Assembly (NCBI RefSeq): GCF_040436365.1
Contig: NZ_AP026369.1
Span: 2,156,501-2,220,500 of the forward strand
Source of the DNA: Hydrogenimonas sp. SS33
Lineage (GTDB): Bacteria > Campylobacterota > Campylobacteria > Campylobacterales > Hydrogenimonadaceae
DNA: 64,000 nt
Reading direction: 5' to 3'
The notes under the pieces were generated by a model. It ran no database searches. It was given only the letters and a program-made list of their open reading frames with translations, and was not told the DNA's origin. The translations under genes and the position numbers were made by a program. Shown piece after piece: positions 1 through 64,000 of the stretch (positions are counted from its first letter, which is position 1; every line of letters starts with the position of its first letter).

Positions 1-2
1 AC

Positions 3-41
3 CCCGTCATGTACGAGACAAAACTGGAGGGTAAACAATGA
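3..41 (+). CDS. 3' end of an upstream gene, probably nosD
   Basis: An open frame enters from the left edge and ends in TGA at 39-41, overlapping the nosG start as ATGA. The visible tail reads PVMYETKLEGKQ. In epsilon-type nos clusters nosD usually precedes nosG, so this is probably the nosD C-terminus, but 12 residues cannot prove it. The nosG ribosome binding site (ctggagg) lies inside it. Confidence 0.4.
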   Translation, partial: PVMYETKLEGKQ

Positions 42-838
42 CACCGGAAGAGAAGAAGAAACGAAGAAAGTTCATGCAGCAGATGACCGGCCTCGGCGTA
101 CTTGGGCTGGCGGCTGCGGGCGGCATACTGGGGGCGCCCTACCTGAAGGCTGAACCTGCCCGCCTGCGCCCGCCCGGCGCCGTGCCGGAGGAGGAGTTCA
201 TCGGGCTTTGCATCAAGTGCGGCCAGTGCCTGCAGGTCTGCCCCTACGATTCGATCATCCTCGAAGATATCGACGGGCGTGTCGGCGTGGGGATGGCCTA
301 CATTGAGCCCAGGGAGCGGGGATGCTACCTCTGCGAAGCCTTCCCCTGCATCCTCGCCTGTCCCAGCGGCGCGCTCGACCACGAGCATGACAGCATCGAG
401 TATGTCCATATGGGCATCGCCGTCGTCCACGACCCGGGAAGCTGCCTGGCCAAAACGGGCAAACCGGTTCCAGACAGCGCCATCGACCGCATCTACGACC
501 ATACGAAGGTGTTGACTCCCCAGGAGCGGCAGAGCAAAAAGATCACCGTCAGCGAAGATGAACCCGAAAAGGTGCAATTGCAAAAGCAGCTTCTGCTCAA
601 GTTGGAGAAGCACAGGGGCGAGAACCCCTGTACCATCTGCGCCGACATGTGCCCCTACCCGAATCCGGACCTGGCCATCGGCATGGTCGACGCCAAAGGG
701 GGCGGCATGCTGCCGGAGATTCGTGAAAAGTGCAACGGCTGCGGCGCCTGCGTGGAGCTCTGCCCGACGGATGTCATCAAGATCATCCCCAGAAAAAATT
801 ACCTCCAGGTATATGGAGACAGGAGCGATCATGCGTAA
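38..838 (+). CDS. nosG: NosG, NapG-like periplasmic ferredoxin of the nos cluster
   Basis: A 266-residue iron-sulfur protein thought to pass electrons in the N2O reductase system. The N-terminus has a twin-arginine signal (RRKF at residues 9-12, then a hydrophobic stretch to about 33), so it should be exported folded by Tat. Four cysteine clusters follow: CIKCGQCLQVCP at 58-69, CYLCEAFPCILACP at 96-109, CTICADMCPYP near 200, and CNGCGACVELCP near 232. This is the NapG/NosG pattern for four [4Fe-4S] clusters. The start overlaps the upstream stop as ATGA, and the stop overlaps the next start at 831. Confidence 0.93.
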   Translation: MTPEEKKKRRKFMQQMTGLGVLGLAAAGGILGAPYLKAEPARLRPPGAVPEEEFIGLCIKCGQCLQVCPYDSIILEDIDGRVGVGMAYIEPRERGCYLCEAFPCILACPSGALDHEHDSIEYVHMGIAVVHDPGSCLAKTGKPVPDSAIDRIYDHTKVLTPQERQSKKITVSEDEPEKVQLQKQLLLKLEKHRGENPCTICADMCPYPNPDLAIGMVDAKGGGMLPEIREKCNGCGACVELCPTDVIKIIPRKNYLQVYGDRSDHA

Positions 839-1400
839 GACGACGACCATTGTCCTGGCGGGGCTCTTGTCTCTGGGCCTGGCCGGGTGCGGCAAAAAAG
901 AGCACGAGAACAAAGAGAGCGGCAGCGCCGCGAATGCGCCTGCCGGGCAGATCAAGGTGACCAAAGGGGCCGTGAAGAAGGTGGCGGAGAAAAACGTTTC
1001 CGAAGCCAACAGCGGACAGTTCTACTACTCCTACAACAAGAAGAAGGCGCCTGTCGCCGAACAGAAACACCGCACGACACTGGATGCCTACCTTCATATC
1101 CATTCGCCCTATGAGCGGGTACAGATCCAGATGATGATCCAGCGGCTCAGTAAAGATTTCATCGTCCGCTGCTCTCCCTGCCACGACGACTACGCCAACG
1201 GGGTCATCGGCCCGTCGCTGCTTGGAAAGAGCGGTGACTTCATCTATAAGCAGCTCATCGACTTCAAAACCGGAAAACGCAAAAACGTGCTGATGAAAGA
1301 GCTGGTCAGCCAGATCGACGACAAAAAACTGCGGTCCATCGCCGACGAGATCGCAAAATTCAACGAACAACTCCAAAAACTCAGAAGGGAAAGAAAATGA
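831..1400 (+). CDS. nosC1: NosC1, mono-heme c-type cytochrome lipoprotein
   Basis: A 189-residue periplasmic cytochrome. The signal ends in a lipobox (LGLAGC), so it should be membrane-anchored. One heme motif, CSPCH, sits about two-thirds along, followed by the GPSLLGKSG and FKTGKRKNVLM segments also present in NosC2. It is expected to carry electrons from the NosG/NosH Fe-S proteins towards NosZ. The ATG at 831 was chosen because it begins the signal peptide and overlaps the end of nosG; a longer upstream frame lacks a signal. The stop overlaps the nosC2 ATG at 1397. Confidence 0.9.
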   Translation: MRKTTTIVLAGLLSLGLAGCGKKEHENKESGSAANAPAGQIKVTKGAVKKVAEKNVSEANSGQFYYSYNKKKAPVAEQKHRTTLDAYLHIHSPYERVQIQMMIQRLSKDFIVRCSPCHDDYANGVIGPSLLGKSGDFIYKQLIDFKTGKRKNVLMKELVSQIDDKKLRSIADEIAKFNEQLQKLRRERK

Positions 1401-1930
1401 TCCGACACATCATTGCAGCGATTGCCACGATACTGGCACTCTGGGCCATGTTCTTCATGTACAGGCTCGATCAGGAAGCGGACCGCTTCGGACAGATTCA
1501 CAAGATCATCGAAGAGACGAAGATGGAGGTGAAGATCGAGAAGCATCCGGAGGCGGTCCAGCCGATAGAGGAGCCCGAATCGATCCAGCAGGCCCCCAAC
1601 GGCGAGGCGAAGAAGAAAGAGGATGAGATCCAGAAGCAGCTCAAAGCCCTCAAAGAGCGGGCCGGCAACGTCATGGCCTTCAAGGTGAGCCCGCTTTACA
1701 AACAGAAGTGCTCCTCCTGCCACGGGGTCAACGGTGAGGGAATCATCGGTCCGAGGCTGATCGGCAAATCTCCCGATGAGGTGCTGCAGGCGCTGCACGA
1801 TTTCAAGAGCGGCAAACGCAAAAACTATGTCATGTACGGCCTGCTTTCGAAAATGAATGAGCAGCAGCTCGAAGACCTCGCCAAAGAGATCGGAACCTTC
1901 GAGCAGAAGCTCAAAGCGTCCCAGCAGTAG
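1397..1930 (+). CDS. nosC2: NosC2, mono-heme c-type cytochrome
   Basis: A 177-residue protein with an N-terminal membrane anchor (residues 2-22), a charged helical linker, then one heme-binding CSSCH with GPRLIGKS and an FKSGKRKNYVMYG region supplying the likely Met ligand. It resembles NosC1 closely from the heme onwards, so the two look like an old duplication. It is translationally coupled to nosC1 by an ATGA overlap. The expected role is electron delivery to N2O reductase in the periplasm. A repeat of family C separates it from nosH. Confidence 0.9.
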   Translation: MIRHIIAAIATILALWAMFFMYRLDQEADRFGQIHKIIEETKMEVKIEKHPEAVQPIEEPESIQQAPNGEAKKKEDEIQKQLKALKERAGNVMAFKVSPLYKQKCSSCHGVNGEGIIGPRLIGKSPDEVLQALHDFKSGKRKNYVMYGLLSKMNEQQLEDLAKEIGTFEQKLKASQQ

Positions 1931-1989
1931 CGGGGTAGAGGGGACGGTCCCCGCCAAAGCTTGGGCTTTGCCCAAACTTTGCGTAACAG
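1931..1989. repeat. Partial copy of palindromic repeat family C
   Basis: The stretch holds a GGGGAC/GTCCCC palindrome, then AAAGCTTGGGC-TTT-GCCCAAACTTTG hairpin arms and gcgtaaca. The same order is seen in the right half of the element at 58645-58758 and, inverted, at 60214-60336. It lies just after the nosC2 stop and before nosH. Confidence 0.7.
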
Positions 1990-2020
1990 TAATAGTAATA
2001 TAGAAGTCTAAGGAAACACG

Positions 2021-2932
2021 ATGGATAAATACAACGGCAGTGTACGCGACCTGATACGCGCACCGTTCTGGTCGACCTTCTACTACAAGACCCGCAAGGG
2101 GGGGATTCGCCCCACCTGGCGTTTCTGGCGTTGGATGAGCGTCATCATCATCAACATCGCCTTTTTCCTCTCCTACCACATCGATGTCCAGCTTCTTGAA
2201 GGGACCATGAGCGGCTCACGGCTGCTCGGTTTCCACCTGATCGACCTCTTTACGGTGCTGGAGACCTGGGCGGCGACGCACGTGATCCACACCAACATGA
2301 TCATCGGGTCGGTGACGATCGCCGTCTTCTACCTGCTCGTCGGCGGCAAAAGTTTCTGCGCCTGGGCCTGCCCCTACGGCATCGTCAGCGAAATCGGCGA
2401 GTATTTTCACCAGAAGCTTGTCAGCAAAAAGATCATCAAAGAGCGTCCCTGGGATCCGCGCATCCGCTTCGCCTTCTGGGCCGTTTTCCTTATCATCACC
2501 TTCATCGACGGCTTTCTGGTTTTCGAAGTGATCAACCCCATCGGCATCCTCTCCCGTTTCATCGTCTACGGATGGAGCCTGGCGATCGTCTGGGTGTTGG
2601 TGATTCTGCTTTTCGAAATATTCTACTCCCGCCGGATGTGGTGCAAATATATCTGCCCCGTCGGAACCACCTACAACTTCCTGGGGTGGGTGAGTGCGAC
2701 GAAGGTGCAGTGGGACATGGACAAATGCGACCACTGCGGTGCCTGCCTGGATGCCTGTTTCGAAAACCATGTGCTTGAGTTCATCAAACCCAAATACGAC
2801 AAAGAGCGGAAAGAGAAGGATGTACACAAACAGATCGTCGTCAACGGCGACTGTACGCTCTGCGCCCGCTGTTTCGACGTCTGCCATACCGACGCCTACA
2901 ACTTCACCTTCCGCCTGAAAGATCTGGTCTGA
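2021..2932 (+). CDS. nosH: NosH, NapH-like quinol-dehydrogenase membrane protein
   Basis: A 303-residue integral membrane protein with about four or five transmembrane helices (near 47-64, 95-112, 150-175 and 185-203). A cytoplasmic-side CAWACPYG motif lies near residue 115, and two C-terminal ferredoxin clusters follow (CDHCGACLDAC and CTLCARCFDVC). This is the NapH/NosH layout, taking electrons from quinol to NosG. It has an upstream aagga ribosome site. Its TGA overlaps the nosF ATG (TGATG). Confidence 0.92.
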   Translation: MDKYNGSVRDLIRAPFWSTFYYKTRKGGIRPTWRFWRWMSVIIINIAFFLSYHIDVQLLEGTMSGSRLLGFHLIDLFTVLETWAATHVIHTNMIIGSVTIAVFYLLVGGKSFCAWACPYGIVSEIGEYFHQKLVSKKIIKERPWDPRIRFAFWAVFLIITFIDGFLVFEVINPIGILSRFIVYGWSLAIVWVLVILLFEIFYSRRMWCKYICPVGTTYNFLGWVSATKVQWDMDKCDHCGACLDACFENHVLEFIKPKYDKERKEKDVHKQIVVNGDCTLCARCFDVCHTDAYNFTFRLKDLV

Positions 2933-3579
2933 TGCCGGTACTGGTCGAAGCGAAAAAGGTCTCCAAACGGTTCATGGGGGCCAAGGTACTCGACGGGGTT
3001 ACCCTTCAGATCGGTCTGGGGGACAAGGTGGCGATGATGGGGCCCAACGGTGCGGGAAAAACGACGCTGGTGCGTTGCATGCTCGGCTTCTATCACATTG
3101 ACGAAGGGACGCTGCAAGTCGAGGGGCACGACCCGGTCCGGGAGCGGACGAAGGTACTGCGGGAGGTGAGTTTCATTCCCCAGCTTCCCCCGCCGGTCAA
3201 ACTGAGCGTCTCGGAGCTTTTGACCTATGTGGAGCGCAGCACCGGAACCCACCGGGAGAAGATCGCCCGGGAAGCCGATGCAATGGAACTTGATATTCAG
3301 AAAAACATGCACAAACCCTTTTTCAAGCTTTCCGGGGGTATGAAGCAGAAGCTCCTCATCGCCATCGCGTTGGCCAGAAGGAGCCGCCTCTTCGTTTTCG
3401 ACGAACCGACGGCGAACCTGGACCCGAAGGCGAGGGAGCACTTCTACCGCCTGCTGGAGGGGATCGACTACGACCACTCCACCATCTTTATCACCCACCG
3501 TATCGAAGAGGTGGAGGGGCTGGCCAACCGGAAGATCTACATGGACTTGGGAAAGGTCGTGGAAGATGAGAGGATTTGA
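2932..3579 (+). CDS. nosF: NosF, ABC transporter ATPase for N2O reductase maturation
   Basis: A 215-residue ATPase with Walker A GPNGAGKTT (37-45), a Q-loop around SFIPQLPPP, signature LSGGMKQK, Walker B LFVFDEPTANLDP and an H-loop in IFITHRIEE. It is shorter than many NosF proteins but complete. With the permease NosY it forms the transporter needed for NosZ copper-site assembly. It is coupled to nosH by TGATG. A strong hairpin follows immediately after the stop. Confidence 0.9.
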   Translation: MPVLVEAKKVSKRFMGAKVLDGVTLQIGLGDKVAMMGPNGAGKTTLVRCMLGFYHIDEGTLQVEGHDPVRERTKVLREVSFIPQLPPPVKLSVSELLTYVERSTGTHREKIAREADAMELDIQKNMHKPFFKLSGGMKQKLLIAIALARRSRLFVFDEPTANLDPKAREHFYRLLEGIDYDHSTIFITHRIEEVEGLANRKIYMDLGKVVEDERI

Positions 3580-3580
3580 G

Positions 3581-3603
3581 CCGCGAAGCGGTGCGCTTCG
3601 CGG
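3581..3603. other. Perfect 10-bp hairpin just after nosF
   Basis: CCGCGAAGCG pairs with CGCTTCGCGG across a GTG loop, starting two bases after the nosF stop. A heptamer tract follows directly. There is no T-run, so it is more likely a transcript-stabilising or REP-like hairpin than a classic terminator. Confidence 0.7.
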
Positions 3604-3631
3604 GGTCACCGGTCACTGGTCACTGGTCATT
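3604..3631. repeat. Heptamer tract (GGTCAYY x4)
   Basis: Four back-to-back heptamers read GGTCACC, GGTCACT, GGTCACT and GGTCATT, followed by a small AAGCAC/GTGCTT hairpin. It lies between nosF and the nosL-type gene. Confidence 0.8.
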
Positions 3632-3652
3632 GGGGAAGCACTCCGTGCTTTC

Positions 3653-4096
3653 TTGTTTCGGTCGCTGCTTCCAGTTCTTCTGATATTTGTGACATTTGCA
3701 ACGACCGGATGTGAAAAGAGGGACTGGCATCAACCGGAGAAGGTCCATTGGGACCGGGATATGTGCGAGCGGTGCAAAATGGCGCTCAGCGAGCGCAAAT
3801 ACGCTGCGGAAGTGATCGACCCCAAAACCCACAAGCACTACAAGTTCGACGATATCGGCTGCGTGATTCTCTGGTTCCGGGAGAACAGGATTCCCTGGGA
3901 GAAGGAGGCGATCATCTGGGTCAAGGACGGCAAGACGGGAAAATGGATCGATGCTAAAAAAGCGTGGTACACGACCGACAAACTTTCTCCGATGGGGTAC
4001 GGTTTCACCGCCTATGCCGACAAAGCCGACGCGGGTTCCAAAGAGGTCGTCGACTATGAAGAGGTGAAACGGCGTGTCATCAGGATCGGACGATGA
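3653..4096 (+). CDS. nosL: NosL-type copper-chaperone lipoprotein
   Basis: A NosL-domain protein of 147 residues from TTG 3653. It has a hydrophobic signal with lipobox ATTGC and a CERCKMAL metal-site motif, then the NosL features DDIGCVILWF, WIDAKKAWY and SPMGYGFTAY. NosL is a periplasmic lipoprotein that supplies Cu(I) for NosZ. An ATG at 3566 gives a longer frame, but that extension runs through a hairpin and a heptamer tract, so a later start is more likely. TTG 3653 leaves a normal signal peptide but has a poor ribosome site, so the exact start is uncertain. Very similar to the product of 10186-10671. Confidence 0.82.
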   Translation: MFRSLLPVLLIFVTFATTGCEKRDWHQPEKVHWDRDMCERCKMALSERKYAAEVIDPKTHKHYKFDDIGCVILWFRENRIPWEKEAIIWVKDGKTGKWIDAKKAWYTTDKLSPMGYGFTAYADKADAGSKEVVDYEEVKRRVIRIGR

Positions 4097-4110
4097 TGGG
4101 CGGGAAAAGA

Positions 4111-4145
4111 GAAACGGAAATCGGGAATCGGGAAACGGTGAATGG
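4111..4145. repeat. Heptamer tract (GAAACGG-like x5)
   Basis: Five consecutive heptamers: GAAACGG, AAATCGG, GAATCGG, GAAACGG, TGAATGG. The tract fills the short gap between the nosL-type gene and nosY. Confidence 0.75.
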
Positions 4146-4166
4146 AATAATGTTAGGGGAGAACGT

Positions 4167-4994
4167 ATGAAAAATCTGGGGCTGGTGGCCTATCTGGATA
4201 TCAAAGAGAGCCTGCGGGCCAAGTGGTTCTATGTCTATGCCTTCGTTTTCGGCGGGTTGATGGGGCTCTTTTTCATTAGCGGCATCACCGATTCGGTGGT
4301 GATGGGTTTTACGGGGCTCAGCCGTCTGCTGCTGGTTTTCATTCAGGTGACGATCATCATCCTTCCCATTTTCATACTCATCACCACGGTCAAGTCGATC
4401 GCCGCGGACCGGGAGAGCAATGTACTGGAGTACCTGCTCTCCTTTCCCGTTTCGCTCAAAGAGTACTACTGGGGCAAACTGCTGGGGCGCTTCGTGACCG
4501 TCTTTTTCCCCGTCATCGTCGCGCTCTTTATTGGGGTGGCATGGGGGTTGATGCAGGGAGGCCAGATGCCCTGGGCCATGGTCACCCTCTACTCCCTGCT
4601 CATCTTTGCTATCTGTGTGGTCTTTCTGGGGATCGCCTTTCTCATCTCCACCCTGGTCAAATCCCACGACGTGGCGCTGGGGGTGAGCTTCGCCGTCTGG
4701 ATCGTCCTGCTGGCGTTCATCGATGTGGCATTGATCGGGCTGATGATGCAAAACCGCGTCAATGACGAAGTGATTCTGACCATCGCCATGCTCAACCCGC
4801 TGGAGACCTTCCGCATCGGCGCCATCGCCCTTTTCGATCCGGAACTGACGGTCATCGGCCCCGTGGCCTACTACCTGCTCGACAACCTGGGCCACACCTT
4901 TCTGATGCTCTACGCCGTCATCTACCCGGTGGTACTGGGCCTACTGTTTGCGCTGCTGGGGTATCTCTCCTTCAGGCGCAGAGACTTACTCTAA
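4167..4994 (+). CDS. nosY: NosY, ABC transporter permease of the nos cluster
   Basis: A 275-residue permease with about six transmembrane segments. It begins MKNLGLVAYLDIKESLRAKW, typical of NosY/ABC-2 permeases, and has the cytoplasmic DRESNVLEYLLSFPVS loop that contacts the ATPase. The ATG at 4167 was chosen because it follows a gggagaac ribosome site; the frame extends to 4074, but that part runs through a heptamer tract. Works with NosF in NosZ maturation. Confidence 0.9.
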   Translation: MKNLGLVAYLDIKESLRAKWFYVYAFVFGGLMGLFFISGITDSVVMGFTGLSRLLLVFIQVTIIILPIFILITTVKSIAADRESNVLEYLLSFPVSLKEYYWGKLLGRFVTVFFPVIVALFIGVAWGLMQGGQMPWAMVTLYSLLIFAICVVFLGIAFLISTLVKSHDVALGVSFAVWIVLLAFIDVALIGLMMQNRVNDEVILTIAMLNPLETFRIGAIALFDPELTVIGPVAYYLLDNLGHTFLMLYAVIYPVVLGLLFALLGYLSFRRRDLL

Positions 4995-5004
4995 AGGAGT
5001 CGTT

Positions 5005-5499
5005 ATGATAAGAATTCTGCTTTTGGTCATTCTGCTGGTCGGCGGGGCGGGGGCGGCCCAGCCGGGCCACACCGCCGTCGTCAAACTTCCCAACGACCTG
5101 GACCCGGTCTATCACCTCAAAATCGACAAATTCCCCAAATTCGAAGCCGACATCGTTTTCAAAGACGGCAGGACGCTCCGTTTCTGCTGTGTCAAGTCGA
5201 TGATGAACTACTTCTACCGACCCATGTATTTTCCCGAATTCGGCACCAAACCTGACGGTAGCGACATCGCCAAAATGGTGGTGCGCGACTACATCGACGG
5301 CACGAAGATCGATGCCACCAAGGCTTGGTATGTCTTCGGCAGCAGGCTTACCGGCCCCCACGGGGACGACCTGATTCCTTTCGCTTCGAAAGCGAAAGCG
5401 GAACTTTTCATGAAACGCTACGGCGGGTCGCGGGTCATGAGTTACAAAGAGGTGCGCCAAAAAGGGTTCGGCCTGATCGACTTTCTCGATTCCCCCTGA
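5005..5499 (+). CDS. NosL-family exported protein
   Basis: A 164-residue protein with a cleavable signal (about 20 residues ending AGA-AQ). It carries NosL-like features: FKDGRTLRFCCVKSMMNYF, KMVVRDYIDG, ATKAWYVFGSRLTGP, IPFASKAKAELFMKRYGG. The usual CxxC-M entry motif is absent; the only cysteines are the CC pair. It starts at ATG 5005 behind a clear aaggag. It lies 10 bp after nosY and probably belongs to the same transcript. Role inferred: copper handling for N2O reductase, as for other NosL relatives. Confidence 0.8.
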   Translation: MIRILLLVILLVGGAGAAQPGHTAVVKLPNDLDPVYHLKIDKFPKFEADIVFKDGRTLRFCCVKSMMNYFYRPMYFPEFGTKPDGSDIAKMVVRDYIDGTKIDATKAWYVFGSRLTGPHGDDLIPFASKAKAELFMKRYGGSRVMSYKEVRQKGFGLIDFLDSP

Positions 5500-5500
5500 A

Positions 5501-5533
5501 ATTAACGTCCGATTAACGCAACGTGGGTAGAAT
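5501..5533 (+). promoter_or_regulatory. Candidate promoter with direct repeat ATTAACG
   Basis: Two ATTAACG copies (5501-5507 and 5512-5518) are spaced 11 bp apart, one helical turn, and are followed by a possible -10 box TAGAAT at 5528-5533. The spacing is typical of a dimeric activator site upstream of the next gene. Confidence 0.4.
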
Positions 5534-5566
5534 GGCCCCAAAAGATACCTCAACGGGAGAGATGGA

Positions 5567-6733
5567 ATGAGACGAATTGTTTACACCCTTTTGGCGGCAC
5601 TGCTCGTCGCGGCGGCTCTTCAGGCCGCGCCTTTCGAGAAGCGGGCGACGGTGACGCCCCAACTGCTGCAAAGCGGCCCCCAGAAGATGTGGTGCGCCGT
5701 CTGCGGCATGAATCTGAAGATGTTCTACAAAACCTCCCATGCGGTGGTGTTGAAGGACGGGTCGAAACGGCAGTACTGCTCCATCCGCTGTCTGGCCGCC
5801 GACTGGCCCAACATCGAAGGGCGTGTCAAAGAGATTCTCGTGGTCGATGCCAAAACCCAGAAGCTGGTCGATGCCAAAAAAGCCCACTATGTGGTGGGGT
5901 CTAAGGTCAAAGGGACCATGAGCATGCGAAGCAAAATCGCCTTCGCCTCCCTCGATGACGCCAAAGCTTTTCAAAAACGCTATGGCGGCGAGATCGTCGA
6001 TTTTCCCACCGCCTTCAAAACGGCGCGGGCCGATCTCAAGCGCGATGCAATGATGATGGGGAAAAAGCGGACGAAGATGGCGGCGATGGGAGAGAAGATC
6101 TACAAAAAGATGTGCCGGCCTATCGATGCGAAGAAGTTCGCGCACATCAACGAACTCAAAGCGGCCATCAAAACCCAAAAACTCTGCAAACCGATGCACG
6201 AAAAGCAGCTGCAGGCGGTCGCCCTCTATCTCTGGAGCAGTTCCGGGCATGCCCATCCGGTGAAAGGGTGCCGCTGCTGTGCCATGAACCCGGCGGGGAT
6301 GGAGTCTGCCGAAAAGGGCCCGGACCTTACGAAACAGGACAAGTGCCCGGTCTGCGGCATGTTCATCTACAAACATCCCAAATGGGCCGCCTTCATCTAC
6401 TATGAGAAGAACGGAAAATTGGCGCATCTGGCGTTCGACGGCGTCAAGGATATGATGAAATTCTATTTCAACCCCTCCAAGTGGGGAGCGTACGGCGACA
6501 TCAAAAACCATATCAAAAAGATGGTGGTCAGAGACTACTATACCCTCAAGCCGGTCTGGGCGAAAAAGGCCTGGTATGTGGTGGGAAGCGACGTGGTCGG
6601 CCCCATGGGCAACGAGCTGGTCCCCTTCGCCTCGAAAAAAGAGGCGGAGAGTTTCATGAAGGATCACCACGGAAAGCGGGTGCTCTCCTTCGACGAGATC
6701 AGCGAAGCACTGGTCTACAAGCTGGATGAATAG
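5567..6733 (+). CDS. Two-domain NosL-family protein
   Basis: A 388-residue exported protein holding two NosL-type domains. The first begins WCAVCGMNLKMF and continues with SKRQYCSIRCLAADW. The second begins DKCPVCGMFIYKHP and continues with KMVVRDYYTLKPVWAKKAWYV and LVPFASKKEAESFMKDHHGK. Between them lies a segment (GEKIYKKMC through KQLQAVALYLW) that looks like a cytochrome c fold without the CxxCH heme motif, then CRCC. Signal peptide of about 20 residues; ribosome site gggagag. The last 8 bp overlap the next gene. Confidence 0.85.
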   Translation: MRRIVYTLLAALLVAAALQAAPFEKRATVTPQLLQSGPQKMWCAVCGMNLKMFYKTSHAVVLKDGSKRQYCSIRCLAADWPNIEGRVKEILVVDAKTQKLVDAKKAHYVVGSKVKGTMSMRSKIAFASLDDAKAFQKRYGGEIVDFPTAFKTARADLKRDAMMMGKKRTKMAAMGEKIYKKMCRPIDAKKFAHINELKAAIKTQKLCKPMHEKQLQAVALYLWSSSGHAHPVKGCRCCAMNPAGMESAEKGPDLTKQDKCPVCGMFIYKHPKWAAFIYYEKNGKLAHLAFDGVKDMMKFYFNPSKWGAYGDIKNHIKKMVVRDYYTLKPVWAKKAWYVVGSDVVGPMGNELVPFASKKEAESFMKDHHGKRVLSFDEISEALVYKLDE

Positions 6734-7040
6734 ACGGATTTTTCTCTTTTCGGCGACGGTCGTTCTCCTCTTTTCGGCTCTGGCGGCCGAAACCCTCTGG
6801 CTGCATCGAAAGCGGCCAGTCGAGCGGGGCCTGGCGGCCAAAAGAGCCGTGGTTACATTGGCGGGGCTGCCCGATTTGAGCGTGGCGACGGAGGCGCGGT
6901 TCATCCGTTTCCGCTCTCTGGCGGATCTCTACGCCCCCTTCAACGAATCGCCGGTGCTTCCCGACTACTTTCCCGCCAGTTTCGCCTATGCGCCGTCACC
7001 CATAGAGCACAAGGTACCATCGAAGATGGAAATAAAATGA
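6726..7040 (+). CDS. Small single-pass membrane or exported protein of unknown function
   Basis: A 104-residue protein that overlaps the end of the two-domain NosL gene by 8 bp, so it is probably coupled to it. It starts with a basic MNRR and a hydrophobic segment (residues 5-22), then a soluble part of about 80 residues ending with charged KVPSKMEIK. It has no cysteine and no motif I recognise. The context suggests an accessory to the NosL/ABC set. Confidence 0.65.
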   Translation: MNRRIFLFSATVVLLFSALAAETLWLHRKRPVERGLAAKRAVVTLAGLPDLSVATEARFIRFRSLADLYAPFNESPVLPDYFPASFAYAPSPIEHKVPSKMEIK

Positions 7041-7083
7041 CATCTACTCTTCTTGTTGCAATGCAAAAGCATCAAGACGGCAG

Positions 7084-7122
7084 TTCTCACCTTCCCGCCT
7101 TCTCACCTTCCCACCCTCTCAC
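7084..7122. repeat. Octamer-type repeat TTCTCACC/TTCCCRCC
   Basis: Sixteen-base units made of TTCTCACC + TTCCCGCC, then TTCTCACC + TTCCCACC, then CTCTCAC. The reverse complement of the same octamers recurs at 12181-12196. The tract ends just before the aaggag ribosome site of the next gene. Confidence 0.7.
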
Positions 7123-7134
7123 AAGGAGACGGGT

Positions 7135-8304
7135 ATGAAACACCTTTTCTCTTTCGCCCTCCACTCCCTGAGCCGGCGGGGTAGCAAAAACCTCTTCATT
7201 TTTACCATCTTTTCAGTGATGATCTTCACCCTCGCCTCCATCTTCATGATCACCCATGCGCTTAAAGCCGAAACCTTCACCACGCTGGAGGCACTGCCCG
7301 ACATTACCGTCCAGCGGATCGTCGCCGGGAAACAGACCGATATCGAGAGCGATCGCGCCGACGTGATCGGGCAGATCCCCGGCGTCGCGTCGGCGATGCC
7401 CCGGGTATGGGGGTTCTACTACTTTCCCAAAGCGGGGGTCAACTTCAGCATCGTCGGTGTCGAGTCGTTCGGGAGTCAGAGCAACGCCGTTTTGCAGAAG
7501 GCGGCCGACCTATACAGCGACAAACTGGCCGGCGGCGATACGATGGTCGTAGGGCAGGGGGTGGCCCGGACCCTCAAGCGCAACTTCTACAACGGCTACT
7601 TCTACTTCGTCAAGCCCGACGGCACGCTCAAAAAGGTGACGGTCGCCGGGGTCTTCAAGCCCGATACGGCCCTGGAGAGTAACGACCTGATCCTGATGGA
7701 CAGCGAAACGGTGCGGGAGATTTTCGAAATGCCCGAAGAGAGCGCCACGGATATCGCGGTGCGTGTGCCCAATCCCGAAGAGGTGCCCACCGTCGCCCGC
7801 AAAATCGCCGAACGTTTCCCCGACACCCGCGTCGTCACCAAAGAGGACCTGCGTATCAGCTACCAGAACGTCTTCGACTACAAAAGCGGCATCTTCCTGG
7901 CCCTCTTCATCGTCGCCATCTTCACCTTTTTCATCATCATCTACGACAAAACAAGCGGCCTGAGCAGCGAAGAGAAGCGGGAGATCGGCATTCTCAAAGC
8001 CCTGGGCTGGAAGATCGGCGATATCCTGCGGGTCAAACTCTTCGAAGCGGCCGTCATCAGCATCGTCGCCTACCTGCTGGCGGTGACCCTGGCCGTGGGC
8101 TACGTCTTTTTGTTGGGTGCTCCGGTCATGCGCAACATTTTTACCGGTTTTTCCGTCCTCAAACCCCCTTTCGGGTTGCCCTTCACACTGGACGGCGGCA
8201 CGCTGGCACTCATCTTCTTCACCACCGTGCCTGTCTACATTGCCGCGACGTTGATTCCTTCGTGGAAAGCGGCGACTCTGGAAGCGGATGAGGTGATAAG
8301 ATGA
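7135..8304 (+). CDS. MacB/FtsX-type ABC transporter permease
   Basis: A 389-residue permease: one N-terminal transmembrane helix (about 20-42), a large periplasmic domain (about 45-255), then three C-terminal helices (260-280, 305-345, 365-385) and the FtsX signature EKREIGILKALGWKIGDIL. This is the MacB/LolC fold that couples cytoplasmic ATP hydrolysis to periplasmic work. The ATPase follows at 8386. Lying among NosL genes, it may handle copper or a NosL-type lipoprotein, which is inference. Confidence 0.85.
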   Translation: MKHLFSFALHSLSRRGSKNLFIFTIFSVMIFTLASIFMITHALKAETFTTLEALPDITVQRIVAGKQTDIESDRADVIGQIPGVASAMPRVWGFYYFPKAGVNFSIVGVESFGSQSNAVLQKAADLYSDKLAGGDTMVVGQGVARTLKRNFYNGYFYFVKPDGTLKKVTVAGVFKPDTALESNDLILMDSETVREIFEMPEESATDIAVRVPNPEEVPTVARKIAERFPDTRVVTKEDLRISYQNVFDYKSGIFLALFIVAIFTFFIIIYDKTSGLSSEEKREIGILKALGWKIGDILRVKLFEAAVISIVAYLLAVTLAVGYVFLLGAPVMRNIFTGFSVLKPPFGLPFTLDGGTLALIFFTTVPVYIAATLIPSWKAATLEADEVIR

Positions 8305-8306
8305 GA

Positions 8307-8368
8307 CTGGTCATTGGTAGCTGCCTTGCAGCCCCTCTCCGTTCACCGTTCACCGTTCACCGTTCACC
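8307..8368. repeat. Heptamer element: TGGTCATTGG, hairpin, then GTTCACC x4
   Basis: CTGGTCATTGG is followed by a GCTGC-CTT-GCAGC hairpin (8320-8332) and four perfect GTTCACC heptamers (8341-8368). It lies directly upstream of the ATPase start. Confidence 0.8.
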
Positions 8369-8385
8369 TGCAACCTGGAGTCGAG

Positions 8386-9069
8386 ATGATTGAAGTCAGA
8401 AATGTGACGAAGGTGTTCAACCAGGGCCGTCCCAACGAAATGACGGCGCTCAAAGATGTCTCTTTCGAAGTGGGGGAGAATGAACTGGCCATTCTCAAAG
8501 GGCCCAGCGGCAGCGGGAAGAGTACGCTGCTCTCTCTCATTGCCGCTTTGCAGAAGCCGACCTTCGGGGAGGTGGTCGTGGCGGGGGAGCGGGTCTCCAA
8601 GCTTCCGGAGGATTTTGCGGCGCTCTATCGGCGCAGGCGCATCGGCTTTGTCTTTCAGAAATTCAATCTCATACCGACTTTGAGCGTCTACGAAAACATC
8701 ATCACGCCCCTGGTCCCGGAAAACCTGGGCGAAAAGGAGCTGGAGGCGAAGGCGCGGCGGGTGATGGAGGAGTTTTCCATCGCCCACAAACGGGACGAAT
8801 TGGCCAAGAACCTCTCCGGCGGGGAACAGCAGCGCACCGCCATCGCCCGGGCGCTGCTCAACGACCCGCCCATTCTCCTGGCGGACGAACCCACCGCCAA
8901 CCTGGATGAAAGGCTGGCCGGGGATTTCCTCTCCTACGTGCGGCGTATCAAGGAGGAGGGCAAAACCATCCTCATCGCCACCCACGACCCCCTCTTTTTC
9001 GGACTCGACATCACGGACAGAGAGATCGAGATGCATAATGGGAGGATCGTCTCGGTGAATAAGGAATGA
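8386..9069 (+). CDS. LolD/MacB-type ABC transporter ATPase
   Basis: A 227-residue ATPase with Walker A GPSGSGKST, Q-loop VFQKFNLIPTLSVYEN, signature LSGGEQQRTAIARALL, Walker B ILLADEPTANLD and H-loop ATHDP. It starts at ATG 8386 after ctggag; an upstream extension would cross a heptamer array and is unlikely to be coding. Partner of the permease at 7135-8304. Confidence 0.9.
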   Translation: MIEVRNVTKVFNQGRPNEMTALKDVSFEVGENELAILKGPSGSGKSTLLSLIAALQKPTFGEVVVAGERVSKLPEDFAALYRRRRIGFVFQKFNLIPTLSVYENIITPLVPENLGEKELEAKARRVMEEFSIAHKRDELAKNLSGGEQQRTAIARALLNDPPILLADEPTANLDERLAGDFLSYVRRIKEEGKTILIATHDPLFFGLDITDREIEMHNGRIVSVNKE

Positions 9070-9100
9070 AATGGTTGACGGTGGAAATGTTTGAAAGTTA

Positions 9101-9137
9101 TTGGTCATTGGTCATTGGTCATTGGGTGATTGGGTCA
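9101..9137. repeat. Heptamer tract TTGGTCA x3 plus variants
   Basis: Three perfect TTGGTCA units (9101-9121) are followed by TTGGGTGA and TTGGGTCA. It is the same heptamer as the long array at 56262. Confidence 0.8.
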
Positions 9138-9174
9138 TCGCGTAAAATTGTCATTTTTTTTGTAAATAGTAAAC

Positions 9175-9202
9175 TTTTCACTTTTCACTTTTCACTTTTC
9201 AC
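9175..9202. repeat. Heptamer tract TTTTCAC x4
   Basis: Four perfect TTTTCAC units end just before the ggaaggg ribosome site of the gene at 9221. Confidence 0.8.
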
Positions 9203-9220
9203 TTTTTCCGGAAGGGCACC

Positions 9221-10189
9221 ATGCTGACACTCCTTTCGCCCGATGTCATCGCCATATGGATACTCGATGCCATTCTCTTTCTCTTCGCCCTGCTGGCGTT
9301 GGCCGTGGCGGGGCAGATCGTCGCAAGGTGGGATGTGCGCGCGACGACGCCGCTGCAGTATGCGCTGGAGAAGCGGGCCTATCTGGCGGCGACGATCGTC
9401 GACTATATCTTCATACTCAAACTTCCGCTCTTTCTCTACTTCATCTATACCCTCGACCAGCTCTCCACCATCCTGCCCGGTGCCATGTGCGCGGCAGGGG
9501 TGACCAACGCCACGGTCTACGGCATGCCCCTCTTTGCCGTGAAAATCCTCAACCTCTATCTCTTCGGCCTCTGGATCGTCCTCAACCGCATCGACCGCGC
9601 CAAACCCGACTACCCTTACACGAAAGCGAAATTCTGGTTCTATATCTTCATTTTCCCCTTTTTCGCACTGGAGCTGGGGCTGGAGCTGCTTCACTTCGGC
9701 CATATCAACCCCCATGCCATCGTCAGTTGCTGCGGCACCCTCTTTTCGGCCGCCAAAACCTCGGCGGTGTCGACCTTCATCCAGCTTCCCGCTCCGGTGA
9801 TTCTCACCGTTTTCTACGGGACTTTCGCGCTCATCCTCCTGTCGTGGCGACGGCGCCGGACGGGGCTTTTTGCCCTGCTGAATCTGCTTTTCGTGCCGGT
9901 GGCCATCGTTTCGCTGATCGCCCTCTTTTCCACCTATGTCTACGAGCTGCCCCACCACCACTGCCCCTTCTGCCTGCTGCAAAAAGATTACCACTACGTA
10001 GGCTACCTGATGTACGCCACTCTTTTTGCCGGCACTTTCTTCGCCCCGGCGGCCTGGATGGCCCGGCGGCTCGGCTACCCGGCGGCCGAAAAGTGGCTGC
10101 GATGGTCCCTGGCCGGCGATACGCTCTATCTGTTTTTGGTATCATATTACCCGATCGCTTTTTATCTGAAAAACGGAGTGTGGTTGTGA
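9221..10189 (+). CDS. Polytopic membrane protein with CPFC motif
   Basis: A 322-residue protein with about seven or eight transmembrane helices. Near residue 248 it carries a histidine-cysteine motif, LPHHHCPFCLLQ, at the start of a helix, and a CC pair in VSCCGTLF near residue 171. CPFC next to a membrane helix resembles redox-active pairs of VKOR/DsbB-like proteins, but I cannot assign a family. It lies between the ABC exporter and another NosL-type gene, whose GTG start overlaps its stop (GTGA), so a role in copper or disulfide handling for NosL proteins is a reasonable guess. Confidence 0.75.
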   Translation: MLTLLSPDVIAIWILDAILFLFALLALAVAGQIVARWDVRATTPLQYALEKRAYLAATIVDYIFILKLPLFLYFIYTLDQLSTILPGAMCAAGVTNATVYGMPLFAVKILNLYLFGLWIVLNRIDRAKPDYPYTKAKFWFYIFIFPFFALELGLELLHFGHINPHAIVSCCGTLFSAAKTSAVSTFIQLPAPVILTVFYGTFALILLSWRRRRTGLFALLNLLFVPVAIVSLIALFSTYVYELPHHHCPFCLLQKDYHYVGYLMYATLFAGTFFAPAAWMARRLGYPAAEKWLRWSLAGDTLYLFLVSYYPIAFYLKNGVWL

Positions 10190-10671
10190 AAAAATGGTGG
10201 ATCGTCATAGGCGTGGTGCTGATGCTTTTGGCAGCGGGTTGCGGCGGTCGGGGAGAGAGCGGCGGCCTCAAAAGCCCAAACGGCGGGCCGGTGACGTTCA
10301 AACCCGAGAGCCTTGCCTGCCCCCAGTGCCGCATGCCGCTCAAAGGGCTCAAGGACAGCGCCCAGTATGTCGCCGAAAACGGCGATGTGACCGTGTTCGA
10401 CGACCCGGGGTGCATGGTGCTCTGGCTGCAGGATCACGGCATCGATGCCGACGGGGCGAAGATCTATGTCTATACCCGCGATACGAAACGGTGGATCGAC
10501 GCGAAAAAGGCCTACTATTCCCAGACCGATGCCACACCGATGGGGTACGGCTTCGGCGCCTACGAAAAGAGGGCGAAGGATCGCATAGGATTTGATGAGA
10601 TGCGACTGCGCGTCCTACGGGGCCTGACGCTGAAAGACCCCAAGATACGGAAGAAACTTTTGGGGTATTAG
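10186..10671 (+). CDS. NosL-type lipoprotein, second close copy
   Basis: A 161-residue lipoprotein (lipobox LLAAGC) with the NosL motif CPQCRMPL and downstream features DDPGCMVLWL, WIDAKKAYY and TPMGYGFGAYE. It matches the gene at 3653 feature by feature, so the two are paralogues. The GTG start at 10186 overlaps the TGA of the preceding membrane protein, which indicates translational coupling. Its stop abuts the next gene without a gap. Confidence 0.87.
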   Translation: MKKWWIVIGVVLMLLAAGCGGRGESGGLKSPNGGPVTFKPESLACPQCRMPLKGLKDSAQYVAENGDVTVFDDPGCMVLWLQDHGIDADGAKIYVYTRDTKRWIDAKKAYYSQTDATPMGYGFGAYEKRAKDRIGFDEMRLRVLRGLTLKDPKIRKKLLGY

Positions 10672-10866
10672 ATGCCGACGGTACTCAGAATTGGCCCTTA
10701 TCGTTTCTTCTTTTATAGCAATGAATGCGGAGAACCGCCCCATATTCATATTCAACATCAAGATAAACTTGCAAAATTCTGGTTGCAACCAGTACAATTG
10801 GCTAAGTCGATACGCTTCTCCCCGCAGGAGCTGAAAAAACTGGAAAAAAACGGTGAGAGAGAGTGA
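10672..10866 (+). CDS. DUF4160 protein
   Basis: A 64-residue protein reading MPTVLRIGPYRFFFYSNE then EPPHIHI, the hallmark of DUF4160. The PHIHI segment is the conserved core. It pairs with a DUF2442 protein next door, a combination found widely and sometimes suspected of being a toxin-antitoxin-like unit. The local sequence is visibly richer in A+T than its neighbours, which fits acquisition by transfer. Confidence 0.85.
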   Translation: MPTVLRIGPYRFFFYSNECGEPPHIHIQHQDKLAKFWLQPVQLAKSIRFSPQELKKLEKNGERE

Positions 10867-10889
10867 ATCGATATTCTTGGAGGCATGGT

Positions 10890-11141
10890 ATGGATATTTC
10901 GGTACAAAGTGAACCCACGGCTTACAAACTGGAGTTTACAGAGAGTGAAATGATTCTTTTTCTCAAAGATGGTAGGATTCTTCATGTTCCTCTGGTATGG
11001 TTTCCGAAGCTGGAAAATGCCGAGAAAGAGAGTTTGAAAAATTTTCAATGGCTTGGAGACGGCGAAGGGATCCATTGGCCGGAGCTGGATGAAGATATCA
11101 GTGTCAAAGGCCTGTTGATGGGCTGTGAAAACGTAGCATAA
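10890..11141 (+). CDS. DUF2442 protein
   Basis: An 83-residue protein with the DUF2442 core: EMILFLKDGRILHVPLVWFPKL then NFQWLGDGEGIHWPELDEDISVKGLL, split here for length. ATG 10890 was chosen for its ttggagg ribosome site at ideal spacing; a GTG at 10863 overlapping the previous stop is an alternative. The domain binds no known ligand; in other genomes it accompanies DUF4160. Confidence 0.85.
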   Translation: MDISVQSEPTAYKLEFTESEMILFLKDGRILHVPLVWFPKLENAEKESLKNFQWLGDGEGIHWPELDEDISVKGLLMGCENVA

Positions 11142-11150
11142 AGGAAAGAG

Positions 11151-11438
11151 ATGAACAAACAGACAGAACCCGAATTCACCTCGATGATCAAAGCCAAGCC
11201 GATGGGCGGCTGGGTTATCGAACTGACCGAAACGGCGACCGGCAAGACGGTCATCTGCGATACGCTGGACGAGTATATGGAGAAGATCGAAGAGTTGGGC
11301 ATGGAGTACGGCCCCGACATGCAGGTGGCCTGGAGTGTGGACCCGACGGTGGACAAAAAGATCATGGATGCCTATGTACTCGAAATACGGGGCCTGATGA
11401 AGAGGTATCAGGAAGAAACCGGTGTTTCAGAAGGGTAG
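11151..11438 (+). CDS. Conserved-looking small soluble protein, function unknown
   Basis: A 95-residue acidic cytoplasmic protein without signal or membrane segment. It reads as a small alpha/beta domain (GGWVIELTETATGKTVICDT) followed by helices (LDEYMEKIEELG, YVLEIRGLMKRY). It has a ribosome site (aaagag) and follows the DUF2442 gene by 9 bp, but base composition returns to the local norm. I do not recognise the family. Confidence 0.65.
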   Translation: MNKQTEPEFTSMIKAKPMGGWVIELTETATGKTVICDTLDEYMEKIEELGMEYGPDMQVAWSVDPTVDKKIMDAYVLEIRGLMKRYQEETGVSEG

Positions 11439-11488
11439 GCTATATTATTTATAAATAAGAAAAATAAATAGTTTTATTTTTTTGGAAA

Positions 11489-11531
11489 TTGACCTGAGTC
11501 AAAAAGGTTTTATAAGAAAGACCGATATAAT
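11489..11531 (+). promoter_or_regulatory. CRP/FNR-type operator and promoter
   Basis: A perfect inverted repeat TTGAC-CTGA-GTCAA (11489-11502) has the five-base half-sites and four-base spacer of FNR-family boxes. A consensus -10 box TATAAT lies at 11526-11531. The operator centre falls about 42 bp upstream of the expected transcript start, the class II activator position. It controls the exported protein at 11561. Confidence 0.65.
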
Positions 11532-11560
11532 GCTCCAAATTCCCCCAAAGGAGTCGGAGC

Positions 11561-12142
11561 ATGATGAAACGTTGGATGATCGGTATGGCCGCCGCCGCTT
11601 TGGTGGCGACGGCCGCGACGGCGGAGATGAAGGCGAAAGAGGCCTACGACTATATGACCAAAGTGCTGGTGGGAGAGTGGAAGATGTCTCCCGCCGACAA
11701 GCAGATCGGCACGACGGGCGCCCATCTGCATCCGGCGGTCAAGCGCCTGCTGGGGACCGACCGCACCGGCGTGGCCTACAAAGTGATCGGCCGGGGCGCG
11801 ACGCTGCAGGAGGACCTGCTTCCCAACACGATGAAGCAGATGGTGACGATGTACTACTGCAACGATTTCCACCACTGCACCGAACTGCAGGCGACCCACT
11901 ACTGCGCCAAGCAGAACCATCCCGCTTTCATCTTCAACGAAAAAGAGAGCAATCCCCACAAACTGGTGTTCGACTGCGACGAAGAGAACAGCGAAGTGTG
12001 TGATTCGGATGAAGCCCATATCCACCACATCATTCTGGAACTCTCTGACAACAACAATCACCTGAAATCCTCCTACATCGCCTACAAAAACGGCGAGCGG
12101 GCTTCCAAACACTCCATCTACCACTTCGACCGGAAAAAATAA
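11561..12142 (+). CDS. Exported protein of unknown function, FNR-type promoter
   Basis: A 193-residue protein with an aaaggag ribosome site and a cleavable signal (about 20 residues, ending ATA-AE). The mature part is rich in His and Cys: YYCNDFHHCTELQATHYC, FDCDEENSEVC and AHIHHI. These spaced cysteines and histidines could bind metal or form disulfides. The promoter carries an FNR-like site, so it is probably switched on under oxygen limitation or nitrogen-oxide stress. I do not recognise the family. Confidence 0.75.
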   Translation: MMKRWMIGMAAAALVATAATAEMKAKEAYDYMTKVLVGEWKMSPADKQIGTTGAHLHPAVKRLLGTDRTGVAYKVIGRGATLQEDLLPNTMKQMVTMYYCNDFHHCTELQATHYCAKQNHPAFIFNEKESNPHKLVFDCDEENSEVCDSDEAHIHHIILELSDNNNHLKSSYIAYKNGERASKHSIYHFDRKK

Positions 12143-12149
12143 AAAATGA

Positions 12150-12196
12150 AGTGAGAGGGTGGAATTGCCGCTATGCGGCTGGTGGGAAGGTGAGAA
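12150..12196. repeat. Hairpin flanked by GTGAGAGG/GGTGGGAA repeats
   Basis: GTGAGAGGGTGG, then a GCCGC-TAT-GCGGC hairpin, then GGTGGGAA + GGTGAGAA, which are the reverse complements of the octamers at 7084-7122. It lies between two converging genes. Confidence 0.65.
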
Positions 12197-12222
12197 GTTT
12201 TCCGCTTTCCCATTCCCTCAAA

Positions 12223-12717
12223 TCAGCCCCAGCCGAGGTCGGCGGGGCGGATCGCCCGGCGTATCGTTTCCAGCTTTTTCGTCAGGTCTTCATGGCCGCG
12301 GTATTTGATGCGCGCCATGGGGAGCCATGTTTCTATCATTTTCTGCATCGTCTTTTCCGACGGGTTCTTCGCCGTCAGCAGGTCCAAGATTCGCGCTGTA
12401 ATACTTTGGGCTTCCCGGGGGGTGCTTTCGGGTGAGAGGAGCCGGGAGAAGGCCCGGGTCAGGGCTTTGTCGATATCGAGCCGGCTTTGGGCGTTTTTTT
12501 CCAGCGTCACACTCTGTTTGTCCGGTGTCGCGCGGCATCCAAGCAGCGAGAGGGTGTTTAAAACGTGGTCGGGCAGTGATGGAAATGTGGTTTTGAGTTC
12601 GACCTTCTGGCCGACACCCAGGGCGTTGCACAGCGGCAAGAGGGCTCTCGGCTTTTCTACATCGGCGGCCTGCAGGGCCATGGCGGCAAGAGGTGCCAAC
12701 AAAAAGCAGCGTTTCAT
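12223..12717 (-). CDS. Exported protein of unknown function downstream of nnrS
   Basis: A 164-residue protein starting MKRCFLLAPLAAMALQAAD, a clear signal peptide. The rest is mostly helical with two cysteines (LPLCNALG and LLGCRATP). Its ATG overlaps the nnrS stop (ATGA), so the two are co-translated. A longer upstream reading would lie inside nnrS and is rejected. Possibly a periplasmic helper of NnrS; no family recognised. Confidence 0.75.
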   Translation of the reverse strand: MKRCFLLAPLAAMALQAADVEKPRALLPLCNALGVGQKVELKTTFPSLPDHVLNTLSLLGCRATPDKQSVTLEKNAQSRLDIDKALTRAFSRLLSPESTPREAQSITARILDLLTAKNPSEKTMQKMIETWLPMARIKYRGHEDLTKKLETIRRAIRPADLGWG

Positions 12718-13922
12718 CGGCCGGGCGCACCCCGGAAGAGGGTGGGGCCGAATTTGATGCCCCATGCCAGAAAGAGCAGCAGCCACAGGGTCGCCGCCAG
12801 GTCGAAGAGCCACGCCATGTCAAGCCCCAGGCCCAGTGCCAGGGAGTAGAAGAAACGGGCCAGCACCACGACCTGGGTGAACCAGAAGAGGGCCGTGGAG
12901 AAGCGGTCGGCATGGGGAACCTGCCCCGAATGGCCCAGGGTGACCCGGGTGCCGAAGCCGATGAGGATGGTGGTCATGAAACCCAGCGCCACCAGGTGCA
13001 TGCCGCCGAAGAGAAAGGAGGTTTGCAGCCAGGCGGCGGCGAATTTCAGCACGGCGTCGATGAAAAGCCCTACCGGCAGCCAGAAGAGCCCCAGGTGCAG
13101 GACCCACAAAATGGCGGGCGAGTCGAAAACAGGGAGTCTCCAGGAAAGAAGGGTTTTGGCGAGGTAAAGAGAGAGCGCCAGGGTGACGGCCCCTTCGATG
13201 ACGGGAAAGCCGAGGGCGAAAAGAAGCGCTTTGAGGCCGAAGAGCGAAAGGACGATCGGGATGAAGCGGTTCGGTTTGTCGGCCATGACGTGGCTGAAGA
13301 AGGGGACCATCCGCTGGGCGACGACGAAGGTGAGGAAGAAGAGGTAGAGGTAGACGCCCATGCCGACGCCCCAGGGTTGCCAGGGGAAGTCGTATCCGAA
13401 AAGGCCGTAGGTGACGCCGACGATGAAGATGAGATGGGCCGCAATCCCCATGGCGTGGGCGATCAGAAGCCAGAAAGGGTCGCTCTTTTCGGGCGAGGCT
13501 CCGGTCAGGTAGATGAGCCTGAAGCCGCTGACGGCGAGCAGATGCCCCGCAAAAACGGCGAGGATGCCGATGAGGGCGACGGGTGCATAACCGACGGCAC
13601 CCAGCAGAAAAAGGGTCGTCCCGATTTCATAGAGGATGAAGATTCGGGTATAGAGGGCCACCGGCACCGGCCGGGTCATGCAGAAACGCGGAAAAGTGGT
13701 CAGCAAAAAGCCGTGGAAAAAGTGGCTGAAGACGATGAAGAGCATCGCATAGGCGTGAAAAAGGGAGGCATCCACCGCCATGGGCAGCACCCCTTTGTGC
13801 CCCAGCATGAAAAGGAGCATCGTTATAATGGCCCAGACAATGCCCGTCAGGAAGAAGGGCTGGTGGGGCTGGGAAAGGAAGTAGTCGAAAGGTTTCGTTT
13901 CGTTGTTCGGCCTGAATTGCAT
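12714..13922 (-). CDS. nnrS: NnrS family membrane protein
   Basis: A 402-residue protein with about twelve transmembrane helices and the NnrS opening (PFDYFLSQPHQPFF, then HAYAMLFIVFSHFFHGFLLTTFPRF). Conserved histidines occur in early helices (SHFFHGF) and near HLLAVSG. NnrS proteins are heme- and copper-containing membrane proteins linked to nitric oxide stress, which fits a denitrifying organism. A possible -10 box TACAAT lies about 35 bp upstream on the minus strand. Confidence 0.92.
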   Translation of the reverse strand: MQFRPNNETKPFDYFLSQPHQPFFLTGIVWAIITMLLFMLGHKGVLPMAVDASLFHAYAMLFIVFSHFFHGFLLTTFPRFCMTRPVPVALYTRIFILYEIGTTLFLLGAVGYAPVALIGILAVFAGHLLAVSGFRLIYLTGASPEKSDPFWLLIAHAMGIAAHLIFIVGVTYGLFGYDFPWQPWGVGMGVYLYLFFLTFVVAQRMVPFFSHVMADKPNRFIPIVLSLFGLKALLFALGFPVIEGAVTLALSLYLAKTLLSWRLPVFDSPAILWVLHLGLFWLPVGLFIDAVLKFAAAWLQTSFLFGGMHLVALGFMTTILIGFGTRVTLGHSGQVPHADRFSTALFWFTQVVVLARFFYSLALGLGLDMAWLFDLAATLWLLLFLAWGIKFGPTLFRGAPGR

Positions 13923-13973
13923 GCTGGACTCTCTTGAAAAAGGGTATGAGGCGGCTATTGTAGCAAAAACGGT

Positions 13974-16031
13974 CTATATGTCGAAACGGAGCTCTTCTTC
14001 CGGCTTGTCCGCTACACCCTCATCCGTAACCGTGTCGGCAGTATGGGGAAGGATTTGCGGGAGAGGACGGGGTTCGGAGATATAGTACCCCTGGGCATAA
14101 TCGATGCCCATCTCTTTGACGGTTTCGTAAATTTTTTCCGATGAAACGAATTCCGCGACGGTTTTGATGTCATAGTTGGAAGCGAGACGGCGAATGATGT
14201 CCACAAATTCTCTGGCATCTTCGTCCGTATCGATCTTTTTGATGAAGGAACCGTCGATTTTGAGGTAATCGACTTTCAGCTTGAGAATCTTGGCGAAGTT
14301 GGAGTAGCCCGACCCGAAATCATCGATAGCGATTTTGACGCCGAAATGTTTCACTTTTTCGATGAAGAGCCGGATATCTTCATAATTTTTCGTCTCTTCC
14401 GATTCGAGAAGTTCGAATGTGATGTGATCGCTCTTTTTCGAGAGGGCAAGGCGGTCGATAATGTAATCACGGGTCGGCTGATGGTGAATGTCGTCGGCGG
14501 AGAGATTGACGCTGACATGAATCCCCTCCGTCTCTACGGCATTCATCGCCTGCTTGAAGATCATTCTGGTGATTTCCGGATAGAGTCTGATCTGTTTGGC
14601 AAGAGGGATGAATTCAAAAGGGGAATGGACATTGCCTTTGGTGTCGATCAGGCGTGCCAGGGCTTCGTACTTGACGACGATGCCGCTGCGGACATCTGCG
14701 ATGGCCTGGTAATAGGGAACAATACGATCTTCATGCAGAGCGGCGGTCAACTCCTTTGTCATTGTGATATTTTCCAGATAGCGGTGGGGTTTGATCAGGT
14801 TGCTGTCGTAGATGACGAGACTTTCGTTGGAGTGTTTGGCATGTTTGAGGGCCATATCCGCTTTGATCAGCGGCTTGCGCTGATCGATTGCCACACCGAT
14901 GGAGATTTGCAGAACAAAATCGCCGTTGCTGTCGGTGAAATGGAACTCTTTTGCCAGTTTTGCCGCCTGTTTGATTACGGAAAGGAATGTCCCTGAAGCT
15001 TTTCGGTCGAGTTCCAAAACCGCAAATTCGTCTCCCTGGAGGTGGTAGATGGGGTAGATATAGGGTATGGTCTGCCGCAGATAGGCCGCATAGTCCTTGA
15101 TGATTTTGTCGCCCACTTCCGCGCCGAAAAGATCGTTGTAACTCTGGAACCTGTCGATATTGAAAATGGCGACGGAGGCATGGGAGGCCTTTCCCAGTTT
15201 CTGTATGAAGCTGAACCGGTTGGGCAGTTTGGTCAGAGGGTTCTGCAAAAGGTGTTCGAGTGCCTCGGCCGTCCTCTTTTTGACTTCGATTTCCAGTTTT
15301 TCCGAATATTTTGAAAGTTCGTCGTTTGCCCTGGCCAGTTTGGTCTGAATCTCTTCTCTCTCCTCCAGATAGTTTTTGAGCTTCTGGTTGATGGAGTTGA
15401 CCTCGAAGAGAAGGAATGTAAGCAAAAGAAGGGTCGAACCCGCTACGACCATGGAGACATAGAAAGTATCATGCAATCGTTTTCTCTCTTCCGCAATCCT
15501 GTTTTGAAAGATCGTTCTGAAACGCTGTTTCAGGTTTCTGACGGCGGAGAGAAGGGTCTTGTAGGAGACGACATAGTGGGTGTGGAGTTTTTGAAGATTT
15601 TTCAGGTTCTCCTTGTTGCCGTCGAAAGCCTGTCCATGCTGCATTTTGAGATACGCTTTCCGTATCCGGTTGAAGGTGAGATACTCTTTTTCCAGAGCAT
15701 CAAGTGCCTGTCCCAGTTGCGGGTTGCCAAGGTTTTTCTGCTGGAAGTCAGAGACAGAATCGAAAATAGCCGACGCTTTGCCGGAATCGAGGCTGTTTTT
15801 TCTTTCGGATACCTGCCCGGAGTTCATACCGAGACTGCTTTCAAGGGTTCCGATGTAGAGATGGTTGATATGCTCTTCCAGCCTGTCGAGAGGAACCAGA
15901 ACCTTGTTGTGGAATACATTGGCCTCTTCATTCAGACGTATGGTGTTGGAGAGAGTATATACGAGAAAAACGCCTGCCGTAATGAAGGCGGCAAAGATGA
16001 TAAAAAAACGTAAAGAGATATTTTTGATCAT
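13974..16031 (-). CDS. Membrane sensor with degenerate GGDEF and EAL domains
   Basis: A 685-residue protein: transmembrane helix 8-27, a mostly helical periplasmic sensor (28-190), helix 191-210, a coiled coil (215-258), GGDEF domain (260-410) and EAL domain (about 430-665). The cyclase signature is QGDEF instead of GGDEF, so cyclase activity is doubtful. The EAL motif (YEALARL) and DDFGSGYS with following KIDGSFI are intact, so it probably degrades c-di-GMP. Start at ATG 16031 (MIKNISLRFF); the longer reading has no signal logic. Divergent from tonB. Confidence 0.9.
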   Translation of the reverse strand: MIKNISLRFFIIFAAFITAGVFLVYTLSNTIRLNEEANVFHNKVLVPLDRLEEHINHLYIGTLESSLGMNSGQVSERKNSLDSGKASAIFDSVSDFQQKNLGNPQLGQALDALEKEYLTFNRIRKAYLKMQHGQAFDGNKENLKNLQKLHTHYVVSYKTLLSAVRNLKQRFRTIFQNRIAEERKRLHDTFYVSMVVAGSTLLLLTFLLFEVNSINQKLKNYLEEREEIQTKLARANDELSKYSEKLEIEVKKRTAEALEHLLQNPLTKLPNRFSFIQKLGKASHASVAIFNIDRFQSYNDLFGAEVGDKIIKDYAAYLRQTIPYIYPIYHLQGDEFAVLELDRKASGTFLSVIKQAAKLAKEFHFTDSNGDFVLQISIGVAIDQRKPLIKADMALKHAKHSNESLVIYDSNLIKPHRYLENITMTKELTAALHEDRIVPYYQAIADVRSGIVVKYEALARLIDTKGNVHSPFEFIPLAKQIRLYPEITRMIFKQAMNAVETEGIHVSVNLSADDIHHQPTRDYIIDRLALSKKSDHITFELLESEETKNYEDIRLFIEKVKHFGVKIAIDDFGSGYSNFAKILKLKVDYLKIDGSFIKKIDTDEDAREFVDIIRRLASNYDIKTVAEFVSSEKIYETVKEMGIDYAQGYYISEPRPLPQILPHTADTVTDEGVADKPEEELRFDI

Positions 16032-16160
16032 TCGCTCTGTTCCGGTTGGTATGTGCCTATAGAATCGACAGAGGGAAAGAAATGTTAAACGCCATAGAGT
16101 ACTCTTCTTTGCCCCGGGCCGAGGAGAAAAGAACTTTGGGGTATTTTCCCTTCCTTCGGA

Positions 16161-16166
16161 TATAAT
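16161..16166 (+). promoter_or_regulatory. -10 box for the tonB operon
   Basis: TATAAT at 16161-16166 predicts a transcript start near 16173, about 20 bases before the preferred TTG start of tonB at 16193. Confidence 0.5.
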
Positions 16167-16192
16167 GTCAGAAAAACTTGGGCGGCGAAGCA

Positions 16193-16990
16193 TTGTTCGA
16201 CGAAAAATATCTGGGACGATACCTTTTTATCTCCATCTTCATTACGGTGGTCGTCGCCGAAGCGCTCATTCTGCTCTATGTCCATCTTGAAAAAGAGCCC
16301 GTCGCCAAGCCGTTACCGAAGCGGTCGGTGGTTCGCGTCCATATCGCCAAAGAACCTGCTCCCGCCGCGAAACCCATACCCAAACCTGCCGCCAAAAAGC
16401 CCGAACCGCTCCCGCCCAAAAAAGTGACACCCCCCAAACCGAAGCCAAAACCCAAACCGAAACCCAAGCCCAGGCCAAAGCCGAAGCCAAAGCCAAAAAA
16501 GAGCGTCGTCAAAAAAGTTCACCACCGCCCAAAGCCGAAGCCCAAACCGAAAGTCACGCCCAAACCCCGACCCAAACCCGAAGCGGCGGAACCGCCTGTT
16601 CGGGAAGTGCAAAAGGCGCCCCCGCAACCGCCCCGGCCCGTAACGCCCACACCCGCGCCGAAGCCTGCGCCGAAAAGGGAGGCTTCCTTGCAGGCCGACG
16701 CCCTGCGCGCACGCTACCTGCAGCGGGTCCGGGAGATGATCGAAGAGAACAAGTACTACCCCCGCATCGCCAAAAAGCTTCGACAAACGGGCCGGGTTGA
16801 GGTACAATTTGGCATCCGAAAAGATGGAAGCGTCTGCTGTATCGAAGTCACCCGGCCCTGCCGGTACCGCAAGCTCAACAAAGCGGCGCGCAGGACCATC
16901 GAAAAGATCGGCCGTTTCGACCCCCTGCCCGATGCGCTCGGGGTTTCGACGCTGAAGATCAGGGTTCCCATCCGCTACAGCCTGAAATAG
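16193..16990 (+). CDS. tonB: TonB energy transducer
   Basis: About 265 residues: a transmembrane anchor (YLFISIFITVVVAEALILLYV), a long Pro/Lys periplasmic linker with runs of PKPKPK, and a C-terminal TonB domain (YYPRIAKKLRQTGRVEVQF, then DGSVCCIEVTRPCRYRKLNKAA, here split). It spans the periplasm to drive outer-membrane receptors, with ExbB and ExbD encoded next. There is no ATG; TTG 16193 fits the promoter better than TTG 16178. An extra CC pair and a third Cys in the C-domain are unusual for TonB. Confidence 0.88.
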   Translation: MFDEKYLGRYLFISIFITVVVAEALILLYVHLEKEPVAKPLPKRSVVRVHIAKEPAPAAKPIPKPAAKKPEPLPPKKVTPPKPKPKPKPKPKPRPKPKPKPKKSVVKKVHHRPKPKPKPKVTPKPRPKPEAAEPPVREVQKAPPQPPRPVTPTPAPKPAPKREASLQADALRARYLQRVREMIEENKYYPRIAKKLRQTGRVEVQFGIRKDGSVCCIEVTRPCRYRKLNKAARRTIEKIGRFDPLPDALGVSTLKIRVPIRYSLK

Positions 16991-16998
16991 GAATTAAA

Positions 16999-17535
16999 AT
17001 GAGTTTGATGCACTATATCGAAGCCGGCGGCGTCATCATGGACATTCTGCTGGCCATGAATACCCTCGGCATCGCCATCATGGCGACCAAAGCGGTCCAG
17101 TTCTGGCTCTATCGGCGCAGGAGAAAAGCCCATGCCGACGCGATCGTCGGGGAGTTCGAAAAGATCGGCGGACAGGACAGGGATACGCTGCTACTCATCA
17201 TAAAAGAGCTGCTTCAAAGCCGCCTCAAACGTCTGGAGAGCGGCATGCCGACCATCAAGATCATCGCCACCACCGCCACCCTCTTCGGACTGCTGGGGAC
17301 CGTCGTCGGCGTTTTGATGGCTTTCGAGGCGATTTCGAAGGTCGGGATGGGCGACCCTTCTATCTTTGCAAAAGGCATCTCCCTGGCGCTGGTGACCACC
17401 GTGGGCGGATTGATCGTCGCCATCATCCATACCGTGGGTTACAACTACCTCGTCGCCTATCTGGATAGAATCGAAGCCGACATCGAGGAGGCGCTGCTTC
17501 TGCACTACTACGGCAGCGGGAAAGGTGAGGCGTGA
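16999..17535 (+). CDS. exbB: ExbB/TolQ-type proton channel subunit
   Basis: A 178-residue MotA/TolQ/ExbB protein: helix at about 10-32, a cytoplasmic loop, then two helices containing TTATLFGLLGTVVGVLMAF and ISLALVTTVGGLIVAI. It forms the inner-membrane motor that energises TonB. Ribosome site agga; the stop overlaps the GTG start of exbD. Confidence 0.92.
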   Translation: MSLMHYIEAGGVIMDILLAMNTLGIAIMATKAVQFWLYRRRRKAHADAIVGEFEKIGGQDRDTLLLIIKELLQSRLKRLESGMPTIKIIATTATLFGLLGTVVGVLMAFEAISKVGMGDPSIFAKGISLALVTTVGGLIVAIIHTVGYNYLVAYLDRIEADIEEALLLHYYGSGKGEA

Positions 17536-17924
17536 GACGGCGCGAATCGCTGACACTGGATATGACGCCGCTGGTCGATGTCGTTTTTTTGCTGCTCATC
17601 TTCTTTCTGGTGACGTCGGTGTTCAAGAAGGAGGAGCTGGCGCTGCTTTTGAACCTGCCCCACGGAAAGGAAGGGGGCAAAATGGTCGAGAAAAAGAGTG
17701 CCGTCATCGAGATGGGCAAAACGCGTATCGCCATGGACGACGAAGTGGTGACCTTCGCGCAGCTGGACGAGAAACTGAGCGGGCTGAAGGACAAAACCAT
17801 GCCCATCGTCGTGCGTATCGACGAGCATGTGGAGTACGGGCGGATTATCAGGCTCTTTGACCTGCTCAAAAAACATGGCCTGGGCAACCTCGCCCTGGTC
17901 GAAAAACCGAAAGGAGGGCAATAA
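17532..17924 (+). CDS. exbD: ExbD/TolR-type motor subunit
   Basis: A 130-residue protein with the ExbD N-terminus (LTLDMTPLVDVVFLLLIFFLV), including the membrane aspartate needed for proton use, then a periplasmic domain. GTG start overlapping exbB as GTGA. Its TAA overlaps the ATG of the following lipoprotein, so all four genes form one operon. Confidence 0.93.
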   Translation: MRRRESLTLDMTPLVDVVFLLLIFFLVTSVFKKEELALLLNLPHGKEGGKMVEKKSAVIEMGKTRIAMDDEVVTFAQLDEKLSGLKDKTMPIVVRIDEHVEYGRIIRLFDLLKKHGLGNLALVEKPKGGQ

Positions 17925-18271
17925 TGCACTATCGGAAAACAAAAACGGCAGTCGCTCTGCTGGCGTTGCTGATGCTCGGCGGATGTACCCAGGAGACCCA
18001 GAACCGGCTGGGCCGGGCGGTGCAGAACTGGACCGGAACCAACGGGGTGCTTGATATCTACGAAGGGGGTAAACTGGTGATGCGTTTCATCGGTATCGAC
18101 AAGCTCACCACCGCCCTGGGTACCACTGACGGAAAACCCCGCAACTACCGATACGGGTATGGGTATCTGGACAAAAACTTCAACTACAAGAAAGACCCGG
18201 GGGAGAAGAAGCTCTATTTCGAAATCAGCAACTTTTCTCCCTATGTTTTCTATGAAAATCCGGAAGATTGA
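17924..18271 (+). CDS. Small lipoprotein at the end of the tonB operon
   Basis: A 115-residue lipoprotein with lipobox LMLGGC. The mature part has VLDIYEGGKLVMRFIGIDKL and a Tyr-rich RYGYGYLD segment, suggesting a small beta-rich domain. It overlaps the exbD stop (TAATG), so it is translated with the Ton motor genes. I do not recognise the family. Confidence 0.75.
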   Translation: MHYRKTKTAVALLALLMLGGCTQETQNRLGRAVQNWTGTNGVLDIYEGGKLVMRFIGIDKLTTALGTTDGKPRNYRYGYGYLDKNFNYKKDPGEKKLYFEISNFSPYVFYENPED

Positions 18272-18276
18272 TTTTC

Positions 18277-18339
18277 GGAAAACGGAAATGGGGAAGCGGA
18301 AAACGGAAATGGGGAAGCGGGAATGGGAATAAGGAATTT
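18277..18339. repeat. Heptamer tract in 21-bp higher-order repeat
   Basis: GGAAAAC, GGAAATG, GGGAAGC is repeated twice exactly (18277-18318), then GGGAATG, GGAATAA and GGAATTT follow. It fills the gap before dapE. Confidence 0.8.
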
Positions 18340-18350
18340 AAAGGATCTGA

Positions 18351-19454
18351 ATGCACCGTTTTGATACGCTGGAACTCTTTGTCAAGCTGCTCTCTTTCCG
18401 TTCGGTGACGCCGGATGACGACGGGGCGCTCACCTTCATCCGCGACTATCTGGGGGATTTCGAAGCGGCGTGGGTCAACAAACTCAACGTCAAGAACCTC
18501 TTTCTCCATAAAAAGTTCGGGGAGGGGCCGCACCTCTGTTTCGCGGGCCATATCGACGTGGTGCCCCCGGGGGACGGCTGGGAGAGCGACCCTTTCGTTC
18601 CGAAGGTGGAGGGCGATGTCATCTATGCCCGCGGGGCGCAGGATATGAAGAGCGGCGTCTGCGCTTTCGTGCAGGCGTGCCGGGATGCCGAAACCTTCAA
18701 CGGCACCCTTTCGCTGCTGCTGACCAGCGACGAAGAGGGGGAGGCGAAGCACGGCACCGTGGAGGTGCTGCGCTACCTGAAGGCGCGTGACTTCCTGCCC
18801 GACTACGCCATCGTCGCCGAGCCCACCTGCGAAAAGGTTTTCGGCGACGCCATCAAGATCGGCCGGCGGGGCTCCATCAACGGCGTCATCGAAAAGGTGG
18901 GGAAACAGGGGCATGCCGCCTACCCGGAAAAGGCGGTCAACCCGATCCACAAGGTGGCCCAGGTCCTGCCCCACATGGCGGGGGTCGACCTGGACGAGGG
19001 GGACGAGTTCTTCGCGCCCAGCAAATTCGTCATCACCGACATCCGCGCCGGTATGGAGGTGACCAACGTGACGCCGGGCAAGCTGAAGATGATGTTCAAT
19101 GTCCGTAACAACACCAAAACGACCAAAGAGGATATCGAAGCCTTCGTCGACCGCTATTTCAAAGAGATGAACTACCTTCTCACCCTCGACCAGTCGGCCA
19201 GCCCCTTCATGACCGACAAAAATTCCCAGATCGTCCGGGCGATTACCGCCTCCATTGAGGAGGTGACGGGCATGACGCCCAAATACTCTACCGCCGGCGG
19301 CACCAGCGACGCCCGCTTTCTGGCCGAATACGGGGTCGACGTGGTGGAGTTCGGTGTCGTCAACGACACGATCCACGCCCCCAATGAGCGAACGACGGTG
19401 AAGGAAGTGGAAAACCTCAAGCGTGTTTTCGACGGGGTCATCTCAGCCTTCTGA
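18351..19454 (+). CDS. dapE: Succinyl-diaminopimelate desuccinylase
   Basis: A 367-residue M20 peptidase-family enzyme of the lysine/meso-diaminopimelate pathway. Metal-site motifs: CFAGHIDVVPPGDGW, YARGAQDMKSG, TSDEEGEAKHGT, and late GGTSDARF and EFGVVNDTIHAPNE. The HAPNE ending is typical of DapE and separates it from other M20 enzymes. Ribosome site aagga. It makes the precursor for lysine and peptidoglycan. Confidence 0.93.
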   Translation: MHRFDTLELFVKLLSFRSVTPDDDGALTFIRDYLGDFEAAWVNKLNVKNLFLHKKFGEGPHLCFAGHIDVVPPGDGWESDPFVPKVEGDVIYARGAQDMKSGVCAFVQACRDAETFNGTLSLLLTSDEEGEAKHGTVEVLRYLKARDFLPDYAIVAEPTCEKVFGDAIKIGRRGSINGVIEKVGKQGHAAYPEKAVNPIHKVAQVLPHMAGVDLDEGDEFFAPSKFVITDIRAGMEVTNVTPGKLKMMFNVRNNTKTTKEDIEAFVDRYFKEMNYLLTLDQSASPFMTDKNSQIVRAITASIEEVTGMTPKYSTAGGTSDARFLAEYGVDVVEFGVVNDTIHAPNERTTVKEVENLKRVFDGVISAF

Positions 19455-19491
19455 CGTTCGTTGGGTAAGATAGTTTAAAAAGGATAGATGT

Positions 19492-19911
19492 ATGATGAAG
19501 AAACTGATTTTGCTGTTGCTCAGTGTAGGACTCCTGATGGCGGAGGTGGAGTGGCGTCCCTCCTACGACCAGGCCCAGGCGGAGGCGAAAAAGGCACAGA
19601 GGCCGATACTGGTTCTGCTGGTTTCGCATACCTGCCACTGGTGCCGGAAGCTGGAGAACCGCACGCTGCAAAACCCCGAAGTGGTCGAGTTCATCAACAC
19701 CCATTTCGTCCCCGTCCTCGTCTACCGTGAGGATGGCGGCTATCCCGACACCATCCACTCCTCCCTCGTCCCGACCACCTTCTACCTGACGCCGGAGGGG
19801 AAATATCTGCTCAATCCCAAGCGGACGATGGGCTACATGGAGCCGATGGATTATATGTCCGACATGAAACTGGCACTCAAAAAGTTCAATACTCACCGAG
19901 CTCCGCATTGA
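19492..19911 (+). CDS. Exported thioredoxin-fold protein
   Basis: A 139-residue protein: signal (LILLLLSVGLLMA), then a thioredoxin-like domain with CHWC in VSHTCHWCRKLENRT and cis-proline region VPTTFYL. Probably a periplasmic thiol-disulfide protein related to the DUF255/thioredoxin_7 group. Its 3' end overlaps the converging kinase/GNAT gene by 26 bp. Confidence 0.82.
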   Translation: MMKKLILLLLSVGLLMAEVEWRPSYDQAQAEAKKAQRPILVLLVSHTCHWCRKLENRTLQNPEVVEFINTHFVPVLVYREDGGYPDTIHSSLVPTTFYLTPEGKYLLNPKRTMGYMEPMDYMSDMKLALKKFNTHRAPH

Positions 19912-21337
19912 TCTTCTGCAGCAGTTCGCTGCAGAAACCGGAGTGGCAGACGATCTCTTTCGTCTCCACATTGTCGCTGTTGGGCATCTGCATCCGCAGG
20001 TAGTCGTCCCGGCCTTTGCGGTAGAAGAGCACGCCGCTGAAGACGAACCCCTCCTCCTTCAACACCTCCACCGCATCGTCGATATGGCTGCATGCCGAGA
20101 GGTTGATGTCGGCGAAAATCATATCGACATGTTTCTTGTAGAGGGTGTGGAGAGTGTGGCGCATGGCGTGGGTGAAGTCGCTTCCGATCCTGTCGACGAT
20201 GAGGGTGCCGCTCTGAGTGTAGGGGCTCAGGTCGTAGCCGATGCGGCTCTCTCCCGTCGGCGGCGCGGCATCAGGCTCCAGCGGCAGGACGGCGAGGTGC
20301 GCGTTGACGTAGATGTCCTCGACGAGCTCCCGGTAGCGGGAGGGCAGGTAAATCGCCCTCTCTTTGACGCCGTTGAGGATTTTGTAGCCGATGAGTACGG
20401 CGGCCCGTTTGTCGGTCCTGACGGCGTTGGGGTCGGTCAGGGAGACGGTGTTGGGGACGATGCCCAGCAGCAGGGCGCTCTCCCCGAAACCGTGCCGAAG
20501 GTTGGCCCGCTGGCTGAAGGGGTGGAGCATCAGCGCTTCGCCGAAGATGGCGTCGAGTTTCAACTCTTTCGCCTTCTGCTGGACGCGGTCGAGCATGGCG
20601 TTCATGATCCCCTTGCCCTTGTAGTCGGGGTGCACCACCGCCACGCCGATTTCGGCGATGTTGGCGTCGGGTATCCGGATGAGGGCGAAATGGCCGACGA
20701 TCTCCCCCTCCCTCGTCTGCGCCACGACGGAGGCGATCTCCCCCTCTTCGTTCAGCTCTCTGATCTTTCTCGGGTAGTAGAAGAGGGATTTGAAATAGCT
20801 GTAGGTATAGTTGTTGTAGATGAGCCGGCTGATCGCCTCTTCGTCCCCGCACTCGAAATCGCGGATCTGGATGGAGGCGGGTTTGAGGGAGGCGGGCGAT
20901 TCGTCCTCCAGGTCGGAGTAGGGCCGGTAGACCACATTTTCGAAGTCCATCGGGTGCGATTTGAAAATGGTGAAGGATTTTCCCTGCTTGCCCAGGTTGG
21001 AGAAGCGCAGCTCGTCCACATAGTCGGCGATCTGTTTCAGCCCCCCTTCCCGTTCGGAAGCCATATACCTTTCGAAATCGAAGGGGAGCCCCATGTCGTG
21101 GACGCTGACCCGGATACCGTGGGGCTGGAGCTGAATATCGACGTCGATGGGCCCCTGCATCCCCTTCGGGTAGGCGTGGCGGATGGCGTTGAAGAGAAGT
21201 TCCCGGCTCGCCGTAACGATGTCGGCGATGTCGTCGTTTCCGATTTCGGCGAGCTGGGCCGCATCGCGTATCACCCCCACCGCCAGGTTCAGGTAGCGGA
21301 TGTCGTTGGGAATGGTGACGGTGACATTGTGCTCCAT
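19886..21337 (-). CDS. RsbW-like ATP-binding domain fused to GNAT acetyltransferase
   Basis: A 483-residue fusion. Residues 1-140 form an HATPase domain of the anti-sigma-factor kinase type: N-box ASRELLFNAIRHAYP and G-box DMGLPFD. Residues about 165-310 form a GNAT domain with IGVAVVHPDYKGKGIMNAM as the acetyl-CoA loop. The C-terminal part (about 330-483) looks alpha/beta and is not recognised. It probably couples a stress or signalling input to acetyl transfer; the substrate is unknown. Converges on the thioredoxin-like gene. Confidence 0.8.
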   Translation of the reverse strand: MEHNVTVTIPNDIRYLNLAVGVIRDAAQLAEIGNDDIADIVTASRELLFNAIRHAYPKGMQGPIDVDIQLQPHGIRVSVHDMGLPFDFERYMASEREGGLKQIADYVDELRFSNLGKQGKSFTIFKSHPMDFENVVYRPYSDLEDESPASLKPASIQIRDFECGDEEAISRLIYNNYTYSYFKSLFYYPRKIRELNEEGEIASVVAQTREGEIVGHFALIRIPDANIAEIGVAVVHPDYKGKGIMNAMLDRVQQKAKELKLDAIFGEALMLHPFSQRANLRHGFGESALLLGIVPNTVSLTDPNAVRTDKRAAVLIGYKILNGVKERAIYLPSRYRELVEDIYVNAHLAVLPLEPDAAPPTGESRIGYDLSPYTQSGTLIVDRIGSDFTHAMRHTLHTLYKKHVDMIFADINLSACSHIDDAVEVLKEEGFVFSGVLFYRKGRDDYLRMQMPNSDNVETKEIVCHSGFCSELLQKINAELGEY

Positions 21338-21345
21338 GCCGCCCC

Positions 21346-22554
21346 CTATGACCCTCTTTTTTTCCGCTGCATCTCCTCCAGGGCCCGCAGGGCGCCGAGG
21401 GAGAGGATCTTCATGCCGATGGCCAGGGCATCGTCGTCCACGTCGAAGCGGGTGTTGTGCTGGGGCACGCAGGTTCCCTTCTCTTCGTTGCAGACCCCCA
21501 GACGGAAGAAGGCGCCGGGGACGAGCTGGAGATAGCGGGAGAAGTCTTCGCCCCCCATCACCGGGTCCACCAGGTCCACGAGCCCCTCTTTGCCCACCAC
21601 CTCTTGGGCCGCTGCTTTGACGATGTCGACCATGTGGTCGTTGTTGGTCAGCTCCGGCGGGCCGAACTGGTAGTTGAAGTGGTATTTGGCGTCCATGGCG
21701 GCGCAGATCCCTTTGATGGTGGTCTCCATCATTTCGGGAATCTTTTTGCGGACCGATTCGTTGACGGTGCGCACCGTGCCGGCAACGGTGACGAAGTCGC
21801 AGATGATGTTGGGCGCGTTGCCCCCTTCTATCTTGCCCATGGAGATGACGGCGGGGTGGAGCGGGTCGATGCGGCGGCTGACGATGTGGTTGAGTGAGTT
21901 GATGACCATCGCCGCCACCAGCACCGCGTCGATCCCCTCGTGGGGCCGTGCGCCGTGGGCGGTCTTGCCGTAGATGTCGAAGCTGAAGGTATCGGCTGAG
22001 GCCATCATCACTCCGTACTTGTAGCCGATCTGCCCGGTACGGAGGTAGGGGTAGACATGCAGGCCAAAGATGGCGGAGACCCCCTCCAGCGCCCCGTCGG
22101 CGATCATCTGTTCGCTGCCGCCGATCAGCACCTCCTCGGAGGGCTGGAAGATGATGCGCACATTGCCCGGCAGTTTCTCTTTGTGGCGGTTGAGGGCCAG
22201 GGCGGTCCCCAGGGCGATGGCGGTGTGGGCGTCGTGGCCGCAGGCATGCATGATTCCTTTTTTCTTCGAAGCGTAGGGTTTGTCGCTGTTTTCGGGCATC
22301 GGCAGGGCGTCCATGTCCCCCCGTATCGCCACCGTGGGCAGGGAAGGGTCTTTGACGATGTCGGCGACGAGGCCGTAGTGCCCTTCGAAAGTTTTGAAGG
22401 GGATCCCCTCGGCCTCCAGGATGGAGCGGATCAGAAGGTTGGTCTCCATCTCCTCTCCCGAAAGCTCCGGGTTTTGGTGGATTTCGTGCCGTATCTGCAC
22501 GACCCTCTCGTCGATGGTGTCGATCTCCCGTTTGACTGCTTCGTGAAGATTCAT
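21346..22554 (-). CDS. M20 family amidohydrolase
   Basis: A 402-residue M20D enzyme of the N-acyl-amino-acid or hippurate hydrolase group. Metal-binding motifs: AIRGDMDALPM, MHACGHDAHTA, QPSEEVLIGGSEQM, GLHVYP, and MGGEDFSRY near the end. It removes acyl groups from amino acids; the exact substrate cannot be read from sequence. Strong ribosome site (aaggagga) and a minus-strand TATAAT upstream. The gene lies 8 bp upstream of the kinase/GNAT fusion and may be in one transcript with it. Confidence 0.9.
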   Translation of the reverse strand: MNLHEAVKREIDTIDERVVQIRHEIHQNPELSGEEMETNLLIRSILEAEGIPFKTFEGHYGLVADIVKDPSLPTVAIRGDMDALPMPENSDKPYASKKKGIMHACGHDAHTAIALGTALALNRHKEKLPGNVRIIFQPSEEVLIGGSEQMIADGALEGVSAIFGLHVYPYLRTGQIGYKYGVMMASADTFSFDIYGKTAHGARPHEGIDAVLVAAMVINSLNHIVSRRIDPLHPAVISMGKIEGGNAPNIICDFVTVAGTVRTVNESVRKKIPEMMETTIKGICAAMDAKYHFNYQFGPPELTNNDHMVDIVKAAAQEVVGKEGLVDLVDPVMGGEDFSRYLQLVPGAFFRLGVCNEEKGTCVPQHNTRFDVDDDALAIGMKILSLGALRALEEMQRKKRGS

Positions 22555-22637
22555 TTTCTCCTCCTTACGGACCTTTTACCCATTATATTACAACCACTCT
22601 TGGAAAGGTTTCAAGCAGAGGATATTTTCGGATTCGA

Positions 22638-22643
22638 TATAAT
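22638..22643 (+). promoter_or_regulatory. -10 box for the LHPP-like phosphatase
   Basis: TATAAT lies 28 bases upstream of the ATG at 22672, with an aaggaggtg ribosome site between. Confidence 0.5.
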
Positions 22644-22671
22644 AAAAGATAATGCGACAAGGAGGTGTTCC

Positions 22672-23466
22672 ATGGCGAAAATCGAAGGATTGCTTTTCGA
22701 CCTCTCCGGCGTCCTCTATGAGGGAGAGCGCCCCGTTCCCGGCGCCGTGGAAGCGTTGGAGGCGCTCAAAAAGCGCTACCCGATGCGCTTTATCACCAAC
22801 ACGACCCGCAAAACGCCCCGAAAAGTGTGGGAAAAGCTGGAGGGTATGGGGTTCGATGTAGCCCCGGAGGCCGTTTTCACGGCTCTCGATGCCGCCAGGC
22901 GCACGTTGGAAACAAGAGGGGCGAAGGGGCGTTTTCTCGTCTACCGGGACGTGGCGGCGTGGTTCGACGACCTCCGTTCCGATCGGCCCGACTATGTGGT
23001 CGTCGCCGACGCCTACGACGACTTCACCTACCAAAACCTCAATGCCGCGTTCAGGGACCTGATGGCCGGTGCGAAACTGATGGCCGTGGCGAAGAACCGC
23101 TACTTCAAGGATGCCGACGGGGATTTAAGCCTCGATGCGGGAGGGTTCGTTACGCTGCTGGAGTTCGCCTCCGGGCAGAGCGCCGAGATCGTGGGCAAGC
23201 CGGCGGCCCCCTTTTTCCGGGAAGCGGCCGCCTCCATGAGGGTCGACCCCGCCCACGTGCTGATGGTCGGTGACGATATCGAAAGCGACATAGCGGGCGC
23301 CCAGCGGGCGGGGATGCGGGCGTGCCTGGTCAAGACCGGCAAATTCCGCTCCGAAGACTTGAAACGGGAGATCCGCCCCGACTATCTCATCGGTTCCGTC
23401 GCCGAACTTCCGGAACTGCTGGAGCGCCTCGCCGCGGAAACGTCGCCCCGCTTCCCGTCCACGTAG
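22672..23466 (+). CDS. LHPP-like HAD phosphatase
   Basis: A 264-residue HAD hydrolase. Motif I is FDLSGVLYEG, where Ser replaces the usual second Asp; this is normal in the LHPP/HDHD2 branch. Motif II ITNTTRK, and the C-terminal MVGDDIESDIAGAQRAGMRA followed by VKTGKFR match LHPP closely. It should cleave small phosphate esters or phospho-amino acids. ATG 22672 has a strong aaggagg site. Its last 85 bp overlap the converging RND gene, which is unusually long. Confidence 0.88.
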   Translation: MAKIEGLLFDLSGVLYEGERPVPGAVEALEALKKRYPMRFITNTTRKTPRKVWEKLEGMGFDVAPEAVFTALDAARRTLETRGAKGRFLVYRDVAAWFDDLRSDRPDYVVVADAYDDFTYQNLNAAFRDLMAGAKLMAVAKNRYFKDADGDLSLDAGGFVTLLEFASGQSAEIVGKPAAPFFREAAASMRVDPAHVLMVGDDIESDIAGAQRAGMRACLVKTGKFRSEDLKREIRPDYLIGSVAELPELLERLAAETSPRFPST

Positions 23467-25523
23467 AGCAGCAGCACCGGCAGCAGGAAGATGTCGACCG
23501 CAAGGGAGATGAGTATGAGCAAGGCGGCATCAAGCCCCACATGGGAGAGGGTGGAGAGCGGGTAGAACGACAGAATGGCGAAGAAAAGCGCCAGCATGCC
23601 GTTGACGATGAGAACGGGAATGCCATAGTAGAAGAAGATCTTCTCCAGCGTGGTACGGCGGTCGTAGCACTGGACGTTGCGCCCCTGGATATATTTGTAG
23701 GAGAAGTGGATCGTCGCATCACTGGCGAGTCCCAGGGTGATGGTGGCGGCGATGAGAAGTTCGATGGAGACGGGAATGCCCAGAAGGGTCATGAAAAAGG
23801 CGAACCAGACAAGAGGGACCGCATTGACGGCGACGGAGATGAAAAAGAGGACGATTTTTTTCGAAAGCAGGTAGAGGACGAGGCCGATGATCAGCAGGGC
23901 TGTGAGAATCGAGAGGCCGAGGATCCGGATGTCGTCCATCTTTGCCGCATAGACAAGGGAGGAGAGGTCGACGAAACGCAGGTGTGTCGACGCGTAGGGG
24001 TGGCTTCGTATCCAGCGGATGAGGTCGCTTTTTCTCGCTTCCGGCTTGAGATAGATGCGGATGTACCCCCGGGACCCGTCATAGAGGTCCGACGCCTGGA
24101 AAAGGTCGAGATAGAAGAGGGCGTTGCCCAGGTGGATCTCGTCGGCGGGGCTCTTTTCGGTTTCGAGAATCTTCCGGACGGCGGCATCCACCGATTCGAT
24201 CTTTTCGATCGACCCGGAAAAACGTTTTTCCAGCGCTCCCTCGAAGCGGCGCAGGGCACGGTAGGTGTCGGGCGTGAGCTCCTCCAGGGGCATCGACAGA
24301 ACGAGGGTGCGGTCCTCCTGGGAAGGCTCCACCACCGGAAGCATGCGCAGGTGGTGGAAGAGCAGGGCGACGAGGAGGGCGCCGACGGTAGCGGCGGCGA
24401 AAAGGCGGAGGTATTTCGGTTCATGGTGGATCTCATTGTCGGCCAGCCAGTGGGAGAAGCGGTCGAAGGGGACTTTCGCGTTGCGGATGGAGAAGAAAGA
24501 GAGCAGGGCCGGCACGAAGGTCACGCTGACGAGAAAACCGATGAAGGAGCCGAGCAGGGCGAAAGCGCCGATGTGGCGCAGTACCGGTAGATCGATGAAG
24601 AGGAGCGACCCCAGTCCGGCCGCCGTGACGACGGAGGTCCAGAAGGCGGGGACGATGTTGCGTTCGATCGCTTTGACGACCGAAGCGGCGGAATCGTTTT
24701 TCCACTGGGAGACGTGCCACCGGTAGTAAAAATAGAGCATATCCATCAGGACAATGGCCAGTGTCAGCAAAATGACGGCGATATGGGCCTCTTTGACACC
24801 GAAAAGCAGCCGTGACAGAGCCAGTGTCAGCAGCAGGGAGAGCCCCCCCGACGCCAGCGCCACCGCCACAGGGATCCAGGAACGGAAGAGAAGCCCCAGA
24901 ATCAGAGTGACGAGCAGAAGACCCGTGGCAAAGAGCAGCTTCTCTCCCGATGATCCGGTTCCCGTTTTGAGCTCTTTTTCCACGAATCTTTCAAATGAGG
25001 TTTCGGCCCCGGCATCGGGTAGGGTGACGTAGAGGTAGGTTTCCCTGCCCGTCGCGTCGAAATAGGGGGCGAAGGCGGCCGGGTCTTTGCGCATTGCCTT
25101 TTTCAGAGCCTTTGCGGAGCCGGGCCTGGTGAGTTCGAGCATTCTCTCCTCCGCATTGGGCCCCCGTTGCGAAGCGGATTCGACATCGAGGAGGGAGCGG
25201 ATGCCCTCCACCTCCGGCCGTGCGGCGAGGATGTCGTGGAGCCGCTTCAGTTTTCGGAAGGCTTCGTCGTCGATACGGCCGCTGTCGAAAGGGACGGCGA
25301 GTCGCAGAAGAACTTTCGCCCGGACTCCGTCGCTGCGGTTTTTTTCGAACTCGCGGCTCTTTTCGACCCAGATGGTCGCGTCGCTGGACATGAGACGGGG
25401 TTTGGGAAGAGAGAGGGCGGCGAGGGTGAGGGCCAGTGTCAGCAGCAGGATCGCCCACCGATGTTTCAGCAGGGCTTCGGCGTATCGGACGGCGATATCG
25501 CGGTTCTTTTTCGCAGTGGTCAT
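23382..25523 (-). CDS. RND/MMPL family exporter (operon 1)
   Basis: A 713-residue exporter of the COG1033 type. There are two repeated units, each with a leading helix, a periplasmic domain and a bundle of about five helices (around 205-345 and 555-690). SDATIHFSYKY near residue 640 is typical of the second bundle. Such proteins export lipids or hydrophobic compounds using proton force. Its ATG overlaps the stop of the thioredoxin-fold gene (ATGA). The operon promoter carries the same operator-like sequence as the second RND operon at 50662-53858. Confidence 0.87.
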   Translation of the reverse strand: MTTAKKNRDIAVRYAEALLKHRWAILLLTLALTLAALSLPKPRLMSSDATIWVEKSREFEKNRSDGVRAKVLLRLAVPFDSGRIDDEAFRKLKRLHDILAARPEVEGIRSLLDVESASQRGPNAEERMLELTRPGSAKALKKAMRKDPAAFAPYFDATGRETYLYVTLPDAGAETSFERFVEKELKTGTGSSGEKLLFATGLLLVTLILGLLFRSWIPVAVALASGGLSLLLTLALSRLLFGVKEAHIAVILLTLAIVLMDMLYFYYRWHVSQWKNDSAASVVKAIERNIVPAFWTSVVTAAGLGSLLFIDLPVLRHIGAFALLGSFIGFLVSVTFVPALLSFFSIRNAKVPFDRFSHWLADNEIHHEPKYLRLFAAATVGALLVALLFHHLRMLPVVEPSQEDRTLVLSMPLEELTPDTYRALRRFEGALEKRFSGSIEKIESVDAAVRKILETEKSPADEIHLGNALFYLDLFQASDLYDGSRGYIRIYLKPEARKSDLIRWIRSHPYASTHLRFVDLSSLVYAAKMDDIRILGLSILTALLIIGLVLYLLSKKIVLFFISVAVNAVPLVWFAFFMTLLGIPVSIELLIAATITLGLASDATIHFSYKYIQGRNVQCYDRRTTLEKIFFYYGIPVLIVNGMLALFFAILSFYPLSTLSHVGLDAALLILISLAVDIFLLPVLLLYVDGKRGDVSAARRSSSSGSSATEPMR

Positions 25524-26014
25524 TTCGCTTTTCCGTTGTAGATGATGTAGGGGCGCTTGAAGACGCCGATCTCTTTACCCGTTTTTTCGATGGCTTCCAT
25601 CCCTCTTTCCACCGCTTCGTCGGGTTCGAAATCCTTTGCATCGTCCGGAGTTTCGTTTTCGAGCATCACCCGCTTGAGAGCGTTGAGGGGGTTGGGCTGG
25701 CTGTAGATGTAGGCGATGAGGTGTCGCGACTTCAGCCGCGGCAGCTCATCGAGGTAGATACGGTAGGTATACCGCTTCGCCATGGCGGGTTTGCCGAAGA
25801 TGAAATGCATGAAGCGGCGGGAGACGGAACACCTTGGGTCGACGAAAAGGTCGATGATTTTGGGGCCGTGACCGTAGGTGATAGCCAGGGGTGCGATAGC
25901 GGCCAGCTCCTTTTTCACCTGCGCGGGGGGAAGTTTCTGCAGGGGTCGGCCTCCGGCATGGAGCATCGTTGCACAGAAAAACATCGGCAGGAGGAGGCGG
26001 CACCATCTTTTCAT
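25520..26014 (-). CDS. Exported thioredoxin-fold-like protein before RND exporter
   Basis: A 164-residue protein starting MKRWCRLLLPMFFCATMLHA, a signal peptide. The segment IIDLFVDPRCSVSRRFMHF resembles the active-site strand of DsbG/thioredoxin-like proteins, but CxxC is replaced by CSVS, leaving one cysteine. It lacks a leader: a minus-strand TATAAT sits only 7 bases before the ATG. It is co-translated with the RND exporter and may serve as its periplasmic partner. Assignment to the fold is tentative. Confidence 0.7.
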   Translation of the reverse strand: MKRWCRLLLPMFFCATMLHAGGRPLQKLPPAQVKKELAAIAPLAITYGHGPKIIDLFVDPRCSVSRRFMHFIFGKPAMAKRYTYRIYLDELPRLKSRHLIAYIYSQPNPLNALKRVMLENETPDDAKDFEPDEAVERGMEAIEKTGKEIGVFKRPYIIYNGKAK

Positions 26015-26021
26015 AAGCACC

Positions 26022-26073
26022 ATTATAACATCAGTTATAAATAAAAATAATGGGTTCGGCAATCCGGTATAAT
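26022..26073. promoter_or_regulatory. Divergent promoters around inverted repeat TTATAAC-ATCA-GTTATAA
   Basis: A perfect seven-base inverted repeat with four-base spacer spans 26023-26040. It overlaps the minus-strand -10 box (26022-26027) of the RND operon. A plus-strand -10 TATAAT (26068-26073) serves the asparaginase-like gene. The core 15-mer TAACATCAGTTATAA recurs at 53890-53904 before the second RND operon. Confidence 0.6.
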
Positions 26074-26079
26074 TTTTTC

Positions 26080-26589
26080 ATGGAACAGATTCGACTATTC
26101 AACACCGGCGGAACCTTCAACAAACGGTACGACCCCATCGCCGGGGAGCTTGTGGTGCCCAGGGACGATCGGTCGGTGGTGCGGGCGGCGGAGGCGTTCG
26201 CCGTCAACTGCCCCTTCGTCGTGGAGGGGCTCATCTACAAAGACAGCCTGGAGATGGGGGAGGAAGAGAGAGAACTGCTGGCGACGGCGGTGGCGACGGC
26301 CCCCGAGGAGAGGATCGTCGTCGTCCACGGCACCGACACGATGGACAAAAGCGCCGCCGCCGTGGCGGCGTGGCTGGGGGAGGAGAGCTTTAAGCGGGTC
26401 ATCTTCACCGGGGCGATGGTCCCCTTCTCCATCGACCCGGTGGAGGCGACGGCAAACCTGGCCCTCGCCCTGGGGGCATCGGCCCATCTCGCCCCCGGCG
26501 TCTACATCGCAATGCACGGGCTGGTGCTGCCCCATGCCCAAATACGCAAAAACCGCCAAACCGGCCTTTTCGAGAGGGTTTCCGGGTGA
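26080..26589 (+). CDS. Half-size asparaginase-like protein
   Basis: A 169-residue protein covering only the N-terminal domain of type I/II L-asparaginase (full enzymes are about 330). Both catalytic threonine motifs are present: NTGGTFNK near the start and HGTDTMD near residue 90. The C-terminal domain is absent and no remnant follows, since addB begins directly by a GTGA overlap. It may act as a dimer or on another amide. TATAAT lies 6 bases before the ATG, which suggests a leaderless transcript. Confidence 0.82.
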   Translation: MEQIRLFNTGGTFNKRYDPIAGELVVPRDDRSVVRAAEAFAVNCPFVVEGLIYKDSLEMGEEERELLATAVATAPEERIVVVHGTDTMDKSAAAVAAWLGEESFKRVIFTGAMVPFSIDPVEATANLALALGASAHLAPGVYIAMHGLVLPHAQIRKNRQTGLFERVSG

Positions 26590-28874
26590 ATGCCGTCGTC
26601 TTCAGCACCTTCCGGCAGGTGCGCGACTTCGTCGGCGCCCGCGACAATGCCCTGCTGCCCAAACTCTACACGATGGAGGAGTTTCTCTCCCGCCTCGTCG
26701 TGGTTCCCGGCCGCATCTTCGCCGACGGGCCGAGCCGGGTGCTCTACCTCTACCGCGCCATCGAGACGATGGACCTCTCCAAACTCGGGTTTGAAAAGAG
26801 TTTTCTGGGATTCGTCGAAAACGCCGATTTCGTCTTCCGCTTTTTCGAGGAGCTGAGTGCCGAAAAAGTGGGCATCGACGCCCTGCGGGGGGCGGACATG
26901 TACGCCGAATACGAAGAGCACCTGAGTCTTTTGGAAAAGGTGTGGGAGCGATACCGGCAGGTGCTGGAGGCCGACGGGCTGGTCGATCGGGTCACGATGC
27001 CCGACTACCGCCTGAACGAGGGGTTTTTGCGGCAGTTTGGGCGCATCGACATCCACATCGACGGCTACCTGAGCCGCTTCGAGCTGGAGGTGTTGCGTCG
27101 CGCCGCTAAAGTGCCCGATACGCAAATTTGTCTACACTTCGAAACGACCCCCTACAACGCCCGCCTCAAAGCGCGGCTGGGGCTGGAAGAGCTGCCGGCC
27201 CATCGGCGTGTCCGTTACGATTTTGGCAGGAAAGCGGTGCTCGAAAGCGCGTCCCTGGCCCCTTTGAACCCGGACAAAGTGACGGTGGCCGCTTTCGAAG
27301 ACCGGATGAACCAGGCCGCCTTCGTGCTGGAGCGGGTGGCGCGGTTCGTGGAGGAGGGGGCGGACCCGGCAAAGGTCGCCGTGGTGCTCCCCGACGAAAG
27401 CTTCGCCGAGTACCTGCGCCTCTTCGACGAACATCGCAACTTCAACTACGCCATGGGCATCCCCTTCTCCCAGAGCCGCTACTTCCGCCGCCTGGCCGAC
27501 CTCTACGACGCGTTGGGCGGCCGGAGCGAGAGTGCGCGCCTCAAGATGGAGGGCGATCCCCTCGTCGAGGCTTTCGGGAAGGTGGAGGATTTCGACGGCT
27601 TCATGGCCTTTCTGGAGGCACTGGAAGTGACGCCCCGGGAGCTTCGGGTCATCGACGAAGTCAAATTCGGCTTCGCCCGCTACGCCCCGCTGCTGGACCA
27701 CGCCGAGTCTCTCCAACTGCTCCATACGTGGCTGCGGCAGCTCGAAGATCTCAGCATGGACGACACGGAGGGGGGCAGGGTGACCGTCATGGGGGTGCTG
27801 GAGAGCCGGGGGCAGCGGTTTGACGGCGTGGTCCTCGTCGATTTCAACGAAGAGGTGGTCCCCAGCGTCGGCGAAAAAGACCTCTTTCTCAACTCCGCCC
27901 TTCGCGAGCGCGCCGGGATGCCGACGCGAAAGCAGAAGGAGAACCTGCAGAAACACTACTACTACCGGCTGTTACGAGACGCCGAGAGGGCGGCGGTCGC
28001 CTATGTCAAAAACGAACAGATGCAGCCCAGCCGCTTCCTGATACAGCTGGGCCTGGCCGAGTCGGAGACGAAAGACGGCCTCTACCGCGCCATTTTGCTG
28101 CCCGACCGCCCTCTGCCGTCGCATTTCGACGGGGTTGTGGAGGGCCCCAATCCCCTTCGCCTGGAACCGAAACTGACCCCGACGAAGCTCAAGGACCTGC
28201 TGCTCTGCCCCCGCCGGTTTTACTACCGCTACCGGCTTGGCATCCGCCCCGATGAGGAGGAGCGGGAAGAGGTGGTCGGGACGATGATCCACGATGCCCT
28301 GGAGGCGGCGGCACGGGCGAAGGCGGGCTTCGGGAGTGCCGAAAGCTACTTCGCCTTCGTGATGGACCGCCTCTACGCCAAAGCTTCCACCCCGATGCGG
28401 CGCTTCGACATCGCCCTGGGCTGGGAGGAGCGGCTGCGCGATTTTTGCGAGCGGGACTACGAGCGCCTCATGCACAGCACCCAGGCGGCCCTGGAAGCGT
28501 GGTGCGAGACGGAGTACGGCGGCTTTCAGCTCTCCAGCCGCGTCGACCGGGTCGACGTCACCGCCGATACGGTGCGGATGATCGACTACAAAACCACGTC
28601 GAAGATGAGAGAGCTTCTGAAAGATGAAAACGATTTTCAGCTCTGCTTCTACCATGTCTGGGCGCAGCGGAAGTGGCCAGACAGACGCATCGTGACGGTA
28701 TACGAGGACCTCTACGGCGGCGAAACGGTGGCCGTCGACAGCGAGGCACGCATGGCCGACTTCGCCCGCGTGCTGGAGGAGGCCGCGGCACCCGAAACCG
28801 TCAATTTCGCCAAAACGGACGACCTGAAGGCGTGCCGCTACTGCGACTACGCCACCGCCTGCGGAAGAAGCTGA
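26586..28874 (+). CDS. addB: AddB-like nuclease/helicase subunit
   Basis: A 762-residue protein. The N-terminal part is an inactivated helicase-like region. The C-terminal PD-(D/E)XK nuclease has IHDALEAAARAK and RVDRVDVTADTVRMIDYKT (Asp, Lys of the active site). Cysteines at LLLCPRRFYY (about 540) and C750, C753, C759 fit the AddB iron-sulfur staple. With AddA it resects double-strand breaks for recombination. GTG start overlapping the asparaginase-like stop. Confidence 0.87.
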   Translation: MNAVVFSTFRQVRDFVGARDNALLPKLYTMEEFLSRLVVVPGRIFADGPSRVLYLYRAIETMDLSKLGFEKSFLGFVENADFVFRFFEELSAEKVGIDALRGADMYAEYEEHLSLLEKVWERYRQVLEADGLVDRVTMPDYRLNEGFLRQFGRIDIHIDGYLSRFELEVLRRAAKVPDTQICLHFETTPYNARLKARLGLEELPAHRRVRYDFGRKAVLESASLAPLNPDKVTVAAFEDRMNQAAFVLERVARFVEEGADPAKVAVVLPDESFAEYLRLFDEHRNFNYAMGIPFSQSRYFRRLADLYDALGGRSESARLKMEGDPLVEAFGKVEDFDGFMAFLEALEVTPRELRVIDEVKFGFARYAPLLDHAESLQLLHTWLRQLEDLSMDDTEGGRVTVMGVLESRGQRFDGVVLVDFNEEVVPSVGEKDLFLNSALRERAGMPTRKQKENLQKHYYYRLLRDAERAAVAYVKNEQMQPSRFLIQLGLAESETKDGLYRAILLPDRPLPSHFDGVVEGPNPLRLEPKLTPTKLKDLLLCPRRFYYRYRLGIRPDEEEREEVVGTMIHDALEAAARAKAGFGSAESYFAFVMDRLYAKASTPMRRFDIALGWEERLRDFCERDYERLMHSTQAALEAWCETEYGGFQLSSRVDRVDVTADTVRMIDYKTTSKMRELLKDENDFQLCFYHVWAQRKWPDRRIVTVYEDLYGGETVAVDSEARMADFARVLEEAAAPETVNFAKTDDLKACRYCDYATACGRS

Positions 28875-28876
28875 TG

Positions 28877-28882
28877 TATAAT
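28877..28882 (+). promoter_or_regulatory. -10 box before the PilZ protein
   Basis: TATAAT lies 28 bases upstream of the ATG at 28911, just after the addB stop. Confidence 0.45.
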
Positions 28883-28910
28883 CACAAAAAAACGATCACT
28901 GGCAGATAAA

Positions 28911-30785
28911 ATGGCAAGAGAGACCTTTTTCAGACGATTGCGGCTTTTCAGGACCCTGGCGGTGACGCCGCCGGGAAACGAGGATTTCATCTGGTGCGGT
29001 GAGGCGGATGAGGGGAGCTGCCGGCGTCTCGACTATGAAGCCCTCTCGGCGGACGATGCCAAAAGCCCGCCGCATCTTGTGCTCTTTTGCTATTCCGACG
29101 ACCCGGCGCAGTGCGAAGCGATGGAGGCGGCGGCCGGAAAGATCGACGCGCTCCGTCCCTGGGCCCTGCTGATCTTCGCCCGGAAGGAGGCGATGGCTTC
29201 GGCGATGCCCTTCGCGCTGAAGCACCATGCCTTCGGGCTCTACCCTCTCTCCTCCGAAGAGGCCCAGATGCGGGCGGTCGCCACCGCCCTGCCGGGGATG
29301 CTGGAGCGGATTCAGGAGCAGGGGCGCCTGACACAGCTGCAAAAGGTGACGGAGATGGCGCCGGCGGAGGTGCTCATCGGCGAAAAGGGCCAGCCCCTCT
29401 ACCTGAACAGGGCGGCGAAAGGGCTCTTCGGCGTCGAAGAGGCCGCAAGCTTCGGCAAAGAGGTGCTTCCCGGACTGGCACTGGAGCCGCTGGAGGGGCG
29501 GAAGGATCCGCTGGGGGTCCTCTCTCTCGATCGGCTGAGGCTGCTGACGCTCAGGGGAGAGCCTTCGCCCTCCGGCGAGAGGCTCTACACCTTCATCCCC
29601 TTTTCGGGAGATCTGGACATCGGCGACACCCGGTACCTCTCCCGGGTGGAGTTTATCGACCGGCTCAAAGACAGGCTGGCCCTCGGCCTGGAAGAGAGCA
29701 GCCTCTCGGTCCTGCTGGTGAAACTCGAAAATTTCGATACGGTCGCCAGAAGCATCGGCTGGATCGAAGCCAACGCGGTTTTGATACGGTTCGGCGAACT
29801 TTTGCAGGAGCATTTCGGTCCGATGGAGGTGTTGGGGCTCTGGCACCGGGATATGCCCGTCGCCTTTTTCGAAAACCGTGACATCGAAAGACTTCAGGAA
29901 CAGATCAAGGGTTTCGTGGCGGAGATGAAGCTTTTCGACTTCGGCCACAATGTCACCCTCTCCGCCGAATTTACCCTCGTCAAGATTGGGGAGGAGGATC
30001 TCAACGGCCTGATCAACCTGATCGAGAAGGAGTACGAGGGGGAACTCTCGGTGCGGGATACGAAAGCCTTCACCCTCTACAAGACCGGAAGCAACCACGC
30101 CACACCCGACGAGAGCCAGCTGCTGCGGCAGTTTTTCACCAACATCATGGCCAACGACCTGCCGGTGAAGCTTCTCAACATCTACAAGGGGCTTCCCATT
30201 TCGACGCCGACGAAAATCCTGAAGATGGAGGAGGGAAAGATCGTCGTCAAGGCGGAGAAACTGCAGAAGTTCGTCATGGCACAGGAGAGGAAGGTGGTGT
30301 TCCAGTCCCCCCACCTGCCCGGGGACGTGGAGGCGGACATCCACCTGGTGGATGAGAAGCGGCCGCTGGCCATCGTCAAAAACCTCCGGATGCTCCACTC
30401 CTCCGTCAACAACCGCAAACATACGCGGGTCAATGTCACCTCCCGCCTTCCCATCGCCATTTCGGAGGGGAAAAAGCAGTATACCGGCTATATTCAGGAC
30501 CTCTCCGTCAACTCCATCGCCGTCCTTTTCAATGCGGGAAAATTCGAAGAGAACGTTTTACGGGAGAAAAGGGTCGAAGCCTCTTTCCGCCTCCCCTGGG
30601 AGAACGAGGAGGGGTTCGTCAATGTGCAGGTCGCGGCGAAGATCCTCTTCAACCGTGACGAGGGGGAACACCACAAAGCGGTGTTGATCCTCGAACCGGA
30701 CGATATGACCGAGAGCTTCCTTTTTGACTACGTCTACAAACGGCAGAAGGAGCTGATCAGGGAGATCAGGAGCCGCATCACATGA
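28911..30785 (+). CDS. Multi-domain protein with cyclase-like and PilZ domains
   Basis: A 624-residue cytoplasmic protein. Residues 1-130 look like a response-regulator-like fold and about 140-230 a PAS-like fold. About 245-400 is a GGDEF-like domain lacking the GGDEF signature (the site reads LWHRDMPVAFF), so inactive as a cyclase. About 405-500 resembles a YcgR-type N-domain, and 503-600 is a PilZ domain with NNRKHTRVNV (RxxxR-type) and DLSVNSIAV (D/NxSxxG-like). It should bind c-di-GMP. Its stop overlaps addA (ATGA), placing it between addB and addA. Confidence 0.83.
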   Translation: MARETFFRRLRLFRTLAVTPPGNEDFIWCGEADEGSCRRLDYEALSADDAKSPPHLVLFCYSDDPAQCEAMEAAAGKIDALRPWALLIFARKEAMASAMPFALKHHAFGLYPLSSEEAQMRAVATALPGMLERIQEQGRLTQLQKVTEMAPAEVLIGEKGQPLYLNRAAKGLFGVEEAASFGKEVLPGLALEPLEGRKDPLGVLSLDRLRLLTLRGEPSPSGERLYTFIPFSGDLDIGDTRYLSRVEFIDRLKDRLALGLEESSLSVLLVKLENFDTVARSIGWIEANAVLIRFGELLQEHFGPMEVLGLWHRDMPVAFFENRDIERLQEQIKGFVAEMKLFDFGHNVTLSAEFTLVKIGEEDLNGLINLIEKEYEGELSVRDTKAFTLYKTGSNHATPDESQLLRQFFTNIMANDLPVKLLNIYKGLPISTPTKILKMEEGKIVVKAEKLQKFVMAQERKVVFQSPHLPGDVEADIHLVDEKRPLAIVKNLRMLHSSVNNRKHTRVNVTSRLPIAISEGKKQYTGYIQDLSVNSIAVLFNAGKFEENVLREKRVEASFRLPWENEEGFVNVQVAAKILFNRDEGEHHKAVLILEPDDMTESFLFDYVYKRQKELIREIRSRIT

Positions 30786-33433
30786 GTTCGCCGAAAATGC
30801 CGCGGCTGCTGGCGCTCTCGGCGAGTGCGGGCAGCGGCAAGACCTTCGCCCTGGTCGCGCGCTATATCGCCCTGCTCTTTACCGGGGCGCGCCCTTCGGA
30901 GATATTGGCCATCACCTTCACCAACAAGGCGGCGGGGGAGATGCGCGAGCGGGTGACGTCGGCGCTGGCGTCGCTGCCGGAGGCGATGATTCCCGCCATC
31001 GCCGAAGCGAGCGGACTGAGCGAAGCCGGACTGCAGGCGCGCCGGCCCGAGGTGCTGCGCCGCTTCCTGGAGAGCGACCTGAAGGTGATGACGATCGACA
31101 GCTTCATCCACCAGGTGCTGCGAAAATTCTGCTGGTACGCAGGGCTGGATGCCGATTTCGAGATCGCTTCGACGCCGAAGGAGCGCTTTTTCGAAGCCTT
31201 TCTGGAATCGCTGGACGACAAAACCTACGCCGGCATGGTCGATTTCGCCCGATTCGAAGCCCAAAAGAGCGGCAGCATCGTCGATTTTTTCGAACTGCTC
31301 TACGAAAAGGAGAAGGAGCTTCCCCCGCTGCCGCAGGAGGCAGACCCCTACGACGAGCGTGAAGTGATGAAGTGGGCCCATAAAATCCGCGACCATTTCC
31401 TCGCCGCGAAGGTGAGCGACCGGGCCAGGAAGGCGTTGGACAAAAACAGCGCCCGGGAGGTGGCGGCGGCCTCCTGGTTTTCCAAAGAGAGCCTCGACTA
31501 CTGGGACTTCAAGAAGGGGTACACCCCCGAGGTGGATGGGTGGTTCAAAGCGCTCAAACGGGCCGTCGCCGACTACTACCGCCGCAAGGAGCGCTACTAC
31601 CTGGCCCGGATGCACCGCCTCTTTGGGCGCTACCTGGAGGTGAGAAACGGCCATATCCGGCAGACCGGGCAGCTCCATTTCAAAGATATCGAGCACTTCA
31701 CCTACGACCTGCTGCGGCGGCCGGAGTTCACGGACTTCCTCTATTTCCGCCTCGACGCGCGCATCTCGCACCTGCTTTTCGACGAGTTTCAGGACACTTC
31801 CGTCACCCAGTACCGGCTCTTCGAGCCGATCATCGCCGAGATCGCGTCGGCGCAGACGGGACGGAGCTTTTTCTACGTGGGCGACACGAAACAGTCGATC
31901 TACCGCTTCCGGGGCGGGCAGAAGGCGCTGTTTGACCATGTGGCACGCCGCTTCGACATTCCCGTGGAGCACTTGAGGGTCAACTACCGCTCCAGGGAGG
32001 CCATCGTCGGTTTCGTCAACCGCACTTTTCCCTATGTGCAGCCTCCCCAGGAGGCGGTGCGGGAAGGGGGCCTGGTCGAGGTTCGCGAAGGCGACCCCCT
32101 CGAAGAGGGGCTGAAGGTGGTCGAGTCGCTCCTTGGTGCCGGCATCGCGCCGGAGGCGATCGCCATTCTGGTCCACGACAACAAAGAGATTCTCGAAGTG
32201 GGCGACGCCATCAAGGCGCGATTCGGCCTGGAGATCGCCACCCACAAGCGGGCCCGCGTCGCGTCGCAGCCGACGGCGGCGGCGATCATCGAGGCGATGC
32301 GCTTGCTCTATGCCCGCAGCCGGGGCAGGAGCGGCGACCTCCATCGCCTCAATTTCCTGGCGCTGACGGGCCGGGACTACGACCCCGCTTTTGCCGTCGA
32401 CATCCCCTTGGAGCGCCCGACGAAGATGGTCAGGCGCCTCATGGAGACCTACGGCCTGGCGGACGAAGCGTCGATGCGGCTGCTGGAGTTCACCATTCCC
32501 CTGCACGATTTGACCGAATTTGTCGTGGAGGTGGCCCGTTACGACGAGGAGCTGCCGCCCAGGGAGGTCAAAGGGATCCAGGTGCTGACGATCCACAAAT
32601 CCAAAGGGCTGGAGTTCGAGCATGTCATCGTGCTGGACCGCTTCGGCAAAGGGGCCGGCGACCGCGCCACCGTCCTTTTCGAGTATGAGGATATTGCCCT
32701 GCGGCGCATCTGGATGAAGTTCAAAAACCGGGAGGCGGTGGACGGGGAGTACGCCGCCGCCAAGGGGAAAGAGGAGCGGCTCAAAGCCGAGGATGCGATG
32801 AACCGCACCTACGTCGCCTTCACCCGCGCCGGCAGTGCCCTTTTTGTGGTGAAAAAGGAGAAGCAGTCCGCCTTCGAGGGGCTGGAGCTGCCCGTCGGCC
32901 GCATCGGCAGCCTGCCGCCCGCCGGCCCGACCTCTCCGCCGGCGCCGAAACCCGCACCCCTGCGCGTGGAACTTCGCGACTACGGCCGCCAGGCGGTGAC
33001 GGTGCAGCCGGAGAGGTACGAAGCCAACGACTTCGCCGCCATCTACCTGGGCCAGGGGGTCCACTACCTCTTCGAAACCGACGACTTCGACGCCTTTTTG
33101 AACCGCTACGGGCGCCTCTGCGACCCGCTGCAGGCCAGAGCCCTCTACGAAGCGGGCAGGGACCTTCCCGCCTACCGGGCATTGACGGAAGGAAAAGTGA
33201 CCCATGAACTTCCCTATGTGTACAACCGGGAGATGGGTATTGTCGATCTTTTCGTCGATCGGGGCGAGAGCGGAGTGATCATCGACTACAAAACCGTTAC
33301 GCCCCACGACATCGAACCGTACCGCCGGCAGCTGCACCGCTACAAAGATGCACTCTCGGCCCTTGTCCCGGGAAAACGCATCGAAACCTATCTCTATTTC
33401 CTCGACCGCCTTGAACTGGTCCGTGTCGGGTGA
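30782..33433 (+). CDS. addA: AddA-like helicase-nuclease (RecB family)
   Basis: An 883-residue UvrD/RecB helicase. Walker A SASAGSGKT (13-21), motif II LLFDEFQDTS, GDTKQSIYRFRGG (motif III region), VNYRSRE (motif IV), VLTIHKSKGLEF (motif V region) and NRTYVAFTRA (motif VI). A C-terminal nuclease carries GIVDLFVDRG and IIDYKT. Works with AddB to process DNA ends. It is shorter than AddA of Firmicutes, as usual for Campylobacterota. Translationally coupled to the PilZ gene upstream. Confidence 0.92.
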   Translation: MSSPKMPRLLALSASAGSGKTFALVARYIALLFTGARPSEILAITFTNKAAGEMRERVTSALASLPEAMIPAIAEASGLSEAGLQARRPEVLRRFLESDLKVMTIDSFIHQVLRKFCWYAGLDADFEIASTPKERFFEAFLESLDDKTYAGMVDFARFEAQKSGSIVDFFELLYEKEKELPPLPQEADPYDEREVMKWAHKIRDHFLAAKVSDRARKALDKNSAREVAAASWFSKESLDYWDFKKGYTPEVDGWFKALKRAVADYYRRKERYYLARMHRLFGRYLEVRNGHIRQTGQLHFKDIEHFTYDLLRRPEFTDFLYFRLDARISHLLFDEFQDTSVTQYRLFEPIIAEIASAQTGRSFFYVGDTKQSIYRFRGGQKALFDHVARRFDIPVEHLRVNYRSREAIVGFVNRTFPYVQPPQEAVREGGLVEVREGDPLEEGLKVVESLLGAGIAPEAIAILVHDNKEILEVGDAIKARFGLEIATHKRARVASQPTAAAIIEAMRLLYARSRGRSGDLHRLNFLALTGRDYDPAFAVDIPLERPTKMVRRLMETYGLADEASMRLLEFTIPLHDLTEFVVEVARYDEELPPREVKGIQVLTIHKSKGLEFEHVIVLDRFGKGAGDRATVLFEYEDIALRRIWMKFKNREAVDGEYAAAKGKEERLKAEDAMNRTYVAFTRAGSALFVVKKEKQSAFEGLELPVGRIGSLPPAGPTSPPAPKPAPLRVELRDYGRQAVTVQPERYEANDFAAIYLGQGVHYLFETDDFDAFLNRYGRLCDPLQARALYEAGRDLPAYRALTEGKVTHELPYVYNREMGIVDLFVDRGESGVIIDYKTVTPHDIEPYRRQLHRYKDALSALVPGKRIETYLYFLDRLELVRVG

Positions 33434-33618
33434 CTTTCACCGGGGCCGTGTTTTTAAGAATCAAAATAAATAAAATTGCATTGTATTTAAATATATAACA
33501 ATAATGAATCACAGTTGCGTGTGCAAAATTCCTTTTTTTTCTCTTGAAACGGCTGAAATCGGCCATTTTGGAAGCCTTTTTGCTAAGAGTTCCATCGATT
33601 TTATAAAGTGCCGATATT

Positions 33619-35454
33619 GTGTTAGACAAGAGTTTCGAAAAAAGGGAACGGGTGAAGTTCGAAAAACCGTTGGAGTCATGCACTCTCCTCTATGTGGAGG
33701 ATGAAAAAGAGGTCCGAAGCCGTATTGTCTCCTTCCTGGCGAGCCGCGTCAAAACAGTGTGGTATGCCCGTAACGGGGAAGAGGGGCTGCGTCTCTACGA
33801 AGCCAACAAACCCGACATCATTGTGACCGATCTGAAGATGCCGAAGATGGACGGCATCCGTATGGCGAAACTGATCCGTGCGGAGAATGCCGACATTCCC
33901 ATTTTGCTGACCGCCGCGTATGGAGACGAGCATCGGCTTTTCCATGCCATCGAAGCGAAGATCACCGGATTTATACGCAAACCGCTCAGGGTGAACGAAC
34001 TGCTTCATGCCCTAGAGGATGTGGCTAAGAAGATCACCTATGACCGGGCCCGCATGCGGGTGCAGGCGACCATGGCCCAGCACTATCTGGCCATTGAAGA
34101 GGAGGCACTGCTTATCTACATTGACAGCAAAGGAGATATCAAGAAGATCAACGAACCGATGTCCCTGCTGCTCAACTACCCCTCCGACCTGCTGGAGGGA
34201 GAACCTTTCGAAGCCCTGCTCTACAAAGACCATAACTTCCCGAAATACCGTTCCCTTTTCGAAGCGATCGACAATGGGAACAGCTGGCACGGCGAGATTC
34301 ATCTGCAGACCCAGCTCGACATGGAACTCACTTTCAAAGCCACGCTGGTGCCCATTTTCGATACGGACCGCCCCCAGTACCAGTTCATGATGCTGTTGGA
34401 GGACATCACGGAGCTGGTCAACTACCGGAAAATTCTCAAAAACGAACTGGACGAAACCCAGAATACCCTGCAGGAGAAGATCCACTTTCTGGAACAGTAC
34501 CAGAACGCCATCAACGAAGGGACGGCGATCTGCCGTTTCACGGAAGAGGGGACCATCCTCAGGAGCGACCGCCGCTTCGACACCATTTTCGGTTTCGAAG
34601 AGAACCGGAAGGTGAAACGCTCCTTCTACGAGCTTTGCCCCAATGCCGAGACGGTGCTGCGCAGGCAGCTGCTCAATGCGGTCAGAAAGCGGGTGACGCT
34701 GCGAAAACGCATCCGCTGCGTGGGGAAAGAGAACAGCTTCCACGTCACCGACTCCATCTTCATCCCCATCTACCGGATCAACGGTGAGATCGAAGAGATC
34801 ATCAGTATCCACAACGACATTACCGATATCATCAAGCTCAACGAAGAGATACGCACGACCCAGAAGGAGCTGCTCTACATTCTCGGCGAAGTGGCGGAGA
34901 GCCGGTCGCGGGAGACGGGCAACCACGTCAAAAGGGTGGCGGAATACAGCCGTCTGCTGGCGACACTCGCAGGGCTGGAGGACGACGATGTGGAGCTGCT
35001 CTATATCGTCGCCCCGATGCACGATGTGGGCAAGATCGCCATCCCCGACAGTATCCTTCTCAAGGCGGGGCCGTTGACTGCGGAGGAGACGGAAGTGATG
35101 AAACGCCACACCCTGATCGGCGGCGAACTCTTCGGCCGGTCGGAGCGCCCCTTCATGAAAGCGGCCCGTATCGTGGCGCTGGAACATCATGAAAATTATG
35201 ACGGATCCGGTTATCCCTTTGGAAAAAAAGGGGAAGAGATCCATGTTTTCGGAAGGATTGTCGCCATTACCGATGTCTTCGACGCTCTCAGCGTCGACAG
35301 GGTCTACAAAAAAGGATGGCCGGTGGAAGATGTGATCGATTTCATGCGCAGACAGCGAGGGCGTAAATTTGATCCCCTGCTGATCGATCTCTTCCTGGAA
35401 AATATCGATCTGTTTCTGGAGATCCGCAACAATCTGAAACCGGCCGATCAGTAG
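33619..35454 (+). CDS. Response regulator with PAS and HD-GYP domain
   Basis: A 611-residue protein with GTG start. A receiver domain (about 20-140) has phosphoacceptor DLKMPKMDG. Two PAS-like domains follow (about 160-270 and 295-400), then an HD-GYP phosphodiesterase (about 415-605) with APMHDVGKIAIPD, EHHENYDGSGYP and RIVAITDVFDALS. It should hydrolyse c-di-GMP when phosphorylated. It converges with the GGDEF regulator and shares 7 bp with it, so the two opposite activities sit tail to tail. The upstream 185 bp is A+T-rich promoter-like sequence. Confidence 0.9.
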   Translation: MLDKSFEKRERVKFEKPLESCTLLYVEDEKEVRSRIVSFLASRVKTVWYARNGEEGLRLYEANKPDIIVTDLKMPKMDGIRMAKLIRAENADIPILLTAAYGDEHRLFHAIEAKITGFIRKPLRVNELLHALEDVAKKITYDRARMRVQATMAQHYLAIEEEALLIYIDSKGDIKKINEPMSLLLNYPSDLLEGEPFEALLYKDHNFPKYRSLFEAIDNGNSWHGEIHLQTQLDMELTFKATLVPIFDTDRPQYQFMMLLEDITELVNYRKILKNELDETQNTLQEKIHFLEQYQNAINEGTAICRFTEEGTILRSDRRFDTIFGFEENRKVKRSFYELCPNAETVLRRQLLNAVRKRVTLRKRIRCVGKENSFHVTDSIFIPIYRINGEIEEIISIHNDITDIIKLNEEIRTTQKELLYILGEVAESRSRETGNHVKRVAEYSRLLATLAGLEDDDVELLYIVAPMHDVGKIAIPDSILLKAGPLTAEETEVMKRHTLIGGELFGRSERPFMKAARIVALEHHENYDGSGYPFGKKGEEIHVFGRIVAITDVFDALSVDRVYKKGWPVEDVIDFMRRQRGRKFDPLLIDLFLENIDLFLEIRNNLKPADQ

Positions 35455-37277
35455 ACGATACGGTTGCGGCCCTGCCGTTTGGCTTCGTACATTTTCCCGT
35501 CCGCCCGGGAGATGAGAGCGTCCAGCGAAAGCTCTCTGTTCCATTCGGCGATGCCGAAGCTGGCGGTGACGGAAAAGGGGAGCCCGCTGCCGCGCTCTTC
35601 GATGGTGCGCCGCAGTTTCTGTGCCAGGCTGACGGCATCGTTGCATCCGGTTTCGGGAAGAAGAATGAGAAACTCTTCTCCGCCCCATCGGATCAGTGCA
35701 TCGGTACGGCGGAGGGAGTTCTGCACAAGTTGTGCCACTTTGATGAGCACTTCGTCACCCATGGCATGTCCGTATGTGTCGTTGATCGTTTTGAAATTGT
35801 CTATATCGAAGAAAATGATGGAAAATCGCGACCCGTATCGGAGGCAACGGGTGATTTCGTGTCGGATCAACTCCATTCCGCGGTGACGGTTGATGACCCC
35901 GGTGAGGCTGTCGGTATGGGCGATGCGGTCGAGACGGTCGATGAGTGCGTCCCGTTCCATTCTGAATGAGACGGAAGTGAGGCCGAAAGAGATTGTATCG
36001 GCGATATTCTGCCACAGATCGAGCTCCTCTTTGTTGAAGCGGTGGTGGGCGCGGAACATCAGCACCAGCAACCCGCCCCGGGAGGAGGCTGTACGGGAGA
36101 TGGGAAGGACGATGACGGTTTTGATCCTTTCGGGAAGCAATGCATTTCTGAAGGCGGGGTCGGGAAGGAGTTCGATATCGTCTATGAAAACGATTTCATT
36201 GTGACGTGCCGCGAGGCAGAGAGGTAGAAACTCCTTTTCCGCCTCCCTCTCCCACGGCTCCAGAGCAACCGGAAAGAGTCCGGGGAGATCGACGGGACAC
36301 TCCGGGGTGGTGTGCAGAAGGTGCAACTCTCTCTCGCCCAGCATGATGAAACCGGAGAGGCCGGCATCGATGCTCTCGGGAATCTCTTCGAGGACGCGGT
36401 TCAGGAAACGCTCCGTGGTGTCGGAGAGAATCGCTTCTCTGCCGATCACCGCATGAAAATGCATCAGCGCTTTGAGATAACTCTCCCTTCCCAGCCGTTC
36501 ATTCATCTCCCGGTAGGAGTGGAGCAGGCACTCCAGCGGGTGCCACGTGGTTTCGTAACAGGGGAGGCCCCGGTCGTCTCTTTTTGTCCGCCCCCTGCCG
36601 TTGAGTACTACGTCGCTCCCGTCCCGTTTCCTGAAAATAGCCGAAAATTCCCGCTCTTCCTTTTCGGTCCGAAGGATTTCCGAAAGGCAGAAGGCGTTGC
36701 CGTTTCCAAGCGGTTTGACGATCTTTTCCACCGCTTCTCCCCGCAGTGTTTCGCCGTCGTATCCCAGATAGCGGGAAAAGAGGTCGCTGATATGAAGAAT
36801 TTTCCCGTCAAAATCGACCTGAAGGGTCAGAAACGGGTATTGGGTGAATTTGAAACAGTCCCGGACCACTTCCAGCATCCGTTCGGGTTCGGAGCGTTTG
36901 TGGATATAGGTATTGACCCCTTCCCTGATCGCCTCGGTGAGGTCCGCTTTGTCGGTGAAGTCGGTCGTGACGAGAACGGGGAGATCTTCCCGTCGGGAAC
37001 GGGCGTGCCGGATGAAATCCAGCGCAGCCGTACCGGGCAGATCGATATCCGTGATGAGAAGATCGGGATTGTGTTTTTCCAGGAAGTTCAGAGCGGTGTC
37101 GATCTCCCGGGCTACGAAGAGGTCCTCCACATGTTTTTCGAGATGGGCGGCCGTAGCCTGACGGATCTGCTCATCCCCTTCGATGTAGAGGACTTTGATA
37201 GGAAGTCTGTTCAATGCCTGCAATGTTGATACCCCCGACCCTTTCACAGTTTCCATATTACCATAATGATATTTCAT
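35448..37277 (-). CDS. Response regulator diguanylate cyclase with PAS and GAF
   Basis: A 609-residue protein: receiver domain (about 27-140, phosphoacceptor DIDLPG), PAS-like domain (150-260), GAF domain (about 285-430) and GGDEF domain (445-607) with intact WGGEEFLIL and DIDNFKTINDTYGH. This is an active-looking cyclase. No cognate kinase lies beside it. ATG 37277 is used; an in-frame ATG at 37256 is also possible. Confidence 0.9.
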   Translation of the reverse strand: MKYHYGNMETVKGSGVSTLQALNRLPIKVLYIEGDEQIRQATAAHLEKHVEDLFVAREIDTALNFLEKHNPDLLITDIDLPGTAALDFIRHARSRREDLPVLVTTDFTDKADLTEAIREGVNTYIHKRSEPERMLEVVRDCFKFTQYPFLTLQVDFDGKILHISDLFSRYLGYDGETLRGEAVEKIVKPLGNGNAFCLSEILRTEKEEREFSAIFRKRDGSDVVLNGRGRTKRDDRGLPCYETTWHPLECLLHSYREMNERLGRESYLKALMHFHAVIGREAILSDTTERFLNRVLEEIPESIDAGLSGFIMLGERELHLLHTTPECPVDLPGLFPVALEPWEREAEKEFLPLCLAARHNEIVFIDDIELLPDPAFRNALLPERIKTVIVLPISRTASSRGGLLVLMFRAHHRFNKEELDLWQNIADTISFGLTSVSFRMERDALIDRLDRIAHTDSLTGVINRHRGMELIRHEITRCLRYGSRFSIIFFDIDNFKTINDTYGHAMGDEVLIKVAQLVQNSLRRTDALIRWGGEEFLILLPETGCNDAVSLAQKLRRTIEERGSGLPFSVTASFGIAEWNRELSLDALISRADGKMYEAKRQGRNRIVY

Positions 37278-37337
37278 ATAATGTTAATCACTAATCATCA
37301 AAAGTAAACAAAACATAAGAGCCCTCCCTGCATCAGG

Positions 37338-37492
37338 GTACTTCAAATTCAAGGTTTCTTTCGGTTTTTCGCTCATTCTCGAAATCCCATTCCTGGGATT
37401 TCTCCGAGGTTGAGGGCTGTTTGGCACATCCTGTGCCGAACGGCCGCCCTCAAAGCCGCTAAAACCGAAAGTAACCTTAAACTTGAAATACC
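37338..37492. repeat. Palindromic repeat family B, copy 1 (long form)
   Basis: GTACTTCAAATTCAAGGTTT at the left pairs with ACCTTAAACTTGAAATAC at the right. An inner stem GAAATCCC/GGGATTTC follows, and an extra GGCAC-ATCCT-GTGCC arm is present only here. Compared with 55771-55895 and 61874-61993 it is inverted. It fills the gap upstream of recQ. Confidence 0.8.
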
Positions 37493-37565
37493 GTGTCTCT
37501 GCATGCTTTTTCTATTGTCCGCTTGTCGGATGTGTTACCATATCTCTTTGCAAGGAGTGTACGGA

Positions 37566-39371
37566 TTGGATCAGGAAAGAGTTCTGAGGGAAGTGTTCGG
37601 CCACGATCGTTTCAGGCCGCTGCAGAAAAAAGCGGTGGAGGCTTCCGTGACGGGCCGGGACCTGGTGATGGTGCTGCCCACCGGCGGCGGCAAGTCGCTC
37701 TGTTACCAGCTGCCCGCCCTGATGAGGGAGGGGGTGACGGTCGTCGTGTCGCCCCTGCTGGCACTGATGCACGACCAGGTACGGGCCCTGAAACTGCAGG
37801 GAGTTGCCGCCGAGATGCTGGGCTCCATGCAGAGCCCCGAGGAGCGGGCAGAAACTCTGCGCAAGTTGGAGAGAGGAGAAGTAAAACTGCTCTACGTAGC
37901 GCCCGAACGCCTCCTCTCGCCCGCTTTCGAAGGGATCCTCGCCCGTCTGCCCGTCGCCGGATTCGTCATCGACGAAGCCCACTGCGTCTCAGAGTGGGGG
38001 CACGAATTCCGAGACGACTACCGCAGACTGGGGTTTTTGAAAGAGCGGTGGCCCGACGTGCCCGTTTCCGCTTTCACGGCGACGGCGACGCCGGAGGTGG
38101 AGGAGGATATCGTCCGACAGCTGCGGCTGAGAGAGCCGGTGCGCCTGCGGGGGTCGGTGACCCGGGAGAACCTCTTCATCCGCGCCGAACCCCGCGTCGG
38201 CGACGGAAAGGCGCAGCTCAAAGCCTTTCTGGAAACTTTTGCAAACGAAAGCGGCATTGTCTACACCTTCACCCGCAACGCTGCCGAAAACGTGGCGGCC
38301 TGGCTTCAGAGGGAAGGGATCGACGCGGTTGCCTACCATGCGGGCCTGGAAGCCTCCATGCGCCAGGCGGCCTACCACGCCTTCGTCCACGACGAGGTGA
38401 AGGTGGTGGTGGCAACGGTGGCTTTCGGAATGGGGATCGACAAGCCCGATATCCGTTTCGTGGTACACATGAGCATGCCCAAAACCCTGGAGAACTACTA
38501 TCAGGAGATCGGACGCGCCGGGCGCGACGGCCTGCCCTGTGAAACCCTGCTGCTCTACAGCGCCGCCGACGCCGCCCAGCGGGCGTCGCTGCTGGAGCAG
38601 TTGGAGGAGGGGCCCTACAAGCAGTCGGCGTGGGAGAAGCTGGAGAAAATGACCGGTTTCTGCCGCGGCGAGGGGTGCCGCCACGCGGCACTGGCGGCGT
38701 ACTTCGGCGAAGAGGGCGAGGCGTGTGAAACGCGGTGCGACAACTGTACGGCGACGGAGAGGGAAAAAAGCGACATCACCGAAGCGGCGCGCAAGTTCCT
38801 CTCGGCGCTCTACCGCACGGGCCAGCGGTTCGGCAAGGGGCATCTCATCGACATCCTCCGGGGGGCGAAAACCCAAAAGATCGAACAGTTCGGACACGAC
38901 CGGCTCACGGTCTACGGCATCGGCAAAGAGCTCTCGAAAGCCCAGTGGGAGGCGGTGGTGGAGCGGCTGATGGAGCTGGGGGCGCTTCGCCGCGGCGAGC
39001 ACCGCAACCTCTGCATAACACCTGCGGGTGTTGCGGTTTTGAAGGGGGAAACGTCGGTGACGATACGTTCCGAACGGATGCAGGTCAGGGAGAAGAAGCC
39101 CCGCCCCCTTCGGACTCCGGTTTCCGATATGGGTTACGATCAGGCAATTTTCGATAAACTTAGAGCATTGAGGCGCGAAATCGCCGCAAAAGAGGGCGTT
39201 CCCGCCTATATGGTCTTCGGCGACAGAAGCCTGATGGAGATGGCCTCTTCTCTTCCCGAAAGCGAAGAGGCGATGCTGAAGATCGGCGGTGTCGGACGAA
39301 AGAAGATGGAACGGTACGGGGAAGCTTTTCTGCAAGTGATCAAGGAGTGTGCGGATGGCGGGATGCAATGA
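37566..39371 (+). CDS. recQ: RecQ family ATP-dependent DNA helicase
   Basis: A 601-residue helicase: Walker A PTGGGKSLCYQLP, DEAH box IDEAHCVSEWGHEFRDDY, motif VI QEIGRAGRDG, zinc cysteines (GCRHAALAAYF with following CETRCDNC), winged helix and a C-terminal HRDC domain. TTG 37566 was chosen because aaggag lies 8 bases upstream; upstream ATG and GTG codons in the same frame run through repeat B. It unwinds DNA in recombination and repair. Confidence 0.92.
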   Translation: MDQERVLREVFGHDRFRPLQKKAVEASVTGRDLVMVLPTGGGKSLCYQLPALMREGVTVVVSPLLALMHDQVRALKLQGVAAEMLGSMQSPEERAETLRKLERGEVKLLYVAPERLLSPAFEGILARLPVAGFVIDEAHCVSEWGHEFRDDYRRLGFLKERWPDVPVSAFTATATPEVEEDIVRQLRLREPVRLRGSVTRENLFIRAEPRVGDGKAQLKAFLETFANESGIVYTFTRNAAENVAAWLQREGIDAVAYHAGLEASMRQAAYHAFVHDEVKVVVATVAFGMGIDKPDIRFVVHMSMPKTLENYYQEIGRAGRDGLPCETLLLYSAADAAQRASLLEQLEEGPYKQSAWEKLEKMTGFCRGEGCRHAALAAYFGEEGEACETRCDNCTATEREKSDITEAARKFLSALYRTGQRFGKGHLIDILRGAKTQKIEQFGHDRLTVYGIGKELSKAQWEAVVERLMELGALRRGEHRNLCITPAGVAVLKGETSVTIRSERMQVREKKPRPLRTPVSDMGYDQAIFDKLRALRREIAAKEGVPAYMVFGDRSLMEMASSLPESEEAMLKIGGVGRKKMERYGEAFLQVIKECADGGMQ

Positions 39372-39627
39372 GTTGAAAGAGTTGATCGAGCTGGAACTCC
39401 TTCCCGATCTGGAGGAAGCGATCGACGAGCTTTTCGAAGCGGTGGCCGATGCCAAAAACGCAGATGAAGAAGCGAAGGCCGAATACGCGGAAATGCAGGA
39501 GCTTCGTGCGGCGTTTCAGGCGCTGCTCAATGATCTCAATGAAGGTGAACTCAACGAAGAGGAGTGTACCGAACTCCATGACGAACTGGAAAAGATGATC
39601 GAAGAGGGGACGGAAGAGGATGTGTGA
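39355..39627 (+). CDS. Small acidic helical protein
   Basis: A 90-residue, strongly acidic, all-helical protein with two cysteines (AGCNELKEL and EEECTEL). Its ATG lies inside the recQ end, behind an aaggagtg site, so it is coupled to recQ. It shares composition and a final short acidic helix with the next gene. Function unknown. Confidence 0.7.
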   Translation: MAGCNELKELIELELLPDLEEAIDELFEAVADAKNADEEAKAEYAEMQELRAAFQALLNDLNEGELNEEECTELHDELEKMIEEGTEEDV

Positions 39628-39862
39628 AACACTGAAAACCTATCTTAGGCATGTCATGAAACCGCAACTGGAAGCGCTTGAAAAGCAGATGGAAGCGGAA
39701 GGGAACGAGGAAACCCTCTCTTCGGTCAGGGAGCTGATTCAGACATTCGGGGAGATCGTTTCCGATATCGAAAGCGAAGCGATGGATGAGTGGGAATGCG
39801 GCGAACTCTATGAAGAGTTCAAACGCTACAAAGAGAGCGGTGATCTTTCATCTTTGGTGTAG
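39620..39862 (+). CDS. Second small acidic helical protein
   Basis: An 80-residue acidic helical protein (DIESEAMDEWECGELYEEF) overlapping the previous gene by 8 bp. The ECGELYEEF end resembles EECTELHDEL in the neighbour, hinting at an old duplication. Function unknown. Confidence 0.68.
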   Translation: MCETLKTYLRHVMKPQLEALEKQMEAEGNEETLSSVRELIQTFGEIVSDIESEAMDEWECGELYEEFKRYKESGDLSSLV

Positions 39863-39873
39863 GGGAGGAGAAA

Positions 39874-40173
39874 ATGGACGTGAAAAAGTGTGAAACGCTG
39901 GAAGAGCTGAGAGAAGAGATCGACAAGGTGGACGAAAAGATCGTGGAGTTGATCGCCCTGCGCAACGACTACATCAAACAGGCGGCCAATTTCAAGCATA
40001 CGGTGGAGGAGATCAAAGCCGACGACCGTATCGACGACGTCCTCAACCATGTCCGACACAAGGCGCTGACCCTGGGAGTCTCCCCCAACATGGTGGCGGA
40101 CATCTACAAGCAGATGATCGATGCGATGGTGGAGATCGAGATCGCGGAGCTGAGAAACAAAGGGTCCTACTGA
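39874..40173 (+). CDS. Chorismate mutase type II / PchB-like protein
   Basis: A 99-residue AroQ-fold protein: LEELREEIDKVDEKIVELIA, LRNDYIKQAANFKHTVEEI and the final helix ADIYKQMIDAMVEIEIAE. The layout matches isochorismate pyruvate lyase/chorismate mutase of the PchB type. There are no salicylate genes nearby, so the true reaction is open. Ribosome site ggggagg. Confidence 0.85.
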   Translation: MDVKKCETLEELREEIDKVDEKIVELIALRNDYIKQAANFKHTVEEIKADDRIDDVLNHVRHKALTLGVSPNMVADIYKQMIDAMVEIEIAELRNKGSY

Positions 40174-40673
40174 TTTTCCGAAGCTTCCGGAGGTTCATCA
40201 AATAGATTCATAGAGTGTTTCAGCGGAATTGATGCTGCGTTTTCAAAACCGCTGTAATCGGGCGATTGTTTCTGAAATGGGCCGATTTTTGCAATATTTA
40301 ACGGAATCGCTCCTATAATGGAAGGAAGCATGTACAAAGGGAGGGTTGTACCTGTCATTCCATCTATGAAGGATACCTTATGTGGCATGTCAATGAGTGG
40401 TTCATCAAAGAGCCGAAAGAGAACGACCCGCTTTGCCGGCCCTCTTTCCCTTCGATGTGTATTCGGCGGTACAGACTTTTGAAAAAACGGCGCTCCGGCC
40501 AGTATGCGAAGGACCTTCACCCGCAATGCAGCAGATGCCTGGAAGTGACGGGAGGCGGGAACTCCCATGTCAATCGTCTGAATGCCCTCATTGCGACCTT
40601 TATGTAAAAAGAAAAATAAAAAAACATGATTGTTGCTTTTTAAAATGACGGAAAATTGAGATATAATTCCGTC
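40174..40673. other. Intergenic stretch of about 500 bp without a supported gene
   Basis: A -10-like TATAAT lies at 40313-40318 and a second at 40662-40667. Two tiny frames, one from ATG 40330 (about 50 codons) and one from ATG 40380 (75 codons), have no ribosome site or recognisable motif. The minus strand is open throughout but looks like low-quality coding. This may be an RNA gene or a decayed gene. Confidence 0.4.
40662..40667 (+). promoter_or_regulatory. -10 box 6 bases before a start codon
   Basis: TATAAT ends 6 bases before ATG 40674, so the predicted transcript begins at or next to the start codon. The same spacing is seen at 26068-26073. Confidence 0.5.
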
Positions 40674-42680
40674 ATGTCTGAGAAAACCTTTACCGTGCGG
40701 CGTCTTGTTGCCAATATAATTCTTCTTTTTATGGTATTGAGCCTTCTTTTTGAGCTGGTCGGAGCCTACTACCTCAAGCAGGAAGCGCTTACCCGTCTGG
40801 CGATGGATGATGCGAGAAAGACCAGCCAGCTCGTCTTCGAAACACTCTATACCAAAATGCAGGAGGGGTGGAGCCGGCAGGATATCGATAAAATTCTGGA
40901 ACGGCTCAATACGGTCCGTTCCGATATGAAAGTCCGGGTGGTCCGCAGCCCACTGGTCGAGAAACTCTTCGGCGCGGTGCCGGGAGATCATGAACGGATA
41001 TCGAAAAACCCGGTATTGCGGCAGGCGTTGGAAGGGAACGAGAGCATGCGTGTCGACAGGAACGGCAATATCCACTACTTTTATCCGGTCAGGGTCGAAA
41101 AACGGTGTCTGCATTGCCATACCAATGCCATGGTGGGCGATGTCAACGGGGTGATCGAAGTGGAAATGCCCGCGAAAGATATCGTGGTTTCGCTCGACCG
41201 GATTATTTTCTATTTTCTCTCCTCACTCGGTTTTTTTCTCCTCCTTTTCTTTTTCTTCTTCTACTGGGCTTTCGATATCAAACTCGTCAAACCGCTCGTT
41301 GCGCTGACAAAACGGATCAGCAGCATAGACCCCGAACATCCGGGAGGATCGATTGAGGTCCAAAGCCGCTGCCGTGAGCTCAAGACACTCGAAAAGACCT
41401 TCAACCGGCTGATGGAACAGATCCATTTCTACTACGACAGACTGGTCAACTCCTATACGACCGATCCTCTGACGGGCCTGAAAAATATGAATGCGCTGAA
41501 AAAGGATCTGGAAGAGGGTCGCCCTTTTTCGATGCTTCTTCTGAATATCGACCGCTTCCGGGAGTTGAACGACTATTACGGTTTTGCCATGGGGGACCGG
41601 GTGCTGAAGGCCGTTGCCGCATACCTGAAAGAGAAAGTCGGCAAAACCATGCGCCTCTATCGCATAGGCGGGAGCGAATTTGCCGTTGTCTGCGCTTCCC
41701 CTTTCGATCCGCGGACGGTCTCTTCGCTTCTTGAGGAGATTCATACACTTCCGGCCAGAGAAGCATCGCTTTCGGAAATCAGGATATCGATGACCGCAGG
41801 TGTGGTACAGCATCAGCGTGAACGACTCTTCGAGAAGGCTTCCATCGCATTGAGTGCAGCCAAGAGCCGGCAGATACCTTTCGAGTTCTACCGGAATGCC
41901 GAAGAGGTGGAAAAGGCGTACAAGCAGCATATCCACTGGATGAAAAGGGTGGAAAAAGCGCTAGACGAGGGGAGGGTGACGGTCCACTACCAACCCATTC
42001 AACAGGTGCGGACCAAAGCAACGGACAAATATGAAGCGCTTGTACGGATCGTGGAAGAGGACGGCTCGCTGCACCTCCCCGGAGAGTTTCTCGATGTCGT
42101 CTACAACAGCAGTCTCTATGCCCGGTTGACCCGGGAGGTCGTGAGAAAGAGTTTTGAGTGTTTCCGCCATGTACCCTGCAGTTTTTCTGTCAATCTGAGC
42201 ATCAATGACATCAGCGACCCTGCCTGTCGGAACTACATTTACGAGGCGCTTCGAACCTACCCGGAGCCCGGTCGGGTGATTTTCGAAATTCTGGAGTCGG
42301 AGAAGGTCTCCAATTTTACGCTCGCCAACGAATTCATCGGTACGATTCACCGTCTCGGTGCCAAAATCGCCATCGACGATTTCGGAAACGGATACTCCAA
42401 CTTCAACTACCTTCTGCGTATGGATGTCGACTTTTACAAAATCGACGCATCCCTCATCCGCAATGTCGTCGAGGATCCCAACTCCCGGTTACTGGTGGAG
42501 AGTATCGTCCATTTCGCCAAACGGCTGGGTGTGGAGACGGTCGCGGAATATGTCGCTTCCAGGGAGATCGCCGACGTCTGTATCGAGCTGGGGGTGGACT
42601 ATCTGCAGGGCTACTACATCGGAAAGCCGACGCCCGACCCTCTCTGCAACGGCCGCTCTATCTGTCCAGAAGAGCCCTGA
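40674..42680 (+). CDS. Heme-motif membrane sensor with GGDEF and EAL domains
   Basis: A 668-residue protein. Helix 11-32, periplasmic sensor 33-176, helix 177-199, HAMP-like linker, GGDEF domain (about 265-415) and EAL domain (430-665). The sensor contains CLHCH at 145-149, a c-type heme motif, in the DUF3365/Tll0287-like style, so it may sense redox state, oxygen or NO. The cyclase signature is GGSEF, probably inactive. The EAL motif (YEALVRI) and DDFGNGYS are kept, so phosphodiesterase activity is likely. Converges on polX with a 23-bp overlap. Confidence 0.9.
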   Translation: MSEKTFTVRRLVANIILLFMVLSLLFELVGAYYLKQEALTRLAMDDARKTSQLVFETLYTKMQEGWSRQDIDKILERLNTVRSDMKVRVVRSPLVEKLFGAVPGDHERISKNPVLRQALEGNESMRVDRNGNIHYFYPVRVEKRCLHCHTNAMVGDVNGVIEVEMPAKDIVVSLDRIIFYFLSSLGFFLLLFFFFFYWAFDIKLVKPLVALTKRISSIDPEHPGGSIEVQSRCRELKTLEKTFNRLMEQIHFYYDRLVNSYTTDPLTGLKNMNALKKDLEEGRPFSMLLLNIDRFRELNDYYGFAMGDRVLKAVAAYLKEKVGKTMRLYRIGGSEFAVVCASPFDPRTVSSLLEEIHTLPAREASLSEIRISMTAGVVQHQRERLFEKASIALSAAKSRQIPFEFYRNAEEVEKAYKQHIHWMKRVEKALDEGRVTVHYQPIQQVRTKATDKYEALVRIVEEDGSLHLPGEFLDVVYNSSLYARLTREVVRKSFECFRHVPCSFSVNLSINDISDPACRNYIYEALRTYPEPGRVIFEILESEKVSNFTLANEFIGTIHRLGAKIAIDDFGNGYSNFNYLLRMDVDFYKIDASLIRNVVEDPNSRLLVESIVHFAKRLGVETVAEYVASREIADVCIELGVDYLQGYYIGKPTPDPLCNGRSICPEEP

Positions 42681-44376
42681 GTTTTTCAAGAGGCAGGGTG
42701 TTGATGACATCCTCCTTTTCGAGCCACCCCCGCCGCGCCTGGTTGATGCCGTAGGCCATGAAGGCCAGGCTCATGGGGTCGTGGGCGTCGGTGGCGATGG
42801 AGATTTTGACCCCCTCCTCTTTGGCTGTCTTGCAGTAGATGTCGTTGAGGTCCAGCCGTTCGGGCTGGGCGTTGAGTTCCAGAATCTTCCCCTCCTTTTT
42901 GCAGACGTCGAAAATGTCGCCCATCTCCAGTTCGTAGGGGTTGCGGTGGCCGATGACCCGGCCCGTGGGGTGGGCGAGAATGTCCACATGGGGGTTCTGC
43001 AGCGCTTTGACGACCCGTTTCGTCTGCTCCTTTTTGGAGAGGTTGAATTTGTAGTGGACCGCCGCCAGCACCACATCCAGCCTCTTGAGAATGTGGTCGG
43101 GCAGGTCCATCGTGCCGTCTTCGAGGATGTCGCACTCGATCCCTTTGAGAACCGTGATCCCTTCGAGCTTCTCGTTGAGCCGGTCGATCGCCTCCATCTC
43201 CTCCAGCAGCCGCTTCTCGTCGAGCCCTTTGGCGACGGTGAGGTGTCTGGAGTGGTCGGTGACGGCGATGTAGTCGTACCCCAGCTTTTTCGCCGCTTCC
43301 GCCATCTCTTCGATCGTCGCGTGGCCGTCCGTGTTTTTGGAGTGCATATGCAGGTCGCCGCGGATGTCGCTTCGTTCGATGAGGCGGGGGAGACGGTGCG
43401 CCATGCAGGCTTCCACCTCCCCGCGGTCCTCCCGCAGTTCCGGCGCGATGTAACAGAGCCCCATCAGCCGGTAGATCTCCTCCTCGCTTTCGCCTCCCAG
43501 ACGCTTTTCGCCCTCGAAGATGCCGTATTCGTTGATTTTCCAGCCCCTCTCCACCGCCATTTTACGGATTTTGATATTGTGGGCTTTGGAGCCGGTGAAG
43601 TAGTGCAGCGCCGAGCCGTAACTCTCCCGTGCCACGCTTCGCAGGTCCACCTGAAGGTCGTTGCTGAGAATCACGGTGGAGCGGGTGGGCCCTTTGGAGA
43701 CCACCTCCTTGACCTTTTCGAACTTGACGAACCAGTCGGTCACGTCGTCCCAGTTTTCGGCGACGACGAGAATGTCCAGGTCCCCCACCGTCTCCTTTCG
43801 GCGGCGGTAGCTTCCCGCCACCTCCACCTTCACCACCCCGTCAAACCCCGCCAGGTAGCGGCGCAGCTCTTCGGCGAAGGGTTTGGCTACGTCGAAACGG
43901 AAGCGGTGGCCCGCCTTCTTGGCGAGCCGCACCCCCTTGAGGATCTTCTCCACCAGGGTGGGGCCGAACCCTTTGAGTTTGTAGATGTCGCCGCTCTCGG
44001 CCACCTTCGCCAGCTCCTGCATGGAGGTGATGTGGAAGGTGTCGTAAAGTTGGCGGATCCGTTTGGGCCCCAGTCCCTCGATGGAGAGGAGCTCGTCGAG
44101 CCCTTCGGGCAGCTTTTTTTTCAGGGCTTCGAGTTTGGAGAATTTCCCCGTTTCGACAATTTCGTGAATGGCGTCTGAGAGGTCTTTGCCGATGCCCGGC
44201 AGTCTGGTCAGGTCTTTGCCCTCGGCGACCAGCTCTTCCAGGCTCTTTCCCAGGTTCTGAACCGTCCGGGCGGCATTGCGGTAGGCCCGCACTTTGAAGG
44301 GGTTCTCCCCCTTGATTTCGAGCATATCCGCCATTTTGTTGAAAAGATCGGCGATTTCACTGTTGGTCATGGCCAT
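42658..44376 (-). CDS. polX: DNA polymerase/3'-5' exonuclease PolX
   Basis: A 572-residue family X polymerase. Helix-hairpin-helix segments (LPGIGKDLSDAI, IEGLGPKRIRQL), polymerase domain with GSYRRRKETVGDLDILV and DLQVDLR (catalytic aspartates), and a C-terminal PHP domain with DLHMHSKNTDGHAT, VTDHS and ATDAHDP. Such enzymes fill gaps in base excision repair. A second ATG at 44370 is also possible. Confidence 0.92.
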   Translation of the reverse strand: MAMTNSEIADLFNKMADMLEIKGENPFKVRAYRNAARTVQNLGKSLEELVAEGKDLTRLPGIGKDLSDAIHEIVETGKFSKLEALKKKLPEGLDELLSIEGLGPKRIRQLYDTFHITSMQELAKVAESGDIYKLKGFGPTLVEKILKGVRLAKKAGHRFRFDVAKPFAEELRRYLAGFDGVVKVEVAGSYRRRKETVGDLDILVVAENWDDVTDWFVKFEKVKEVVSKGPTRSTVILSNDLQVDLRSVARESYGSALHYFTGSKAHNIKIRKMAVERGWKINEYGIFEGEKRLGGESEEEIYRLMGLCYIAPELREDRGEVEACMAHRLPRLIERSDIRGDLHMHSKNTDGHATIEEMAEAAKKLGYDYIAVTDHSRHLTVAKGLDEKRLLEEMEAIDRLNEKLEGITVLKGIECDILEDGTMDLPDHILKRLDVVLAAVHYKFNLSKKEQTKRVVKALQNPHVDILAHPTGRVIGHRNPYELEMGDIFDVCKKEGKILELNAQPERLDLNDIYCKTAKEEGVKISIATDAHDPMSLAFMAYGINQARRGWLEKEDVINTLPLEKLRALLDR

Positions 44377-44444
44377 GGTGTCGTTCCGTCGAATTGAATT
44401 TTTTGCTATGGCCTATTATACAACTGCATGGTGAGAGGAGCGTA

Positions 44445-44670
44445 TAATACCAACCCCCCATCCAAAAAAAAACATCGGATTCGTGTGTTTGGCACGCGGG
44501 GATGCGATTTGCCCTCCGGGACGCGGCCTCTCTCTCAAAAACCGCTAATGCCTGCGGCACCCTGCGGGCACGCGCGGTTTTCTTGACGGAGAGAGGCCGC
44601 TCAAATCGCAACGCTAACCAAACACACGCCCCCGATTGTGTTGTCTGGGATTGGCTGTGGATTGGTATAA
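44445..44670. repeat. Palindromic repeat family A, copy 1
   Basis: A 226-bp imperfect palindrome bounded by TAATACCAACC and GGATTGGTATAA. Nested arms: CGTGTGTTTGG/CCAAACACACG, GCGATTTG/CAAATCGC, GCGGCCTCTCTC (44523-44534)/GAGAGAGGCCGC (44589-44600), AAAACCGC/GCGGTTTT. It matches 59586-59809 along its whole length. No open frame in it looks coding. Confidence 0.88.
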
Positions 44671-44688
44671 AAGGAGAAGATGAAGAGG

Positions 44689-44706
44689 TGCGGCCGAAAG
44701 GCCGCA
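44689..44706 (-). terminator. Hairpin after the chemoreceptor gene
   Basis: TGCGGCC and GGCCGCA form a 7-bp stem with a four-base loop, starting 5 bases past the chemoreceptor stop. The T-run is weak, so terminator function is probable but not certain. Confidence 0.5.
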
Positions 44707-44711
44707 ATATG

Positions 44712-45803
44712 TTACTTGCGGTGTCGGAGGAAGCTTTCGTAGAGTTCGTCGAAGCCGACGTCGCTGGAGTGCTCCACATCCTTCAGCCGTTTTATGGCCT
44801 CTTCGTAGCGCCCCTCCATCCAGAGGCGCACCGCCTCCCTGGCACCCTGGTGGACGTTGGCGTGGTGGTGCAAAAGATCGGAGATGGTTTTTTGGTCGTC
44901 GGCGATCTCCTTTTTCCCCCGGGTTTCGAACCATTTGCCGAAACGGCAGTGGTTTTCGTCGATAAGGTCTACACTCGCGTTTTTGAGGAAGGCTTTGTAG
45001 ACCAGCAGCTTATAGAGGATGTGGTCGATTTTGCCGTTTGCGACGCCGATTTCGTTGCGGAGGTTGTCGGTGATGTCGCTGATGCGTTCGGAGTTGGAGA
45101 TGACGAAATCGAGCTCTTCGAAAAATTTCACCAGTGTCTCGCCGATGGTGGCCGCACTCTGGCGGAAGCGGTCGGTCACCTCCAGAATGTCGGAGGAGTT
45201 CTGTTTGAGCTGCCCGATGTTGATCTCCACCTCCATCGTCGCTTTCTGGGTCCGTTCGGCCAGTTTGCGCACCTCGTCGGCGACGACGGCGAAGCCCCTC
45301 CCGTGCTCGCCCGCCCGTGCCGCTTCGATGGCGGCGTTGAGGGCCAGCAGGTTGGTCTGGTCGGAGATGTCCTTGATGAGGTTGATGATTTCGCTGATGG
45401 CGTTGACACTCTCGTTGAGGGTTTGGGCGCCGTTTTCGAGATTGTTGGTCTCCATGCCGATCTCTTCGACGGAGCGGTCCACGTCGCTTCGCTGCTCTTT
45501 GACATTGGCGATGCGTCCGGCGGTTCTGTCGTTGAGGTCGTGGGCTTCGTCGAGAAGTTCCACCTCGTTCTCTATGACCCTCTGGAGAAACTTGACCCCG
45601 CTTTCGTAGGATTCGATGAGGGTTTCGATAACCTCCCTGTCGTAGTCGAGTTCATTTTTTTCCTGACTCTGCCGCTCTTTTTCGCGGTAGGTTTCCAGTT
45701 CGCGGGCAAGTTCCGCATTTTCCGACTCAAGCTCCCGGATCCGGGCTTTCAGTTCTTCCGTATCGGTACCGTTTTTCGCTTTGCCGTTTCCAAATAGACC
45801 CAT
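44712..45803 (-). CDS. Soluble methyl-accepting chemotaxis protein with CZB domain
   Basis: A 363-residue chemoreceptor without membrane segments. A short coiled coil (18-55) is followed by the signalling hairpin with the tip [33 protein letters not shown] (here as the family hallmark) and a C-terminal zinc-binding CZB domain: [16 protein letters not shown] and [11 protein letters not shown] receptors sense zinc or hypochlorite-type oxidants. Start ATG 45803; the longer frame has no ribosome site. Confidence 0.92.
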
Positions 45804-45873
45804 TTCGTGACCTTTTGTTTGGTTTTTCGTTTGGTGAAATATCGGTATTTTCCGAAAAACGTTAACACTCCTT

Positions 45874-47025
45874 TTATCCGCTGCAACATGAGGGTTTCCC
45901 TTTGCGGAACCGGGGGGCGGCAATGTGCCGGAGGGTCAGGAGCCAGAGAAGCACGGAGGAGAGGGCCGCCACGAGGCCGACACGCTCTTCGAGGTGTACC
46001 ACCGCTTTGGGGTCGATCTGCAGGGAGGCGAAGAGGGCGTCGATCATGAAGCCGAAAAGGAGCGATCCGGCGACGATGACGCCGATGTAGATGGCGAGGG
46101 CGCGGGAACCCAGCATCTTCTTCACCACCCCCATCGTGACGGTGTTGGTGGCGGGCCCGGCGGAGAGGAAGACGAAGGCGGCCCCCATGCTCACGCCCCC
46201 CAGCACCAGCGAGGCGGCGATGGGAAGGCTGGCGGTGGCGCAGACGTACATCGGCACGGCAACGGCGATGACGAGAAGGTACCCCAGCCAGGTGTACTGC
46301 GCCAGCCAGATCCCCAGGTCTTCGGGCATCGCCGCGGTGATCGCCGCCCCAAGCAGCAGCCCCCACAGCAGCGGTTTGGCGATGTCGCCCATCAGGGTGA
46401 CGAACCCGTAGCGCATGGCGGCGGCGAAACTGAACCGTTTGCCCTCCTCTTCGTTGCAGCTGTCGTCGCAGCCGCAGGCGCTCTCCTGCGCCGGTTCCGC
46501 CTTGGGCGTGAAGGCGACGGGCCTTTGGGCGGAGGGTGCCGTCGCGGCGGTGAAGAGGGGCGGCACACTTTGGGCGGGGGAGGGTGACGACGGGGTAGCC
46601 GCCACTTTTTCGTCGGCGGCGTAGAAGTTGCTCAAGACCCCCGCGGCGAAGGCGATGAGGATGGAGGTGACGATGCGGTAGAGGGTAAAGAGCCAGCCGA
46701 ACATGCCGAAGGTGGCCAGAATGGAGTCGATACCGGTGATCGGGGTGGAGATGAGAAAGCTCAGCACCGCCCCGCGGCTCGCCCCCTCCTTTTTCAAAGC
46801 CGCCGCCAGCGGAATGACGCCGCAGGAGCAGACCGGCAGCGGAATGCCGAAGAGTGTGGCTTTGAGGACCGACATCACATTGTCCCGGCCCAGGTGGCGC
46901 TGGACGAAATCGTCCGGGACCAGTTCGTACAGGATTCCGGCGAAAAAGAGGCCGAAGAGAATGTAGGGGGCCATGGCGGCGGTCAGTTCCCAAAGGGCGA
47001 TGAAGAAGGTACCGATCATTTCCAT
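45874..47025 (-). CDS. SO_0444-type Cu/Zn efflux permease
   Basis: A 383-residue permease with about ten helices. Signature motifs: [20 protein letters not shown] and [13 protein letters not shown] in the first half, [18 protein letters not shown] and [16 protein letters not shown] in the second. A central hydrophilic loop carries CGCDDSC, a likely metal site, and the protein ends SCCSG. Start ATG 47025 has an aggagg site 8 bases upstream. Co-directional with a DUF4395 protein that overlaps it. Confidence 0.88.
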
Positions 47026-47444
47026 CGGACGATCCTCCTGTAAAAGGTGTACATTTTGCAGCCGACGCAGTAGCTCCAGAGCGCTTCGAGCAGGGCGCAC
47101 AACGCCATGACGGCCATCACGACGCGGAGGAGTTCTATATGGTGCGTCGCGTAGGCGAGCAGGGCCGCCGCTGTCATGCCAAGGCCGATGCGGGCCGCGA
47201 AGATTTTGGGTGCCGCATCGACGACCTGCGGCTCTCCCAGCCTTTCGGCGAGGGGCCTTGCCAGGCGGGCGAAGGGGCTCCAGGGCCGGTAGAAGGAGCG
47301 TGCCGTGAAATCGGCAAGCAGAAGAATCAGCCACAAAGGTTGCGGCCGGAAAATCGTCAGCAGGGCGAAAACGAAGACAAGGGCGCCGACGATCCGCGCT
47401 ACCCGCTCGTTCACCCGTTCGTTGGAAATGGGACAGCTCGACAT
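47016..47444 (-). CDS. DUF4395 membrane protein
   Basis: A 142-residue membrane protein with the DUF4395 opening CPISNERVNERVARIVGALV, then helices about 20-40 and 85-125, and a late CVGCKMYTFYRR. The family often sits next to thiol or metal transport genes. Its stop overlaps the permease start. ATG 47444 fits the family start; an upstream ATG at 47498 would add 18 residues. Confidence 0.8.
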   Translation of the reverse strand: MSSCPISNERVNERVARIVGALVFVFALLTIFRPQPLWLILLLADFTARSFYRPWSPFARLARPLAERLGEPQVVDAAPKIFAARIGLGMTAAALLAYATHHIELLRVVMAVMALCALLEALWSYCVGCKMYTFYRRIVRWK

Positions 47445-47874
47445 GAACTCTCTTTCACAGGCCTCTCCGAAAACCATAGGGATTTCAGAATAGCGCATAA
47501 GATATTTTAATGGAAAGTCTACCTTTGGAAAGATAAATAAGACATTAATTGTCCTATTTATTTCGGTCACTTTTTTGTCGTTACCATCATAGTAAAGTTG
47601 TGTGGAAAGAGTGTGGAATCTGGAACATTGTAATGAACAAATGGATTGGTCGTAATCGTTTGTTGCCCCCGAGTGTTTTTATCTGTTTACAATAGATGAA
47701 TAGTCCAAAAAGGCCCGAATCATCGTATTAAACAGTTTTTATTTCAAATTTAACACATAAATTCATATTATAGTGACTCACATCTAGACAAATTAAAAAA
47801 ATTTATAATTTCTTCATCGCGGGCATGCTACCATTGGCAATCAGAAAAATCGAACCAAACTATAAGGAGAATCG
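47445..47874. other. A+T-rich intergenic region between divergent operons
   Basis: About 430 bp, much richer in A+T than its surroundings, between DUF4395 (minus) and the lipoprotein gene (plus). It contains -10-like TATTAT near 47765 and ATAATT near 47806 and an aaggag site just before 47875. I see no gene, tRNA or clear operator. Its length suggests complex control of the lipoprotein gene. Confidence 0.5.
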
Positions 47875-49956
47875 ATGACACGAAGAGGCTTTATCAGCAG
47901 GAGCGCGGCTGCGGCATTGGCCGGCGGGTGGATCTTTTCCGGATGCGGAGGCGGCGGCAGCGGAAGTGACGGTGGAAGCGGCGGCACTCCTTCCGGGCAG
48001 ACGCGTAACGCCGCCGATACGGCCGTGGCTTCGCTGCAGCGACGAAACGAGAGTCTGACCGCGACGATGGACGACTTTCGCCGAGAGAGCGGGGAGACGG
48101 TCGGCGACGGTGTCTCCGGACGCAGTTTCCTGCGCTCCACCCGGAGCGACCCCTCCCGCTTTTTCACGGAGTACGGTTCGCCTTTCGGTGAAGGGGCTTC
48201 CGGCATTCCCCACTACTTCGGTACCGGGAACGATGTCTGGACCGCATACCGCAAGAGCCTCGACATCGCGGCGGGCCAATACCGCAGCCAGTTTCTGAAG
48301 ATGAACGCCGCATTGCGCGTGGCGGGGTACAGGTCGGGCCAGGCCCCTTCCACCCGCGACCTTTCAGCCGGTGCGGTCGAACGTGCGCAAGTGACCCTGC
48401 GGGAAACCGACACGAGCGCCCTGGATAGTTTCAACGAACTGGTGGATCAGCTCGCCTCCGGCAATTTCACGGAGAGCATCGCCGATCTTCTGACCGTTTC
48501 GCTCGGAGTGCTGAGAGAGACGCTGGAGGCGCTGTTGAGCCAGGACAGAATCAAGGGGCTCGCCTACACTGTTTTGACCTATCTTGCCGTCGACAAACTG
48601 CTGGAGCTGGTCAAGGAGAAGAGCCTCTCCGATCTCAATTTTCTGGGCAACGACAATATCGTCATCAGTCTGGGAAAGATGGTGATCGCCGCGTTGGCCC
48701 TTCTTGGACTGATCTCCCTGTCGAAACTGGCCCCCTCCGCTTCCGGCAGGTCGGTAGAGCCCCGGGCGGAGGCGGCCGACGGGGAGATGCTGGCTTTTCT
48801 GCGCAATGTCATCACCCAGGGAAAGCTGGTAACGGTACTCTTCGGGTATGTCACGAAGATTCTCACGGAGATGACCGCCGATACCCAGGCGACGGCCAAA
48901 CGCCTGACGGAAAGCCTCTCCGACCCCGCCTATACGCTGACACCGGAAGACGAGACGCTGATAGAGAAGCTCAAGGTGCGCTCCAAAGTGCTCGCCGTCT
49001 TCGGCCTGGCGCTCAAAACGCTTTTCGGCCTTCTCGCATCGAACCGGAATGCCCTTTTCACCGATGCCGACGGCCGGTTCGCAGGATTTTCGCAAAGCGG
49101 GGAGGCCGGAGATTTCGATGTGCTTTTCGGCTCGGCCGTCAACCCCTACGATGAAACCTTCAACAGCTATCTCCACGGCCTCATCGGGGAGATTGCCGCC
49201 GGAGGGGGCTCCGACAGCGGGTCGTCGTCGGTTTTAGAGGTGATGCAGGCGTTGTCGACGCAGGCCTACAATTTCGCGATCGATGTGGAGACGGACGCCT
49301 ACACCTTTACGACGCAGACCGAACAGGACGCCTACGCCTTCGCCAGCCACCTGGCCGACCTCGCCTACACCTTTACGGCGGGAACGGAGCACGACGCCTA
49401 CACCTTCGCGACCCATCTGAGCGACCTGGCCTACCGGTTCACCATGAAAATCGAGGACGACGCCTACCATTTCGCGCTGCAGGGGATGGAGTGGGGCTAC
49501 CTCTTCGCTTCCCGGGGGGAAGAGGTGGGCATCATGGCCGACAGGGTCCTCTGGATGGCGGTGCAGATAGGGCAGATGGCGGACCGCATCGGGGAGATGG
49601 CGGACCGGATCGTCTATACCGAACAGCTTATCGTCTATACCGAAACGCTGATTCTCGATTTCGGCCTGCTCATCTACGGCGGCATGAAGATCATCGCCAA
49701 CTTCGTACTGACGGGAATGGCGCTGATACTGGACCGGAAGTGGTACAAACCGGAGACGGAAGATGCCATCGTCGATCTCATCGGAAAGAGTGTGGAGCAG
49801 ATGATGGCCAATATGCAGGAGTACGCGCTCGCCGTTCTCGACAATCAGAACAGGCTGCGTCAGACGACCCTCGACGCACTGGATTGGATTCTGGAGATGG
49901 AGGCGCTGCAGCAAAACGGTGAAGGCAACACGACAGAGACGAACGCGACGGTATGA
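47875..49956 (+). CDS. Tat-type lipoprotein with hendecad and heptad repeats, unknown function
   Basis: A 693-residue protein. The N-terminus has a twin-arginine motif (TRRGFI) and a lipobox (FSGC, Cys24), followed by a Gly/Ser linker, suggesting Tat export and lipid anchoring. Residues 50-440 are mainly helical with hydrophobic helices near 262-283 and 318-332. Residues 464-551 hold eight exact 11-residue repeats, each beginning A/G-Y-x-F. Residues 554-595 hold six heptads such as MADRVLW, MADRIGE, MADRIVY. The repeats predict a long coiled coil. The stop overlaps the LolA-like gene (ATGATG). I do not recognise any family. Confidence 0.85.
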   Translation: MTRRGFISRSAAAALAGGWIFSGCGGGGSGSDGGSGGTPSGQTRNAADTAVASLQRRNESLTATMDDFRRESGETVGDGVSGRSFLRSTRSDPSRFFTEYGSPFGEGASGIPHYFGTGNDVWTAYRKSLDIAAGQYRSQFLKMNAALRVAGYRSGQAPSTRDLSAGAVERAQVTLRETDTSALDSFNELVDQLASGNFTESIADLLTVSLGVLRETLEALLSQDRIKGLAYTVLTYLAVDKLLELVKEKSLSDLNFLGNDNIVISLGKMVIAALALLGLISLSKLAPSASGRSVEPRAEAADGEMLAFLRNVITQGKLVTVLFGYVTKILTEMTADTQATAKRLTESLSDPAYTLTPEDETLIEKLKVRSKVLAVFGLALKTLFGLLASNRNALFTDADGRFAGFSQSGEAGDFDVLFGSAVNPYDETFNSYLHGLIGEIAAGGGSDSGSSSVLEVMQALSTQAYNFAIDVETDAYTFTTQTEQDAYAFASHLADLAYTFTAGTEHDAYTFATHLSDLAYRFTMKIEDDAYHFALQGMEWGYLFASRGEEVGIMADRVLWMAVQIGQMADRIGEMADRIVYTEQLIVYTETLILDFGLLIYGGMKIIANFVLTGMALILDRKWYKPETEDAIVDLIGKSVEQMMANMQEYALAVLDNQNRLRQTTLDALDWILEMEALQQNGEGNTTETNATV
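49264..49527 (+). repeat. Eight 33-bp coding repeats (hendecads)
   Basis: They encode AYNFAIDVETD, AYTFTTQTEQD, AYAFASHLADL, AYTFTAGTEHD, AYTFATHLSDL, AYRFTMKIEDD, AYHFALQGMEW and GYLFASRGEEV. Eleven-residue periodicity is characteristic of right-handed coiled coils. It switches to seven-residue periodicity at 49534-49659. Confidence 0.85.
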
Positions 49957-50732
49957 TGAAAAGATATCTGTGGGCCCTGCTGGTTCCGTTGCTTCTTAAC
50001 GCGGCGCCCGATGCCCGGAAAATTTTCGAAGAGAGTGTGCGGCTCTTCTCCCTGCCGAATATCGGTTTTCTCGTAGAGGCGGAGGTGGAGAAGCCGGGAG
50101 GGAGCCAAAAGCGGCGGTTCGTCGTGGCGAGGCATGCGGGGGAGGCGGAAAAGGACCTTCTTATCCGCTTTCTCGCCCCTTCGACGCTCAGATGCACGAC
50201 CATTCTGACCAGGGAGCGTGGAAACAGGGTGCAAACCTACGTCTACTTTCCCTCCATCGGCCGGGTGAGGATCGTCCCCCGGAGCAAAGAGAACAGGGAG
50301 GCGGTGGGCCTGGGAATCTCCTATGCCGAACTGCACGCCGCCGGCGGCCGCTTTCTTCCGGTGGCGCGCACCACCTTCGGAAAGGAGCCCTGTTACCGGA
50401 TCGTCAAAATCGGTGACGACGGAGAGAAGCGGGTCTATCTGATCGGTACGGCGGACAGACGGTTGAAAAAGGTCGAAATCTACAGGGGTGATCGTCTCGT
50501 CAGGGAGGTGTTCATCGACAAGGTGGGCCGGGTAGCGGGGGTGACGATGGTGCTCGCCTGGCATGTCATCGACCGGACGAAGGAGCGGACCATGCGTTTC
50601 CGGGTCGATGCCGCAACGGTCACTTCCGATGTTCCGCCTTCCATCTTCAAAACCAACCGCATCAAACGGTGCAGCTCCCTGCCCATCGCCCGAGCAGGCG
50701 GGGAAGCAGCAGAGAGATCCCCAGCAGGTTGA
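49953..50732 (+). CDS. LolA-like outer membrane lipoprotein-sorting protein
   Basis: A 259-residue exported protein of the LolA-like group (PF17131 type, by the pattern LLIRFLAPSTLRCTTILT, QTYVYFPSIGRVRIVPR, DKVGRVAGVTMVLAWHV). Signal of about 18 residues. Such proteins typically accompany COG1033 RND exporters and carry lipid or lipoprotein across the periplasm. It is translationally coupled to the repeat lipoprotein. Its last 71 bp overlap the converging RND gene, and its tail past about residue 235 looks unstructured. Confidence 0.85.
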   Translation: MMKRYLWALLVPLLLNAAPDARKIFEESVRLFSLPNIGFLVEAEVEKPGGSQKRRFVVARHAGEAEKDLLIRFLAPSTLRCTTILTRERGNRVQTYVYFPSIGRVRIVPRSKENREAVGLGISYAELHAAGGRFLPVARTTFGKEPCYRIVKIGDDGEKRVYLIGTADRRLKKVEIYRGDRLVREVFIDKVGRVAGVTMVLAWHVIDRTKERTMRFRVDAATVTSDVPPSIFKTNRIKRCSSLPIARAGGEAAERSPAG

Positions 50733-52533
50733 AAAAGAGGATCACCGTCATTTCGAGGCCGAAGGCGCCGAGCAGGGAGCCGCAGAAGAGCATGCCGGCC
50801 AGGGCGGCGAGCATCGTCAGGTTGGAGGCGACGATGGGTTTGAGAACGGTGGGAATGCAGGCGCTCCGCTGCCTGGCGTAGCAGATGAAGATGTGGATGA
50901 AACCGTCGGCATAGAGCCCGGCGTAGAGGATCAGGGCGATCATGGAGACGAGGGTCAGGGGCCTCCCGGTAAGGAGGTGCCAGCCAAGAAACATGACGAG
51001 GGGAAAGAGGGCACTGACGACGATAACCGGAACGATGCGCCAGGTTTTGCAATACCGGAGAAAAAAGAGCGCGACGAAGAGGAACGAGAAGAGAAAGCCG
51101 TAAAGCCCCTCCCGGACGAAACGGTCGACCATCGTTTCGAAGTCGGCCACTTTCCCCATCACCTCGAGTCGGAAGCTTTTCGAATCGTCCCGGTAGGTGT
51201 GGACGGTTCGGACGATGCGGTCGAGCAGGTGCGAGGGCGTGAGCAGGGAGACGGTGAACGTGGCGTAGAGGGTCCGTGCATCGGGTGAGAGAAGGGGCGG
51301 CGCCTCACTCCACTCCAGGGCGAGAAGAAACTGGGCGAAAGCGGCGGGGGTCGCCTCTTTCAACGGGCGGTCGGCGAATCTTTCAAAGAGGGTTCCCGTC
51401 GTCACGAAAGGTTTCGCCGCCGGGACGGCCCGCTCTATCCGGGCGAGGAGCGCCTCCGCTTTGCGGGTTGTGGCGAGATCTTCGAAGCTTTGGCCCTTTT
51501 GGGTCGTGTGGACGGCGACGACGAAAGGGAGGGCCGGGCTGCAGCGCCGTTCGAAAGCGGCGATCTGTTGCCGCAGGCCGGACTCTTTGGAGAGCAGATT
51601 GAAAGGGTTGAGGTCGACGGCCAGTCGGGAATGCCCCGCCGCGAGCATGGCGGCGGCCGTCAGGTAGAGGAGCGCCACCCCCCGGACGACCCCCCGCTGC
51701 GTCCATTTTCGATAGAAGCGTTCGATCCATTGGGATCGGACGGTGCGGTGCCGGGCGAAACGCAGCAGCACGGCGAGGTAGAGCCCCAGTATGACGAGGC
51801 CTGCGGAGGCGTGGAGACCGAAAGTGTGCATCAGGCCGAAATCGGAAAAGGAGAGGTAGAGGGTGCTCACCAGGGTGGTGGCGATGGAGACGCCGATGCC
51901 CAGGGCGAGTTTTCGTCGTTCGATCTCCCCCAAATGGAGGTAGTTGAGAAGGGTGGTGGCATAGATGGAGAGGAAGAGCCAGGCAAGCACGGCGACGGCG
52001 TCGACGGGAATCTGCAACAGCCACAGAAAGAGGACGCTTGCAAGCAGGTAGCCGGAGAGCTCCAGCCATATGGCGAGCCAGTAGCGGACGGAGATGAAAA
52101 GAAGGGCCACCCCCGCGAGCAGCGGCAAAACGAAGAGCAGATACCTCTGCAAAGCGGCGTCGAAACCTGTGCGGAAAATTTCGGAGGCGACGAGGGTACC
52201 CGCGTGGGGAAGGCTGCCGAAGATCCGGAGAATTTCATTCTGGTGTTTTCTTTCGAAGAGGAGCAGGTAGAGCGTTTCCCCGTCGTTGGCCGGCAGGCGG
52301 TAGTAGCCGAGCAGCGCCCCCTTTTTCCGTGCCTCTTCCAGGCGTGCGGGGGAGGCATCGCATACGAGAAGGTACTGGCGGCCCGGTGCGAACCAGTCGG
52401 TGCGCTCCTTCTGGCCGGTTCCGGCTGTGAAGAAACTGGCCCACTGGACGGGTTGCCGGGGGATGTGGGAGACGACGAGGTAGAGTGCCGCCCAGACGAA
52501 GAGGAGGGAGACGATCCGTTTGCGAAGGCTCAA
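50662..52533 (-). CDS. RND/MMPL family exporter (operon 2)
   Basis: A 623-residue exporter, shorter than the 713-residue one in operon 1. It has two halves: helices about 130-270 and about 465-615, each after a periplasmic domain; LYADGFIHIFICYARQRSA lies in the second bundle. The TTG start overlaps the barrel gene stop (TTGA). It lies tail-to-tail with the LolA-like gene, which is the standard partner of this exporter class. Confidence 0.85.
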   Translation of the reverse strand: MSLRKRIVSLLFVWAALYLVVSHIPRQPVQWASFFTAGTGQKERTDWFAPGRQYLLVCDASPARLEEARKKGALLGYYRLPANDGETLYLLLFERKHQNEILRIFGSLPHAGTLVASEIFRTGFDAALQRYLLFVLPLLAGVALLFISVRYWLAIWLELSGYLLASVLFLWLLQIPVDAVAVLAWLFLSIYATTLLNYLHLGEIERRKLALGIGVSIATTLVSTLYLSFSDFGLMHTFGLHASAGLVILGLYLAVLLRFARHRTVRSQWIERFYRKWTQRGVVRGVALLYLTAAAMLAAGHSRLAVDLNPFNLLSKESGLRQQIAAFERRCSPALPFVVAVHTTQKGQSFEDLATTRKAEALLARIERAVPAAKPFVTTGTLFERFADRPLKEATPAAFAQFLLALEWSEAPPLLSPDARTLYATFTVSLLTPSHLLDRIVRTVHTYRDDSKSFRLEVMGKVADFETMVDRFVREGLYGFLFSFLFVALFFLRYCKTWRIVPVIVVSALFPLVMFLGWHLLTGRPLTLVSMIALILYAGLYADGFIHIFICYARQRSACIPTVLKPIVASNLTMLAALAGMLFCGSLLGAFGLEMTVILFFNLLGISLLLPRLLGRWAGSCTV

Positions 52534-53858
52534 AACCGTACTCCCAGAGTGGTCGAGAAGATGTTCAGGTCGTGGTCGTCCGGGTAGAGAAGGTAGCGTA
52601 GCTGCAGGGAGAGCCGGCTTTGGTAGGTCAGCGTCACCGTAGGCAGAAAGCTGAACTGCTGCTCCCCTTCCACCGCGCCCAGCATCGTGTAGTTCTCCGC
52701 GGTCACTTCGACGCCGTGGAGGAAAAAGGGGCGGTATCGGCAGTCCCAGATGGCGGCGAAGAGGGTATGACGGTCTTTGTGGCTGTAGAGAACCTGTGCT
52801 TCGAGATCGTTGTAGAAATGCTCTCCGTTGTCGTCGATACCCATGCCTACCGTACTCAGGGCCGTGTAGCCGTCGACGAAGGGGAAGCGGTCACGGTAGG
52901 TGGCTTCCGCGCGGAGTCCGAAACGGGAGAAGGAGGTCTCCCCGTAGAGTGAGACCTGGTTGTACCGGAATCCGTCGACCCCTTTGACGAGGGAGAGGTC
53001 GTTTTGTTCCAGATACTCCTGCAGCGCCCTGGCCGGGTCCTCGCGCTCCAGGGCCATGTCGAGGAGACGGGCGTCGATTTTGACATAGGGGATTTCGGAG
53101 TATTTGTTGAACCAGGAGAGGCCCAGGGTCGTATCGAACCCCTGGTAGGTGAGGTCGAACCCGGCCATCGCCTTGTCGATCGAGAGGTCTTCGGGGTTGT
53201 AGTAATCGTTGACCTGTTTTTTGACCGCCGGCGCGACGGCGTTTCGGTAGGCAGGCAGCAGAATCTCCTTTTTGATCTCTTCGAGCATCGGGTTGTTCAG
53301 GTGTTGGCTCTGCAGATAGGCGGGCAGCAGTCTGTCCAGTGCCAGGGAAAGGTAGGTGCTGGTGTAGTCGTGGTAGCGACGGTCGAAAGGTTCGGCGAAG
53401 AGGCGGAGCCTGACATCCTCTTTCGGCAACAGTTCCACCTTCGCCATCCACTGGGGAATCCGCCGGATCTGGGGGTCGGGATCGTCGAAAAAGGGGAGGC
53501 GGACGGTATTGAGGATATTGGAGACGGAGAGGTAGTCGAGCACGCCGACCTGGGTGACGAATTTGCCGATTTTGACTTCGTTGTCCCCGAAATAGCGGGT
53601 TGCGCTGAGTCGGTTGAAGCTGACACCCGTGTCGGAGAAGTCCTTCTGTCCCTGCATCAGAAGAGAGAGGTCGAAATGCCACTCCGGGAGGTCGGCGGAG
53701 GTGTCTATGAGAAGCAGTCCCGCAGGCAGGGTGTCGGCCCCTTTCATACTCCCGAAGTCGGTGCGAAAAAGAAATGTGGTGGCGGTATTGCCTTTTTCAA
53801 AAAGTGAGGAGGCTTGAAGAGAGAGGGCGAAGAGGAGAAAGATTCGGAACAGACGCAT
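52530..53858 (-). CDS. Outer-membrane beta-barrel-like protein before RND exporter
   Basis: A 442-residue exported protein (signal about 18 residues). The mature part alternates hydrophobic and polar residues in strands, and the protein ends in aromatic-terminated LGVRF, an outer-membrane insertion signal. It resembles the DUF1302-type barrels that travel with RND/LolA-like sets. It is upstream of and coupled to the exporter. It probably gives the outer-membrane exit or entry point. Confidence 0.75.
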   Translation of the reverse strand: MRLFRIFLLFALSLQASSLFEKGNTATTFLFRTDFGSMKGADTLPAGLLLIDTSADLPEWHFDLSLLMQGQKDFSDTGVSFNRLSATRYFGDNEVKIGKFVTQVGVLDYLSVSNILNTVRLPFFDDPDPQIRRIPQWMAKVELLPKEDVRLRLFAEPFDRRYHDYTSTYLSLALDRLLPAYLQSQHLNNPMLEEIKKEILLPAYRNAVAPAVKKQVNDYYNPEDLSIDKAMAGFDLTYQGFDTTLGLSWFNKYSEIPYVKIDARLLDMALEREDPARALQEYLEQNDLSLVKGVDGFRYNQVSLYGETSFSRFGLRAEATYRDRFPFVDGYTALSTVGMGIDDNGEHFYNDLEAQVLYSHKDRHTLFAAIWDCRYRPFFLHGVEVTAENYTMLGAVEGEQQFSFLPTVTLTYQSRLSLQLRYLLYPDDHDLNIFSTTLGVRF

Positions 53859-53871
53859 GGACCCCCTTTGT

Positions 53872-53911
53872 AACTGATGGTGTGCCGCGTAACATCAGTT
53901 ATAATATTATA
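53872..53911. promoter_or_regulatory. Promoter and operator of RND operon 2
   Basis: TAAC-ATCA-GTTA (53890-53901) within the 15-mer TAACATCAGTTATAA repeats the sequence before RND operon 1. A minus-strand -10 box (ATTATA on plus, 53906-53911) puts the transcript start about at the operator. A second, reversed half-copy AACTGATG is at 53872-53879. Overlap with the start site suggests repression. Confidence 0.55.
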
Positions 53912-54038
53912 TTATCCAATATCATTTTAAGGGAGCGTTAAACCAGAGCGTTCAATTTCAGGCAACGTGGCGTTGAATGGGGGATGTGGGGGCATCGCAC
54001 GGTCAGGCGGTCCGCTGGATGGCGGAGTGCCCGGCGGT

Positions 54039-54611
54039 TCAGCTCCTGTCGGGGAAGGAGACGAAGACCTTTTTGACCACCTCTTCGAGGAATTTTTCCC
54101 GCTCTTCGGGGGTTTTGAAGGCTTTGAGGCGGTCGGTCATCTTGGCGTTTCAGAAGACGAGGGTGTCCCGGTGGGGGTCGAAGGCTTCGACGATGATCTT
54201 CCCTTCCGTCGATTCGTGGGAGGCGGTGGATTTGCCGACGACGTAGTGGTAGCCGTAATGGCCGTAGTAGGGGCTGTAGTAGCTGGGGGCGATGCCGATG
54301 ACCCGGTAGTCGTTGGAGAGCTGACGCCGGTCGGTGGCGCCCAGGTGGTAGGTGATGACGAAATCGGCATGACTCTTGTCGGTGACGGTGTACCCCTTGC
54401 GCTGCATCTCTTTGGCGATGAGCCGGTCGAGGATCTGCTGGGCACTGCGGGTTCTGGGGTCCTCAATGTCGGGATGGACGATGGCGACGCTCTTGAGTTT
54501 GGAAAAGTCGCAACTCTCATGTGTGTGACTTTCGAGGGAGCGGCCGGCGCAGCCGGACCAGAAAAGAAGGGTGGCGGTACTCAGAAGTGCGATGAAAAGT
54601 CGTCTTGTCAT
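54039..54611 (-). pseudogene. DUF4136 lipoprotein with in-frame TGA at a conserved Trp codon
   Basis: The reading frame encodes 153 residues to a TGA at 54150-54152, then continues 36 codons in frame to a second TGA at 54039-54041. The continuation (DRLKAFKTPEEREKFLEE, then VVKKVFVSFP) aligns with the C-termini of the two upstream paralogues, where the position of the TGA is Trp (IFW, VFW). A TGG to TGA change explains this. Lipobox SGCAG is intact. The truncated product may still be made. Confidence 0.8.
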
Positions 54612-54634
54612 GAACGGGAGTTCTTGGGTTGGGA

Positions 54635-55195
54635 TTAGGAAGCGCCCTCGGGTTTGGGCGGGAAACGGGAGAGTATCTTCTCTACGACGGAGCGGATATA
54701 GGCCATCCGTTCCTCGGGGGTGTCGAAATCGTGCAGGGAGTCGGTGGCGACGCCTCGCCAGAAGATGCGGTTGCCTTGGGGGTCCACGGCGTCGATGACG
54801 ATCTTCGCCTCGTCGTAGGTCACCTCGCGGGTCACCGGCACGACGCCTCCGTAATAGCCGTAGTAGGCGGGATAGTAGGGGTAGAGCCCCACCATCTCAT
54901 AGTCGGTGACGATCTGCCGCTGACGGGTGACGTCGAGATGGAACAGGACGATGAAATCGGCGTGGCTGCGGTCAGTGATTTCGAACCCTTTTTGCCGCAG
55001 CACTTCGCGAATCGCCCGGGCGAATCGCTGCTGGGCCAGGGAGATGACGCCGTCTTCGCTCTGGGCGTAGAGGATGGCCGCTTTTTTGAGATGGCCGAAG
55101 TCGTAGGAGGGGTTGTAGTCCGTACTCACCTGCAGGCCGGAGCATCCGCCAAGCCAGAGGGCGAGCAGGAGTGTCAGGAACGATCGCATCATCAT
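54635..55195 (-). CDS. DUF4136 lipoprotein
   Basis: A 186-residue lipoprotein (lipobox LGGC) with the DUF4136 pattern: YDFGHLKKAAIL, SHADFIVLFHL, a Tyr/Gly-rich loop and IVIDAVDPQGNRIFWRGVA, ending with helices. It lies between two paralogues, in one operon. DUF4136 proteins are envelope lipoproteins of unknown role. Confidence 0.87.
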   Translation of the reverse strand: MMMRSFLTLLLALWLGGCSGLQVSTDYNPSYDFGHLKKAAILYAQSEDGVISLAQQRFARAIREVLRQKGFEITDRSHADFIVLFHLDVTRQRQIVTDYEMVGLYPYYPAYYGYYGGVVPVTREVTYDEAKIVIDAVDPQGNRIFWRGVATDSLHDFDTPEERMAYIRSVVEKILSRFPPKPEGAS

Positions 55196-55728
55196 CGTTT
55201 CGCCTCCGGGAAAGGTTTGAGAAGTTCGTAGACGACGGCGTTGAAAAAAGCGCGCCGGCTTTCGGGTGTCGTGAAATCGGGCATCGACTTCTGTGTCGAT
55301 GTGCTCCAGAAGACCTTTCTCGTGCGGGGGTCGACCATGTCGATGCGTATGGCCACCCTGTCGCGGCTCGGGGTGATGGAGGTGCCCACGCTGCCGCCGC
55401 CGTGACGGCCGTAACTGCCGATGCCGAATCCGAAACTCACATTGGAGGGGACATTCTCGACGACGGAGACATCGTAGCGGGCGATGAAGTCGGGTTGCAC
55501 GGCGGAGGTATACCCTTTGTGGCGCAAATTTCCTTCAATGGCGCCGGCGATGCGCTCCGCATTGAGCGGGTCGATGTCGGCATCCGGGCTCTTTTCGACG
55601 GCGAAGGTTTTCAGCGCCATCTTCTTGAAAGAGGGGAGGTAGTCGACCCGCGGCCCGCCCGCACTGCAACCCGCCAGAAAGGCAAGTATCGAAACGGTGA
55701 CAAGATAGAGCAGGCTCTTTTTCAACAT
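55192..55728 (-). CDS. DUF4136 lipoprotein, first of three tandem genes
   Basis: A 178-residue lipoprotein (lipobox LAGC) with DUF4136 features (QPDFIARYDVSV, GHGG-type Gly-rich loop, DMVDPRTRKVFWSTS). Its stop overlaps the next gene. A minus-strand TATAAT (55736-55741) lies only 7 bases before the ATG, so the operon may be leaderless. Confidence 0.87.
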   Translation of the reverse strand: MLKKSLLYLVTVSILAFLAGCSAGGPRVDYLPSFKKMALKTFAVEKSPDADIDPLNAERIAGAIEGNLRHKGYTSAVQPDFIARYDVSVVENVPSNVSFGFGIGSYGRHGGGSVGTSITPSRDRVAIRIDMVDPRTRKVFWSTSTQKSMPDFTTPESRRAFFNAVVYELLKPFPEAKR

Positions 55729-55770
55729 GGCAGGGATTATAGCATTTTAACGTTATTTCATTGTGTACCG

Positions 55771-55895
55771 GTATGAAGTTTCAGGTTTAAGGTTCCTTTC
55801 GGTTTCAAGCGGCCGCCCTCAACCTCGGAGAAATCCCATGGATGGGATTTCGAGAATGAGCGAAAAACCGGAAGGAACCTTGAGCTTGAAGTAAC
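55771..55895. repeat. Palindromic repeat family B, copy 2
   Basis: TGAAGTTTCAGGTTTAAGGTTCC pairs in part with the right arm GGAACCTTGAGCTTGAAGTA; inner stem AAATCCCAT/ATGGGATTT. It fills the space between the first DUF4136 gene and the small lipoprotein at 55908. Confidence 0.8.
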
Positions 55896-55907
55896 CGGGT
55901 GTACCGG

Positions 55908-56195
55908 TTAACGGAAAGCGCCCGGCCGTCGCATCTGAATCTCCATCTCCTCGTTGGCGTAGCACCGGCTGTACCCGTCTTCCCAACCCTCGTGATAGTC
56001 GGGATTTTTTTTGAGGGTGGGATCGACGATTTTGTAGGGTACCAGATTGTTCTTCCAATACCTTTTGGCGCTTTCGCAGCCGTCCCTGTACCCCTTGACG
56101 AAAAGGGACGGTTTGGAGGTGAGGTAGGATTGCTCGGAAGGGCAGCCGGTCAGAAGAATAAGGGCGGTGAGGGGGAGTAGGAGTTTTTTGAGCAT
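55908..56195 (-). CDS. Small lipoprotein of unknown function
   Basis: A 95-residue lipoprotein with lipobox LLTGC. The mature part has [20 protein letters not shown] and [16 protein letters not shown], a pattern of two similar G-x-x-D-G-C/Y units suggestive of paired cysteine-linked helices. Repeat B begins right after its stop. Family not recognised. Confidence 0.72.
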
Positions 56196-56232
56196 GGGAA
56201 GCCTTTGGGTATGGGTCGTTTGTCGTTAGAAC

Positions 56233-56408
56233 GGGGCTTTGCCCCTCTTTGATTTCAGTTTTTGGTCATTGGTCATTGGTCATTGGTCATTGGTCATTGG
56301 TCATTGGTCATTGGGCATTGGGCATTGGGCATTGGGCATTGGGCATTGGGCATTGGGCATTGGGCATTGGGCATTGGGCATTGGGCATTGGGCATTGGGC
56401 ATTGGGGC
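56233..56408. repeat. Long heptamer array TTGGTCA x7 and TTGGGCA x13, with hairpin
   Basis: GGGGC-TTT-GCCCC hairpin (56233-56245) precedes seven perfect TTGGTCA units (56262-56310), thirteen perfect TTGGGCA units (56311-56401) and a final TTGGGGC. The switch between the two sub-types occurs once, at 56311. Open frames across it encode repetitive GHWALGI-type peptides and are not real genes. Confidence 0.95.
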
Positions 56409-56475
56409 GCGTTGAGAATGATTCGCAGTTTAAAATTTCGTAGAATTGACGACAACCCTTGACAAACCATTCAAA

Positions 56476-56618
56476 ATCAGCTTCGCTGATACTTCTCACT
56501 TCTCACTTCTCACTTCTCACTTCTCACTTCTCACTTCTCACTTCTCACTTCTCACTTCTCACTTCTCACTTCTCACTTCTCACTTCTCACTTCTCACTTC
56601 TCACTTCTCACTTCTCAC
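56476..56618. repeat. Heptamer array TTCTCAC x18, with hairpin
   Basis: An ATCAGC-TTC-GCTGAT hairpin (56476-56490) is followed by 18 perfect TTCTCAC copies (56493-56618). The array runs into the 3' end of the Sir2 gene and supplies its stop codon. Confidence 0.95.
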
Positions 56619-57441
56619 TGCTTTCCGTTATCGCCTCGATCCCTTCGAGCCCTCCCATCGGCAGGCCCCAGCCGAGTCTGCTTTCGATCTGCGGTTCCCC
56701 GGGGTTGATGCGGATCACTTTTGCGTCGAACTCTTTGGCGATCCGCTCTGTGGTGAGGCGGACGGTGGGGACGGCGGTTCCGGCGCCGATTTCGACGATG
56801 ACGAGGCGGCGGCGGTTGACGACGACACGTTGGAGGAAGTCTTCGAAACGCTCCTGCTGGGCATCGGTGCGGCGGCTGTCCCATCCCCAGTCGCCGAACA
56901 TCAGGATGTTGGGTCTGGCCGTGGCACCGCAGCGGGGGCAGTGGGGCCATTGCAGGGCGCGGAAGGCTTTCATGTCAATGGGTACTTCCACCCCCTCCGC
57001 GCTCCAGATGCCGGCATCGCATTCGGTGCATTGGAGATGGTGGATGCTGCCGTGGCACTCCGCGATCCGCTCTTCATCGTAACCCGCTTTCTGAAATTGA
57101 CCGTCGACATTGGAGGTGAAGACGAACCAATCTTTCTTTTTCCGCGCCAAATCCAGGAGCATCGTGAAACCGGGGTGGGGAAGCGTTGTCCGGTAGAGGT
57201 GCAGGCGGTGGCCGTAGAAGGCCCAGGCGAGCGCAGGGTCGGCTTCGAACCAGTGGGGGCTGGCCAGTTCCACGAAACTGAGTCCGAGCCGCCTGGCGAC
57301 AGGGTAGGCTCTCCAGAACCCCTCGTTGCCGCGGAAATCGGGAAGGCCCGAATCGACCCCCATGCCCGCCCCGGCGGTCACGAGCAGGGCGTCGGCCTCC
57401 TGTAACGCGTTTTTCGCCTCTTCTGTTGCCCCGGTATCCAT
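56608..57441 (-). CDS. Sir2-family NAD-dependent deacylase
   Basis: A 277-residue sirtuin: [15 protein letters not shown] (NAD site), [12 protein letters not shown], catalytic His in [10 protein letters not shown], zinc cysteines (QCTEC and CPRCG), [10 protein letters not shown] and INPGEPQ. It removes acyl groups from lysine using NAD. Start ATG 57441; the longer frame lacks a ribosome site. The last four codons (SSEK) and the stop lie in a TTCTCAC array. Confidence 0.9.
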
Positions 57442-57556
57442 GGAAAGATTGTAAAACACAAACCTTAAACAAACCTTGACAAAACAGACAAAAGGCGTTA
57501 CAATAGTTTTAAATTGAGTGAACTTCAATAAAGAAAGTTCAAGGAAAGAGGTTAGG

Positions 57557-58549
57557 ATGCAATACTATCGAAGCGAACCCGACAAAAACCGGATCGTCTG
57601 CCTGCTTTGCCGGCACTACTGCAAAATGAAAGAGGGGCAGGTCGGTGTCTGCGGGGTCAACAAAAACGAGCACGGGGAACTCAAAAACCTGGTCTACGGC
57701 CATCCCAGTGCGCTCAACGTCGACCCGATCGAGAAAAAGCCCATCTACCATATGCTGCCGGGAACGACGGCGCTCAGTTTCGGGACCGTGGGGTGCAACT
57801 TCAAGTGCCCCTTCTGCCAGAACTGGCAGATCTCCCAGACGGCCAACGTCAACGAGGAGGTCTACGTCAGCCCCGAAAAGATGGTCGACCTGGCGCTGGA
57901 GTATGGCAGCCGCTCCATCGCCTATACCTACAACGAACCCACCATCTTCTACCCCTACGCCAAAGATGTGGGGGTGATCGCGAAGGAGAAGGGGCTCAAG
58001 AACATCTTCGTCTCCAACGGCTTCGAGACGCCGGAGATCATCGAAGATATGAAAGGGTGGCTCGACGCCGCCAATATCGACCTCAAGTCGTGGGACGAAG
58101 GGTATTACAAGAAGGTGCTCAAAGGGGGCCTGGAAGCGGTCAAGGACACCCTGCGGCGCATGGTCGCGGCCAGCATCTGGGTCGAAGTGACGACGCTGCT
58201 CATTGAAGGGGAGAACGACAGCGACAAAGACCTCACCGAAATGGCGGAGTTCATCGCCAACGACCTGGGGCGGCACGTCCCCTGGCACCTGAGCGCCTTC
58301 CACCCGGACTACAAGATGACCGACCATGAGTGGACCGGCATCGACACGCTGATGCGGGCCAAAAAGATCGCCGAAAAGGCGGGGCTCTACTATGTCTACC
58401 TGGGTAACGTGCCGGTACACGGCGACACCCACTGCCCCGACTGCGGCGAACTGCTGATCGACCGCACCGGCTACAATGTTACGGTCAACAATATGGTCGA
58501 CGGCCACTGCCCCAAATGCGGACGGGCCATCGAAGGGATTTGGAAGTAA
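57557..58549 (+). CDS. amrS: AmmeMemoRadiSam system radical SAM enzyme
   Basis: A 330-residue radical SAM protein with the cluster motif CNFKCPFCQNW, the N-terminal Cys pattern CLLCRHYCKMKEGQVGVC and a C-terminal zinc-ribbon (CPDCGE, CPKCGR). It matches the AmrS family that works with Memo (AmrB) and AMMECR1 (AmrA). The target reaction is not settled. ATG 57557 has an aggttagg site. AmrB is encoded next; no AMMECR1 gene appears in the window. Confidence 0.92.
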   Translation: MQYYRSEPDKNRIVCLLCRHYCKMKEGQVGVCGVNKNEHGELKNLVYGHPSALNVDPIEKKPIYHMLPGTTALSFGTVGCNFKCPFCQNWQISQTANVNEEVYVSPEKMVDLALEYGSRSIAYTYNEPTIFYPYAKDVGVIAKEKGLKNIFVSNGFETPEIIEDMKGWLDAANIDLKSWDEGYYKKVLKGGLEAVKDTLRRMVAASIWVEVTTLLIEGENDSDKDLTEMAEFIANDLGRHVPWHLSAFHPDYKMTDHEWTGIDTLMRAKKIAEKAGLYYVYLGNVPVHGDTHCPDCGELLIDRTGYNVTVNNMVDGHCPKCGRAIEGIWK

Positions 58550-58553
58550 GAAA

Positions 58554-58620
58554 GTGGGAAGTGAGGAGTGGGGAGTGGGAAGGTTGTGTGCAGAGAATCG
58601 TTTACCGTTCACTGTTCACT
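58554..58620. repeat. Heptamer tracts GTGGGAA-like x4 and GTTCACT-like x3
   Basis: GTGGGAA, GTGAGGA, GTGGGGA, GTGGGAA (58554-58581), then GTTTACC, GTTCACT, GTTCACT (58600-58620). It begins 4 bases after the amrS stop. Confidence 0.8.
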
Positions 58621-58644
58621 ACATTCCCGTTCCTGAGTAAAAAC

Positions 58645-58758
58645 AGACGTTACGCAAAAAGCGTAACGTCCTCTCGAAATCTTTGATTTCGAAGCTTTAG
58701 GGGAGTGCAGGGGAGGGCCAGTTCCCGCCAAAGCATGGGCTTCGCTCATGCTTTGCGG
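58645..58758. repeat. Palindromic repeat family C, copy 1
   Basis: Hairpin series: ACGTTACGC-AAAAA-GCGTAACGT (58647-58669), CGAAATC-TTT-GATTTCG, a GGGGA/TTCCC-containing middle, and AAAGCATGGGC-TTC-GCTCATGCTTT. An inverted copy sits at 60214-60336 on the other side of the memo gene. Confidence 0.85.
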
Positions 58759-58790
58759 AATATCGGGTAAAAATGTAAAAGGAGTCAAAC

Positions 58791-59588
58791 ATGAGTATCA
58801 GAAGAGCGGCGGTCGCCGGGCAGTTCTATCCTGGCTCGGCGCAGGAGATCGAGGCGATGTTCGCCCATTTCAACAAACTTTTGGAAGAGAATATCAAAGA
58901 CCCCTCGTTGCTGAAACAGTCGACGCGGGCGGTGATCGTCCCCCATGCGGGGTATGTCTACAGCGGTTTCACCGCCAACGTGGCCTACAGGCTCCTTGCC
59001 AACAGCGGCGCCAAGCGGGTGGTGGTCATCGGCCCCAGCCACAGGGTCTACCTGCAGGGCACCAGCGTCAGCGATTTCGAGCGTTTCGAAACGCCGCTGG
59101 GTGACCTGCCCATCGACCGGATGACGGTGGAAGAGCTGGTGGAACGTTTCGGCCTCGTTTTCGTGCCGGCGGCCCATCAGGAGCACAGCACGGAGGTGCA
59201 GATGCCCTTTGTGAAAACCTATCTTCCCGACGCGTCGGTCGTGGAGCTGGTCTACGGCGACGAAGACCCCCGGCGTCTGGCGCAGGTGATCGAGTGGCTC
59301 CTGAAGGACCCGGATACGGCGGTGGTCATCAGTACCGACCTGAGCCACTACTACGACATTGAGAAGGCCAAGACCCTCGACAGTATCTGTCTCGACGCGG
59401 TCGCCAGGCTCGACCCTGCCGAACTGCACCAGGGGTGTGAGGCATGCGGAAAGATCGGCGTGGAGGCGATGCTCATCGCCGCCAAAGCACTGGGTCTCAA
59501 ACCGATGCTTCTCGATTACCGCACCAGTGCCGACGCCAGCGGCGATACCAGCCAGGTCGTGGGGTATATGAGCGCGGCGTTTGTCTAA
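58791..59588 (+). CDS. amrB: AmmeMemoRadiSam system protein B (Memo-like)
   Basis: A 265-residue Memo-family protein: RRAAVAGQFYPGS, PHAGYVYSGFTANVAYRLL, GPSHRVY, EHSTEVQMPF, TDLSHYYD, GCEACGKIG. These conserved His, Asp and Cys form the metal-binding pocket. It acts with AmrS. Ribosome site aaggag. Its TAA stop is also the first bases of repeat A copy 2. Confidence 0.92.
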   Translation: MSIRRAAVAGQFYPGSAQEIEAMFAHFNKLLEENIKDPSLLKQSTRAVIVPHAGYVYSGFTANVAYRLLANSGAKRVVVIGPSHRVYLQGTSVSDFERFETPLGDLPIDRMTVEELVERFGLVFVPAAHQEHSTEVQMPFVKTYLPDASVVELVYGDEDPRRLAQVIEWLLKDPDTAVVISTDLSHYYDIEKAKTLDSICLDAVARLDPAELHQGCEACGKIGVEAMLIAAKALGLKPMLLDYRTSADASGDTSQVVGYMSAAFV

Positions 59589-59809
59589 TACCAATCCCCA
59601 TCCAAAGAAAAACATCGGGTTCGTGTGTTTGGCACGCGGGGGTGCGATTTGCCCTGCGGGACGCGGCCTCTTGCCTAAAAACCGCTAATGCCTTCGGCAC
59701 CCTGCGGGCACGCGCGGTTTTCTTGACGGCAAGAGGCCGCTTAAATCGCAACGCTACCCAAACACACGCCCCCGATGTCATGTTTAGGATTGGTTGAGGA
59801 TTGGTATAA
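59586..59809. repeat. Palindromic repeat family A, copy 2
   Basis: A 224-bp imperfect palindrome bounded by TAATACCAATCC and GGATTGGTATAA. The central arm is GCGGCCTCTTGCC (59663-59675) with GGCAAGAGGCCGC (59728-59740). Relative to copy 1 the stem differs at three base pairs, all of which remain paired. Confidence 0.9.
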
Positions 59810-59865
59810 CGGCCAGAGGTGTGAATTTTGGTAGAATGGTGACAATATCCGCTAAAGGGTTAAAG

Positions 59866-60207
59866 ATGATGAAAACCTGGAAATGGTTGATCATCGGCCT
59901 CGTGGCGTCCGTGGTGACGCTGCAGGCCGACAGAATTCGGAGCACGACGATTGCCTGCTACGACACGAAGACGCTGCAGGATGTGCTGAGCCGGGTCGAT
60001 CGATACAAAAATAATGATTTGAAGCTGATGCAACGAGGCTGCAAGGTGCTGGGGCCCAAAGACAAAATCCATGTTCTGGCCCCCGATTCCAACTGCTGCG
60101 GCATCTTCTACCGCATTCAGGTGGACAAGACCAACGACATCATGTATGTCAGAAAAATCGACGTGAAGGTCGAACAGGCCGGGACGGGCAACATCTTCCG
60201 GTTTTAA
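59866..60207 (+). CDS. Exported protein of unknown function
   Basis: A 113-residue protein with a signal (LIIGLVASVVTLQA). The mature part has four cysteines (IACYDTK, RGCKVL and a CC pair in DSNCCGIFYR) and ends FRF. ATG 59866 (or 59869) was chosen for the signal; a possible -10 TAGAAT lies upstream at about 59832. It sits between repeat A copy 2 and repeat C copy 2. Family unknown. Confidence 0.7.
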   Translation: MMKTWKWLIIGLVASVVTLQADRIRSTTIACYDTKTLQDVLSRVDRYKNNDLKLMQRGCKVLGPKDKIHVLAPDSNCCGIFYRIQVDKTNDIMYVRKIDVKVEQAGTGNIFRF

Positions 60208-60213
60208 TTGCTT

Positions 60214-60336
60214 GATGTTACGCAAAGCATGAGCGAAGCCCATGCTTTGGCGGGGACACATGTGTCCCCTGCATCCCCCTAAAGCTTCGAAATCCAAGAT
60301 TCCGAGAAGAGGTCACGCTTTTTGCGTAACGTCTGT
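60214..60336. repeat. Palindromic repeat family C, copy 2 (inverted)
   Basis: The reverse complement of 58645-58758, with GTTACGC, AAAGCATGAGC-GAA-GCCCATGCTTT, GGGGAC/GTCCCC, CGAAATC-derived stem and a TTTTTGCGTAACGT end. It runs up to the stop of the TcdA-like gene. Confidence 0.85.
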
Positions 60337-60971
60337 TAATTGTTCAGCAGCCGCTGCACCGCGGCCGAGCACATCGCCAGGCCGAAGGCACCGGTGACGC
60401 CTACGAAACTCCCTTTGGTCGTGCATTTGGGCTCTTCGGGGCTGAAGAGTGCGAGAAAATCCCCTTTGAAACCGCTCTTTTTCAATTCGTAACGGATCTT
60501 CCTGGCGAAGGGGTCTCCGTGAGTTTTCCAGATGGAGTCGATCTCTATTTTGGTGGGGTCGATCTTCCGGGCACCCCCGGTGGCGCTGATGAGCTTGGGC
60601 CAGGTTTTGTGTGCCAGGGCGATTTTGGCGCGGATGTCGTCGATGGCGTCGAGCACCAGATCATAGGGGGTAAAATCGAAGGTTTCGACCCATTCGGCAT
60701 CGATTCTGGCGTTGACGGGTGTGACGGTGGGGTAGAGCTGCGCCAGCCGTTCCACCTTGACCGCTCCCACGGCGTCGCTGCCGATCTGGCGGTTGCGGTT
60801 GGTTTCGTCGAACCGGTCGAAGTCGACGATGGTGACATCCTGTATGCCGGTGCGAAAGAGGCAGTCGAGGCAGAAGCTGCCGACCCCGCCCACGCCCAGA
60901 AGCAGGATCTTCGCTTGCGCCAGCTTGTCGTGGTCCTCGCCGAAGAGCATCCGGCACCGTTCAAAACGCAC
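60336..60971 (-). CDS. TcdA-like E1/ThiF-family protein
   Basis: A 211-residue E1-like adenylating protein: nucleotide loop GVGGVGSFCLDCLFRTGI, DFDRFDETNRNRQIG, DAIDDIRAKIAL and ISATGGARKIDP. The pattern is closest to TcdA, which cyclises t6A to ct6A in tRNA. GTG 60971 has an aaggaa site; the longer frame starts in a heptamer tract. Confidence 0.87.
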   Translation of the reverse strand: MRFERCRMLFGEDHDKLAQAKILLLGVGGVGSFCLDCLFRTGIQDVTIVDFDRFDETNRNRQIGSDAVGAVKVERLAQLYPTVTPVNARIDAEWVETFDFTPYDLVLDAIDDIRAKIALAHKTWPKLISATGGARKIDPTKIEIDSIWKTHGDPFARKIRYELKKSGFKGDFLALFSPEEPKCTTKGSFVGVTGAFGLAMCSAAVQRLLNN

Positions 60972-61027
60972 GGGAGTTTCCTTTTTGGATAGATCGGGAA
61001 ACGGGTAGATGGAGGCAGGAAAAATAC

Positions 61028-61055
61028 CCAATGACCAATGACCAATAACCAATGA
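61028..61055. repeat. Heptamer tract CCAATGA x4
   Basis: CCAATGA, CCAATGA, CCAATAA, CCAATGA; the reverse complement of the TTGGTCA/TCATTGG type. It lies between surE (downstream end) and the TcdA-like gene start. Confidence 0.75.
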
Positions 61056-61060
61056 CCATC

Positions 61061-61846
61061 TCAGTCAATCCACTTCTCCAACCGCTCCAGATCCTCATAA
61101 CTGGTCAGGTCGAGCTGGATGGGGGTGATGCTGACATATCCCTCCTTGACGGCTTCGAAGTCGCACATCTGTTTTTTGTCGGGAATCCACTGCAGCGGGT
61201 GGAGGCCCAGCCAGTAGTACTCTTCTCCTCTGGGGTTTCGGTGGACCTGGGCGTCGTTGCCGTAGAGGCGGTAGCCCGCTTTGGTGATGCGGTACCCCTT
61301 GCACGCTTCCGGCGCCAGGGGCGGGACGTTGATGTTGAGGAAGCGGCGCTCGCAGAGAGGGAAGCCCTCTTCCAGAATCTTTTTGCAGACGGTGTAGGCC
61401 GCCTCTTTGGCCAGTTCGTATTTCAGTTCGTCGATCTCGCGGCAGCCGTAGTGGCCGCACACCTGGCTGACGGCCACGCCTGGAATGCCCTGCAAAACCG
61501 CCTCCATCGCCGCCGCGGCGGTGCCGGAGTAGGTGATGTCCTCCCCCATGTTTGCCCCGCGGTTGATGCCGCTGACGACCAGGTCGGGGAGGTGATGTTT
61601 GTCAAAAAGGGCATATTTGCTCAGGTAAACGCAGTCGGTGGGGGTGCCGTCGTCGAGTTTGAAGAAGTCGTCGTCCAGCTCCACAAAGCGCAGCGGCCGG
61701 GTCAGAGTTAGGCTGTGGCCGCAGGCCGATTTCTCCAGGGTCGGGGCGACGACGGTGACGTGCCCAAGGGGACGCAGGGCCTCCACCAGGGCATGCAGCC
61801 CCGCCGATTCGAAGCCGTCGTCGTTGGTGATGAGTATGCGTTTCAA
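61061..61846 (-). CDS. surE: 5'/3'-nucleotidase SurE
   Basis: A 261-residue SurE: KRILITNDDGFESAGLHAL at the start (metal-binding DD), VSGINRGANMGEDITYSGTAAAAME, and NVPPL. It dephosphorylates nucleoside monophosphates in stationary phase. TTG 61846 was chosen since the family normally starts right at KRILITNDDG and a ggag site lies 7 bases upstream; a longer reading has no basis. Confidence 0.93.
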   Translation of the reverse strand: MKRILITNDDGFESAGLHALVEALRPLGHVTVVAPTLEKSACGHSLTLTRPLRFVELDDDFFKLDDGTPTDCVYLSKYALFDKHHLPDLVVSGINRGANMGEDITYSGTAAAAMEAVLQGIPGVAVSQVCGHYGCREIDELKYELAKEAAYTVCKKILEEGFPLCERRFLNINVPPLAPEACKGYRITKAGYRLYGNDAQVHRNPRGEEYYWLGLHPLQWIPDKKQMCDFEAVKEGYVSITPIQLDLTSYEDLERLEKWID

Positions 61847-61873
61847 AATCGCTCCGATAAAAAAGTCTGTATA

Positions 61874-61993
61874 GGGTACTTCAAATTTAAGGTTCATTTC
61901 GCTTTCAAACAACCCTCAACCTCGGAGAAATCCCAGGGAGGGGATTTCGAGAATGAGCGAAAAACCGGAAAGAACCTTGAAGTTGAAGTACCC
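61874..61993. repeat. Palindromic repeat family B, copy 3
   Basis: GGGTACTTCAAATTTAAGGTTC pairs with the right arm GAACCTTGAAGTTGAAGTACCC, written here in parts; inner stem GAAATCCC/GGGATTTC. It lies in the divergent gap between surE and the thioredoxin-NHL gene. Confidence 0.85.
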
Positions 61994-62025
61994 TGAACCT
62001 ACCGATGAAAATAAGCGAATTATAT

Positions 62026-62031
62026 TATAAT
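62026..62031 (+). promoter_or_regulatory. -10 box near the thioredoxin-NHL gene start
   Basis: TATAAT ends 10 bases before ATG 62042, so the leader would be only a few bases. Confidence 0.5.
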
Positions 62032-62041
62032 CTCCTCCATA

Positions 62042-63355
62042 ATGAAGAAGCCACTTGTCCATACACCTTCCCTCGACGGTTTGACCGACCTGCTCAGCGG
62101 CCGTAAAGTCACCGAGCTGACCGCCGGCCGCTATCTGCTGCTCCATTTCATGACGGGCGGGTGTATCAACTGCCTCCATCTCATCGCCGAAACGGCGCGT
62201 TACCCTGTTCCGGAAGGGCTCGCCCTCGTGACGGTGCATTCGGGAAAGTTCGAAAGGGAGAAAGAGGACGGCTGGGTGCGTGCCTGGGCCTTTCGCCACG
62301 GCCTGGACCACCCTGTCGTCAACGACGCCGACATGCGCCTCTGGGAGGGTTTCGCCGTGCGGGCCTGGCCCACGCTGGTACTGGTGGACCCCGGGGGGTA
62401 TGAAATCGGGCGGGCCAGCGGCGAGGGGACCGTGGCCGAGATGCTTTCACTCTATGAAAGAGCGAAAAAGAGGGCGGAGGAGAGCAAGAAGCTCCCACAC
62501 CGGATTCGGCGGGAGCCTCTGGACTCCTACGCCTTCGCCAGAGTCGCATCGGACGGAAAACGGCTCTATCTCTCCGATCTCGGCGGCAGGGTGGTTGTCA
62601 GCGATTTGGCGGGCAAGGTCGAAAAAACCTTTCACGGGTTTGCCGAACCCCAGGGGTTGACGCTGCTAGGCGGTCTGCTCTACGTGGCCGACCGGGCGGC
62701 GGGCGAGATTGTCGCCGTCGATCCCGAAACGGGCGAAAAAGTGGTCATCGCTTCCGGATTCCGCTCTCCGACGGGGCTGACGAACGATGGCAAGGGGCTG
62801 CAGGTTGCCCTGGCGGGAGAGCATGCCCTCCTCTGGCTCGACCCTTCCGGGCGGGAGATCGCCAGGGCGGGGCGGGGCGGCGAAGGGCTCAGGGACGGGG
62901 AGATGGGCCGCGAGGCCCAGTTCGCCCAGCCCACCGACCTTGCCTGGCTGGATGAGGCCCTCTATGTGGTCGACGCCGAAGCGAGCGCATTGCGAAAGAT
63001 CGAAGAGGGAAGGGTGGAGACCCCCGTCGGATGGGATCTCTTCACCTTTGGAGACAGGGACGGCATCGGCGAGGAGGTGCGCCTGCAGCATCCCGAGGGG
63101 GTCTGCGCCGGCGTCGGCGGCTGCGGCAACCACCGCATTTTCATCGCCGACACCTACAACGACAAGGTGAAGGTCTACGACCCGCTGACCGGCCGGGTGA
63201 CGACACTGGTGGAAAAGGTCGAAGAGCCGGTGGGCCTCGTCAAGGTAGGATGTGACCTCTTCATCGTCCAGCTGGGCCGAAACAGAATTTTACGTTTCGA
63301 CATTTCGACCCTCACCTCCCACACGATGGAGATAAAAACTTTGGAAGGATTGTAA
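62042..63355 (+). CDS. Thioredoxin-like domain plus NHL-repeat propeller protein
   Basis: A 437-residue protein resembling NHLRC2. Residues about 20-140 form a thioredoxin-like domain with GGCINCLHL (CxxC) and the cis-Pro region AWPTLVLVD. Residues about 165-435 form a beta-propeller of NHL repeats (LYLSDLGGRVVVSDLAG, LYVADRAAGEIVAVDPETG, HRIFIADTYNDKVKVYDP). No signal peptide is seen, so it is probably cytoplasmic. It overlaps lpxB as TAATG. Confidence 0.88.
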   Translation: MKKPLVHTPSLDGLTDLLSGRKVTELTAGRYLLLHFMTGGCINCLHLIAETARYPVPEGLALVTVHSGKFEREKEDGWVRAWAFRHGLDHPVVNDADMRLWEGFAVRAWPTLVLVDPGGYEIGRASGEGTVAEMLSLYERAKKRAEESKKLPHRIRREPLDSYAFARVASDGKRLYLSDLGGRVVVSDLAGKVEKTFHGFAEPQGLTLLGGLLYVADRAAGEIVAVDPETGEKVVIASGFRSPTGLTNDGKGLQVALAGEHALLWLDPSGREIARAGRGGEGLRDGEMGREAQFAQPTDLAWLDEALYVVDAEASALRKIEEGRVETPVGWDLFTFGDRDGIGEEVRLQHPEGVCAGVGGCGNHRIFIADTYNDKVKVYDPLTGRVTTLVEKVEEPVGLVKVGCDLFIVQLGRNRILRFDISTLTSHTMEIKTLEGL

Positions 63356-64000
63356 TGAAACTGCTCGTCAGCGCCCTGGAACCCTCGTCGAATCTGCATC
63401 TAAAATCTCTGCTTCCCCGTCTGGAAAACGTCGCCATCGAAGGGATATTCGACCGTTCGCTGGGGAACCCCCTCTACGGCATGGAGGATTTTTCGGTCAT
63501 GGGGATCGTGGATGTTCTGGGCAAAGTCCTGCAGGGGCGCCGCGCCGTGAAGGAGATGACTGACCTGGCGGGTGCGTGCGACAAGGTGCTGCTTATCGAC
63601 GCCCCCGCTTTCAACCTGCCTCTGGCGAAGTCGATCAAGCAAAGGTACCCGGAGAAAGAGATCATCTACTATATTCTTCCCAAAGTGTGGGCATGGAAAA
63701 AGGGGAGGGCAAAAAAGGTGGACCGTTACTGCGACCGGCTGGCGGCCATTTTCCCTTTCGAAGACCGCTTCTATACGAGGGCAGAGTATGTGGGCAACCC
63801 GCTGCTGGACGAGATCAGTGTGGCCCGCCGGCCCCATGAGGAGGAGACCATCGCCTTTCTGCCGGGCAGCCGAAAAGGGGAGGTCACCCGCCTGATGCCG
63901 GTTTTCAGGGAGGTCGCGGCCGCCCTGAAGGGGCGCCGCCTGCTCCTCTCCGTCCCTTCGTTTTTGAGTGAGGAGAAGGTCGAAGCATGGTATGGGGACA
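63355..64000 (+). CDS. lpxB: Lipid-A-disaccharide synthase, 5' part
   Basis: The frame is open to the window edge (215 codons). It begins MKLLVSALEPSSNLHLKSLL and contains MGIVDVLGKV, LIDAPAFNLPLAKSIK, YYILPKVWAWKKGRAKKVDR, PFEDRF, YVGNPLLDE and AFLPGSRKGEV, all typical of LpxB. It transfers a lipid sugar in lipid A synthesis at the inner membrane. ATG overlaps the preceding stop (TAATG). Confidence 0.93.
   Translation, partial: MKLLVSALEPSSNLHLKSLLPRLENVAIEGIFDRSLGNPLYGMEDFSVMGIVDVLGKVLQGRRAVKEMTDLAGACDKVLLIDAPAFNLPLAKSIKQRYPEKEIIYYILPKVWAWKKGRAKKVDRYCDRLAAIFPFEDRFYTRAEYVGNPLLDEISVARRPHEEETIAFLPGSRKGEVTRLMPVFREVAAALKGRRLLLSVPSFLSEEKVEAWYGD

Follow-up and report, generated by a model that had tools for sequence, protein, structure and literature searches.

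Our analysis of a 64-kb window (the whole stretch of DNA analysed) from the complete 2.25-Mb genome of Hydrogenimonas sp. SS33 revealed a rare set of four genes that is inherited as one unit in a few bacteria of two phyla. It combines an RND transporter, a LolA-like periplasmic carrier and a probable outer-membrane beta-barrel protein of DUF1302 type with a large Tat-type lipoprotein, here named LIPO, and the results support LIPO as an undescribed part of one system with the other three.

Layout and distribution of the four-gene cassette

The open reading frames of the cassette span positions 47875-53858 of the window, in the order LIPO>LolA> <RND<barrel. The plus strand carries LIPO (693 aa, 47875-49956) and the LolA-like carrier (259 aa, PF17131, 49953-50732), whose start overlaps the LIPO stop by 4 nt. 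On the minus strand are the barrel gene (442 aa, 52530-53858) and the RND gene (623 aa, 50662-52533), which also overlap by 4 nt at the RND start. The two pairs meet tail to tail, with a 71-nt overlap between the LolA-like and RND genes (50662-50732). These overlaps and strands agree with the preliminary description of this DNA, which had proposed that the 693-residue lipoprotein is co-translated with the carrier, and that the RND exporter is co-translated with the barrel-like protein and converges on them.

Full-length relatives of LIPO were found in seven other genomes with an intact cassette and in one broken copy, in four lineages belonging to Campylobacterota and to Thiomicrorhabdus (Gammaproteobacteria). 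The gene order is the same in all eight intact cassettes (the window, G150, G422, G272, G369, G353, G449 and Thiomicrorhabdus sp. 6S3-12), the LolA-like and RND genes end no more than 20 nt from each other, by overlap or gap, in every one except the window, and the 4-nt overlap of barrel and RND was present wherever checked. The encoded proteins are 28-60% identical, the convergent order is kept in two phyla, the flanking genes vary between the lineages, and the trees of LIPO and RND match in topology. Within the genus, full-length LIPO and a close RND occurred in the same two of 18 genomes, where they are adjacent, and a phylum-wide search of 397 and 394 genomes placed the LIPO N-terminal region (E<1e-58) and a close RND (E<1e-110) in the same six genomes. 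Of 369 genomes searched in the class to which Thiomicrorhabdus belongs, the Thiomicrorhabdus genome with the cassette is the only one that encodes a full LIPO, and a few others carry the C-terminal module or the heptads alone (see below). A contig scan with LIPO alone gave no matches, and with the C-terminal alignment as query it led to Thiomicrorhabdus and Thiovulum. In the homologue survey, which had been set beforehand as the test that could refute the association, every full-length LIPO with an intact locus lay inside the same four-gene cassette; four lineages are a small sample for this linkage. No cassette was found on plasmid records, and no lipid-metabolism gene was tied to it.

The broken copy is in Thiomicrorhabdus NP51, a MAG (L027:8434-11568), where LIPO is split between two frames and the LolA fragment is followed by an IS-like ORF near the contig end; a MAG assembly error is possible. 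Two sets of neighbouring genes were rejected as members of the system. Three successive DUF4136 lipoprotein-like genes lie upstream of the barrel gene in the window (54150-55728, minus strand) and are missing from the flank in G150, and the two-component genes beside the G150 barrel do not adjoin the cassette in the window. Upstream of LIPO there is an A+T-rich intergenic region (47486-47874, 33% G+C) with a promoter-like match on the plus strand (47743-47771). The suggestion that this region, given as 430 bp, indicates special control was not upheld: shorter intergenic regions of the window are equally A+T-rich, and neither its length nor its composition is conserved, as G150 has only ~120 bp upstream of LIPO. 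Elsewhere in the window, a gene for an SO_0444-family Cu/Zn efflux transporter (NCBIfam 369 bits, cut-off 300) is found at 45874-47334 on the minus strand, and two 7-bp tandem arrays, (TTGGGCA)x20.7 at 56262-56406 and (ACTTCTC)x18.4 at 56491-56619, lie close to the 3' end of a sirtuin-like ORF (56608-57528, minus strand) and may mark a hypervariable site.

The lipoprotein and its helix module

LIPO starts with a twin-arginine signal (MTRRGFIS) and a lipobox (FSGC), followed by a Gly/Ser-rich linker, with Cys24 as the predicted lipidated residue (47875-47946, plus strand, by inspection). The motifs RRxF and (S/V)GC were recognised by eye, and all six aligned orthologues share residues R3, R4, F6, G23 and C24. 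The Tat-signal profile TIGR01409 scored 11.1 bits, under its cut-off of 16.7; each of the five cassette genomes examined for TatC encodes it. We assign LIPO to the Tat-exported lipoproteins on the twin-arginine motif and lipobox, both read by inspection and with TIGR01409 below its cut-off, together with the presence of TatC in the genome. Neither Pfam, NCBIfam, PHROGs, PADLOC nor the PDB yielded a family match worth naming, so the protein proved as unfamiliar as first described; an anti-phage role of the cassette was rejected for lack of a PADLOC match. Mature LIPO is strongly acidic and is predicted to be all-helical by a low-confidence AlphaFold2 model (seven sequences, pLDDT 37.7). This model and that of the barrel (two sequences, 38.8, also of low confidence) were too poor for fold searches. 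The N-terminal helical region (47947-49239, plus strand) is specific to the cassette and contains a hydrophobic stretch of TM strength at residues 262-280; since Sec might insert such a helix into the membrane, it plausibly explains the use of Tat. This cassette-specific part, residues 25-455, evolves fast, with 19-66% identity by segment and 19-28% between phyla.

The remainder of the protein is repetitive. Eight 11-residue (hendecad) repeats of the DAYxFA type occupy residues 462-546 (49258-49512, plus strand) and have a hydrophobic period of 3.66 that was equally strong in none of 1000 permutations, which bears out the earlier view of LIPO as a repeat protein. They are followed by a heptad segment (GEEVG..MADRIGEMADRIVYTEQLI.., residues 546-602, 49510-49680, plus strand), whose 57 residues are 93-97% identical across phyla in all orthologues. 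Full-length orthologues differ from one another in 43-66% of the synonymous codons, so selection holds the identity of the heptads, and the comparison indicates that the hendecads and heptads are under purifying selection. A recent transfer of the conserved segment was ruled out, because 43-84% of the codons for identical residues differ synonymously.

The C-terminal part of LIPO is a separate mobile module that is also found without RND or LolA neighbours. The hendecad/heptad part is present in proteins of 317-362 aa that have no signal peptide and adjoin ssb in four Candidatus Thiovulum genomes (L002-L005, L028-L030), and in gammaproteobacterial proteins of 276-301 aa. Short exported proteins that have the MADRIGEMADRI heptads alone occur in Campylobacterota, Gammaproteobacteria and haloarchaea (L111:3704-4189, on a Natribaculum luteum plasmid; L103:4959-5618; L104:5660-6235; L006:1096-1740; L025:3832-4308). 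The proteins on haloarchaeal Natribaculum plasmids combine a twin-arginine-like start with heptads, and in an alignment of 147 columns a Natribaculum heptad protein shares 52% identity with one from gammaproteobacteria. Among plasmid records only the 40-aa heptad motif was found, in Natribaculum; it was not found in phage records, nor in viral contigs by exact pattern. None of the module or heptad proteins outside the cassette matched a Pfam family above cut-off. Cytosol-type, periplasmic and archaeal proteins all use the module, which suggests that its probable function is to self-assemble or to bind a shared ligand, and not just to contact RND proteins.

Transporter, carrier and barrel, and their known relatives

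The LolA-like protein passes the model of PF17131, a LolA-fold family (49.7 bits, cut-off 30), has a Sec-type signal peptide by inspection, and its family profile matches the solved 'outer membrane lipoprotein-sorting proteins' 9tp6 (8.5e-9) and 3bk5. The RND protein belongs to the RND superfamily (HAE3/MMPL-like) by its 12 hydrophobic segments and its similarity to known RND proteins, its profile weakly matching HpnN (3.7e-4) and other RND pumps; Asp543 is invariant. Neither this protein nor four of its orthologues matched Pfam MMPL at E<=1, which marks the short cassette RNDs as a divergent branch. In the tree a 100/100 branch separates them from the RNDs that are encoded in the phylum with LolA-like and barrel proteins or with MlaA and MlaC. 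The barrel of the window scored 17.8 bits for DUF1302, below the cut-off of 23.2, and its orthologue in G449 passes with 38.8 bits; Phe is the last residue in all aligned orthologues, as is usual in outer-membrane barrels.

In Campylobacterota, co-directional trios of RND, LolA-like and barrel genes also exist without LIPO (L080, L082, L083, L085, L087). Like the cassette they combine MMPL/RND, PF17131 and a barrel (DUF1302 in L082), but their RND proteins are longer (754-800 aa) and occupy a separate part of the tree, all genes are on one strand, and there is no lipoprotein. One genome, G422, carries both a trio and the cassette. At three further Campylobacterota loci (L081, L084, L086) RND genes are arranged in operon-like fashion with MlaA and MlaC (Pfam confirmed in L086), which are phospholipid-transport proteins, and this suggests RND-powered phospholipid transport. 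These loci resemble the cassette in coupling an RND protein to periplasmic and outer-membrane lipid-handling proteins; they differ in that MlaA and MlaC replace the barrel and the LolA-like protein and in their separate RND clade. The LolCDE-LolA-LolB pathway shares with the cassette a LolA-fold carrier, which here is encoded beside a lipoprotein gene, yet the cassette has an RND protein instead of an ABC transporter, and LIPO as its cargo is putative.

Outside the phylum, the described arrangement most like the cassette is AmeABCD, which Castellaniella defragrans needs or uses in tolerating apolar monoterpenes. This is a conserved HAE3 RND cassette of four genes, in which AmeA is a DUF1302 protein, AmeB a LolA-superfamily (DUF1329) protein and AmeD a COG1033/HAE3 RND protein (PMC6394551). 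The LIPO cassette has the same type of core, with adjacent genes for DUF1302, LolA-superfamily and HAE3-like RND proteins. In contrast, AmeC is a COG4447 protein where our cassette has a Tat lipoprotein, AmeD has 787 aa and the cassette RND 623 aa, AmeB is a 451-aa DUF1329 protein and its counterpart here a 259-aa PF17131 protein, and the convergent layout is that of the LIPO cassette. We found neither an AmeC (COG4447) homologue nor a further shared ORF in the cassettes, the fourth place being that of LIPO. In P. putida, growth on Tween20 involves DUF1302/DUF1329 genes that act together with a transporter (PMC10866462). BstABC, which transports sterols, also joins an RND-type inner-membrane protein to periplasmic lipid-binding partners, one of them all-helical; however, BstB is PhnD-like and BstC a TRAP T-component, and the described trio includes no barrel or LolA-like protein (PMC10942540). 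By kinship with AmeABCD, the P. putida genes and the relatives within the phylum, the RND/LolA-like/DUF1302 core would move lipids or hydrophobic molecules.

AmeABCD and the same-phylum trios confirm that RND (COG1033), LolA-like and barrel proteins are known associates, as stated in the preliminary description. The idea of an undescribed envelope system stands in part: it applies to LIPO, but the RND/LolA-like/barrel core is of a known kind (PMC6394551). The literature searched, which covered few subscription journals, did not describe any Tat lipoprotein together with RND/LolA. As far as that literature shows, LIPO, the short RND branch missed by Pfam and the fixed convergent layout are new.

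Possible roles of the cassette

We propose, with a confidence just short of an even chance, that the cassette encodes a proton-driven system for transferring a lipid or other hydrophobic molecule across the envelope, with LIPO as its dedicated bridging or docking partner. Driven by the proton gradient, the RND protein would extract the molecule from the inner membrane or insert it there. The LolA-like carrier would ferry it through the periplasm, and at the outer membrane the DUF1302 barrel would receive or deliver it. LIPO, exported folded by Tat and lipid-anchored via its Gly/Ser linker, would span the periplasm with its hendecad/heptad helix, and the near-invariant segment would oligomerise or dock with partners, so that the carrier runs on a fixed track. 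In this scheme we infer the hydrophobic substrate, the bridging or docking role of LIPO and the direction of transport. The scheme is supported by the recurrence of the cassette in eight genomes of four lineages with different flanks, by the matching trees of RND and LIPO, by the kinship of the core set out above and by the hendecads and heptads under purifying selection. The presence of the helix module in proteins without any RND partner counts against it, as does the failure to find a lipid-metabolism gene tied to the cassette, and so does the position of the LolA-like gene, which accompanies RND and barrel genes in ordinary trios and always lies directly downstream of LIPO in the cassettes, an arrangement that would favour a carrier-client pair. 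The same recurrence bears on whether the neighbourhood reflects chance or habitat with no functional link. Convergent gene pairs are not one operon, which would allow for this, but the retention of one convergent order at such protein divergence, between different flanks and in two phyla, strongly disfavours it, and we regard it as hardly credible.

The position of the LolA-like gene and its membership of a LolA-fold family are consistent with LIPO itself being the cargo, extracted from the inner membrane by the RND protein, its acyl chains shielded by the LolA-like protein, and placed in or across the outer membrane by the barrel. Gly/Ser linkers after the lipidated Cys, as after Cys24 of LIPO, are common in outer-membrane and surface lipoproteins. 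A LolA-like/barrel export cluster, possibly for lipoproteins, has also been proposed in Borrelia (PMC13078400). On the other hand, a folded protein of ~70 kDa is unlikely to pass a barrel of such size, and the existence of trios without any lipoprotein argues that the core has other cargo. Lipoproteins with Gly at +2 go to the outer membrane by the E. coli rule, and LIPO, having Gly there, would be expected to reach it by normal Lol sorting. We consider LIPO as cargo a live alternative, if a rather doubtful one, and the corresponding proton-driven sorting route for one prefolded Tat lipoprotein, in which RND, LolA-like protein and DUF1302 barrel replace LolCDE/LolB with no ABC transporter, unlikely. 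A further reading would fit the amphipathic 11-residue repeats and the presence of the module in signal-less proteins of Thiovulum and gammaproteobacteria, which suggests that its function may lie outside the envelope. LIPO would then be a protein of the cell surface or the periplasm that binds lipid or particles and may self-assemble, its helix covering a deposit of hydrophobic material (membrane, a lipid body or elemental sulfur) that the trio supplies or removes. Thiovulum and Thiomicrorhabdus are sulfur oxidisers, but this is a weak link to habitat, as a great many environmental relatives oxidise sulfur too; lipid or sulfur binding is putative, and we judge such a coating role quite improbable.

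If LIPO were the cargo, the cassette would represent a new way of sorting lipoproteins. The module adds an undescribed helical element, near-frozen in sequence, that is common to bacteria and haloarchaea. RND/LolA-like/DUF1302 systems are widespread and poorly understood, and a dedicated, never-absent lipoprotein offers a handle on what such systems carry and on how the periplasm is spanned.
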